This document shows positions 1 to 37,686 of a DNA stretch of 37,686 nucleotides, in pieces. Numbering within the stretch: the stretch's first letter is position 1; each line of letters opens with the position of its first letter. The stretch is from an uncultured Erysipelotrichaceae bacterium (GTDB taxonomy: Bacteria > Bacillota_I > Bacilli_A > RF39 > UBA660). A program made the translations under genes and the position numbers. Where the stretch lies: the NCBI GenBank assembly GCA_902797265.1, contig CADBSF010000064.1, positions 1 to 37,686 of the forward strand, given 5' to 3'. The notes under the pieces were generated by a model that worked only from the letters and a program-made list of their open reading frames with translations, was not told the origin of the DNA and did not search any database.

Positions 1-197
1 TCATAAGACATATCTTTAATCTTTTGTTTTCTTCCAGTTTTAAAATATTCATTATAAGCAATTGCTCCTGCTTCTTGAGCTTCTTTTCTCGAATCGAATC
101 CACTTTTATTAATATATCTTCTTACACCTCCTCTTGAAGCAATTTCGAATCGATATTGATAAACCTTTCCCCTTTTCATAATTCTTATTTCTGACAT
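1..197 (-). CDS. Tyrosine recombinase (integrase), N-terminal fragment cut by the window edge
   Basis: A reading frame starts at ATG 197 behind the purine stretch CAGGGAA and runs off the left edge; 65 codons are visible. The peptide begins MSEIRIMKRGKVYQYRFEI and continues with a GG-RRYINKSGF-KEAQEAGAIAYNEY pattern. That is the look of the N-terminal arm-DNA-binding domain of phage and integrative-element integrases (short beta strands, then a helix rich in Lys/Glu/Ala). The catalytic Arg-His-Arg-Tyr domain would be outside the window and is not seen. The gene points away from secA, so its promoter side faces the 3' end of secA. A stand-alone recombinase or a decayed remnant is also possible. 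Family assignment is by sequence pattern only. Confidence 0.72.
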   Translation of the reverse strand, partial: MSEIRIMKRGKVYQYRFEIASRGGVRRYINKSGFDSRKEAQEAGAIAYNEYFKTGRKQKIKDMSY

Positions 198-224
198 AAT
201 GTTCCCTGTCCTTTCCTTTGAACA

Positions 225-254
225 AAGAAAAAACTAGCAATCAATATGCTAGTT
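225..254 (-). terminator. Intrinsic terminator between secA and the integrase
   Basis: An 8-bp stem AACTAGCA (232-239) / TGCTAGTT (247-254) with a 7-nt loop is followed, on the minus strand, by a run of T residues. It would end transcription arriving from secA before the integrase gene, about 165 nt after the secA stop codon. It could also act as an attenuator in the integrase leader. Confidence 0.7.
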
Positions 255-271
255 TCATTATTTCACTAAAA

Positions 272-404
272 TGTGCACATTATTTAATCCCTTTATTTAT
301 AAGCTTTTAAAGTGATTATTTTGAATATTTTATAGTTTTATGTGCACAAATTGTGCACATTTGAGAAAAATGGTGCTTTTTTTGTGCACATAAATTTTCT
401 CAAA
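272..404. repeat. Four TGTGCACA palindromes and a 10-bp inverted repeat in the secA-integrase gap
   Basis: The self-complementary octamer TGTGCACA occurs at 272-279, 341-348, 352-359 and 383-390. In addition TTTGAGAAAA (360-369) and TTTTCTCAAA (395-404) form a perfect 10-bp inverted repeat around the last copy. Clustered repeats next to an integrase gene are typical of recombinase arm sites, directionality-factor sites or a repressor operator. Which of these applies cannot be told from the sequence. The other end of the putative element is outside the window, so an attachment-site duplication cannot be tested here. Confidence 0.6.
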
Positions 405-418
405 CCCTTATTTTACGG

Positions 419-2911
419 CTATTTTCCACAACACTGTTTGTATTTCTTACCTGAGCCACATGGACATGGATCATTTCTACCTATTTTTTGACTTCTTTTA
501 GGTTTCCTTTTTACTGGTTCTGCATCGCTATCGTTTGTTAGTAATTTTTTTGTTTGTTCTTTTCTTTCAATATTTTGTCTTATTTCTGCTTTTAATAGAA
601 AGATAGATACATCTTTGTCTATTTTTTGAAGCATGGAATCAAATAAATCAAATCCCTCCATCGTATATGCTCTTAATGGATCTTCTTGAGCATATCCACG
701 TAAATGAATTCCTTCTCTTAAGTGAGACATCGTATTAATATGTTCCATCCAATAATTATCTAATACTTGAAGAGTAATTACTTTTTCGAATTCTTGTGTT
801 ACTTCTATTGGAATATCTTTTAATTTTGCTTCATATTCATCTATTACTAGTTTTGAAAGATAATCAATTAATTCATTTTCTTTTTGATTAACAATATCTT
901 CTAACTTAATATTCTTTTTTAGTAAATTTTCATTTACAAATTCTGTTATTTCTTTATAATCATCTTCTGTTAAATATCCTTCTGGTGGAATATGAGATTT
1001 TACTAAGTCTTCAATATGATGTCTAAAAGTAGTTAAAACCATTTCATGAATAGAATCATTATCTAGTATTTGATTTCTTTTATCATAAATTAATTCTCTT
1101 TGGTTATTCATGACATCATCATATTGAAGTAAACTTTTACGAATATCAAAGTTATTTCCCTCTACTCTTTTTTGAGCAGTTCCAATTGATTTTGTAAATG
1201 TTTTACTTCTAATAGCTTGATCTCCTAATCCCATATTTTGCATTAAAACACCAATTCTATCAGAACCAAATCTTACCATTAAATCATCTTTCATAGAAAC
1301 AAAGAATTGGGTATATCCTGGGTCTCCTTGACGTCCTGAACGTCCACGTAACTGATTATCGATACGACGAGATTCATGACGCTCAGTACCTACAACGCAT
1401 AATCCTCCTAATTCTCTTATTTCATCTGATAGTTTGATATCTGTTCCACGTCCAGCCATATTGGTTGCGATAGTTACTGATTTACCAAGACCAATTTTAG
1501 AAATGATTTCTGCTTCTCTTTCGTGATTCTTAGCATTTAATACTTCATGTGGAATATGAGCTTGTTTTAATAAATTACTGATCAATTCACTTGTTTCAAT
1601 CGCAATTGTTCCAATTAAAACAGGTTGTCCTTGTTCATATCTTTCTTTTACAAATTCAATGATTGCTTTATATTTTGCTTCTTTTGTTGCATATACTAAG
1701 TCTGGAGCATCAATTCTTATTACTTCTTTATTAGTTGGTATTTCAATTACGTACATGTTATAAATATTTCTAAACTCTTCTTCTTCTGTTTTTGCTGTAC
1801 CTGTCATACCTGATAATTTTTTATACATTCTGAATAAATTTTGGAAGGTGATAGTTGCGAGTGTTTTTGTTTCTTGATTAATCGTTACTCCTTCTTTTGC
1901 TTCAATTGCTTGATGAAGTCCATCAGAGTATGCTCTTCCTTTCATTAAACGTCCTGTAAATTGATCTACGATAACAACTTCTCCATCTTGTACAACATAG
2001 TCTACATCCTTTTTCATTGAATAGTTTGCTCTTAAAGCTTGATTAATAAAATGAAGTAAAGTAGTATTATCTACATCATATAGATTTTTAACATGGAACA
2101 TTGCTTCTGCTTTATCTGCTCCTTCTTCTGTTAAATTAACACTCTTTGTCTTTTCATCATAGATATAATCTTTTTCAATCTTTAAACTTTTTGCATATTT
2201 ATCTGCTTGAATATATAAATTTGCATTAGCCATTTCTCCACCTGAAATAATTAATGGAGTTCTAGCTTCATCAATTAAAACAGAATCTACTTCATCGATA
2301 ATAGCAAAATTTAGTTTTCTTTGAACTCTATCTTCTTTTCTAACAACCATGTTATCTCTTAAGTAATCAAATCCAACTTCGTTGTTTGTAGAGTATAAAA
2401 TATCACAATTATAAGCTGCTTGTTTTTCTTGTGGAGACATTTCTCTTGTATTAACACCTACTGTTAATCCTAAAAATTTGTGGATTCCTCCCATCCATTC
2501 AGCATCACGAGAAGCTAGATATTCATTTACTGTAATAATATGAACTCCATCTCCTGTTAAGGCATTTAAATAAGCTGGAAGTACTGAAGTTAAAGTTTTT
2601 CCTTCACCAGTTTTCATTTCCGCAATATTTCCATAGTGGATTGCAAGGCCTCCTAAAATCTGTACATAGAAATGCTTTTCTCCTATTATTCTCCAAGATG
2701 CTTCTCTAGCAGTAGCAAAAGCTTCTACTAATATATCCTCTAAGGTTTCTCCATCTTTTAATCTTTTCTTAAACTCTTCTGTTTTATTTTGTAATTCTGT
2801 ATCAGTAAGTTTAGAGTATTCTTCTTCTAATTCCATTACTTTATCAGCTATTGCACGGAATCTTTTTAATTCTTTATAATCATGATCAAATAATTTTCTT
2901 AATATTTTCAT
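419..2911 (-). CDS. secA: Preprotein translocase ATPase SecA
   Basis: SecA is the ATP-driven motor that pushes unfolded preproteins through the SecYEG channel at the membrane. The 830-residue product has the family's normal length. The Walker A motif GEGKT is at residues 102-106 and the DEVD Walker B at 206-209. The preprotein cross-linking region follows, with a second helicase domain containing GRGTD and GRSGRQGD motifs. The C-terminal tail is a zinc-binding CPCGSGKKYKQCC, residues 816-828, used for SecB or lipid contact. The start at 2911 is set by the Shine-Dalgarno AAGGAG. An extended -10 element (TGTTAAAAT, 2935-2943) lies just upstream. hpf is the next gene upstream, as in many Firmicutes. 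The only odd point is the integrase gene just downstream. Confidence 0.97.
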   Translation of the reverse strand: MKILRKLFDHDYKELKRFRAIADKVMELEEEYSKLTDTELQNKTEEFKKRLKDGETLEDILVEAFATAREASWRIIGEKHFYVQILGGLAIHYGNIAEMKTGEGKTLTSVLPAYLNALTGDGVHIITVNEYLASRDAEWMGGIHKFLGLTVGVNTREMSPQEKQAAYNCDILYSTNNEVGFDYLRDNMVVRKEDRVQRKLNFAIIDEVDSVLIDEARTPLIISGGEMANANLYIQADKYAKSLKIEKDYIYDEKTKSVNLTEEGADKAEAMFHVKNLYDVDNTTLLHFINQALRANYSMKKDVDYVVQDGEVVIVDQFTGRLMKGRAYSDGLHQAIEAKEGVTINQETKTLATITFQNLFRMYKKLSGMTGTAKTEEEEFRNIYNMYVIEIPTNKEVIRIDAPDLVYATKEAKYKAIIEFVKERYEQGQPVLIGTIAIETSELISNLLKQAHIPHEVLNAKNHEREAEIISKIGLGKSVTIATNMAGRGTDIKLSDEIRELGGLCVVGTERHESRRIDNQLRGRSGRQGDPGYTQFFVSMKDDLMVRFGSDRIGVLMQNMGLGDQAIRSKTFTKSIGTAQKRVEGNNFDIRKSLLQYDDVMNNQRELIYDKRNQILDNDSIHEMVLTTFRHHIEDLVKSHIPPEGYLTEDDYKEITEFVNENLLKKNIKLEDIVNQKENELIDYLSKLVIDEYEAKLKDIPIEVTQEFEKVITLQVLDNYWMEHINTMSHLREGIHLRGYAQEDPLRAYTMEGFDLFDSMLQKIDKDVSIFLLKAEIRQNIERKEQTKKLLTNDSDAEPVKRKPKRSQKIGRNDPCPCGSGKKYKQCCGK

Positions 2912-2934
2912 TTAATCATCTCCTTCAAGATATT

Positions 2935-2943
2935 ATTTTAACA
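2935..2943 (-). promoter_or_regulatory. Probable secA promoter (extended -10)
   Basis: TGTTAAAAT fits an extended -10 element (TGnTAAAAT). No convincing -35 box is visible. It sits downstream of the hpf terminator, so secA probably has its own transcript. Confidence 0.4.
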
Positions 2944-2989
2944 AATATTTTTAATAAAAGAAAGTAATTTTCATGGAAATCTATTGAAT

Positions 2990-3020
2990 AGAAAGAAAAG
3001 GAAGGAATTTCTTCCTTCCT
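2990..3020 (-). terminator. Intrinsic terminator of hpf
   Basis: A perfect 9-bp stem AGGAAGGAA / TTCCTTCCT (2999-3007 and 3012-3020) with a 4-nt loop is followed on the minus strand by a T-rich stretch. It lies right after the hpf stop codon. Confidence 0.85.
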
Positions 3021-3025
3021 ATTAA

Positions 3026-3559
3026 TTAATTTGATTCAATTACACCATAGTTTCCATCATTTCTTTTATAGATAACAGTTGCTTTATCAGTATCTGCATC
3101 TCTATACATATAAAATTGATGTCCTAATAGTTCCATTTGAAGAATTGCTTCTTCTTCATTCATTGGCTTAACTTCAATTTTCTTTCTTTTTACAATTTTA
3201 CTTTCATTTTCTTCTTCGTCTTTATATTCCATTTCTGGGAAAATGAAATCAACATGTGTTTTTGCTTGTTTAGCCATTATTTTTGTTTTATTCTTTCTTA
3301 ATTGTCTTTCTAGTTTATCAATTGTTTTATCAACAGCTGCATAGAAGTCATCTTGAGTCTCCTCAGATCTTAAAATTACAGTTTTTAATGGTATGGTAAT
3401 TTCTACTATCTGTTCATGATTTTTTACTTTAACTATGACGTTTGCGTGAACATTATCACTATTTTCTAGATATTTATCTAATTTTTCTAGTTTCTCCTCA
3501 ATATAATCGCTCATAGCTTTCGTAATTTTTAACTTATCACCATGTATTTTTATTTCCAT
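3026..3559 (-). CDS. hpf: Long-form ribosome hibernation promoting factor
   Basis: The protein dimerises 70S ribosomes into inactive 100S particles in stationary phase or stress. It has 177 residues, the long form. An N-terminal RaiA/YfiA domain (about residues 1-100, beginning MEIKIHGDKLKITKAMSDYI) binds the 30S decoding region. A basic linker follows, then the C-terminal dimerisation domain (about 122-177: PMNEEEAILQMELLGHQFY...). The long form is the usual one in Firmicutes. The start at 3559 follows a strong AAAGGAGG site. Transcription appears monocistronic: its own promoter at 3583-3591 and a strong terminator before secA. Confidence 0.95.
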   Translation of the reverse strand: MEIKIHGDKLKITKAMSDYIEEKLEKLDKYLENSDNVHANVIVKVKNHEQIVEITIPLKTVILRSEETQDDFYAAVDKTIDKLERQLRKNKTKIMAKQAKTHVDFIFPEMEYKDEEENESKIVKRKKIEVKPMNEEEAILQMELLGHQFYMYRDADTDKATVIYKRNDGNYGVIESN

Positions 3560-3582
3560 ACGATTACCTCCTTTGTATTTTT

Positions 3583-3591
3583 ATTATAACA
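3583..3591 (-). promoter_or_regulatory. hpf promoter (extended -10)
   Basis: TGTTATAAT on the minus strand is a perfect extended -10 (TG, one base, TATAAT at 3588-3583). The -35 region is only T-rich. Predicted transcript start is near 3576. Confidence 0.65.
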
Positions 3592-3616
3592 TAGCTAGAG
3601 AAAAAATACTACCTTT

Positions 3617-3832
3617 TTATAAGGAAGCATTTTCTTTTAATAATTTTACATTAATTGCTTGAAGTCCTTTACTGGTTTCAATTAATTTAAATTCTACCAT
3701 TTGTCCTTCTGATAAAGTTTTATATCCTTCTTGTTCAATTGCTGAATAATGAACAAATATATCTTCGTTTTCTTTGAATCCAATAAAACCATATCCTTTA
3801 TCATTATTAAACCATTTCACGCGTCCGGTCAT
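3617..3832 (-). CDS. csp: Cold-shock protein (CspA family)
   Basis: Small single-stranded nucleic-acid chaperone of the OB fold, 71 residues. It begins MTGRVKWFNNDKGYGFIGF, which holds the RNP1 motif KGYGFIGF; RNP2 is DIFVHY. Such proteins melt RNA structure at low temperature and act as transcription antiterminators. I use ATG 3832 rather than the overlapping GTG at 3835, because a GAGGTGG ribosome site at 3842-3848 is well spaced from it; the GTG would add one residue. Two 10-bp inverted arms lie upstream (3853-3862 and 3916-3925). The gene stands alone between hpf and the LytTR regulator. Confidence 0.95.
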   Translation of the reverse strand: MTGRVKWFNNDKGYGFIGFKENEDIFVHYSAIEQEGYKTLSEGQMVEFKLIETSKGLQAINVKLLKENASL

Positions 3833-3852
3833 CACCTCTTACCACCTCACAT

Positions 3853-3925
3853 TCTACCATTTCATTGGCATAATCATTCTAACAAAAATTATTTATAATA
3901 ATTGTTTTTTCCTTCAAATGGTAGA
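3853..3925 (-). repeat. 10-bp inverted repeat in the upstream region of csp
   Basis: TCTACCATTT (3853-3862) and AAATGGTAGA (3916-3925) are exact reverse complements 53 nt apart, directly upstream of csp. The proximal arm also contains an extended -10-like sequence (minus strand TGGTAGAAT, 3851-3859), and a second possible promoter (TTGAAG with AT-rich -10) lies in the loop. The repeat could be a long 5' UTR stem or a dyad for a DNA-binding protein. Confidence 0.5.
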
Positions 3926-3973
3926 TTATGGATTCTTTTTAAGAGATTTTATTCATATTTCGACATAATTCGA

Positions 3974-4651
3974 TTATTGGGAACGAAGTTTATCTTGAAT
4001 TTTCTTCTTTTGACTACCCGAGATAGAATAAATGATTTCTTGGTTTTTTAATACTATTAAATTCTTATTTATGTCATAATAGTCCACTTGTTCTATATTA
4101 ATAATGTGACTTTTACTACATTTTATGAATCTATTATCTAATTGTTTCATTAAATTTGATAAAGTAGATTGAATATAATAAGTATTATCTTTTGTTTTGA
4201 TAAGACATCTTTTGTTCTCTTGTTCTTTTTCTATATATAGTATTTTATAGTAATCAATATTATAAATAGTCTTTTTATAAGTGTACTTTAATTTATTTGG
4301 TCTTTTATCATAATTCTTTAATGCTATTTGAATATCTCTTTCCATATTCATTTTTAAATTATCATTCGTATCAATATAGTCTAGTACAAATAGTCTTTCT
4401 TTTATTAGTTTTTCTATCTTGTTTCCTATCATTATGATAATTGATTGCCAATCATCTAGTTCATAACGTATTGTTTTTGCTAATTCCAGTTCTTTTTCAT
4501 TCAGTATATATATTTTGAAATTATCTTTTGTTAAATAATCTTTCGTATTTTTATCTATTATTTTATAATCAATATCATAATTTATTAGAACTTTATCAAT
4601 GCTCTCTTCTATTATTTTTTTATTATTATCTATTATTATGAAGTATATCAT
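3974..4651 (-). CDS. LytTR-type DNA-binding regulator with degenerate receiver domain
   Basis: Residues from about 125 to the end match the LytTR DNA-binding domain: conserved pattern IDYYKILYIEKEQ..., then NNT-like YIQSTLSNLMKQL, FIKCSKSHIINI and a closing SGSQKKKIQDKL. Residues 1-115 look like a CheY-type receiver in outline (IIDNNKK at the N terminus). The strand that should carry the phospho-acceptor aspartate reads IYILNEKE, with Asn where Asp is expected, so phosphorylation-independent control is likely (inference). No sensor kinase is adjacent. LytTR proteins usually control wall, competence or bacteriocin genes; the target here is unknown. The next gene upstream is the tagO-like transferase, 48 bp away. 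Start chosen at ATG 4651 behind AAAGGTGA. Confidence 0.8.
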   Translation of the reverse strand: MIYFIIIDNNKKIIEESIDKVLINYDIDYKIIDKNTKDYLTKDNFKIYILNEKELELAKTIRYELDDWQSIIIMIGNKIEKLIKERLFVLDYIDTNDNLKMNMERDIQIALKNYDKRPNKLKYTYKKTIYNIDYYKILYIEKEQENKRCLIKTKDNTYYIQSTLSNLMKQLDNRFIKCSKSHIINIEQVDYYDINKNLIVLKNQEIIYSISGSQKKKIQDKLRSQ

Positions 4652-4699
4652 TTTTATTCACCTTTCTCATTTTACCATTCTAAGCAAAAAAAAAGAACA

Positions 4700-5794
4700 T
4701 TAATCTGTCTTTTTCTTTTTAATTTTAATTTTATTCATTATTTTTTCTGTTCTTTCTGGATTTTTATCAGAAATAATTGTTGTATGTAAAACAAACCATA
4801 ATACTATAATAAATATGATTCCAAATAGGATTTGTCCCATTTTAGGATCTACTAGAGTAAATAGAATGGATGCTGTTGCGAATAAAATGTTGATTCCATA
4901 AATTATTAATACAGTAGTTGTTTGAGAAAAGTTCATTCCTAGTAATTGATGATGTAAGTGTTGCCTATCTGCTTGAAAAGGAGGTTGTCCTTTTAATAGT
5001 CTTCTGATAATAGCAAATAAAGTATCTAATATAGGAATTCCTAAGATTGCGACTGGTACGAAAAAGGAAATTAATGCTGGTCCTTTAAATTCTAATAAAG
5101 TAATGACCGCAATGATAAATCCCATAAAAGTTGCACAGTCTCCCGCAAATATCTTAGCTGGATGAAAATTATGAAGAAGGAATCCTAGAGTAGAACCTAA
5201 CATTATTAATGTTAGAGTCATTACTAAACTTCCAAATCTTCCTTGATAGAATCCTATAATAGCGATTGTAATGTAGAAAATACTACAAATTCCGCCACTT
5301 AAGCCATCTAAACCATCTATTAAATTGATAATATTGGTACAGGCAATTATAAATAAAATAGTAATTGGATAAGCAAGTCTTCCAAAGTCTATTGAAAAAC
5401 CAAAGGCTGTAATGTTATCGAGTAAGATTCCTCCATAAAATACAATTACCATAGCGGCTATAATATGACCTAATAATTTATAAGAGGCTCTTATTGGATT
5501 TATATCATCTACAATTCCTGTTAATATAACAATAAAACTACCTATTAAAATAGAATTCATTCGAATACTTTGTTCTCCAAAGAGCATATATCCTAATAGG
5601 AAAGCTAGAAAGATTCCAACTCCTCCTAATTTTGGAGTTGCTTTTTTATGAATATGTCTATTTCCCTCTTCTGCTCTTGGTATATCCATCGCATTGATAT
5701 GAATAGCTACTTTTCTCATTAAAAACATAATAAGTCCTGAAAATACAAATGTTGTTAGTACTATCTTTGAGGCATCAATTAATTGTTGTTTCAT
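4700..5794 (-). CDS. tagO: Undecaprenyl-phosphate GlcNAc-1-phosphate transferase (TagO/WecA family)
   Basis: Membrane enzyme that moves GlcNAc-1-phosphate from UDP-GlcNAc to undecaprenyl phosphate, the first step of teichoic acid or other wall glycan synthesis. The 364 residues contain about ten hydrophobic segments. Family motifs are present: VDD (95-97), NLIDGLDGL (157-165), FAGDCATFMGF (216-226), and the His-rich loop RQHLHH (277-282). The usual Ser/Thr after GD is Cys here, a small departure. MraY is the main alternative, but this His-rich loop and the overall pattern fit the TagO/WecA branch better. A GAGGG ribosome site precedes ATG 5794. It sits between mreB and the LytTR regulator, a wall-related neighbourhood. 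Confidence 0.88.
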   Translation of the reverse strand: MKQQLIDASKIVLTTFVFSGLIMFLMRKVAIHINAMDIPRAEEGNRHIHKKATPKLGGVGIFLAFLLGYMLFGEQSIRMNSILIGSFIVILTGIVDDINPIRASYKLLGHIIAAMVIVFYGGILLDNITAFGFSIDFGRLAYPITILFIIACTNIINLIDGLDGLSGGICSIFYITIAIIGFYQGRFGSLVMTLTLIMLGSTLGFLLHNFHPAKIFAGDCATFMGFIIAVITLLEFKGPALISFFVPVAILGIPILDTLFAIIRRLLKGQPPFQADRQHLHHQLLGMNFSQTTTVLIIYGINILFATASILFTLVDPKMGQILFGIIFIIVLWFVLHTTIISDKNPERTEKIMNKIKIKKKKTD

Positions 5795-5841
5795 ATTTCA
5801 TCCCTCACTTAAAAAGATTATAACAAAAAACTGATAAAATA

Positions 5842-5883
5842 GAAAGAAAAAAAGAATTCCTGGACGTTTTCTCAAGAATTCTT
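5842..5883 (-). terminator. Intrinsic terminator of mreB
   Basis: Arms AAGAATTC (5852-5859) and GAATTCTT (5876-5883) pair over 8 bp. On the minus strand a run of seven T residues follows. It separates mreB from the tagO-like gene. Confidence 0.8.
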
Positions 5884-6875
5884 TATTCTTCTTGTAATTG
5901 TTTTACATTTCCCAACAATACTCCTGTTCCTTCTGCAACACAAGTTAAAGGAGATTCTGATATTAGAACTGGAATGGTTAATTCTTCTTCTAATAATTCC
6001 ACTAATCCTGTAAGAAGAGATCCCCCTCCTGTTAAAATAATTCCTTTTTCCACAATATCTGAGGATAATTCTGGAGGAGTTTGTTCTAGGACATTTTTAA
6101 TTACTTTTATGATTTTATTAATACTTTCTTCTAAAGCAATTTTTGTTTCATTTTGAGTAATCTCTATTTTTTTAGGAAGACCTGTTATTAAGTCTCTTCC
6201 TTTTACTTCTTTTTTCTCTTTTTTACTTGGTTTATAAATATTGGCAAAGTTAATCTTAATTTCTTCTGCTGTTGGTTCTCCAATTAATAAATGATATTTT
6301 TCTTTCATATATTTAATTAAATCTTGATTTAAAGTATTTCCTGCTATTTTAATAGAAGAAGATGATACGATTCCATTCATGGATAATACTGCAACATCTG
6401 TAGTTCCTCCTCCAATATCTATTACCATATTCGCAACTGGTAGGGAAATATCCATTCCAGCTCCAATTGCCGCAACTTTTGGTTCTTCTTCAATATATAC
6501 TTTTCTTGCCCCTGCTTGTTCTGCTGCCTCTCTTATTGCATTTTTTTCTACTGGTGTAATATTTGTTGGACAACAGATTAATATTCTTGGTCTTGCGATT
6601 GCTCGTCTTGCTTTTGCTTTTTTGATAAACTCCTTTAACATGATTTCTGCTATTTCAAAATCAGCTATTACTCCATCTTTCATAGGTTTTATTGCTTTTA
6701 CTTTTCCTGGAGTTCTTCCTAACATAACATTTGCTTCTTTTCCAACAGCAATTACTTTTTTTGTTTCTGTATCTACTACTACGATACTTGGTTCATTTAA
6801 TACGATTCCTTTCCCCTTCAAATATATTAATACATTTGTGGTTCCTAAATCTATTCCGATATCTCTTGCTAGCAT
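5883..6875 (-). CDS. mreB: Rod-shape determining actin homologue MreB/Mbl
   Basis: Actin-like ATPase that forms membrane-bound filaments and guides the elongation machinery. The sequence begins MLARDIGIDLGTTNVLIYLKG, giving the phosphate-1 motif DIGIDLGTTN. The phosphate-2 motif IDIGGGTTDVAV and the adenosine motif GIILTGGGSLL follow. I place the start at ATG 6875 (330 residues), five codons inside the longest frame. GGAGG lies 8 nt before that ATG, whereas the ATG at 6890 overlaps the ribosome site. The upstream neighbour is the SpoIIQ-like gene; in Bacillus, mbl is also near sporulation genes. MreB, Mbl and MreBH cannot be told apart here. Confidence 0.95.
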   Translation of the reverse strand: MLARDIGIDLGTTNVLIYLKGKGIVLNEPSIVVVDTETKKVIAVGKEANVMLGRTPGKVKAIKPMKDGVIADFEIAEIMLKEFIKKAKARRAIARPRILICCPTNITPVEKNAIREAAEQAGARKVYIEEEPKVAAIGAGMDISLPVANMVIDIGGGTTDVAVLSMNGIVSSSSIKIAGNTLNQDLIKYMKEKYHLLIGEPTAEEIKINFANIYKPSKKEKKEVKGRDLITGLPKKIEITQNETKIALEESINKIIKVIKNVLEQTPPELSSDIVEKGIILTGGGSLLTGLVELLEEELTIPVLISESPLTCVAEGTGVLLGNVKQLQEE

Positions 6876-6957
6876 ATACCATACCTCCATTAATATTTTA
6901 CCATATTTTTCTTACTTTATAATAGAATATGAAGATTTTCAAAAAAAAAGAAGAGAT

Positions 6958-7593
6958 TTATTCCTCTTTCATAACGATTTCTTTTTCTAAATAATTATTT
7001 GGATCTTGAGATTTACCATTTTCATAGATTTCAAAATGAAGATGATTTCCTAATTCCTTATCTAATTCATTTGTACCACTTCTTGCAATTACTTGACCTT
7101 GAGATACTATTTCTCCTTTTTTTACCATTATTTCACTTAAACTTTGATAGATTGATATTAAACCATTACTATGTTTTATATGAATTGTTTTTCCTAATGA
7201 ACTATCTTCTTTAATACTTTCTACTGTACCTTCTAAGATTGAGACTACATCAAAGATATTATCACTTCCATAATCAATTCCTGTATTTTGAATATACGTA
7301 TTATCATGAAGAATAATAGAATTTATTTGTTCCTCTTCATTTGCATTTTCATCATAGTAAGATTTTAATACTTTAACATCAGTACTTGTATAGGGTTTAA
7401 TAATCCTTTTTGCGGTATTTACAACTGGAACGGTATCTTCAATTACTTCGTTTGATACATATTCTACATCATCTACTTCTTCTTCACTCATCTTAAGATT
7501 CCCTGTTAAATATAATAATGTAGTAAATAATGGTAAAAAAATAAAAATGGCAATAGCAAGTGGCATATAATGAATCTTAATTCTTCTTTCCAT
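6958..7593 (-). CDS. spoIIQ: SpoIIQ-like membrane protein with inactive LytM (M23) domain
   Basis: 211 residues: a short cytoplasmic N terminus, one membrane helix (about 11-30), an acidic linker, and a C-terminal LytM/M23 fold. The domain looks catalytically dead. The first zinc His is replaced by Asn (N103 in IQNTGIDYG), and the general-base His by Ser (IYQSLSEI, S151). The last HLHFEI (184-189) is kept. The segment YQSLSEI...V..GQVI...SG...L...LGNHLHFEI closely follows Bacillus SpoIIQ as I know it. SpoIIQ is a forespore protein that forms the intermembrane channel with SpoIIIAH. The presence of spoIIR in the same window supports the assignment. A weak T-rich terminator may follow at 6941-6968. 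Alternative: another degenerate M23 wall-binding protein. Confidence 0.72.
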   Translation of the reverse strand: MERRIKIHYMPLAIAIFIFLPLFTTLLYLTGNLKMSEEEVDDVEYVSNEVIEDTVPVVNTAKRIIKPYTSTDVKVLKSYYDENANEEEQINSIILHDNTYIQNTGIDYGSDNIFDVVSILEGTVESIKEDSSLGKTIHIKHSNGLISIYQSLSEIMVKKGEIVSQGQVIARSGTNELDKELGNHLHFEIYENGKSQDPNNYLEKEIVMKEE

Positions 7594-7621
7594 TCTCTTA
7601 TCACCTCAATATCATTATGAA

Positions 7622-7643
7622 CAAAAAAAAAGAATTTATTCTT
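7622..7643 (-). terminator. Intrinsic terminator after the rpiB-DUF1146 pair
   Basis: A 5-bp stem AAGAA / TTCTT with a 4-nt loop (7630-7643) is followed on the minus strand by eight T residues, just after the DUF1146 stop codon. Confidence 0.6.
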
Positions 7644-7647
7644 CTTT

Positions 7648-7845
7648 TTAAACGATTTTTACAGAAGTGAATAAATCCCAAAAGAAATTTGTTACTAAGT
7701 ATATAAGAGAAATACCAAGTAGAAAATATACTATTCTTGCTTGTAATACTCTATTTTGTTTAAATATTTTATTGATATTAATAGATTCCATTGACCATAT
7801 AACGGGGATAGATACTAGGATATATAAGAAAAATTTCCCTTTCAT
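7648..7845 (-). CDS. DUF1146 (YwzB-like) small membrane protein
   Basis: 65 residues with two predicted membrane helices (about 5-20 and 37-58). The centre, INKIFKQNRVLQARIVYFLLGISLIYLV, and the following NFFWDL are the recognisable core of the DUF1146/YwzB family of Firmicutes, whose function is unknown. The start codon overlaps the rpiB stop by 4 bp (ATGA), so translation is probably coupled to rpiB. In Bacillus the family sits near atp and wall genes; here it is between rpiB and the SpoIIQ-like gene. Confidence 0.75.
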   Translation of the reverse strand: MKGKFFLYILVSIPVIWSMESININKIFKQNRVLQARIVYFLLGISLIYLVTNFFWDLFTSVKIV

Positions 7846-8288
7846 AGATTCTTTTCCTCATATTCTAATATTTTATTTACTCTTCTATGATGTTTTTCTA
7901 ATTCAGAGAATGGTGTTGAAATAAAAGTTAATACAATATTTAGTGCTTCTTCTTTCTCTATTTTTTCACTAAATGCTACAATATTACTATTATTATCAAT
8001 TCTAGTTATTTTGGCTTCTTCTACATTATCAACTTTTGCACAACGGACTGTTTTTACTTTATTACAAGCAATACTAATTCCTATCCCAGAGCCACAGATT
8101 GCGACTCCATAGTCTACTTGATGATTCTTTATGTTTTCTCCTAATAAAAAGGCATAATCAGGATAATCTGTTGATTCTTCACTATTTGTACCAAAATCTA
8201 TTATTTCATAATTTCTTTTTACTAGTTCTTCTTTTAAATACTCTTTTAATTGAAATCCTCTATGATCTGCTGCTAAACCTATTTTCAT
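7842..8288 (-). CDS. rpiB: Ribose-5-phosphate isomerase B (RpiB/LacAB family)
   Basis: Interconverts ribose 5-phosphate and ribulose 5-phosphate in the non-oxidative pentose phosphate pathway. The 148 residues are normal for the family. Visible motifs are GLAADHRGFQLKEYL at the N terminus, TDYPDYAF, the active-site cysteine in AICGSGIGISIACNK, and the terminal HHRRVNKI. It shares a 4-bp overlap with the DUF1146 gene. In Bacillus the homologue ywlF lies in the same wider region as prfA, spoIIR and mntP, so this is conserved context. A sugar-specific RpiB relative cannot be excluded. Confidence 0.92.
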   Translation of the reverse strand: MKIGLAADHRGFQLKEYLKEELVKRNYEIIDFGTNSEESTDYPDYAFLLGENIKNHQVDYGVAICGSGIGISIACNKVKTVRCAKVDNVEEAKITRIDNNSNIVAFSEKIEKEEALNIVLTFISTPFSELEKHHRRVNKILEYEEKNL

Positions 8289-8346
8289 ATTATTCTCCTC
8301 TTTCTTATTTCATATCATAAGTATATCATAATTTCTTTTTATTTTT

Positions 8347-8381
8347 CGAAAGAAAAAGAAGCTTCTTTTATTCAGCTTCTT
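8347..8381 (-). terminator. Intrinsic terminator of rpmE
   Basis: Arms AAGAAGC (8356-8362) and GCTTCTT (8375-8381) pair over 7 bp across a 12-nt loop. The minus-strand downstream side is T-rich. The stem overlaps the end of rpmE. Confidence 0.65.
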
Positions 8382-8586
8382 CTTTTTTATCAAATCCATA
8401 TTTTTTATTGAATTTATCAACACGTCCTGCACGAGATGCTCTGTTTTGTTTTCCTGTATAAAAAGGATGACATTTTGAGCATACTTCAACATTAATTTCA
8501 CTTTTTGTTGATTTACAAGTAAATTTTTCTCCACATGCACATGTTACTGTACAATCTTTAATTTCTGGATGGATATCTTTTTTCAT
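8368..8586 (-). CDS. rpmE: 50S ribosomal protein L31 (zinc-binding type)
   Basis: Large-subunit protein that helps bridge the two ribosomal subunits. 72 residues beginning [19 protein letters not shown]. Zinc-binding cysteines are present as CxC and CxxC (CSKC), which marks the C+ form rather than the zinc-free YtiA form. The start is ATG 8586: AAGGAGAG precedes it at proper distance, whereas the upstream ATG at 8607 has no ribosome site and lies inside a leader hairpin. It has its own promoter and leader (8603-8673). Confidence 0.95.
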
Positions 8587-8603
8587 TCTAATCTCTCCTT
8601 CCG

Positions 8604-8625
8604 CCATGACAAATACTTGTCATAG
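8604..8625 (-). promoter_or_regulatory. Leader hairpin of rpmE, candidate L31 autoregulatory site
   Basis: Between the rpmE promoter and its ribosome site, TGACAA (8607-8612) and TTGTCA (8617-8622) form an exact palindrome with a 4-nt loop. The stem extends to 9 pairs (8604-8612 with 8617-8625) with one G-U pair. L31 leaders that bind the protein are known in Firmicutes and gamma-proteobacteria; whether this hairpin belongs to that RNA family was not testable here. Confidence 0.5.
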
Positions 8626-8644
8626 TAATTCAATTCGCTTTTAT

Positions 8645-8673
8645 ACTATATCAAATAATTTGTTCTTTTTCAA
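8645..8673 (-). promoter_or_regulatory. rpmE promoter
   Basis: Minus strand TTGAAA (8673-8668), 17-bp spacer, TATAGT (8650-8645): a good SigA-type promoter. Predicted start is near 8638, giving a leader of about 50 nt. It overlaps the stop codon of the SGNH-like gene. Confidence 0.75.
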
Positions 8674-9277
8674 GTATTTTTTCTAATCTTATCGATATTT
8701 GCTTGTTTTGATCTGTATAGGAAAGACTATTATCGATTAAATGATAAGTATCTAAGTATATAATTTCTTTTTCTTTTAAAATCGTATTTACTCTATCTCG
8801 ATAGATATTATCTATCTTGTTTTCTGTTTTGGGATATCCAATTACTAAGATTGTATTTTTATAGTACTTTTTAATTTCTTTTAATAATTTTGTTAATTCT
8901 ATTTGTTCTTCTTCTAATGGATTATTACTTGTAATATGTTTTTCTTTTAATGTTATTTTATATAAATAATCATTTAAACCTAGATTAATTATTAGAAAAT
9001 GAGATTCTAATAAATCTTTTTTTAAAGATGGTTGTTTTAATAAGAGAAGAGTTTCATGAATTGTTAAATCTTCTTGAATATATTTCTTATTAATGGTTAT
9101 TTTTCTATTATTTGATAATTGTATTTGATTAAAATAATCTAAGTAATTATTATTTTGTTTTGATAGGAAATCTCCTAGTACTAGAATTTTCCTATTAGAT
9201 TTTTTGGTATCATTATAAATATAAAATACGGATAGACTTAATAGAATTAGAATAATTAATTTTATAATTTTATTCAT
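8651..9277 (-). CDS. SGNH-hydrolase-like membrane-anchored protein, probably catalytically altered
   Basis: 208 residues with an N-terminal membrane helix or signal anchor (about 5-22) and an extracellular domain. The first strand reads KILVLGDFLS where SGNH hydrolases have GDS; the nucleophile Ser is thus replaced by Phe. Block III is recognisable as INLGLNDYL. A second strand ILVIGYPK fits the fold. The usual C-terminal DxxH block is not visible. I therefore call it SGNH-like in fold but probably inactive or changed in chemistry. It lies between murA and rpmE, which hints at a wall-related role (inference). Ribosome site GGAGG precedes ATG 9277. Confidence 0.6.
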   Translation of the reverse strand: MNKIIKLIILILLSLSVFYIYNDTKKSNRKILVLGDFLSKQNNNYLDYFNQIQLSNNRKITINKKYIQEDLTIHETLLLLKQPSLKKDLLESHFLIINLGLNDYLYKITLKEKHITSNNPLEEEQIELTKLLKEIKKYYKNTILVIGYPKTENKIDNIYRDRVNTILKEKEIIYLDTYHLIDNSLSYTDQNKQISIRLEKILEKEQII

Positions 9278-9286
9278 TTTTCCTCC

Positions 9287-9322
9287 AAAAAAAGAAATAT
9301 AACTATTTCATTATATTTCTTT
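9287..9322 (-). terminator. Intrinsic terminator of the fba-murA transcript
   Basis: A 12-bp stem AAAGAAATATAA (9291-9302) / TTATATTTCTTT (9311-9322), loop of 8 nt, with T residues following on the minus strand. It overlaps the murA stop codon. Confidence 0.75.
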
Positions 9323-10567
9323 TATTTCTATTTTAGCACCTACAGAACTTAGTTTTTCTACAATTTGTTCATATCCTCTTAAAATATGTTCTGCTGAAGT
9401 AATGGTTGTTTTTCCTGTTGCGATTAAAGCTGCGGCTACCATTGCGGCTCCTGCTCTTAAGTCTGTTGCGACTACTTCACAGCCTGTTAATTCCGTTGGT
9501 CCTATGATTGTAGCGGTTTGATTCTTTTCTTCAATATCTGCTCCTAGGGCTTTTAAATACGGAATATGCATAAATCTGTTTTCCCAAATGGTTTCCATTA
9601 CTTTGCTTTTTCCACTAGCTTTGGTTAATAATACGGTAAATGGTTGTTGCAAATCCGTTGGAAATCCTGGATAAACAGCTGTTTTGATGGTAGTTGGTTT
9701 TAATTCATTCGTACTTTCTAATACTCTTACATAGTCTTGTCCTACTTCTAATTCTACTCCTATTTCCTCTAATTTTGAGATTAGAGAATCCACATGTTCT
9801 GGTATGACATTATCAATTTTTAAATTCTTTCCACATAAAGCTCCTATAATGATATAAGTTCCTGCTTCTATTCTGTCTGGTATCACTTCGTGGAAACATT
9901 TATGTAAATAATCTACTCCTTCGATTTTAATGGTTGAAGTTCCTGCTCCTGTTATTTTAGCGCCCATATTATTTAAAAAAGTAGCGATATTTACGATTTC
10001 TGGTTCTTTGGCTGCATTATCGATAATTGTTTTTCCTTTGGCCTTTACTGCTGCTAGCATAATGTTGATAGTTGCACCTACGGAAGCAATATCTAAGTAA
10101 ATATTTGCTCCTCTTAATTCTTCTGCTTCTACGATGTATTTATTTTTTTCACTTCTAACCGTTGCTCCTAAAGCTTCAAAACCCTTTAAATGTAAATCAA
10201 TGGGTCTTGCTCCAATTGAACAACCTCCTGGAAAATACATCTCTGCCTTTTTATATTTTCCTAATAATGCTCCCATAAAATAATAAGAAGCTCTTAATTT
10301 TTTAGAATATTGTTCTGAGATTTCTGTATTTATAATCTCTTTTGGATTGATTACTATGCTTTCTGTAGAACGATTATAATTAACGTGTAGTAGGTCTAGA
10401 ATATCACATAAAGCATTTGTATCCGTTATTTCTGGAACATTGCATATCGTTACTTCTTCATCTGTTAAAATAGCTGCTGGGATTAACGCAACAATGGCAT
10501 TTTTGGCTCCACCTATACGGATACTTCCTTCTAAACTTCTTCCACCTTCTATTTCAATTATTTTCAT
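9311..10567 (-). CDS. murA: UDP-N-acetylglucosamine 1-carboxyvinyltransferase (MurA)
   Basis: First committed enzyme of peptidoglycan synthesis: adds enolpyruvate from PEP to UDP-GlcNAc in the cytosol. 418 residues. K22 and N23 lie in GGAKNAIVALIPAAIL. The catalytic Cys is C116 in the loop FPGGCSIGARPIDLH, the residue targeted by fosfomycin. The C-terminal DLRAGAAMVAAAL motif is present. It is 18 bp downstream of fba with no terminator between, so both are probably cotranscribed. Bacilli often carry two MurA copies; the position next to fba matches the second copy (murZ/murAB) of Bacillus. Confidence 0.96.
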   Translation of the reverse strand: MKIIEIEGGRSLEGSIRIGGAKNAIVALIPAAILTDEEVTICNVPEITDTNALCDILDLLHVNYNRSTESIVINPKEIINTEISEQYSKKLRASYYFMGALLGKYKKAEMYFPGGCSIGARPIDLHLKGFEALGATVRSEKNKYIVEAEELRGANIYLDIASVGATINIMLAAVKAKGKTIIDNAAKEPEIVNIATFLNNMGAKITGAGTSTIKIEGVDYLHKCFHEVIPDRIEAGTYIIIGALCGKNLKIDNVIPEHVDSLISKLEEIGVELEVGQDYVRVLESTNELKPTTIKTAVYPGFPTDLQQPFTVLLTKASGKSKVMETIWENRFMHIPYLKALGADIEEKNQTATIIGPTELTGCEVVATDLRAGAAMVAAALIATGKTTITSAEHILRGYEQIVEKLSSVGAKIEIKEI

Positions 10568-10585
10568 TTTACCCTCCTGAAAATA

Positions 10586-11428
10586 TTATTTTGTTTGAAA
10601 TAATTCGATTTTTTTCTTAATTGTCTCTTTCATAGCTTGTTCTCCACTACCGATTACTTTTCGTGGATCATAAGCTTTTTCATCTTCTTGTAAGAATTTT
10701 CTTACTGCTGTTGAAAAACTATATTGTAATTCTGTATTTACATTAATTTTTGAAATGCCAGATTCAATTGCTTTTTGAATTTTATCATCTGGAATACCAC
10801 TTCCTCCATGTAATACAAGAGGTATTGGGAGAGCATCATTTATTTTTTTCATAGTATCAAAATCTAGATTTGGTTCTCCTTTATAGAAACCATGAACACT
10901 TCCTAATGCAGGAGCAATTGCATCAATTCCTGTTTTTTCATATAATTCGACACATTCTTCTAGTCTCGCATTATAGATACTACTTGATACATTATCTTCT
11001 GTTCCTCCTATGTGACCTACTTCTGCTTCTACGGTAACTCCTCTTTCATGAGCATAATCAACTACTTCTTTTGTAATTCTTATATTTTCTTCTAATTCAT
11101 GTTTAGAAGCATCAATCATTACTGAAGAAAAACCAGCATCAATTGCTTTTTTACAAGTATCAAAACTTTGTCCATGATCAATGTGAAGACATACAGGAAT
11201 CGTAATTTGTTTATCTTCTATTAGTCCATTTACCATACCTGTTACTGTATGAGGACCTCCCATATATTTTAAGGCTCCTTCACTAACTCCTAAAATGACT
11301 GGTATATTCATTTCTTGACATACTTCTAAAATGTATTTTGTCCACTCTAAATTATTGATATTAAAGTGAGGAACTGCATAATGATTTTCTTTTGCTTGAC
11401 TAAGCATTTCTTTAAAATTTACTAACAT
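10586..11428 (-). CDS. fba: Class II fructose-1,6-bisphosphate aldolase
   Basis: Zinc-dependent glycolytic enzyme that splits fructose 1,6-bisphosphate. 280 residues. D84 and H85 lie in the conserved LHIDHG; further zinc ligands are in EAEVGHIGG and in VLHGGSGIP. The GSVHG motif is present. The start is ATG 11428, preceded by GGGTGAT; three codons earlier there is only a GTG overlapping that site. A near-consensus promoter (11448-11475) drives it. Confidence 0.95.
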
Positions 11429-11447
11429 TCTTATCACCCACTTTAAT

Positions 11448-11475
11448 ATTATAAAAGTAAACTGTTTTTTGTCAA
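11448..11475 (-). promoter_or_regulatory. fba promoter
   Basis: Perfect TTGACA (minus strand, 11475-11470), 16-bp spacer, perfect TATAAT (11453-11448). This is the best consensus promoter in the window and fits high expression of a glycolytic gene. Confidence 0.85.
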
Positions 11476-11510
11476 TTCATTCTGACTTTTCTTTTATGAT
11501 TTGTCGTAAA

Positions 11511-12044
11511 CTAATGGAATAATAAATTCTTTAGACCTAATAATAATAAAATACCAATTCCTATCTTTTTTCCTTTTTCTTGATATTTATTCGATAAATA
11601 AGTTCCTATTTTTAATCCACTATACGTAAATATCATACTAGATATAGAAATAATAGGTACTGCTAGAAAAAAGAATTCTTTTTTCAATCCATAAACAAAT
11701 CCTATTGCTAGACTATCGATACTAACAGTTACTGCTACAAGAATAATTTTTAAAACAGTAAATGAAATGATTTTGTTTTCTTCACTCTTTTCATATGCCA
11801 TTTCTATTGAAAGAACAAGAAAAATGAAAGAAACTAGATAATTCATATTTTTACTAGATATTTGTATTAATTGATTTCCAATACGATATCCAATGAGTGG
11901 CATGATAAAATGAAATAATCCAATAATACTTACTAATTCCTTTTTCTCTTTTTTTAACAAATCTAAAGTACCTAAAGAAATTCCTAATGAAAAAGCATCC
12001 ATACTTAGACTGATTGCGATTAAACTATATATAAGGATTTTCAT
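11511..12044 (-). CDS. mntP: Manganese efflux pump (MntP family)
   Basis: 177 residues with six predicted membrane helices in two three-helix repeats. Acidic residues in helix 1 (SMDAFSLGISLG) and helix 4 (SIDSLAIGFVYG) are the family's metal-coordinating sites. The FHFIMPLIGYRIG segment matches the FQxxMPxxG motif. MntP exports excess Mn(II). In Bacillus the homologue ywlD lies near spoIIR and rpiB, as here. The related sporulation protein YtaF is an alternative, but motifs favour MntP. Any yybP-ykoY manganese riboswitch is absent upstream as far as I can see. Confidence 0.85.
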   Translation of the reverse strand: MKILIYSLIAISLSMDAFSLGISLGTLDLLKKEKKELVSIIGLFHFIMPLIGYRIGNQLIQISSKNMNYLVSFIFLVLSIEMAYEKSEENKIISFTVLKIILVAVTVSIDSLAIGFVYGLKKEFFFLAVPIISISSMIFTYSGLKIGTYLSNKYQEKGKKIGIGILLLLGLKNLLFH

Positions 12045-12078
12045 TTCATCACCTTATATATTCTATTCTATATGTTCT

Positions 12079-12588
12079 TTAAAAATACTTTTCTAGGATT
12101 TCTTTTAGAAAGGATTTATACTCAACCTTATCATTTTCTTGGTCCGATAAACAAACAGGTGGGAATAATAGACACCAAAAATTATCTCCTAAACCATCTC
12201 CTAGAGTAATGACTAGAGATTCATACTCTCCTTCCTCAAAGATAATATCTTGATAGTTTTTTTTAGGAAAAAAATTTTTTCCATAGTTTATTGTGAATTT
12301 TTTTTCATAATTGTTGTTTTCTAAAGTTTTATCCACAATTTCTGTGAATTGAGGAAGATTTTCTTGTATATAATTTCTGGATTCTTCTAAAGTAGTTAAC
12401 TGATTCATTTTTTTAATCAATGGCGTTACGTTTTTCACAACCTCTTTTTTTACTTGTTGATCAATTTCTTCATTAGAGTTCGCAATTACTCGAAATCGGA
12501 TTACTTCTTTTGGTATTATGATTTTCTCTTCTTTTATGATAGATAATATGACTATTACTAAACTAGCTATTATTACTATTTTTTTCAA
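12079..12588 (-). CDS. spoIIR: Stage II sporulation protein R
   Basis: Forespore-secreted signalling protein that triggers SpoIIGA to process pro-SigmaE in the mother cell. 169 residues: a short N-terminal hydrophobic segment (about 3-18), then the family core IPKEVIRFRVIANSNEEIDQ, FTINYGKNFFPKK and the signature EGEYESLVITLGDG followed by NFWCLLFPPVCL. The start codon is TTG at 12588, preceded by GAGG 8 nt upstream. That GAGG lies in the 3' arm of a hairpin (12594-12624), so ribosome access may depend on structure or on where transcription starts. Position after prmC matches Bacillus gene order. Confidence 0.93.
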   Translation of the reverse strand: MKKIVIIASLVIVILSIIKEEKIIIPKEVIRFRVIANSNEEIDQQVKKEVVKNVTPLIKKMNQLTTLEESRNYIQENLPQFTEIVDKTLENNNYEKKFTINYGKNFFPKKNYQDIIFEEGEYESLVITLGDGLGDNFWCLLFPPVCLSDQENDKVEYKSFLKEILEKYF

Positions 12589-12590
12589 AT

Positions 12591-12624
12591 AAAAAACCTC
12601 TCTTTCAATTCTATAGTGAGGTTT
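12591..12624 (-). terminator. Hairpin downstream of prmC that contains the spoIIR ribosome site
   Basis: AAACCTC (12594-12600) pairs with GAGGTTT (12618-12624); on the minus strand the 3' arm GAGGTTT continues into TTTATTTG. It looks like an intrinsic terminator for prmC, and the GAGG of its 3' arm is also the only good ribosome site for spoIIR (TTG 12588). Confidence 0.65.
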
Positions 12625-12635
12625 CTTTCTTTTTT

Positions 12636-13460
12636 TTATTCTAAATTTTTCATAATAAATAACATTCTATCTCTATTTTGTAAGTCTTTTTTGATTTCTA
12701 TTTTAATATCATCTAAATACTCTTTTGCGATGGAAGAGATTTCTTCTCCTTGTTCACATCCTATTTCGAAAGCAATTAAACATCTTTCTTTCATATGTGG
12801 AGTAATATTTTCTAGAATCTTTTTATAACAATCTAAGCCATCTTCTCCTCCATATAAAGCAATACTAGGTTCGTTATCTTTCACAATTTGTTCTATTTCT
12901 TCCTTTTCTTTAATATAAGGTGGATTACTGATAATAACATCATATTTTTTATCTATCTTGTTAAAAAAATCACTTTCTATGGTATTTGCTTTTGAATTTA
13001 GATAATTGATGTTTTCTTTTGTTAATTCTAAAGCTTCTTTGGAAATATCTACTAAATCTATTGTATTTGTGGATACTTTTTTTTCTAAAGATAGACCAAT
13101 TACTCCACTTCCACATCCTAAATCAATTATATCAATTGGATTAGAAAAATATTTCTTTATCTTTATAATTGTTTGTTCTACTAGTTCTTCTGTTTCAAAT
13201 CTTGGAATTAAGCATCTTTCATCAATTTTAAATTTTGTTCCATAGAAATTTACATATCCTAATACATATTGAAGTGGTTTTCCTTCTTCTAAGGCTTTTA
13301 TTTCTTGTTTATAGAGATTTACTTTTTCTTCACTTACTATATCATCTAAATATAAAAGTAATTCTAAAGGATTTTTTTCTAATAATTCTGCTAGTAATAT
13401 TTTTGCGTGAGTAGAATGACAATGACTTTTTCCATATATTAATAAATCTTCTACTCTCAT
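12636..13460 (-). CDS. prmC: Release factor glutamine N5-methyltransferase
   Basis: Methylates the glutamine of the GGQ motif in release factors, using S-adenosylmethionine. 274 residues. The N-terminal helical domain binds the release factor. The SAM-binding motif is DLGCGSG (113-119), and the catalytic NPPY motif (179-182) lies in IISNPPYIKEKEEI. It starts 4 bp after prfA, whose product is its substrate, so the two are translated from one message. Confidence 0.95.
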   Translation of the reverse strand: MRVEDLLIYGKSHCHSTHAKILLAELLEKNPLELLLYLDDIVSEEKVNLYKQEIKALEEGKPLQYVLGYVNFYGTKFKIDERCLIPRFETEELVEQTIIKIKKYFSNPIDIIDLGCGSGVIGLSLEKKVSTNTIDLVDISKEALELTKENINYLNSKANTIESDFFNKIDKKYDVIISNPPYIKEKEEIEQIVKDNEPSIALYGGEDGLDCYKKILENITPHMKERCLIAFEIGCEQGEEISSIAKEYLDDIKIEIKKDLQNRDRMLFIMKNLE

Positions 13461-13464
13461 AATC

Positions 13465-14529
13465 TTATTCTTCTTCTCCTTGTAATTTTCTTTTTTGATC
13501 TTCTTGTATTAGTGCATTGATTACATCATCTAGTGCTCCATCCATAATTCTATCTAAGTTGTTTGTTGTATATCCAATACGGTGATCTGTTACTCTATTT
13601 TGAGGATAATTGTAAGTTCTGATTTTTTCAGCACGATCTCCTGTTCCTATTTTACTACGTCTCATCATTCCTTCTTGTTCTTCTTTTTCTTGCATTTGTA
13701 ATTCATATAGACGAGATTTTAATACTTTCATAGCTTGTTCTCTGTTTTGAATTTGACTTCTTTCATTTTGACAAGTTACTACTAATCCTGTAGGTAAGTG
13801 AGTAATTCTTACAGCAGAATCTGTTGTATTTACTCCTTGTCCACCATTTCCACTAGAACGATAGATATCTACTCTGATATCATTTGGATTAATATCGATT
13901 TCAATGTCATCATCTGCTTCTGGCATTACTAATACTGTTGCGGTAGAAGTTTGAAGTCTTCCATTGGATTCTGTTACAGGTACACGTTGTACTCGATGAG
14001 AACCACTTTCATATTTTAAAAGAGAATACGCTCCTTTTCCTTTTATGATTAATTCTATTTGACTAAATCCTCCTGCTGTCCCATCTACGGAGTTATATAC
14101 TTGATAAGAAAAGCCTTGTTTTTCAGCATATCTAGTATACATTCTAAATAAGTCTCCTGCAAAGATATTGGCTTCATCTCCTCCAGCAGCTCCTCTTATT
14201 TCCATAATAACATTTTTACTATCATTTGGATCTTTTGGAATTAGTAGAATTTCTAACTCTTTATCTAGTTGTTCTTTTTCCTCTTCTAGATTCTTTAATT
14301 CTTCTTTTGCCATTTCTTCTAATTCTTTATCTTTTGTCATTTCTTTGGTACTTTCAATATCTTCTAATACCTTTTTATATTTCTTATAACAATTAACGAT
14401 ATCTTCTAATTCACTCATTTCCTTCGAATATTCTTTTGTTTTTTTGATATCACTTAATACTTCTGGTTTTGTTAATTCTAGTTCTAAATTGTTATACTTT
14501 TCTAATGTTGCTTCTAATCTTTCTATCAT
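13465..14529 (-). CDS. prfA: Peptide chain release factor 1
   Basis: Recognises UAA and UAG stop codons and triggers peptide release. 354 residues. The GGQ motif is at 229-231 in SSGNGGQGVN. The anticodon-like tripeptide is PVT (184-186), as in RF1 enzymes, which rules out RF2 (SPF). The coiled N-terminal domain (about 1-100) is charged, as usual. It sits between rpoE and prmC. Confidence 0.96.
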   Translation of the reverse strand: MIERLEATLEKYNNLELELTKPEVLSDIKKTKEYSKEMSELEDIVNCYKKYKKVLEDIESTKEMTKDKELEEMAKEELKNLEEEKEQLDKELEILLIPKDPNDSKNVIMEIRGAAGGDEANIFAGDLFRMYTRYAEKQGFSYQVYNSVDGTAGGFSQIELIIKGKGAYSLLKYESGSHRVQRVPVTESNGRLQTSTATVLVMPEADDDIEIDINPNDIRVDIYRSSGNGGQGVNTTDSAVRITHLPTGLVVTCQNERSQIQNREQAMKVLKSRLYELQMQEKEEQEGMMRRSKIGTGDRAEKIRTYNYPQNRVTDHRIGYTTNNLDRIMDGALDDVINALIQEDQKRKLQGEEE

Positions 14530-14582
14530 AATTTCACCCTTATTTCTCGTAATCAGTCCTATTATATCATATTTCTTTTATG

Positions 14583-14608
14583 AAAAAAACTAGATTATTG
14601 TTCTAGTT
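14583..14608 (-). terminator. Intrinsic terminator of rpoE
   Basis: AACTAGA (14588-14594) pairs with TCTAGTT (14602-14608) over 7 bp with a 7-nt loop; T residues follow on the minus strand. The stem overlaps the rpoE stop codon, so prfA-prmC probably start from a separate promoter. Confidence 0.75.
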
Positions 14609-15050
14609 CTAATTCATCTTCATCTATAACTACTAAGTCTTTTAATTCTTCATTTGTATCATCATCAAAATCTTCGTCTTCTGTATCATCATAATTATCT
14701 TCGTCTAAGCTATCTTCATCCTCATCTTGTTTTTCATCAAGATCTTCTTCTTCCTCTTCTTCTTCATCCTCATCATCAGATATCTTAATTACTTTATCAG
14801 AAGTATGATTGCTTCTAAGATCCCATTTTCCATTGTCTAATAATATGAATCTTTTATCGGTAGATAATGCTGTATAAAAATCAGCAATTTTTTTCTCAAA
14901 TACAGATTCTGGTAATTCTAATAATTTCATGATTTTTTTAAACAAATCTGCAGTATTCATTTTTCTTTTACTTTCTGTTAAAATGATTTCTGCAATATCT
15001 TTGTTTGACATTAATTCTAATTCTTCTTTTTTCATTGTTTTAAGACTCAT
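14595..15050 (-). CDS. rpoE: DNA-directed RNA polymerase delta subunit
   Basis: Accessory RNA polymerase subunit found in Bacilli that speeds enzyme recycling and makes transcription more sensitive to the initiating nucleotide. 151 residues: an N-terminal HARE-HTH-like domain (about 1-85, KEELELMSNKDIAEIIL...FILLDNGKWDLRS) and a disordered acidic tail with long runs of Glu and Asp. A good GGAGG site precedes ATG 15050. It has its own promoter (15125-15153) and a 17-bp palindrome just before the ribosome site. Presence of this subunit places the organism in the Bacilli. Confidence 0.95.
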   Translation of the reverse strand: MSLKTMKKEELELMSNKDIAEIILTESKRKMNTADLFKKIMKLLELPESVFEKKIADFYTALSTDKRFILLDNGKWDLRSNHTSDKVIKISDDEDEEEEEEEDLDEKQDEDEDSLDEDNYDDTEDEDFDDDTNEELKDLVVIDEDELELEQ

Positions 15051-15068
15051 AAGTAGTCCTCCTATATT

Positions 15069-15085
15069 TTAACATTATATGTTAA
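15069..15085. repeat. 17-bp perfect palindrome in the rpoE leader
   Basis: TTAACAT (15069-15075), a 3-nt centre and ATGTTAA (15079-15085) form an exact inverted repeat about 10 nt upstream of the rpoE ribosome site. It could be an operator or a small hairpin. No family can be assigned. Confidence 0.45.
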
Positions 15086-15124
15086 TTATATTTTTTTGTG
15101 TGGGTCTAAAAAAAGCCCAATAAA

Positions 15125-15153
15125 TTTATAACATATATCTTTTCTATACGCAA
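15125..15153 (-). promoter_or_regulatory. rpoE promoter
   Basis: Minus strand TTGCGT (15153-15148), 17-bp spacer and TATAAA (15130-15125), with TG one base before the -10, making an extended -10. Predicted start near 15118 gives a leader of about 68 nt, which includes a weak GGGC/ACCC hairpin. Confidence 0.55.
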
Positions 15154-15161
15154 CCTTTTTT

Positions 15162-16904
15162 TTACATTTTTTTAGGAACTTTTATTCCTAAAATATCTAA
15201 TAGGAGCATATTGGTATTATAAACTATTTGTGTTAACGTTATCCAAGAAGTTTTTAATTCTTCATCAACTTCTGTTAATATTCTATTTTCTCCATAGAAT
15301 GTATTATAAGATGATGTTAATTTGTATAAATATTCTGCTATTTCATTTAAACTTTTTGTTTCAATAGATTTTTCCATTACCTTTTGTAAACTTAGAAGGA
15401 GTAGGGCAATTTCTCTTTCACTTTTTCCTTTTAGTTTCCTGATTTTTCTTTCTTCTGTTTCTACTTTATTTAAAAGAGATTTCATACGAATGGTTGAATA
15501 TAGAATATAAGGTCCTGTTTTTCCTTCTAAACTTGAGAATTTTTCTATTTCAAAGACATAATCGGTACTTCTATATGGTAATAAATCTGCATATTTTAAG
15601 GCAGCTACGGCTACGGTAGTTGAGATTTCTTCTTTTTCTTCTTCCGTTACCTCGGTAGATATTTTCTTTCTTGTTTCATTGGTTACTAATTCAATCAAAT
15701 TTTTTAGTGTCATGACTCCGCCATCTCTTGTTTTGAAAGGTTTTCCATCTTTGCCATTCATCGTACCAAAGTCAATATGTTCTAGTACTACATTATCCTC
15801 TACTAATTGTCCTAGACGTGCCGCTCTAAATGTCTGTTCAAAGTGAAGGGATTGTCTACCATCTACGACATACCATATTTCATCTGGATTAAATTCCTTT
15901 TTTCTTTGTAAAATGGTTGCGAGATCTGTTGTTTCATAAGATATCGTTCCGTTTGATTTAATAAATAGTAAGGGAGGCATAGGAGAAGTATCTTCCTCTT
16001 TGGATATTTCAATTATCTTAGCACCTTCACTATCTACTAATAATTGTTTTTCTTCATATATTCTTTGTAATTCTGGTATATATACTTCTGCATCACTTTC
16101 TCCTAACCATAAATCAAATTCTGTGTTTAAGGTATCATAGACATTTTTAATATCTTTTTTGGAGATTTCTACTACTTTTTTCCATAGATCATAATATCCT
16201 CTTTCATGATTTTGTATTTTAGAAGTAACTAATCTTCCTTCTTCTAAATACTCAGGATCTTGTTTTGCTTTTTCTGAAGCAATTGGATATAGTTTTTCTA
16301 ATTCTTCATTTGTTATTGGTAAATCAATTTCTTCATAATTTCCTGTATAATTTTCATCGAAAAAAGGAAGATTTTTATATCTTTTCATGATTTCTAAGAC
16401 AACAAATCCTAGTGGTCTTCCATAATCTCCAAGATGAGCATCTCCTAATGTTTCATAACCCATTGCTCTACTTAGTCTTTTTAGAGCTTCTCCGATATTA
16501 GCACTTCTTAAATGACCAACATGAAGAGCTTTCGCAACATTAGCTCCTCCGTAATCGATAATAATCTTTTTCTTTTCTTTTTTATCAATATTAGAGAAAA
16601 TATCATCGTTCATCTTATTTAATATTTCATAAATATATTCCTCACTAAAAGAGAAATTAATAAAACCTGGTCCTGCAATATTGATATTTTGAAATCTACT
16701 ATCTTGTTCTAGAACAGCTACAATGTCACTGGCAATCTCTCTTGGATTTTTATGATATGTTTTTACTAGTTGCATCGCATCGTTTAATTGATATTCTCCT
16801 AAATCTTTTCTATTTGATTCCTCTAAATATAATTTATCTGTATGATAGCCAGCTTTTTCTATTAATTGAATGATATCTTTTTCTAATTCTTTCAAAATAC
16901 TCAT
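15162..16904 (-). CDS. argS: Arginyl-tRNA synthetase
   Basis: Class I aminoacyl-tRNA synthetase charging tRNA-Arg. 580 residues. The HIGH-type motif is HVGH (128-131) in NVAKALHVGHLRSANIGEA. An N-terminal Add-1 domain (about 1-110) and a C-terminal DALR anticodon-binding domain (from about 460, KTGPYILYSTIRMKSLL...) are recognisable. The KMSKS loop is degenerate (GKPFKTRDG), normal for ArgRS. It overlaps the ywiB-like gene by 4 bp (ATGA), as the same pair does in Bacillus. The stop is TAA. Confidence 0.96.
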   Translation of the reverse strand: MSILKELEKDIIQLIEKAGYHTDKLYLEESNRKDLGEYQLNDAMQLVKTYHKNPREIASDIVAVLEQDSRFQNINIAGPGFINFSFSEEYIYEILNKMNDDIFSNIDKKEKKKIIIDYGGANVAKALHVGHLRSANIGEALKRLSRAMGYETLGDAHLGDYGRPLGFVVLEIMKRYKNLPFFDENYTGNYEEIDLPITNEELEKLYPIASEKAKQDPEYLEEGRLVTSKIQNHERGYYDLWKKVVEISKKDIKNVYDTLNTEFDLWLGESDAEVYIPELQRIYEEKQLLVDSEGAKIIEISKEEDTSPMPPLLFIKSNGTISYETTDLATILQRKKEFNPDEIWYVVDGRQSLHFEQTFRAARLGQLVEDNVVLEHIDFGTMNGKDGKPFKTRDGGVMTLKNLIELVTNETRKKISTEVTEEEKEEISTTVAVAALKYADLLPYRSTDYVFEIEKFSSLEGKTGPYILYSTIRMKSLLNKVETEERKIRKLKGKSEREIALLLLSLQKVMEKSIETKSLNEIAEYLYKLTSSYNTFYGENRILTEVDEELKTSWITLTQIVYNTNMLLLDILGIKVPKKM

Positions 16905-17251
16905 TTTATCTCCTCGATTCTATAAATGAAATGATTGTCTTCTACTATAAATTCTATTTCTATATCATGATTCTCTTTTTTTATTTCTTTTGTTTCTATG
17001 AAGACTTTTATTTTTTTATTAAATTCCTTTACCTTAATTGTTCCTTCTGTTTTTTGATTCTCTATAAAAGTATAATTCATGATAAGGTCTTTATTTTCTC
17101 TTACTAAACTATTCTTTTCATAATTGAAGTGAGTTAAAGTATCATCTTTTTCTTTATAGATGATTTCATCCTCTATTATGATTGCTTTTGTTTGTAAATG
17201 ATTCTTATTATTTTGATTTTCTATTGTAATAGATAAATCTATTTTGGGCAT
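16901..17251 (-). CDS. DUF1934 (YwiB-like) beta-barrel protein
   Basis: 116 residues starting MPKIDLSITIENQNNKNHLQ. The all-beta pattern with alternating charged residues and the position directly before argS match the YwiB/DUF1934 family (calycin-like barrel) of Bacilli. Function unknown. I place the start at ATG 17251 behind AGGTGAAG rather than at the first ATG of the frame (17311), which lacks a ribosome site and encodes a non-conserved prefix lying over the promoter region. The TGA stop overlaps the argS start. Confidence 0.72.
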   Translation of the reverse strand: MPKIDLSITIENQNNKNHLQTKAIIIEDEIIYKEKDDTLTHFNYEKNSLVRENKDLIMNYTFIENQKTEGTIKVKEFNKKIKVFIETKEIKKENHDIEIEFIVEDNHFIYRIEEIK

Positions 17252-17353
17252 AACTTCACCTACTTCAATAATTGACAAAATTATAACACAATTATCTCTA
17301 TTTTTATACATAAAATTTTATTTCTTTTCAATACTATTAAAGGTGATTCATGA

Positions 17354-19333
17354 ATGAGATTAATTAAAAAAATGATTCGGATATTTTTCTTTTTTCTCCT
17401 TATTCTTATTCTATCTTTTGGAGGAATCTATTTATATGTAAAATTTTCACCTAGTGTTCCCATTAATAGCGCAAATAATATTACTTTATATGATACTAGT
17501 GGTAATGAGTTTTTTAAAGGTAGTGGGGGAATGGAATGGGTAGAATTAAACGATATTAGTGAAAATCTTATTTTATCTACTATCTATTGCGAAGATAAGA
17601 ATTTTTATAAGCATTTTGGTTTTGATTTTTTAAGAATTATCAAAGCTTTAATTACTAATTTTCAAAATAAGAATTGGGATCAAGGGGCTTCTACAATTAC
17701 ACAACAGTATGCAAAAAATTTATTCTTAGATTTTGATAAAACTTGGAAAAGAAAGTGGGATGAAGCTTGGTATACCCTTCGTTTAGAAGCACATTATAGT
17801 AAAAATGAAATATTGGAAGGATATTTAAATACGATTAATTATGGTCATGGTATGTATGGAATTGAAAACGCTAGTAAGTTTTATTTTGGAAAGAAAGCAA
17901 AAGATTTATCTTTAGCAGAAGCCTCTTTACTAGCAGGAATTCCTAAGGCACCTAGTAATTATTCTCCTATTACTCATTTTGAAGCGGCTAAAAAGAGACA
18001 GAACATGATTTTAAATTTACTTGTTCAGAATGGAATTATTACGGAAAAAGAAAAAGAAGATGCTTATCAAGAGAAATTAGTAATTGTTGGAGATAGTGAA
18101 AAAGAAAGTTTAAGTAGTATTTATTACTATTTAGACGCTGTGATTGATGAATTGAAAAGTATTGAAAAAATTCCTAATAATTATAGTGATGTAGATGGAT
18201 TAAAAATCTATACGACTTTTGATTATAATGCTCAAAAAGTATTAGAAGAAAATGTAAAGAATAATCTTCCTAGTGATACTTCTTTAGAAGTAAGTTCTGT
18301 TGTTATGAATCCTAATGATGGTGGAGTCATTGCTTTAGTTGGTGGGAAAGATTATAATGTTTCTTCTTATAATCGAGCTTTATCCTCTAGTAGACAAGTT
18401 GGATCTACCATGAAACCTTATTTATATTATGCTGCTTTAGAAAATGGATTTACTGCTAGTTCTAGTTTTACCAGTCAAGCTACTACCTTCTTTCTGGATA
18501 AAGATAAAACTTATTCCCCAGTCAATTATAATGATAAGTATGGGGATAAACCTATTTCTATGGCAACAGCAATTGCTTATAGTGATAATATTTATGCCGT
18601 AAAAACTCATTTATTTTTAGGAGAAGATGCTTTGATTAACGTTGCTAGAAGAGTTGGAATTACTGAGAAACTAGAAAAAATTCCTTCTCTTCCTCTAGGT
18701 ACAAATGAGATTAACATCTTGCAGATGGCTCAAGGATATTCTGCCTTTGCTAATCTTGGTTATAAAGTGGAAGCTCATTTCATTCGAAAAGTAGAAGATG
18801 GTCATGGAAATCTATTATATGAAAGAAATGATGAAAAGAATTTAGTATTAAATCCTAGTTTAGTTTTTATTTTAAATAATTTACTTACCGCAACATATGA
18901 TTCTAGTTATATTGATTATAATTATCCTACGGGTATTGGTCTTGCGGCTAAGTTGAAACATACTTATGGATTAAAGAGTGGTACTACTAGTACAGATAAT
19001 TGGAATATTGGTTTTAATAAAAATGTCTTATGTGCTGTTTGGATAGGATACGATGATAATACAGAACTTACTACTAATGATTATAAATATTCTCAAAATA
19101 TTTGGTATCAGACTGTAGAAAAATTAGAAAAAGATGTTTCTAGTGAAGATGGTTGGTATGAAAAGCCTAATAATGTTGTGGGAATGTTAGTGGAACCAAT
19201 TTCTGGTAAGCCTCTTTCTGATACTACTAAAAATACAAAACTGGTCTATTTTTTGAAAGGAACCGAACCAAAAGAAACGGATCCTACATTTGATGAAATA
19301 GAAAGTACTAGTATTGGACAGACTATGGCATAA
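17354..19333 (+). CDS. Class A penicillin-binding protein (GT51 transglycosylase plus transpeptidase)
   Basis: Bifunctional peptidoglycan synthase, 659 residues, anchored by one N-terminal helix (about 8-28). The glycosyltransferase domain has the catalytic E80 in EDKNFYKHFGFD and GASTITQQYAKN (111-122). The transpeptidase domain has S351-T-M-K, SDN (410-412) and KSGT (541-544). All three penicillin-binding motifs are therefore intact. Length and order fit PBP1A/PbpF-type enzymes. It is transcribed divergently from ywiB-argS, with AAAGGTGA before ATG 17354. Downstream there is a terminator-like stem, but its T run favours the opposite strand. Confidence 0.95.
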   Translation: MRLIKKMIRIFFFFLLILILSFGGIYLYVKFSPSVPINSANNITLYDTSGNEFFKGSGGMEWVELNDISENLILSTIYCEDKNFYKHFGFDFLRIIKALITNFQNKNWDQGASTITQQYAKNLFLDFDKTWKRKWDEAWYTLRLEAHYSKNEILEGYLNTINYGHGMYGIENASKFYFGKKAKDLSLAEASLLAGIPKAPSNYSPITHFEAAKKRQNMILNLLVQNGIITEKEKEDAYQEKLVIVGDSEKESLSSIYYYLDAVIDELKSIEKIPNNYSDVDGLKIYTTFDYNAQKVLEENVKNNLPSDTSLEVSSVVMNPNDGGVIALVGGKDYNVSSYNRALSSSRQVGSTMKPYLYYAALENGFTASSSFTSQATTFFLDKDKTYSPVNYNDKYGDKPISMATAIAYSDNIYAVKTHLFLGEDALINVARRVGITEKLEKIPSLPLGTNEINILQMAQGYSAFANLGYKVEAHFIRKVEDGHGNLLYERNDEKNLVLNPSLVFILNNLLTATYDSSYIDYNYPTGIGLAAKLKHTYGLKSGTTSTDNWNIGFNKNVLCAVWIGYDDNTELTTNDYKYSQNIWYQTVEKLEKDVSSEDGWYEKPNNVVGMLVEPISGKPLSDTTKNTKLVYFLKGTEPKETDPTFDEIESTSIGQTMA

Positions 19334-19355
19334 AAAAAGTACTTTGGAAGTACTT
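19331..19355 (-). terminator. Intrinsic terminator of the Cys-rich pseudogene
   Basis: Two AAGTACTT copies (19337-19344, 19348-19355), each self-complementary, form an 8-bp stem. Seven T residues follow on the minus strand, so it serves the minus-strand gene ending at 19363. On the plus strand it may weakly help end the PBP transcript. Confidence 0.7.
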
Positions 19356-19362
19356 GTAAATA

Positions 19363-19758
19363 TTAATATTTATAGATGATATTTTTTGAATTATTTTTCC
19401 CCGTTCCTACACTTACGCCTCTCGCACAATTCGTCGCCACACCGCAGCGCTCGCCCGTACCGTTATAGAAGCAGGCCACGAGGCCATTCGAATAGACGCG
19501 GCAGGTGAAATTTGAAGCATCGCAGTGGACGTAAGAGGAGTCACCATAGCAGCTAATATCACTAAATACAACTTGTACATGTTCACTTTCTGCCTAGCAA
19601 TTTCTTCCTCTAAAACAGTGCTCAGTTCCATTTCTTTTTATACATACACCATATTGTCAATCTGCATATTTTGCAGCATATACGGTTTTTCCTGAGATGA
19701 GGATTCCTATTATAATTCCAACTATTAATTTTATATTATTATTTATTATTTTTTCACA
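19363..19758 (-). pseudogene. Decayed gene for a small Cys-rich secreted protein, with GC-rich patch
   Basis: One minus-strand frame is readable from about 19758 to the TAA at 19363-19365, broken by TGA (19657-19659) and TAG (19594-19596). It encodes a hydrophobic signal-like segment (KLIVGIIIGILISGKTVYAA), then nine Cys in the mature part. Both sides of the TAG carry the same repeat, C-x(2-3)-NGT-x(1-2)-[HR]-C-x4-NC: CIKRNGTEHCFRGRNC and CFYNGTGERCGVATNC. This indicates that it was once one gene. The nearest GTG start (19757) is one base out of frame at an A6 run. A terminator follows the stop. From about 19400 to 19545 the DNA is near 60% G+C with GC-rich third codon positions in this frame. 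The other open frame here (19413-19631) overlaps it and has no family look. Function unknown. Confidence 0.6.
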
Positions 19759-19763
19759 AGTCC

Positions 19764-19792
19764 TTGTAGAAAATGAGTCTTTTTGATATAAT
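19764..19792 (+). promoter_or_regulatory. Promoter of lemA-pta
   Basis: TTGTAG (19764-19769), 17-bp spacer, perfect TATAAT (19787-19792) with TG one base upstream (extended -10). The ribosome site GGAGG follows at 19803-19807. Confidence 0.75.
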
Positions 19793-19815
19793 TTCTATAG
19801 TATGGAGGTATTTAT

Positions 19816-20346
19816 ATGCTATATGGAATTATTGCTTTAATTATTGTATTATTAATTTTCTTATTGTTGTTTATCTTTTGTAATAATCGATTTCAACTTG
19901 TTATTATAAAAATAGATAAAGCAGAAGAAGATATTGATTTATATTTACAGAAAAAGAAAGAATTATTGGAAAGATGTAGACCAATTATTGAAAAAGAATT
20001 AAAAAAAGAGAATGTTTTAGAGGGATTAGATATTTCATTAGAAGGAATGAATCATTTTGAAACTCATAATACTTTAAAGATGATTTATAATAATTTATTT
20101 AAAACAATTGATGAACATGAAAAATTATTAAAGAGTGATACTTTAATGAATATTTTAGAAGAATTAAATACGAATGAAGAAAATATTATTGGTGCCATTA
20201 AGTTTTATAATGATACTGTAGTTGAATTTAATCAATTAGTTGTTTCTTTTCCTTCTAAGATGGTTGCTTTCTTTAAAAGATATAAAAAGAAAGAATTTTA
20301 TAGTAATGAAAAAAGAGAAATATTTGAGATACTAAGAGATAAATAA
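19816..20346 (+). CDS. LemA family membrane protein
   Basis: 176 residues: an N-terminal membrane helix (about 3-22), then a long helical domain. The LemA signature is near the C terminus: IKFYNDTVVEFNQLVVSFPSKMVAFFKRYKKKEFY fits the family's Y-N-x-x-V-x-x-[FY]-N-x(5)-FP pattern. The biochemical role of LemA proteins is not established. Ten bases separate it from pta, so the two are probably one transcript from the promoter at 19764-19792. Confidence 0.82.
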   Translation: MLYGIIALIIVLLIFLLLFIFCNNRFQLVIIKIDKAEEDIDLYLQKKKELLERCRPIIEKELKKENVLEGLDISLEGMNHFETHNTLKMIYNNLFKTIDEHEKLLKSDTLMNILEELNTNEENIIGAIKFYNDTVVEFNQLVVSFPSKMVAFFKRYKKKEFYSNEKREIFEILRDK

Positions 20347-20356
20347 GGGAGGTTCT

Positions 20357-21352
20357 ATGAGTTTTATTGAATCCGTAATAAGTAGAGTAAAAAGGAATAG
20401 AAAGAGAATTGTATTACCTGAATCTATGGATGAGAGAGTATTAGAAGCTGCAGATAAGATTATTGAAAAGGATATTTGTGACATTATTATCATTGGAAAT
20501 CGTGAGGATATTTTAAAGGTTTATCCTATGAAAGAGATTGATAAAGTTACTGTTATTGATCCTGCTACCAGTGAATATACTGAATCTTTTATTGATCAAT
20601 TATATGAACTAAGAAAAGAAAAGGGAATGACTCGTGAAGAAGCAGATGATTTGATTCACAATGATTTTATGTATTTTTCTTGTATGTTAGTTCATGAAGG
20701 ATATGCTGATGGTGTTGTATCTGGAGCTTGTCATTCTACTAGAAATACACTAAGTCCTGCTTTAAAAATTATTAAGACAAAACCTGGTTCATTATTAGTA
20801 TCTGCATTCTTTTTAATGATTGTTCCTAATTGTGAATTTGGGGAAAATGGGACTTTTATTTTTGCAGATTGTGGTTTGGAGCAAAATCCTACTTCTGAGA
20901 AGTTAGCTGATATTGCAAAAGCTAGTGCTGATAGTTTTGAAATGTTAGTTGGAAAAGAAGCTAAAGTGGCTTTCTTATCTCATTCTAGTAAAGGCAGTTC
21001 TCAACATGAAGATGTTGATAAAGTGGTTGAAGCTGTTAAAATTGCGAAAGAAAAATATCCAGAGTTAAAGGCAGATGGAGAATTACAATTAGATGCCGCA
21101 ATTGTTCCAGGTGTTGCTTCTATGAAAGCTCCTGATAGTGATATTGCTGGTCATGCTAATGTTTTAATCTTTCCAGATTTAGATGCTGGTAATATTGGTT
21201 ATAAATTGGTACAAAGACTAGCAAAGGCAGAAGCGTATGGTCCAATTTGTCAAGGCATTGCTGCTCCTATCAATGACTTATCTAGAGGATGTGGAGTAGA
21301 TGATATCGTTGGGGTTGTTGCGATTACAGCCTTACAAGCAAGTAATAACTAA
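20357..21352 (+). CDS. pta: Phosphate acetyltransferase
   Basis: Converts acetyl-CoA and phosphate to acetyl phosphate and CoA, the first step of acetate formation from pyruvate. 331 residues, the short Pta form of Firmicutes. It opens with RIVLPESMDERVLEAADKI and has conserved DGVVSGACHST, NPTSEKLADIA, SHSSKGS and VLIFPDLDAGNIGYKLVQR motifs. The ribosome site is GGGAGG. It implies energy generation by acetate fermentation. ackA is not in the window. No clear terminator lies before the promoter at 21363, so pta transcripts may enter the antitoxin gene. Confidence 0.95.
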   Translation: MSFIESVISRVKRNRKRIVLPESMDERVLEAADKIIEKDICDIIIIGNREDILKVYPMKEIDKVTVIDPATSEYTESFIDQLYELRKEKGMTREEADDLIHNDFMYFSCMLVHEGYADGVVSGACHSTRNTLSPALKIIKTKPGSLLVSAFFLMIVPNCEFGENGTFIFADCGLEQNPTSEKLADIAKASADSFEMLVGKEAKVAFLSHSSKGSSQHEDVDKVVEAVKIAKEKYPELKADGELQLDAAIVPGVASMKAPDSDIAGHANVLIFPDLDAGNIGYKLVQRLAKAEAYGPICQGIAAPINDLSRGCGVDDIVGVVAITALQASNN

Positions 21353-21362
21353 CATTCTATTT

Positions 21363-21391
21363 TTGACATAGCTAAATAAATATATTAATAT
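21363..21391 (+). promoter_or_regulatory. Promoter of the predicted antitoxin RNA
   Basis: Perfect TTGACA (21363-21368), 17-bp spacer, TAATAT (21386-21391). It lies just after pta and faces a non-coding region. Predicted start is near 21398. Confidence 0.65.
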
Positions 21392-21397
21392 GTTTAT

Positions 21398-21512
21398 AGA
21401 TGAAGGAAACTTCATAAAATTAAAAGGAACACTTAATTATGCATTGTTGAGTGTTACCTCAAATTAAGGCTACACCTATCTCAATGTTGAGTTAGGTGCT
21501 TCTTTTATTTTA
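21398..21512 (+). ncRNA. Predicted antisense antitoxin RNA of a type I toxin-antitoxin locus
   Basis: From the promoter at 21363 a transcript of about 115 nt is expected. It would contain a small 5' hairpin ATGAAG-GAAA-CTTCAT (21400-21415), the long stem 21426-21458, and an intrinsic terminator: CACCTA-t-CTCAA (21473-21484) paired with TTGAG-t-TAGGTG (21487-21498), then a T-rich tail. It has no reading frame of note and is complementary to the 3' part of the convergent small-peptide message, including its last codons. This is the layout of txpA/RatA and bsrG/SR4 in Bacillus. Assignment rests on structure only. Confidence 0.6.
21411..21458 (-). terminator. Terminator of the toxin message
   Basis: AACACTTAA (21428-21436) pairs with TTGAGTGTT (21447-21455) with one G-U pair; a further GG/CC pair closes across a bulged A. 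On the minus strand TTTTAATTTTA follows. This ends the small-peptide mRNA about 80 nt after its stop codon, well inside the antisense overlap. Confidence 0.7.
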
Positions 21513-21588
21513 GTATTACAAATACTAATGCTATTAGTAAAAGGATTATGAGAACTAAAGAAGAGATTAAACAATCTTTCTTGCTCAT
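21505..21588 (-). CDS. Predicted type I toxin: 27-residue hydrophobic peptide
   Basis: A short frame starting at ATG 21588, 8 nt after a strong GGAGG, and ending TAA at 21505. The peptide starts MSKKDCLISS, runs through a single uninterrupted hydrophobic helix (LVLIILLLIALVFVIL) and ends in Lys. Short charged N terminus, one membrane span and basic end are typical of type I toxins such as the TxpA, BsrG and Fst groups, though no close sequence match is claimed. An upstream in-frame ATG (21594) is too close to the ribosome site. The long structured 3' UTR overlaps a convergent RNA. Alternative: a small membrane protein of other role. Confidence 0.6.
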   Translation of the reverse strand: MSKKDCLISSLVLIILLLIALVFVILK

Positions 21589-21657
21589 ATGCATCGCCTC
21601 CATCTTTTCTAGATTAGAGGTAGTATCAATAATTGTTCGTTGTTAATTACTTTTTTT

Positions 21658-21688
21658 CAAAAAAATAATCCACAGAATTTGTGGATTA
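21658..21688 (-). terminator. Terminator of the ung-cmpB transcript
   Basis: TAATCCACA (21666-21674) pairs exactly with TGTGGATTA (21680-21688), loop 5 nt, followed on the minus strand by seven T residues. It overlaps the stop codon of the CmpB-like gene and shields the toxin gene. Confidence 0.88.
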
Positions 21689-22438
21689 TATTATTTTTAA
21701 AAGTACATGTAAAATGTAATCTAATAAGAGAGGAATTCCTATTACTAATAGAAATATTATCTTTTGATTGTAGTTTAATTTCTTAGATAATTTATTTAAT
21801 AATGGTTGAACTGTATATAGTAGGAAAGTTCCTCCTATGGCAAAGTTTCTAGAAGCATCCCAATTGACTCTTCTATTGATATTTAGAAAATCTTTTGTAT
21901 AATCCCATAGTAGTTTACCTGAAGTTTTTTCTATTGCAAAGTGAGATACATATTCTATTAAGGTAGTGATAATCCAGATAGCTAAGAATACTAAGATGAT
22001 TGTTGTATCAATATTTTTTATTTTTTCACTTTTTGTTTTCTTTACTAATACATTTACTAAAATGATTGCGATTAAATTCGATAGGAATAATTGTATTCCA
22101 TAACCTTTAATTAGATCTGGTACTAAATATATTTTTGGTGTTGTATATTCTATTATTGTTATATGAATGAATGTTACGATTACAATAGTCACTAACGTTA
22201 AATATATTGGTGATGATATAGGGTGTTTCTTTGACATAAATTTCTTTAATAAGAATAATAGAATAACCATACCAAATCCATAGATTGGTAATAGTGGTCC
22301 TAGGAGAACTCCTCTATTTACAAAATGTTTTGGTGGTACTACAAACCACATCCAAAATACTTCATATAGCCAGCCTATTATTCCATATACGGTAAATGCA
22401 ATAAAATAGTTTGAAAAGGTATCCATAAACTTTTTCAT
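21686..22438 (-). CDS. CmpB-family (PF06541) membrane protein, putative ABC transporter permease
   Basis: 250 residues with six to seven predicted membrane helices. The N-terminal GIIGWLYEVFWMWFV, NRGVLLGPLLPIYGFG and C-terminal KLLWDYTKDFLNINRRVNW segments are the hallmarks of the PF06541 family, labelled putative ABC-transporter type IV. Function is not established. The start codon overlaps the ung stop by one base (TAATG), so it is translationally coupled to ung. No ATPase partner is near, which argues against a classical ABC transporter. Confidence 0.8.
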   Translation of the reverse strand: MKKFMDTFSNYFIAFTVYGIIGWLYEVFWMWFVVPPKHFVNRGVLLGPLLPIYGFGMVILLFLLKKFMSKKHPISSPIYLTLVTIVIVTFIHITIIEYTTPKIYLVPDLIKGYGIQLFLSNLIAIILVNVLVKKTKSEKIKNIDTTIILVFLAIWIITTLIEYVSHFAIEKTSGKLLWDYTKDFLNINRRVNWDASRNFAIGGTFLLYTVQPLLNKLSKKLNYNQKIIFLLVIGIPLLLDYILHVLLKII

Positions 22439-23100
22439 TATTCAATCCTCCAATTAATTTCTTTTTGATTATTCTTTCTTAAAAATTCATTTGTTTTTGA
22501 AAAAGGTTTACTTCCAAAGAATCCATTTCTAGCAGAGAATGGTGATGGGTGAGCCGATTCAATGATCAAATGAATCGGATTGGTAATCAATTTCTTCTTT
22601 TCTCTAGCATAACTTCCCCATAATATGAATACTATTGGTTCTTTTTTATTATTTAATATTTTTATGATGTCATCTGTAAATATCTCCCAGCCCTTATCTT
22701 TATGAGAAGTTGGTTTATGTTCCTCTACTGTTAATACTGCATTCAGTAGTAGTACTCCTTCTTTTGTCCATGGTTTAAGTGAATTATGTTTAGGAAATTG
22801 TATTCCTAAATCATTTTCTAGTTCCTTAAAAATGTTTTGAAGAGACGGTGGTTTTAACACTTCATCACTGACTGAAAAAGATAATCCTTCTGCTTGATTT
22901 GGTCCATGATAAGGATCTTGACCTAGTATTACCACTTTTACCTCATTAAAATCTGTATAACGAAAAGCATTAAATACTTCATTTTGCTTTGGATAGATAG
23001 TCTTTTCTTTATATTCTTTTTTCACAAAAGAGATTAAGTCTTTAAAATAATCTTTATTAAATTCTTCTTTTAGAATGATATCCCAATTATTTCCTATCAT
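22438..23100 (-). CDS. ung: Uracil-DNA glycosylase
   Basis: Removes uracil from DNA in base excision repair. 220 residues. The water-activating motif GQDPYHG is at 60-66 and the DNA-intercalating loop HPSPFSA at 184-190. FILWGSYA is also present. These make a family 1 enzyme. It follows rlmH by 11 bp and continues into the CmpB-like gene. Confidence 0.97.
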   Translation of the reverse strand: MIGNNWDIILKEEFNKDYFKDLISFVKKEYKEKTIYPKQNEVFNAFRYTDFNEVKVVILGQDPYHGPNQAEGLSFSVSDEVLKPPSLQNIFKELENDLGIQFPKHNSLKPWTKEGVLLLNAVLTVEEHKPTSHKDKGWEIFTDDIIKILNNKKEPIVFILWGSYAREKKKLITNPIHLIIESAHPSPFSARNGFFGSKPFSKTNEFLRKNNQKEINWRIE

Positions 23101-23111
23101 TTGATTCTCCT

Positions 23112-23567
23112 TTATTTGTGATAACTTTCGTTATTCATTATTTTAAAAGACCTGTATATTTGCTCTAATAAGATTACTCGGAATAGTTGATGAGGAAAAG
23201 TCATCTTAGAAAAAGATAAACTATAATTTGCTTCCTTTTTGATACTTTCCTCTAGTCCATAACTTCCTCCTATAATAAAAGTAATATTACTATTCGTTGT
23301 TAAGATATCTGATATCTTTTCTGAAAATTCTAAGGAAGTTAATTCTTTTCCTTCTATTTCTAAGGTAATTACATAATCTTTTGGACCTATATTTTTTACT
23401 ATTCTTTCTGCTTCTATCTTTAATGCTTTTGTCTTTTCTACCAATCCTTCGTCTTTTACTTCAATTATTTCTAATTTTGTATATTTTTGAAGTCGTTTTT
23501 GATATTCTTCAATAGCTTCTTTTAGATAGGTTTCTTTTACTTGACCTACTGTAATTATTTTTATCAT
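23112..23567 (-). CDS. rlmH: 23S rRNA pseudouridine-1915 N3-methyltransferase
   Basis: SPOUT-class methyltransferase acting on pseudouridine 1915 of 23S rRNA in the assembled ribosome. 151 residues. The N terminus is MIKIITVGQVKETYLKEAIEEYQKRL, and the knot region reads TFIIGGSYGLEESI...SFSKMTFPHQLFRVILLEQIYRSFKI. It is one base from walJ, the usual neighbour in Firmicutes. Confidence 0.96.
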   Translation of the reverse strand: MIKIITVGQVKETYLKEAIEEYQKRLQKYTKLEIIEVKDEGLVEKTKALKIEAERIVKNIGPKDYVITLEIEGKELTSLEFSEKISDILTTNSNITFIIGGSYGLEESIKKEANYSLSFSKMTFPHQLFRVILLEQIYRSFKIMNNESYHK

Positions 23568-23568
23568 T

Positions 23569-24324
23569 TTATACCTCGATTAATTCACTTGTTTCATATT
23601 GTCTTGCGATTATGATATTACATATTGTATCAAGACCTTCTTCTTTCATTGCTTCTAAAGCTTTTTCTTCTGTATTATTTTTTTCACTTAGATGGGCTAA
23701 TATGATATTCTTGGTATTTTTTCCTATTATTTTTTTTAAATATTTTGCTGTTGTTTTATTGGATAAATGTCCTCTATCACTGATGACTCTTTCTTTTAGA
23801 AATCTTGGATAAGGACCATCCATTAACATTACTTCATCATGATTACTTTCTATTAAGTAGAGATCACAACCAACCATTTTTTCTAAATATTTTCTATTAA
23901 TATACCCCGTATCTGTTACGTAAGATATTTTTTTATCATCTTGTTTGATAACAAATCCTACTGAGTATGGAGCATCATGAGAGGTGTGTATTAATTCAAT
24001 GGAAACATCGTTTATAGAAAAGTTATCTTCTATAAAGATACATCTGGAATATGGGACAAATTCTTTTAGACTATCATACATTGCTTCTGGTATATATACC
24101 ATTAGATTTGTATGTTTTAATAAGGAGGCTAATCCTTTAATGTGATCATTGTGACAATGTGTTATTAATATTCCTGAAATATTATCAAAAGAAAGGGAAT
24201 TCTCTTCTAAACTTTTTTTCAAAGTTAAGTAGGAAATTCCCATATCTATCATAATAATTGTATCATTACATAACACTACTGTACAATTTCCTTTTGAGCC
24301 ACTAGCAATTGTTTTTATTTTCAT
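23569..24324 (-). CDS. walJ: MBL-fold metallohydrolase WalJ (YycJ)
   Basis: 251 residues with the metal-binding motif HCHNDH (56-61) and further ligands in HTSHDAP and the terminal LAHLSEKNN. The family lies with walRK in Bacilli and is linked to coordination of wall metabolism and DNA replication. Here the walRK pair is absent next to it, but an M23 wall hydrolase is one base upstream. Enzymatic substrate is unknown. Confidence 0.9.
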   Translation of the reverse strand: MKIKTIASGSKGNCTVVLCNDTIIMIDMGISYLTLKKSLEENSLSFDNISGILITHCHNDHIKGLASLLKHTNLMVYIPEAMYDSLKEFVPYSRCIFIEDNFSINDVSIELIHTSHDAPYSVGFVIKQDDKKISYVTDTGYINRKYLEKMVGCDLYLIESNHDEVMLMDGPYPRFLKERVISDRGHLSNKTTAKYLKKIIGKNTKNIILAHLSEKNNTEEKALEAMKEEGLDTICNIIIARQYETSELIEV

Positions 24325-24325
24325 A

Positions 24326-25825
24326 TTAATAGAATGCCATAGCGTTTAAGGCTGTTCCTCCTGCATATGGTGGACCTGTCCAAATAGCAAAGTGTAAGTG
24401 TACTCCTGTTGCATATCCGGTTTGTCCCATACCACCGATTGGTTGTCCTCTTTGAACTCTATCTCCTTCTTTTACATAGGTACATCCACTACATAAGTGA
24501 GCATACATTGTATAATATCCATTATCATGTTTAATGGTAATATATTGACCATTATCATATTTATAAGATACGGTTACTACTACTCCAGATTCTGCAGCAA
24601 ATATATTAGAACCATATCCACATCCAGCAATATCGGTACCATCATGAAGAGTTCCCCAACGCCATCCAAATCCAGATGAAACTGTTGAACAAGTTGCTGG
24701 CCAACCAAACATTCCTTTCGTAATGATTAAGTCACCATAACCTCCACTCCAACTTGATTGTTGTTTGGTTCCTTTTACAATTACTTCTTCTACAGGTTCT
24801 TTTAATACTTCTGTAAGAGATGGAATACCTACTACTGAAACCGTTTCTCCATTTACTTTTTGAACTTTTTGAGTAACCCTATTTAATCCATTTTCTCCCT
24901 TTTGTTTTACTACTGAATAATTGGTATATTGATTTGGATCTTCTTCTGTTCTTGTATTAAAATTCTGTTCCTCATCCTTTACAACGTGATCCTCTTCTAC
25001 TAGACTAAATTGAGGTTTTAAAATTCCTAATGTTACGGTTTGTCCTGGAGCTAGAAGAGCATTTTCACTTTGTAAATCTGGGTTAGCAATTAAAAATTCT
25101 TCTACTGATATTTTATTATTAAATGCTATATCTGGGATTGTATCTCCATCTTGAATCGTATAAGTAGCTTGATCTTCTACTGTACCAAATAATAAATATT
25201 TACTTAATTCTTCTTCTGTTTGGTAGATATCTTTATTAATTGGAATTTTATCTTTTTTAATAGTTATCTTATTTTTAATATATAAGTTTTCTATAATAGT
25301 ACCAGTTGTTTCAATCTTTTTTTGTGTATTATTTGCATAATTTTCATAATCTTCTTCTTTCATAAAAGATTTAACTGTTTTTTCTATGGAATCGGTAAAT
25401 ATCTTTTTACTTGTTACGTAGATGTATTGATTTTTTCCTTTTATTGTTTTTCCATTTTCATCTTTCGTATCTAATCCTTTTATCTTAACTACATAGCCAT
25501 CAATTGTAAAAGAAGAATTATCTTTAATTAATTCATATATTTCTTCTGTTGTTTTTAAATCTTGTTCATAAGTAATTTCTTTTACAATATCTAAATCTGT
25601 TGGAATATATACTTTATTTACTTTATACTTATCTTTGATTTCTTTTTGTTTTTTATCAATGAAATTTTCTAATTCTAATTTCGATTTTATTAATCCTAGA
25701 GATTCTCCTTTTAGGTATACTCGATAGGCTTCTATTGGGGTATTTGAGAATTTTTTAAAACCCGTTGAAAAAATAATCGTTATTCCTAAAAGAATACTCA
25801 TTAGTATTTTATTCTTTTTACTCAC
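24326..25825 (-). CDS. Secreted M23 (LytM) murein endopeptidase with LysM and G5-like domains
   Basis: 499 residues: an N-terminal signal or anchor helix (about 9-23), a long linker domain, a LysM repeat (YTIQDGDTIPDIAFNNKISVEEF...GQTVTLG), a G5-like segment (about 310-365), and a complete C-terminal M23 domain. Zinc ligands and catalytic residues are intact: LHDGTDIAG, MYAHL and GVHLHFAIW. This contrasts with the dead LytM domain at 6958-7593. It probably cuts peptidoglycan cross-bridges during growth or division. It overlaps dnaB by 8 bp, placing a wall hydrolase in a replication operon next to walJ. Confidence 0.9.
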   Translation of the reverse strand: MSKKNKILMSILLGITIIFSTGFKKFSNTPIEAYRVYLKGESLGLIKSKLELENFIDKKQKEIKDKYKVNKVYIPTDLDIVKEITYEQDLKTTEEIYELIKDNSSFTIDGYVVKIKGLDTKDENGKTIKGKNQYIYVTSKKIFTDSIEKTVKSFMKEEDYENYANNTQKKIETTGTIIENLYIKNKITIKKDKIPINKDIYQTEEELSKYLLFGTVEDQATYTIQDGDTIPDIAFNNKISVEEFLIANPDLQSENALLAPGQTVTLGILKPQFSLVEEDHVVKDEEQNFNTRTEEDPNQYTNYSVVKQKGENGLNRVTQKVQKVNGETVSVVGIPSLTEVLKEPVEEVIVKGTKQQSSWSGGYGDLIITKGMFGWPATCSTVSSGFGWRWGTLHDGTDIAGCGYGSNIFAAESGVVVTVSYKYDNGQYITIKHDNGYYTMYAHLCSGCTYVKEGDRVQRGQPIGGMGQTGYATGVHLHFAIWTGPPYAGGTALNAMAFY

Positions 25826-27182
25826 TGATATTTGCCTCCTCCTTTTTATCTTCTCTTCTTAAATTTAAGAAGGTTTGGGTATTCTTCTTAAATAGTAATT
25901 GAATTGTAGCGGTTGGTCCACTACGATGTTTTGCTATATTGATTTCAATGATACTGTTATTATCTTCTGTTCTTAGTTCTTTTTTATAATAATCATCTCT
26001 ATATAAGAACATAACGATATCAGCATCTTGTTCAATAGAACCTGATTCTCTTAAATCACTCATCATTGGTCTTTTATCTTCACGGGACTCTACTCCACGT
26101 GATAATTGAGATAGCGCAATTACTGGTACACCTAATTCCATTGCGAGTGTTTTTAAACTTCTTGAAATATCAGATACTTCTTGTTGACGATTAGCACCAT
26201 AGTTTTTACCACCTGATATTAATTGTAAATAGTCTATTACGACTAGTCCTAGTCCTTGTTCACTGCTGGCTAGTCTTCTACATTTTGCTCTTATTTCTCC
26301 GATTGTGATACCTGGTGTATCATCAATTACTAAATTAGTTGAAGCAAGCTGTGCAGATGCTTCATGGATTCTTTTCCAATCTTGATTTAATAAATTTCCT
26401 GTTTTTAGTTTAAATCCATCTAATTGTCCAAGAGACGCAATGATTCTCATGGCCAATTGTTCGGCACTCATTTCCATATTAAATATGGCTACTGATTTTT
26501 TTTGAGTCATTGCGACATGAACTGCCATGTTAAGAGCAAAGGCTGTTTTTCCTACAGCAGGTCGTGCGGCAATGATGATAAATTCATTGGGATGAAGACC
26601 TGTCGTAATACGATCAAAGTCATACCATCCTGTTGCGAGTCCCGTAATTTCTCCCTTATTTTGTGATAAAAACTCTAAATCAGCTTGTGTTTTCGCTAAA
26701 ATATCTTTAATGGTTCTAAATTCACTTGTTTTTCTCTTTTTAACAATGTTTAAAATCTTTTTTTCTGATTGATCTAATATTTCATTTACTGTTTCATCAG
26801 TACGATATCCATCTGTTGCGATTTCTGTTGCGGTTTCTATTAGATTTCTTAATATAGCAGCTTCTTCTACATTTTCAATATAATAATCAATATTACTTGC
26901 TGTTGGAACATAGTTTAATACTTCTGTTAAATATTCTACTCCTCCAACTTTATTTAACTCATCTTGTTTTTTTAAATAACTAGTTACTGTTGTGATATCA
27001 ATTGGTGTATTTTCATCTGTTAATTTCAACATTACTGAGAATATTTTACTATTTTTCTCATTATAAAATGATTCTGGTGTTAAAGATTCAGCAGCTTTTT
27101 GTAAGGCATACTTTGATAAGAAGCAAGCTCCTAATACTGATTCTTCTGCTTCGAGATTATTTGGTAATACTCTAGTTGGCAT
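25818..27182 (-). CDS. dnaB: Replicative DNA helicase
   Basis: Hexameric 5'-3' helicase at the replication fork (DnaB; called DnaC in Bacillus). 454 residues. The N-terminal collar domain (about 1-150), linker helix and RecA-type ATPase are recognisable. The Walker A motif is ARPAVGKT (206-213), and later LVVIDYLQL and the DLRESGSIEQDADIV motif follow. rplI is 10 bp upstream, the common arrangement in Bacilli. No inserted intein. Confidence 0.96.
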   Translation of the reverse strand: MPTRVLPNNLEAEESVLGACFLSKYALQKAAESLTPESFYNEKNSKIFSVMLKLTDENTPIDITTVTSYLKKQDELNKVGGVEYLTEVLNYVPTASNIDYYIENVEEAAILRNLIETATEIATDGYRTDETVNEILDQSEKKILNIVKKRKTSEFRTIKDILAKTQADLEFLSQNKGEITGLATGWYDFDRITTGLHPNEFIIIAARPAVGKTAFALNMAVHVAMTQKKSVAIFNMEMSAEQLAMRIIASLGQLDGFKLKTGNLLNQDWKRIHEASAQLASTNLVIDDTPGITIGEIRAKCRRLASSEQGLGLVVIDYLQLISGGKNYGANRQQEVSDISRSLKTLAMELGVPVIALSQLSRGVESREDKRPMMSDLRESGSIEQDADIVMFLYRDDYYKKELRTEDNNSIIEINIAKHRSGPTATIQLLFKKNTQTFLNLRREDKKEEANISE

Positions 27183-27192
27183 AACATCACCT

Positions 27193-27633
27193 CTATTTCA
27201 TTACGTGTACTTTAATGGTTGCCTTTACTTCTGGATATAATTCAATTTCTACTTTATGAAATCCTAAAGAAGCTATTGGATTTTCTATTGTAATCATATT
27301 TTTTTCTATTTTATATCCTTTTTTATCTAAACTATCTTTAATTTGTTTTACACTAATACTTCCAAACACTTTATCTCCTGCTCCGGTCTTCACCGTGAAG
27401 TCTAGTACTTCTTTTGATAATTGTTCTTTGATTTCTTCTGCTTTCTTTTTATTCTCTAAATCTTCTTTTTTCTTTTTCTCTTGTTCATGTTTTAATTTTG
27501 CTTCATTTTCTTTTGTTTTCTTCACAGCATATCCATTTTTTATTAAAAAGTTTTCAGCATATCCATCTTTTACATTTTTGATTTGTCCCTTTTTACCTTG
27601 ATTTTTTAAATCTTTAATAAAAATAACTTCCAT
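27193..27633 (-). CDS. rplI: 50S ribosomal protein L9
   Basis: 146 residues: N-terminal domain [31 protein letters not shown], a long charged connecting helix, and a C-terminal rRNA-binding domain. Length is normal. It lies one base after the GdpP-like gene and 10 bp before dnaB. Confidence 0.96.
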
Positions 27634-27634
27634 T

Positions 27635-28621
27635 TTATTCGCCTTCTTCTTTTAATATTCTTTTTAAGTCTTGTTCTACTTTACTAATTGTTGTATCTTC
27701 AAATTTTGCTGCGCCATTATATTCATCTCCGCCTCCACCTAATTTTTCCACTACTTTTAACATATCATAGTTTCCTAAACTTCTAGCACTTAAACCTATT
27801 GTTGTTTTACCAATTCTTCCTATGACAAAAGAGGCTTCTATGTTATTAAAAAATAACAAGGTATCAGCAACTTTTGCTAGATCTTCTTTTCTATATTGGG
27901 TATAAGGAGAAGCTTTTGTGAAAGCAATTCTTTTATTAATTGTTTCAATCCCTGACATTAACTTTTGTCTTTCAGTATATTCTTCTATATCTTGTTTTAG
28001 TAAATATTGTACTTTTTTTGCACTAGCTCCTAATGTTACTAGATAATAGGAATTATAAAAAGTATCAGCTGATGTATTTAAGGTATAGTTGTTCGTATCT
28101 AAAACAATTCCCGATAATAGAATGGTTGCATAATATGGTTCTATTTCTACATCATAATGTTCTATTAGACTCGTTATCATTTCACAGGCACTTGATGATT
28201 TCGTATCGTTTATCATAATTGCATTTTTAATTGTTGTTTTTCCTGTTTCATGATGGTCTATAACTAATTTATTCGTTATTTGTTTTAATACTTTTTCATT
28301 TTGAACAAGTTCTTGTTTATTCGTATCTAATATAATTAATAGATTTTTATTTTCTTTTGGATGCTTTTTCTCTAGTAATTCATCACTTCTAATAATATTG
28401 ATACATCCCTCTAATTCTCTTAGTATTTTCTCAACTCCAGGTTCATTATATCTATCATCAATAATTAAATAACTATCTTTATGTCTTTTTTTAAGAAACA
28501 TATACATTCCAATTGAACTTCCTAAAGCATCTAGGTCTAATTCTTTATGGGCCATTATAAAAATAGTTTTTGCTCTTCTGATGGCTCTTTTAATTTTATT
28601 TCGTTCTTTAATGATAATCAT
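27635..28621 (-). CDS. Shortened GdpP-like DHH/DHHA1 phosphodiesterase
   Basis: 328 residues made only of the DHH and DHHA1 domains. Motifs are [11 protein letters not shown] (24-34), LILDTN (about 97-102), DHH (122-124) and a DHHA1 glycine loop GGGGDE (295-300). In the usual loop a His follows the glycines; here it is Asp. Bacillus GdpP (YybT), which degrades c-di-AMP, sits at this same locus before rplI but has two membrane helices plus PAS and degenerate GGDEF domains in front, about 650 residues. Those are absent, and the space upstream to rpsR holds no coding frame. Likely role: c-di-AMP or pApA/nanoRNA cleavage, not resolved. Its own promoter is at 28648-28676. Confidence 0.85.
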
Positions 28622-28647
28622 AATTCCTCCTATAAAATACCAATTTT

Positions 28648-28676
28648 ATTATATAATAAATCTTTCTTTTTGTCTA
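28648..28676 (-). promoter_or_regulatory. Promoter of the gdpP-like gene and rplI-dnaB operon
   Basis: Minus strand TAGACA (28676-28671), 17-bp spacer, perfect TATAAT (28653-28648). The ribosome site AGGAGG precedes ATG 28621. Confidence 0.8.
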
Positions 28677-28689
28677 ATTTTTTATAAAC

Positions 28690-28724
28690 AAAAAAATACT
28701 TAGACAATGAATCATTTCTAAGTA
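28690..28724 (-). terminator. Intrinsic terminator downstream of the structured RNA
   Basis: TACTTAGA (28697-28704) pairs with TCTAAGTA (28717-28724) over 8 bp with a 12-nt loop; seven T residues follow on the minus strand. It lies just upstream of the gdpP promoter. Confidence 0.75.
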
Positions 28725-28783
28725 ATCTGGTATTATTAATTTATTAATTTGGTAGAATAGTTTAATAAAAATAATAATCTATG

Positions 28784-28945
28784 AATGTCTAAAGTCGGAG
28801 TGGAAAAACCCGCTATTTGCAGGTGGGTGTCCATACTCAACCTTTAGGATTCCTACTCTATGGAAGGCTTTCAACACCGGTTGACTCGTTCCTGACTCCC
28901 GTATTTTTTCTTAGTCGGTTTTAAAAAACTCTTTTCTTTAAGACA
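28784..28945 (-). ncRNA. Unidentified structured RNA (possibly 6S RNA)
   Basis: A stretch that is clearly richer in G+C than its AT-rich flanks, lying in the 418-bp gap between rpsR and the gdpP-like gene and without a reading frame. The ends pair: TGTCTAAAG (28786-28794) with CTTTAAGACA (28936-28945), one bulged A. The 5' end falls at the start predicted from the -10 at 28951-28956. A second stem joins GGAGT plus GGAA (28797-28805) to TTCC and ACTCC (28889-28899). Inside are CCCGC/GTGGG, TCCATA/TATGGA with a nested TAGG/CCTA, and TCAAC/GTTGA. The rod with a side hairpin at an inner bubble would suit 6S RNA, but I recognise no signature sequence. A plus-strand transcript is less likely, though a T run follows the inner stem there. 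Confidence 0.55.
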
Positions 28946-28950
28946 ATTAG

Positions 28951-28959
28951 ATTGTATCA
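28951..28959 (-). promoter_or_regulatory. Promoter of the structured RNA (extended -10)
   Basis: Minus strand TGATACAAT: TG, one base, TACAAT (28956-28951). The -35 is weak (AACACA). Predicted start coincides with the first base of the RNA's closing stem. Confidence 0.5.
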
Positions 28960-29012
28960 TATATTTTTTATTGTGTGTTGTTTTTTTATTTTTTTCTTTT
29001 TGCTTAACGTAA

Positions 29013-29040
29013 AGAAAAAAGAGTGTTTTTCTTTCACTCT
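29013..29040 (-). terminator. Terminator of the rpsF-ssb-rpsR operon
   Basis: AGAGTG (29020-29025) pairs with CACTCT (29035-29040), loop 9 nt, followed on the minus strand by T residues. It overlaps the rpsR stop codon. Confidence 0.8.
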
Positions 29041-29261
29041 TATCTTGAATAAGGCATTAATGCTATTGCACGAGCCCTCTTAACTTGTTTTGCAATATAT
29101 CTTTGATGTAAGGCACAGTTTCCTGTAACACGTCTTGGTACTATTTTTCCTTTTTCGTTTGTATATCTTTTTAGTGTTTCAACGTCTTTATAATCAACTG
29201 TTTTTCCAGTACACATCATACATACTTTTTTCTTACGACGATTGTTATTAAATTCTGCCAT
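29040..29261 (-). CDS. rpsR: 30S ribosomal protein S18
   Basis: 73 residues, basic. It contains the family core [50 protein letters not shown] in recognisable form, and an N-terminal CMMCTG segment. It binds S6 and 16S rRNA on the platform of the small subunit. Last gene of the rpsF-ssb-rpsR operon; ribosome site AAAGGAGG. Confidence 0.97.
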
Positions 29262-29277
29262 AATCTATCCTCCTTTA

Positions 29278-29766
29278 TTAGAATGGTAATTCATCATCAC
29301 TGATTTCAATATTAGCACCAAAATCAGCAAATGGATTACTTTCTACATTTGTTCCTTTTGGTTCTGGAGCTGGTCCAAAATCATAAGGTGATGGTTCATT
29401 ATCATTCTTTGGTATATAATTATTTCCACTATTCATATTATTTGAAGAATTCTTTGATCCTAAAAATTCTACGTTGTCAGCAACTACTTCTGTTACATAT
29501 CTTTTTTGGCCATTATTATCATCATAGCTTCTTGTTTGGATACTTCCTATAACAGCAGCTTGACTACCTTGTGTTAGATAATTCTTACAATTTTCAGCTT
29601 GTTTTCTCCATACAACAACATTGATAAAATCAGCTTCTCTTTCTCCTTGTTGATTGGAATATGTTCTATTAACAGCTAATGTAAAAGTTGCGACTGGAAT
29701 ATTACTTCCTGTATATCTTAATTCTGGATCTCTTGTTAATCTTCCTATTAAAATTACTCTATTCAT
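29278..29766 (-). CDS. ssb: Single-stranded DNA-binding protein
   Basis: 162 residues. The N-terminal OB fold (about 1-105) begins MNRVILIGRLTRDPELRYT and includes NVVVWRKQAENC. A flexible Asn- and Gly-rich linker follows, then the acidic tip ISDDELPF that recruits replication and repair partners. Placed between rpsF and rpsR, as in most Firmicutes. Confidence 0.97.
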   Translation of the reverse strand: MNRVILIGRLTRDPELRYTGSNIPVATFTLAVNRTYSNQQGEREADFINVVVWRKQAENCKNYLTQGSQAAVIGSIQTRSYDDNNGQKRYVTEVVADNVEFLGSKNSSNNMNSGNNYIPKNDNEPSPYDFGPAPEPKGTNVESNPFADFGANIEISDDELPF

Positions 29767-29786
29767 AATTTCCCTCTTTTTTCTTA

Positions 29787-30074
29787 TTATTCTTCTACTT
29801 TAACGATTAAATGACGAAGTAGATTTTCATTGATTCTAGCAACTCTATTGAATTCTTCTTCTGCTTCTTTATTTGCTTCTACTACAAATAAATAGTAATA
29901 ACCAGTTGTGAATTTTTTGATTTCATAAGCTAATTCTCTTTGTCCCATAGATTTTTCTTCTAGGATATTAGCTTTTGCATCTGTTAAAACTTTCTTCATG
30001 CTTTCAGCTGTTTTTCTAATTTCAGCTTCTTCCATATCTGGTCTTACAATGAACATAATTTCATATTTATTCAT
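29787..30074 (-). CDS. rpsF: 30S ribosomal protein S6
   Basis: 95 residues beginning MNKYEIMFIVRPDMEEAEI and with the typical GQRELAYEIKKFTTGYYYLF. It forms a heterodimer with S18 on the small subunit. First gene of the operon, with a strong promoter and a structured leader upstream; AAAGGAGGTG precedes ATG 30074. Confidence 0.96.
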   Translation of the reverse strand: MNKYEIMFIVRPDMEEAEIRKTAESMKKVLTDAKANILEEKSMGQRELAYEIKKFTTGYYYLFVVEANKEAEEEFNRVARINENLLRHLIVKVEE

Positions 30075-30090
30075 TATCTACACCTCCTTT

Positions 30091-30136
30091 TGGTCTATCG
30101 GCTACCTAGTGGTAGCAAGGAGTATTTTAAATACTC
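30091..30136 (-). promoter_or_regulatory. rpsF leader structure, candidate S6:S18 autoregulatory element
   Basis: The 60-nt leader has two hairpins: GAGTATT/AATACTC (30120-30126 with 30130-30136) and GCTACC/GGTAGC (30101-30106 with 30111-30116). On the minus strand the second hairpin runs into a CCG trinucleotide (30101-30099), followed by AUAGACC. Known S6:S18 leaders present a conserved CCG next to a hairpin, mimicking the 16S rRNA site. The match is by feature, not by covariance model. Confidence 0.55.
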
Positions 30137-30142
30137 GAAGGT

Positions 30143-30171
30143 ATTATAACAAACTTCTGTTCTCCTGTCTA
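30143..30171 (-). promoter_or_regulatory. rpsF operon promoter
   Basis: Minus strand TAGACA (30171-30166), 17-bp spacer, perfect TATAAT (30148-30143), with TG one base before the -10. Predicted start near 30136. Confidence 0.85.
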
Positions 30172-30202
30172 CCTTTTTTTGTTATTTCTTAATTGTTTTG
30201 TC

Positions 30203-30231
30203 AAAAAAAAGAATGACTTTATATCATTCTT
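30203..30231 (-). terminator. Intrinsic terminator of ychF
   Basis: AAGAATGA (30209-30216) pairs with TCATTCTT (30224-30231), loop 7 nt, and eight T residues follow on the minus strand. It overlaps the ychF stop codon. Confidence 0.88.
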
Positions 30232-31330
30232 ATACATTAAATCTAAAATGACAGATATCTCCATCTTGCATTAGATAATCTTTTCCTTCTAGACGTGCTT
30301 TTCCTGCTTCTTTTACCTTTAATTCACTTCCATATTTCATTAGATCTTCATAAGAGATTACTTCTGCTCTAATAAAACCTTTTTCAAAGTCGGTATGAAT
30401 GATTCCTGCACATTTTTTTGCGTTCATTCCTTTTTTAAAGGTCCAGGCTCTTACTTCATCTTTTCCTACTGTGAAATAAGTTGCTAAACCAAGAATATCA
30501 TAGGTTGCTTTTATTAGTTTATCTAATCCACTAGAATCTAATCCTAGTGCTTCTAACATTTCTGTTTTTTCTTCTTTGGTTAATTCACTTAGATCTTCTT
30601 CTACTTTTGCACATAAACTTACTACTTTAGCATTTTCTTTTTCTGCATACTCTTTTACTTGTTTTACATAGATATTATCTGGGTTTGTTAATTCACTTTC
30701 TTTTATATTTGCTAGATAGATAATTGGTTTTTTAGTTAGAAAACTGTATGATTTTATACTTTTTTCTTCTTCCTCAGTTAGATTCAATTGTCTGATTGGT
30801 TTATTTTCTTCTAGGGCTTTTTTGCATTTTTCTAAAGTATCTAATTCTAATAGATCATCTTTATCTTTTGTAGTTCTTGCTTTTTTAGATACTCTTTCTA
30901 ATCGATTATTGATTACTTCTAAATCTGCGATTGCTAGTTCTAAATTGATTGTTTCAATATCTCTTATAGGATTAATATCTCCTTCTACATGGATTATTTT
31001 ACCATCGTCAAAGCATCTTACTACTTCTACGATTGCATCTGTTTCTCTTATATGGGATAAGAATTTATTTCCTAAACCTTCTCCTTTTGATGCTCCTTTT
31101 ACTAAGCCTGCTATATCGGTAAATTCATAAGCTGTAGGTATAAATCTATTTGGATTATACATTTCTTTTAATTTATCCATTCTTTCATCTGGTACAGTAA
31201 CAACTCCAACATTTGGTTCAATGGTTGCGAATGGATAATTTTCTGCTAAAATTTTTTGATTCGTTATGGCATTAAATAAAGTAGATTTTCCTACGTTTGG
31301 CAATCCAACTATTCCTGCTGTTAAACTCAT
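30230..31330 (-). CDS. ychF: Redox-regulated ATPase YchF (EngD/OLA1 family)
   Basis: Ribosome-associated P-loop NTPase of the Obg family that prefers ATP. 366 residues. G1 is GLPNVGKST near the N terminus and G3 is DIAGLVKGASKGEGLG. The G4 position reads NIKE rather than NKxD, the mark of ATP specificity. The C-terminal TGS domain ends with HFRFNV. The start is ATG 31330, preceded by AGAGGG; the longer frame from 31348 lacks a ribosome site. It lies upstream of the rpsF operon, as yyaF does in Bacillus. Confidence 0.96.
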   Translation of the reverse strand: MSLTAGIVGLPNVGKSTLFNAITNQKILAENYPFATIEPNVGVVTVPDERMDKLKEMYNPNRFIPTAYEFTDIAGLVKGASKGEGLGNKFLSHIRETDAIVEVVRCFDDGKIIHVEGDINPIRDIETINLELAIADLEVINNRLERVSKKARTTKDKDDLLELDTLEKCKKALEENKPIRQLNLTEEEEKSIKSYSFLTKKPIIYLANIKESELTNPDNIYVKQVKEYAEKENAKVVSLCAKVEEDLSELTKEEKTEMLEALGLDSSGLDKLIKATYDILGLATYFTVGKDEVRAWTFKKGMNAKKCAGIIHTDFEKGFIRAEVISYEDLMKYGSELKVKEAGKARLEGKDYLMQDGDICHFRFNV

Positions 31331-31366
31331 AATATCCCTCTTTTCCATGAATATTATAACAAGTTT

Positions 31367-32725
31367 TTATAATTTAATCCATTCCTTATATTCAAATATT
31401 TTAATTTCTTCTAGATTTCTTTTAGTTAATTCTTTCTTTTCTTCTTGATAACCCCAATTAATATAATAATTTGGTACTAATTGAGTTCTAAATGGAAGCA
31501 TTCTTGTCATAATGATAATCGCTTCAAATGGTTTTAGTGTTTTCAATTCTTCTATAGTAACAAGTGGAGTATTGTTCTCTTGATTTCCACAATATTTTGA
31601 TATTTCTTCTAATGTATAAATATCTTCTGATAATAGATAGATAATTGTTCCAAAACACATCTTTAAGATTTCTACGTCTTCTTTCGAATATCTATTTTGT
31701 AAGTGAATAAAACTTTGAATTGTTACAGTAATTCTAATTCCTAGAGAACGTGAATGGGATAAAATACTAGAAAAATCTTTAATTGGTAAGAAACTATCAA
31801 ATTCATCTAATAAGATATTTACTTTTTGTGGATAATTCTTTTTTATTGATCCTAATCTTATTAATTGATTAACAAATAATGGAATCATACTATTTGATAA
31901 AGTTTCATATCCACTAATTATATATACTATCGTTGGTTTTTCTAATATTTCTGTCATTGGATAATCTGTTTTAGAAAGTAATTCTTCTAGATTTTCTTTG
32001 GTAATATATTTTTCTAATTTTTGATTAAATACAGATAATATACTTCCTCTTGTATCTGGTGGGGATTTTAAAATACTAGATAGTTTTCTTTCTATATTTG
32101 GATAGTTTTCTATTTCTTTGGTAAAAGATAATAAATATTTCTCCATAATAGAGTTACTTAATCTTTCTACACTACTTAGATTTATTTCTTCTGATTCTCC
32201 TTTTTCAAATAAATATAGGACTAATCCTGTAAAGTAATTGATTACTGAATTGATCCAGAAAGGATCCATATCCCTATTATTACTATCTTCAAATAAGTAA
32301 TAGCCTAAATCTTCTATCATATCAATTGCTTTATCTTTATTTCCTTCTTTATATAAGTCATAAGCTAATGATAAAGGATTCCAGTGATTTCCTGTTCTAG
32401 TATCTTCTAGATTAATTACTACTACTTGATATCCTTGTTTTTCCGCTTCTGTTGCGGTTCTTTCATATAAGTCTCCTTTACTATCATTAATGATAATAGA
32501 TTCTTTCTTTTTCATTGATAAATTCAATGAAGGTAGGATAATTCCTTGTGTTTTTCCACTACCTGTTGAGCCAATAATTAATGTATGGGCTTCTTTACTA
32601 GAAATATATAATCTATCATTTTCATAGATTAATGGGATTCCTGCTTTTTCAATTGTTTGACTAAGATTGATTTCTTCTAAGTTTTTCTTCATTTCTTCTT
32701 TACTTAGCCATTTTGCATAATTCAT
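31367..32725 (-). CDS. VirD4/TraG-like coupling ATPase without membrane anchor
   Basis: 452 residues. Walker A is GSTGSGKT (52-59) in HTLIIGSTGSGKTQGIILPS; a TraG-type NDSKGDLYE follows, and Walker B is NILLDEFDSF at about 305-314, then TIQS. These are the marks of type IV coupling proteins, which deliver DNA or proteins to a conjugation channel. Two points are unusual: the two N-terminal membrane helices of VirD4 are missing, and no relaxase or secretion-channel genes lie nearby. It sits between conserved ychF and DUF951-mscS-parB genes. It may be a leftover of an element, a cytosolic relative used in chromosome or DNA handling, or part of a phage-defence set. None of these is shown. Confidence 0.8.
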   Translation of the reverse strand: MNYAKWLSKEEMKKNLEEINLSQTIEKAGIPLIYENDRLYISSKEAHTLIIGSTGSGKTQGIILPSLNLSMKKKESIIINDSKGDLYERTATEAEKQGYQVVVINLEDTRTGNHWNPLSLAYDLYKEGNKDKAIDMIEDLGYYLFEDSNNRDMDPFWINSVINYFTGLVLYLFEKGESEEINLSSVERLSNSIMEKYLLSFTKEIENYPNIERKLSSILKSPPDTRGSILSVFNQKLEKYITKENLEELLSKTDYPMTEILEKPTIVYIISGYETLSNSMIPLFVNQLIRLGSIKKNYPQKVNILLDEFDSFLPIKDFSSILSHSRSLGIRITVTIQSFIHLQNRYSKEDVEILKMCFGTIIYLLSEDIYTLEEISKYCGNQENNTPLVTIEELKTLKPFEAIIIMTRMLPFRTQLVPNYYINWGYQEEKKELTKRNLEEIKIFEYKEWIKL

Positions 32726-32771
32726 AATATCTCTCCTTTTGCTTCTATTAAACCATATATTTTTTTAACTA

Positions 32772-32800
32772 TTTAAACAATAACGGCTTTATGATATAAT
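32772..32800 (+). promoter_or_regulatory. Promoter of the AraC-type regulator
   Basis: TTTAAA (32772-32777), 17-bp spacer, perfect TATAAT (32795-32800) with TG one base upstream. The predicted start (about 32806) lies at the GTG codons of the gene. Confidence 0.7.
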
Positions 32801-32804
32801 GTAG

Positions 32805-33284
32805 GTGGTGATTATTACGTTTTCTAATGAATTAGTATTAAATATTTTAAAATATATAGAGAATAATCTTTATACTCAGATTACTATTTCTAATCTTGTT
32901 AATGATTTTCATTATAATAAAGATTATATGATGAGATTGTTTAAGAGAGAGATAGGGGTTACTATCTTTGAATATATTAATAAAAAAAGAATTTATCATT
33001 CTTTATTTTCTTATTCTAGTAATAATTCAATTACGAAGATTTCTATCTTGTTTGGTTTTTCTTCATTAGAATACTATTCTGAAATATTTAAAAAATATAT
33101 GGGAGTTTCTCCAAATAAATATCGTTTGTATGTCATGATAGGGAAAAAGGTTTCTTTAGAAGATATAACTATTATTCGTTCTCATATTGCTTCTTTAAAC
33201 AGTTTTATTCATAAAGTAGATGATTATCAAAAGAATATTCTTTCTCCTATGCCATATAAATCTTTATCAATCTTTAAGAAATAG
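32805..33284 (+). CDS. AraC-family HTH regulator, DNA-binding domain only
   Basis: 159 residues. About residues 8-108 form two helix-turn-helix units: ITISNLVNDFHYNKDYMMRLFKREIG and ITKISILFGFSSLEYYSEIFKKYMGVSPNKYR, the latter a clear AraC signature. There is no N-terminal ligand-binding domain; about 50 residues of unknown role follow. The start is uncertain. GTG 32805 and GTG 32808 overlap a sequence resembling a ribosome site (AGGTGGTGA), and the -10 ends at 32800, so the mRNA may be leaderless or use an ATT codon. It is divergent from the VirD4-like gene and convergent with the AbgT gene, which are plausible targets. Confidence 0.85.
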   Translation: MVIITFSNELVLNILKYIENNLYTQITISNLVNDFHYNKDYMMRLFKREIGVTIFEYINKKRIYHSLFSYSSNNSITKISILFGFSSLEYYSEIFKKYMGVSPNKYRLYVMIGKKVSLEDITIIRSHIASLNSFIHKVDDYQKNILSPMPYKSLSIFKK

Positions 33285-33311
33285 AAAAACACTATAGAAG
33301 ACTATAGTGTT
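33284..33311 (-). terminator. Terminator of the AbgT-like gene
   Basis: AACACTATAG (33288-33297) pairs exactly with CTATAGTGTT (33302-33311) with a 4-nt loop; T residues follow on the minus strand. It lies in the convergent gap with the AraC gene and overlaps the AbgT stop codon. Confidence 0.85.
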
Positions 33312-34897
33312 GGGAATACTCCTGAGCCAATTGGTAATCCAATGATATACCATCCTACTACTAGTAAAATCCAAGTAGCTGATATTAATAAGAAATAAGG
33401 ACTAATCATTTGAAGAGATTTTCTAATCGTATATGGTTTTTCTTTTTGTAAATTATAGATATTTAAATATCCTATATAAATTACAAAAGACGCTAGTAAT
33501 GGAGTAAATCCTTTTGTCATGGAATCTCCTGCTCTCATTACAATTTGGGCAAATTGAGGAGAGATATTTGATTGCATAAACATAGGAACTACTACTGGTG
33601 AAAATATCATCCATTTACTAGTTGGAGAGGTTAAGAAGAAATTTGAAATAGCAATTAGTAATAATGATATAACAATTAATGGAATTCCACTAATTGGCAT
33701 AATCGATAGTAAATTCGCTAACCATGAGGTTATTACCATACCGATATTACTTTTTCTAAAGATAGCAATAAATTGAGATACCACAAACATTAGAATGAAA
33801 ATACTTCCTAAATTAGCAAATTTTTTACTACAATTTTCAATCATTTCTTTATCATTTTTTACCGATTTACTTCCAATTCCATAAGCTATTCCTGATAAAA
33901 TGAATACTAATGATACTAAGTAAGTGAAACCATCTTGGAAATAAGAATTATCTCCAAATAACTGATTCAAATACGTTTTTTCTTTCATATCTAAAAGCAT
34001 TCCTGAAAATGGTAATTTTGGAATTAAGGAATATACGAATATAAAGAGTACTAAAATAGACATTACTAAGGCAAATTGTAAGCCTCTTTTTTGATATTTT
34101 TCTCTTTCTAATTCTTTTTGTTCTTCTTCTTCTAAGTTAATAATTCGATATTGTTCTGTTTTAGAAAAATCTTTATCCTTTTTATATTTTCCTATTCTTG
34201 GAGCAATTATTTTTTCGATAATAATGGTTCCTACAATTGATAATATTACAGTTGCGACCATAATAAAGATTAAGTTTGAGGTTAACGCAATATGAGTTGT
34301 ATCATCTACTAATAATGCAGCTGATTTGGTATAATTCATTAAAGAAATTTCCATGGATCCTACAAATATTGATACTCCATAACCAAATGATACTCCACAG
34401 AAAGCTGTTACAATTCCTAAAATTGGATTTCTATTGTTAATAAAATAGATTAAAGCAATTAAAGGAATTAATATGGCATATCCTACTTCATTGATTAAAG
34501 AAGATATAATAGATACAAATAGTATTAAAAATGTAAAAATTGATTTAGGTATCTTACTAATATGTCTTCTTGTTAATGTTTCAATAAATCCTGTTCCTTC
34601 AGCTATTGTTAGTCCAATTAAGGAGATTAACAAGGTTCCTAAAGGTCCAAAGCTTAAGAAGTTTTTCGCAGCATTACTAATAATAAACTTTAATCCATCA
34701 AATGACAGTAAGTTTTCTACTGCAATTAAATTAGGTTCTAGTTCATTTGTTATTACATTTACTGTTTTATAAGTAGCTTGTGTTTGAAAAAGGGATAATA
34801 TCCAACTTAATATTACAACTACTATAGTTAAAAACAAAAATACTGTAATTGGATGAAAATAGAATTTTTTTAATTTTAATTTTCTCTTATCTCTCAT
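33302..34897 (-). CDS. AbgT-family transporter
   Basis: 531 residues with 11-12 predicted membrane helices. The N-terminal PITVFLFLTIVVVILSWILS, the FGPLGTLLISLIGLTIAEGTGF repeat region and the SPTSKWMIFSPVVVPMFMQ segment match the AbgT family. Characterised members import p-aminobenzoyl-glutamate or expel sulfonamides; the substrate here is unknown. The start overlaps DUF951 by 11 bp, so it is read from the same transcript as parAB-mscS. In Bacillus no such gene lies between DUF951 and ychF. Confidence 0.9.
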   Translation of the reverse strand: MRDKRKLKLKKFYFHPITVFLFLTIVVVILSWILSLFQTQATYKTVNVITNELEPNLIAVENLLSFDGLKFIISNAAKNFLSFGPLGTLLISLIGLTIAEGTGFIETLTRRHISKIPKSIFTFLILFVSIISSLINEVGYAILIPLIALIYFINNRNPILGIVTAFCGVSFGYGVSIFVGSMEISLMNYTKSAALLVDDTTHIALTSNLIFIMVATVILSIVGTIIIEKIIAPRIGKYKKDKDFSKTEQYRIINLEEEEQKELEREKYQKRGLQFALVMSILVLFIFVYSLIPKLPFSGMLLDMKEKTYLNQLFGDNSYFQDGFTYLVSLVFILSGIAYGIGSKSVKNDKEMIENCSKKFANLGSIFILMFVVSQFIAIFRKSNIGMVITSWLANLLSIMPISGIPLIVISLLLIAISNFFLTSPTSKWMIFSPVVVPMFMQSNISPQFAQIVMRAGDSMTKGFTPLLASFVIYIGYLNIYNLQKEKPYTIRKSLQMISPYFLLISATWILLVVGWYIIGLPIGSGVFPTL

Positions 34898-35087
34898 CTT
34901 TTTGTCCTTTCACTCTTTTTATTTTTTTATTAAATTCAATTCTTGGAATTAATACACATCTTCCGCAGTTGCAACATTTGATCTTGATATCTGCTCCTAC
35001 TCTTACAATCTCCCATTCATTTGTTCCACAAGGATGTTGCTTTTTCATGATTACTATGGACCCTAATCCATATTCTTTATTTTCCAT
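34887..35087 (-). CDS. DUF951 small protein with Cys pairs
   Basis: 66 residues starting MENKEYGLGSIVIMKKQHPC. The GTNEWEIVRVGADIKIKCCNCGRCVLIPR core is the DUF951 family of Firmicutes, found next to mscS, parB and ychF. The Cys cluster suggests a zinc-binding or RNA/DNA-related role, which is not established. I use ATG 35087 behind GAGGTG; the longer frame from 35135 lies inside mscS. It overlaps mscS by 11 bp upstream and the AbgT gene by 11 bp downstream. Confidence 0.82.
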   Translation of the reverse strand: MENKEYGLGSIVIMKKQHPCGTNEWEIVRVGADIKIKCCNCGRCVLIPRIEFNKKIKRVKGQKDER

Positions 35088-35886
35088 TATGCACCTCAAT
35101 CTGTTGATATGGTATTTTAATATTATTTTTATCAAATATCTTTTTAATTTCTCTTCTTAGATATCTTTCCGCAATAAATTGTTTCATTGATTCTGTTTCT
35201 ACTACTATTCTATATACTACTGAAGAATCAGATAAATCATTAACTCCCCAGAATTCTATATCTTTCTTAGCATATGGTACTTTTCCATTTAATTCTTTTG
35301 ATATTAATTCAAAGGCTTTTTCAATATCTTCTTCTTTTGTTTCATAAGCAATTGCAATATCAATTACAGCTAAAGAATTATTATTGCTGTAATTAATAAT
35401 TTTATCCATATAATGGTTAGATATTATTTTTGTTGCTCCTTTAAAATTCTTAATTCTTGTTGTTCTTAAACCAAACGATATTACTTCTCCCATAAAATCA
35501 TCTACTTCTATGATGTCTCCCACTTCATATAAACCTTCTGCAATAATAGAAAGACCTGCTATTATATCTTTTGCAAAATCTTGAAAAGCTAGACCAATAA
35601 TAGCTGTTCCAATCCCTAAACCAGCTAAAATTGATTTTACGTTTACTCCAAATACTGAAAGAATAGATAATCCTACTAAAAGGACAATAATATATTTTAT
35701 AATATTTTTCATTAATGATCTTACGGTGTTAATTCGTTGTAGTTGAGTTCCTTTTAATTTTTTATTTTCTAATATTTTAGATATTATCCTTTTCAATATT
35801 AAATAGACAATGATTCCTATTATGATATTAATGATTGGAACAATAATTAATTTAATATCTATTTTCATTCCATGAAATTCTATCAT
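35077..35886 (-). CDS. mscS: Small-conductance mechanosensitive channel (MscS family)
   Basis: 269 residues. The first half has about three membrane helices, with the pore helix rich in Gly and Ala (KSILAGLGIGTAIIGLAFQDFAKDIIAGL). The beta domain DIIEVDDFMGEVISFGLRTTRIKNFKG and the alpha/beta C-terminal domain follow. It releases solutes on hypo-osmotic shock. It ends inside the DUF951 gene and starts one base after parB. Confidence 0.93.
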   Translation of the reverse strand: MIEFHGMKIDIKLIIVPIINIIIGIIVYLILKRIISKILENKKLKGTQLQRINTVRSLMKNIIKYIIVLLVGLSILSVFGVNVKSILAGLGIGTAIIGLAFQDFAKDIIAGLSIIAEGLYEVGDIIEVDDFMGEVISFGLRTTRIKNFKGATKIISNHYMDKIINYSNNNSLAVIDIAIAYETKEEDIEKAFELISKELNGKVPYAKKDIEFWGVNDLSDSSVVYRIVVETESMKQFIAERYLRREIKKIFDKNNIKIPYQQIEVHNGK

Positions 35887-35887
35887 T

Positions 35888-36805
35888 TTATCTACCTACT
35901 TCTATGTTTAATTGATCTAATATTCTATTTAAATCATTTCCATTTACAAAACTAATTTCTAATTTATTTTTCTTAATGGATACTTTTGTTCCTAATTTTT
36001 CACTTAGTTCATTTTGTAGATAACTATATTCATTATTTTGTACTTTTTTGATTTTTTGAGGATGTGTTTTAATAATTCGTGGTTCTTGTGTTAATTCTTC
36101 TAATTGTCTAACACTGATTCCTTCTTTGATTATCTTTTCAAGTAAGTCTTCTTGTTGTTTGGTATCATCTAATTTACTTAATACTCTTGCATGAGCCATC
36201 GTAATTGTTTTTTTATTTACTTCTTCTTTAATGCTATCTGGAAGTGATAATAATCCTAACATATTTGTTAAATGACTTCTACTTTTTCCTAGACGTTTTG
36301 CTAGTTCTTCTTGTGTAAGAAGTAATGTTTCTTGTAATTTTTTATAAGCTGTTGCTTCTTCTATTGGAGTTAAATTTTCTCTTTGTAAATTTTCTAATAG
36401 AGCTATTTCCATCATTTGTGTATCATTAAAATCTCTAATGATAGCTGGTATTTCTTTTTTTCCTGCCATAATAGAAGCTTTTACTCTTCTTTCACCTGCT
36501 ATTATTTCATAGCCTTTTATTGCTTTTTTTACAATGATTGGTTGAAATACTCCATGTTCTTTAATAGAATCTGCTAATTCTTGTAAAGACTCATTATCAA
36601 ATATTTTTCTAGGTTGATATGGATTGCTTCTTAATTCATTTAAGGGAAGATTAACAATTTCATCTTTTGAAGTTTCTTTTACTATTTTATTTTCTACTGT
36701 TGTATAATCAAGTACTTCATTATTAAATAGTTCTTCAAGTCCTCTTCCTAAAGCTCTTCTTTTAGGAATTCCACTCTCTATATTATTTGTTTCCATTTCT
36801 TTCAA
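35888..36805 (-). CDS. parB: Chromosome-partitioning protein ParB (Spo0J)
   Basis: 305 residues. The N-terminal ARG-rich ParA-interaction motif (RRALGRGLEELF), the nuclease-like CTPase region with NPYQPRK and the GERR motif (AGERRVKASIMAG), a helix-turn-helix that reads LAKRLGKSRSHLTNMLGLL, and a C-terminal dimerisation domain are recognisable. It loads onto parS sites near the origin. The frame opens at TTG 36805, 5 nt after AAAGGAAG; the ATG at 36796 is too far from it. It overlaps parA by 23 bp. No parS consensus was noticed in this window. Confidence 0.95.
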   Translation of the reverse strand: MKEMETNNIESGIPKRRALGRGLEELFNNEVLDYTTVENKIVKETSKDEIVNLPLNELRSNPYQPRKIFDNESLQELADSIKEHGVFQPIIVKKAIKGYEIIAGERRVKASIMAGKKEIPAIIRDFNDTQMMEIALLENLQRENLTPIEEATAYKKLQETLLLTQEELAKRLGKSRSHLTNMLGLLSLPDSIKEEVNKKTITMAHARVLSKLDDTKQQEDLLEKIIKEGISVRQLEELTQEPRIIKTHPQKIKKVQNNEYSYLQNELSEKLGTKVSIKKNKLEISFVNGNDLNRILDQLNIEVGR

Positions 36806-37571
36806 TCACTTCCTTTGCTAAGTTTAGATAAGCTTCTGAACCTCTACTTTTTGGATCATATGCTATAATTGGTTCTCCATGAGAAGGAGCTTCTGTTAGT
36901 CTTACCAATCTTGGTATTATCGTATTGTATACTTTCTCTTTAAAGAATTTTCTTATATCATCTACTACTTCAAAGCCAAGATTTGTTCTTGAATCTAACA
37001 TTGTTAATAAAACACCTTCTATATCTAATGTTGGATTTAATGTTTTTTGAGCCATCATGATTGTTTTCAATAATTGAGTAATTCCTTCCAAGGCAAAGAA
37101 TTCACATTGAACAGGAATAATTACTGAATTAGATGCTGCAAGGGCATTTGTTGTTATTAAAGATAGAGATGGTGGACAATCTAATATAATGAAATCAAAA
37201 CTATCTTTGATATCCATCAAATTCATTTTTAATTGTTCTCCCTTTTTAAAGTTTGTATCTGCTCTACTCTTATCTAACAATTCATACTCTAATCCAGCTA
37301 GATTAATGGTTGCTGGAATTACATATAAATCTTTATATTTTGTTTTAATCATTGATTCCGTTATACTGCATTCTCCTATTAAAACATCATAGATACTTCT
37401 TTCTATTTCTCCTTTATTAATTCCTACACCAGTAGTTGTATTTCCTTGAGGATCAAGATCGATTAATAATACTTTTTTCCCTAATACTGCTAATGATGCA
37501 GAAAGATTGATACTTGTTGTGGTTTTTCCTACTCCACCTTTTTGATTTACTAATGATATAATCTTTCCCAT
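36783..37571 (-). CDS. parA: Chromosome-partitioning ATPase ParA (Soj)
   Basis: 262 residues of the Walker-type ParA/MinD ATPases. The deviant Walker A KGGVGKTTTSINL starts at residue 10, and the Walker B region includes FDFIILDCPPSLSL. Soj partners ParB in origin segregation and in regulating DnaA and sporulation. GGGTGA lies before ATG 37571. Gene order parA-parB-mscS-DUF951 indicates an origin-proximal position. Confidence 0.96.
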   Translation of the reverse strand: MGKIISLVNQKGGVGKTTTSINLSASLAVLGKKVLLIDLDPQGNTTTGVGINKGEIERSIYDVLIGECSITESMIKTKYKDLYVIPATINLAGLEYELLDKSRADTNFKKGEQLKMNLMDIKDSFDFIILDCPPSLSLITTNALAASNSVIIPVQCEFFALEGITQLLKTIMMAQKTLNPTLDIEGVLLTMLDSRTNLGFEVVDDIRKFFKEKVYNTIIPRLVRLTEAPSHGEPIIAYDPKSRGSEAYLNLAKEVIERNGNK

Positions 37572-37601
37572 CTAATCACCCATTTTCCATATTACTTTTA
37601 T

Positions 37602-37610
37602 ATTGTATCA
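37602..37610 (-). promoter_or_regulatory. parA promoter (extended -10)
   Basis: Minus strand TGATACAAT: TG, one base, TACAAT (37607-37602). Upstream is an A-rich tract; the -35 is weak. Confidence 0.55.
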
Positions 37611-37640
37611 AAGATTCTTTTTTTTTTAAATGATTTTATG

Positions 37641-37669
37641 AAAAAAAATAGATTTTTCTCAATCTATTT
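37641..37669 (-). terminator. Terminator of the gene beyond the right edge
   Basis: AAATAGATT (37646-37654) pairs with AATCTATTT (37661-37669), loop 6 nt; eight T residues follow on the minus strand. The gene it ends, upstream of parA, lies outside the window. Confidence 0.8.
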
Positions 37670-37686
37670 TTTTACTTTATTTTTCA

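Follow-up and report, generated by a model that had tools for sequence, protein, structure and literature searches.

A 6S RNA gene beside rpsR and its old paralog in an uncultivated lineage of Bacilli

The gap between rpsR and a DHH-DHHA1 gene in the window (the whole 37,686 nt stretch of DNA that was analysed) almost certainly holds a 6S RNA gene, which lies on the minus strand with its own promoter and terminator and is the second of two old paralogs. 6S RNAs are well known; by mimicking a promoter, these small RNAs hold the housekeeping RNA polymerase in check. The first-pass annotation had described an unidentified structured RNA and named 6S RNA as the best guess from shape and size; the guess was right and the gene is no longer unidentified, because it matches the Rfam 6S family (RF00013) above the gathering score. 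The gene thus adds a further case to an established class of RNA and does not define a class of its own; the novelty lies in the second locus and in how long ago it diverged. The features of the locus, all on the minus strand, are as follows.

27635 to 28621, minus strand: DHH-DHHA1 protein, 328 aa (PF01368, PF02272; NF011110 positions 363-681 of 838)
28648 to 28676, minus strand: promoter of the DHH-rplI-dnaB genes, TAGACA-17-TATAAT (promoter scan, relatives)
28690 to 28725, minus strand: intrinsic terminator of the 6S unit, an ACTTAGA..TCTAAGT stem and then ATTTTTTTG (-9.5 kcal/mol for 28684-28735)
28786 to 28945, minus strand: 6S RNA core, rpsR-locus paralog (RF00013 match, fold, alignment of 11 copies)
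28914 to 28927, minus strand: predicted pRNA template, the P2 5' strand plus CCGAC of the 5' central bubble (homology to Bacillus subtilis 6S-1)
28951 to 28959, minus strand: extended -10, TGATACAAT (reading of the strand)
29004 to 29013, minus strand: palindrome TTTACGTTAA, pattern TTnACGTnAA (sequence comparison)
29019 to 29041, minus strand: terminator hairpin past rpsR, upstream of the 6S unit (sequence, folding)
29040 to 29261, minus strand: rpsR, ribosomal protein S18 (TIGR00165, PF01084)

The covariance model identifies the RNA. Searching Rfam 15 with the whole window (cmscan) gave two hits above their gathering scores, one of which was RF00013 on the minus strand at 28772-28956 (50.7 bits, E 2.1e-7, against a gathering score of 46.4 bits). 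The match runs end to end, covering model positions 1-187 of 187. The window copy exceeds the gathering score by only 4 bits; 10 of the 11 aligned rpsR-locus copies score above it, the best with 60.9 bits. Hits to mir-737, LPR10 and DUF805b were weak, fell far under their gathering scores and were discarded. A reading on the plus strand, where a longer stretch folds well (z -2.68), was also rejected, as the Rfam match, promoter and terminator are all on the minus strand. Elsewhere in the window, RF03156 (35.9 bits, 8595-8625, minus strand), the L31-Firmicutes ribosomal protein leader, was matched where an rpmE-like gene begins (ORF 8368-8607, minus strand); it is an ordinary autoregulatory leader.

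The rpsR-DHH gap (28622-29039) is 418 nt long and its longest open frame has 55 codons. The segment 28786-28945 has a G+C content of 42%, whereas the remainder of the gap has 18% and the window as a whole 28%, so that the ORF-free stretch of raised G+C noted in the first-pass annotation is borne out. The same is true of the other features that it had picked out, namely an extended -10, a closing stem whose 5' base sits at the predicted start, nested helices (present in the minus-strand fold) and a terminator. The extended -10 is read at 28959-28951 with no recognisable -35 hexamer upstream, and the pattern TGnTAYAAT is present in all 12 rpsR-locus copies. The 5' base of the closing stem is 28945, about 6 nt past the -10. 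The terminator is an A+T-rich hairpin with a T-run, and it was overlooked by the terminator scanner because the scanner demands three G-C pairs. Judged by these sequence features, the 6S gene forms a putative transcription unit of its own between rpsR and the DHH/DHHA1 gene, with a housekeeping-type promoter and a terminator. With its 5' end the Rfam span reaches into the -10; the predicted 5' end of the RNA is near 28945 and the 3' strand of the closing stem ends at 28786. This makes the likely RNA about 160 nt long; an RNA extending to the terminator would have about 255 nt. The terminator lies about 60 nt beyond the closing stem, and for the 160 nt RNA a 3' trimming step must therefore be assumed.

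The fold of the RNA is rod-shaped and consists of closing stem, central bubble and apical arm. In the closing stem, which carries a bulged U, UGUCU.UAAAG pairs with CUUUAGACA (28786-28794). RNAalifold analysis of 11 rpsR-locus sequences gave the rod with 35 pairs, 7 of them with compensatory changes, the kind of covariation that the first-pass annotation had suggested looking for in an alignment of this gap. None of 500 shuffles reached this count of 7, and slid controls gave 0-1. Across the same alignment (n=11) 96.4% of cells were paired, a figure that leans in favour of the structure, which came from that alignment; 7 pairs and 14 cells were altered on both sides. The covariation sits in the apical arm, and these compensatory changes are the firm part of the structural support; the closing stem is nearly invariant, so covariation is no test of its pairs. 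The sequences TCAACC and GGTTGA had been taken to pair in a different register, pointing to alternative folds. Instead, their pairing makes up the helix of the apical arm in the 6S fold, and four of the seven compensated pairs lie in this helix.

In the minimum-energy fold of the window RNA, closing stem and apical arm are accompanied by a 3' central-bubble hairpin, ACCUGC/GCGGGU. A hairpin in this position has been described for B. subtilis 6S-1 (PMC8876501). The consensus fold pairs AAAACC with GGUUUU (P2), and P2 competes with the hairpin for GGGU. Both elements agree with the plan of B. subtilis 6S-1, and we infer that their competition is a switch, as expected in pRNA-induced release. The folding energy of the minus-strand RNA is unexceptional (z = -1.35, single sequence). 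By itself, folding energy says little here, and the case rests on the Rfam match and the covariation.

There is a candidate pRNA template site in the central bubble. Aligning AAAACCGAC to the B. subtilis 6S-1 template gives a predicted pRNA 5'-GUCGGUUUUAAA for both paralogs; from the window template the predicted pRNA is 5'-GUCGGUUUUAAAAA. The pRNA of B. subtilis 6S-1 is 5'-GUUCGGUCAAAACUA (PMC12005410). The template AAACCGAC is common to the rpsR-locus and tcdA-locus copies, so the pRNAs of both paralogs would begin alike. It is found in 10 of the 11 rpsR-locus copies, the remaining one (L025) carrying AAACCACC. A survey of lactic acid bacteria gave GG at pRNA positions 4/5 or 5/6 as the key conserved feature (PMC8414754), and the predicted pRNA here has GG at 4/5. 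By homology with the family, the RNA, once expressed, would resemble an open promoter in its rod shape and would bind and block the housekeeping sigma-RNA polymerase. The polymerase would then copy the short product RNA, predicted as 5'-GUCGGUUUUAAA, from the central bubble, and this copying would open helix P2 and release the enzyme.

The genome of the window has a second full-length 6S match (C50:22119-22305, 47.4 bits), one gene upstream of the TcdA (YrvM) gene (NF011696). In B. subtilis, bsrA (the 6S-1 gene) is flanked by aspS and yrvM (PMC11077062). By locus, the genome's other copy (L002) qualifies as an orthologue of 6S-1 and the window copy does not. A 6S match near tcdA is also present in four relatives from other families (L003, L004, L008 and L016). 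Given this location and the bsrA flanks, the tcdA-locus copy is probably the ancestral one.

A 6S match was found in 44 of 59 relatives, and the tcdA copy is widespread in the genus. Twelve of the 38 readable rpsR-DHH gaps hold a 6S gene (gap length 348-492 nt). The other 26 do not; 21 of these are 85-137 nt long and five are 720-1215 nt. Presence was judged by the conserved GGTGTTGAA, and a 6S gene that has diverged strongly might thus go unnoticed in the five long gaps. Among the named MAG loci compared, those with a readable gap all lack a 6S gene at the rpsR locus. At least eight genomes have both copies (G000, G005, G009, G017, G021, G026, G030 and G035). A tree of 11 rpsR-locus and 29 other sequences (nearly all tcdA-locus), all from the genus, splits them into two groups with support of 100/100. 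Mean identity is 79% within the rpsR-locus group, 78% within the other group and 64% between them. Because the two clades are fully supported, the copies are old paralogs, comparable to 6S-1 and 6S-2 of B. subtilis, and the tree rules out repeated recent duplications. In the protein tree of neighbouring genes all carriers fall within one half of the genus. The AU test leaves a single carrier clade tenable (p 0.27), but seven changes are required on the unconstrained species tree, and the rpsR-locus 6S gene may therefore have been lost or transferred.

Two further observations concern these loci. The tcdA-locus 6S gene of the window genome (L002:1499-1683) branches first within its group, and its apical arm (GAGTCAACCGGTGTTGAATGCC) resembles that of the rpsR-locus copies; this may reflect either gene conversion or an ancestral state. 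The five relatives with a long gap and no recognisable 6S gene are L096-L099 (G034, G028, G001 and G015) and L108 (G002), and in L049, where the gap is as long as that of G028, a small gene seems to begin in the gap. The rpsR-DHH gap may be a recurrent insertion point.

The first-pass annotation had also raised, as a more speculative idea, a new riboregulator linked to c-di-AMP turnover, because the next gene is gdpP-like; a leader of that gene was considered along with it. The gene that immediately follows the RNA does encode the DHH-DHHA1 domains of GdpP, but the protein is truncated: it matches only the C-terminal phosphoesterase part of GdpP and the PAS/GGDEF part is absent. Past the 6S terminator, the DHH gene is served by a promoter and an RBS of its own. 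This promoter looks much the same in relatives whether or not they carry the 6S gene, and nothing therefore points to a link with c-di-AMP. The gene is retained in all 39 genus genomes searched, whereas the RNA is missing from 26 of the 38 readable gaps. In the window search the RNA had no Rfam match to a c-di-AMP riboswitch or other cis-element family and, given also its full-length 6S match, a c-di-AMP riboregulator is very improbable. The DHH open frames of other genus genomes are similarly short, and several of these genomes encode a further DHH protein that is less closely related (31-40% identity).

It is just as hard to regard the gene as a decaying 6S pseudogene left by duplication, although the score barely above gathering, the bulged U in the closing stem and the lack of the copy in many relatives would fit. 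The 11 divergent copies keep a mean identity of 79% with compensatory changes, the promoter and its spacing are conserved, and the window copy retains the conserved central-bubble bases. The identity, the compensatory changes and the conserved promoter and spacing argue that the rpsR-locus gene is under selection. Least probable of all is a 6S gene acting mainly in cis to insulate rpsF-ssb-rpsR from DHH-rplI-dnaB; its constant place between two groups of growth-related genes, both on one strand, would suit such a role, but the 26 gaps without the RNA separate the groups equally well by terminator and promoter.

The 6S RNA gene at the rpsR locus differs from its paralog in its promoter. The rpsR-locus copies have the extended -10 (TGnTAYAAT) and no -35 hexamer, whereas most tcdA-locus copies have a TTG -35-like element and TATAAT. 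This suggests that the two copies may be expressed under different conditions, as are 6S-1 and 6S-2 of B. subtilis, and a split like the one in that species is our guess from the promoters. There is also a conserved palindrome, TTnACGTnAA, just past the rpsR terminator in 11 of the 12 rpsR-locus copies and in none of the 26 gaps without 6S. Its centre lies 58-59 nt before the end of the -10 (58 in the window copy), and it is possibly a regulator site. We rejected the palindrome as part of a regulon, because genome-wide its sites are rarer than those of the reversed control pattern (21 compared with 44) and most of the others inspected fall inside reading frames. It was also rejected as a catabolite-responsive element, as its half-sites, compared by eye, do not fit the cre consensus. 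A tentative reading, which we hold to be possible rather than probable, is that the second 6S RNA is specific to this lineage and is set by a regulator at TTnACGTnAA, about 65 nt before the start, under a dedicated signal control distinct from that of the tcdA-locus copy.

Like other members of RF00013, the window RNA has a full-length match, a rod fold and covarying apical helices, but it is shorter (about 160 nt against 187 model positions). From the -10 to the end of the closing stem, rpsR-locus copies measure 162-171 nt and tcdA-locus copies 178-186 nt. As with 6S-1 (bsrA) and 6S-2 (bsrB) of B. subtilis, there are two paralogs at separate loci, the genome's other copy shares the tcdA/yrvM locus with bsrA, and the 3' central-bubble hairpin and the GG in the predicted pRNA are alike. 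In contrast with that pair, the window copy is at rpsR-DHH, which is neither of the described bsr loci (PMC7726162, PMC11077062), and both paralogs share the template AAACCGAC. Tandem 6S genes occur in the Bacillus cereus group, where those of B. thuringiensis are co-transcribed (PMC7726162), and also in the class-level relatives G042, G045 and G056. These genomes likewise have two copies, but theirs adjoin at one locus, whereas here they are dispersed, each with its own promoter. No report of a 6S gene next to rpsR came up in a literature search of a library that has few subscription journals and lacks the synteny tables of earlier 6S surveys.

Taken together, the RNA is identified, and an uncultivated lineage of Bacilli is seen to have a pair of 6S paralogs that are old, have diverged and differ in their promoters. 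Labour may thus have come to be divided between two 6S RNAs outside B. subtilis as well, in the manner of its 6S-1 and 6S-2, and the conserved palindrome offers a concrete way into the regulation of one paralog.
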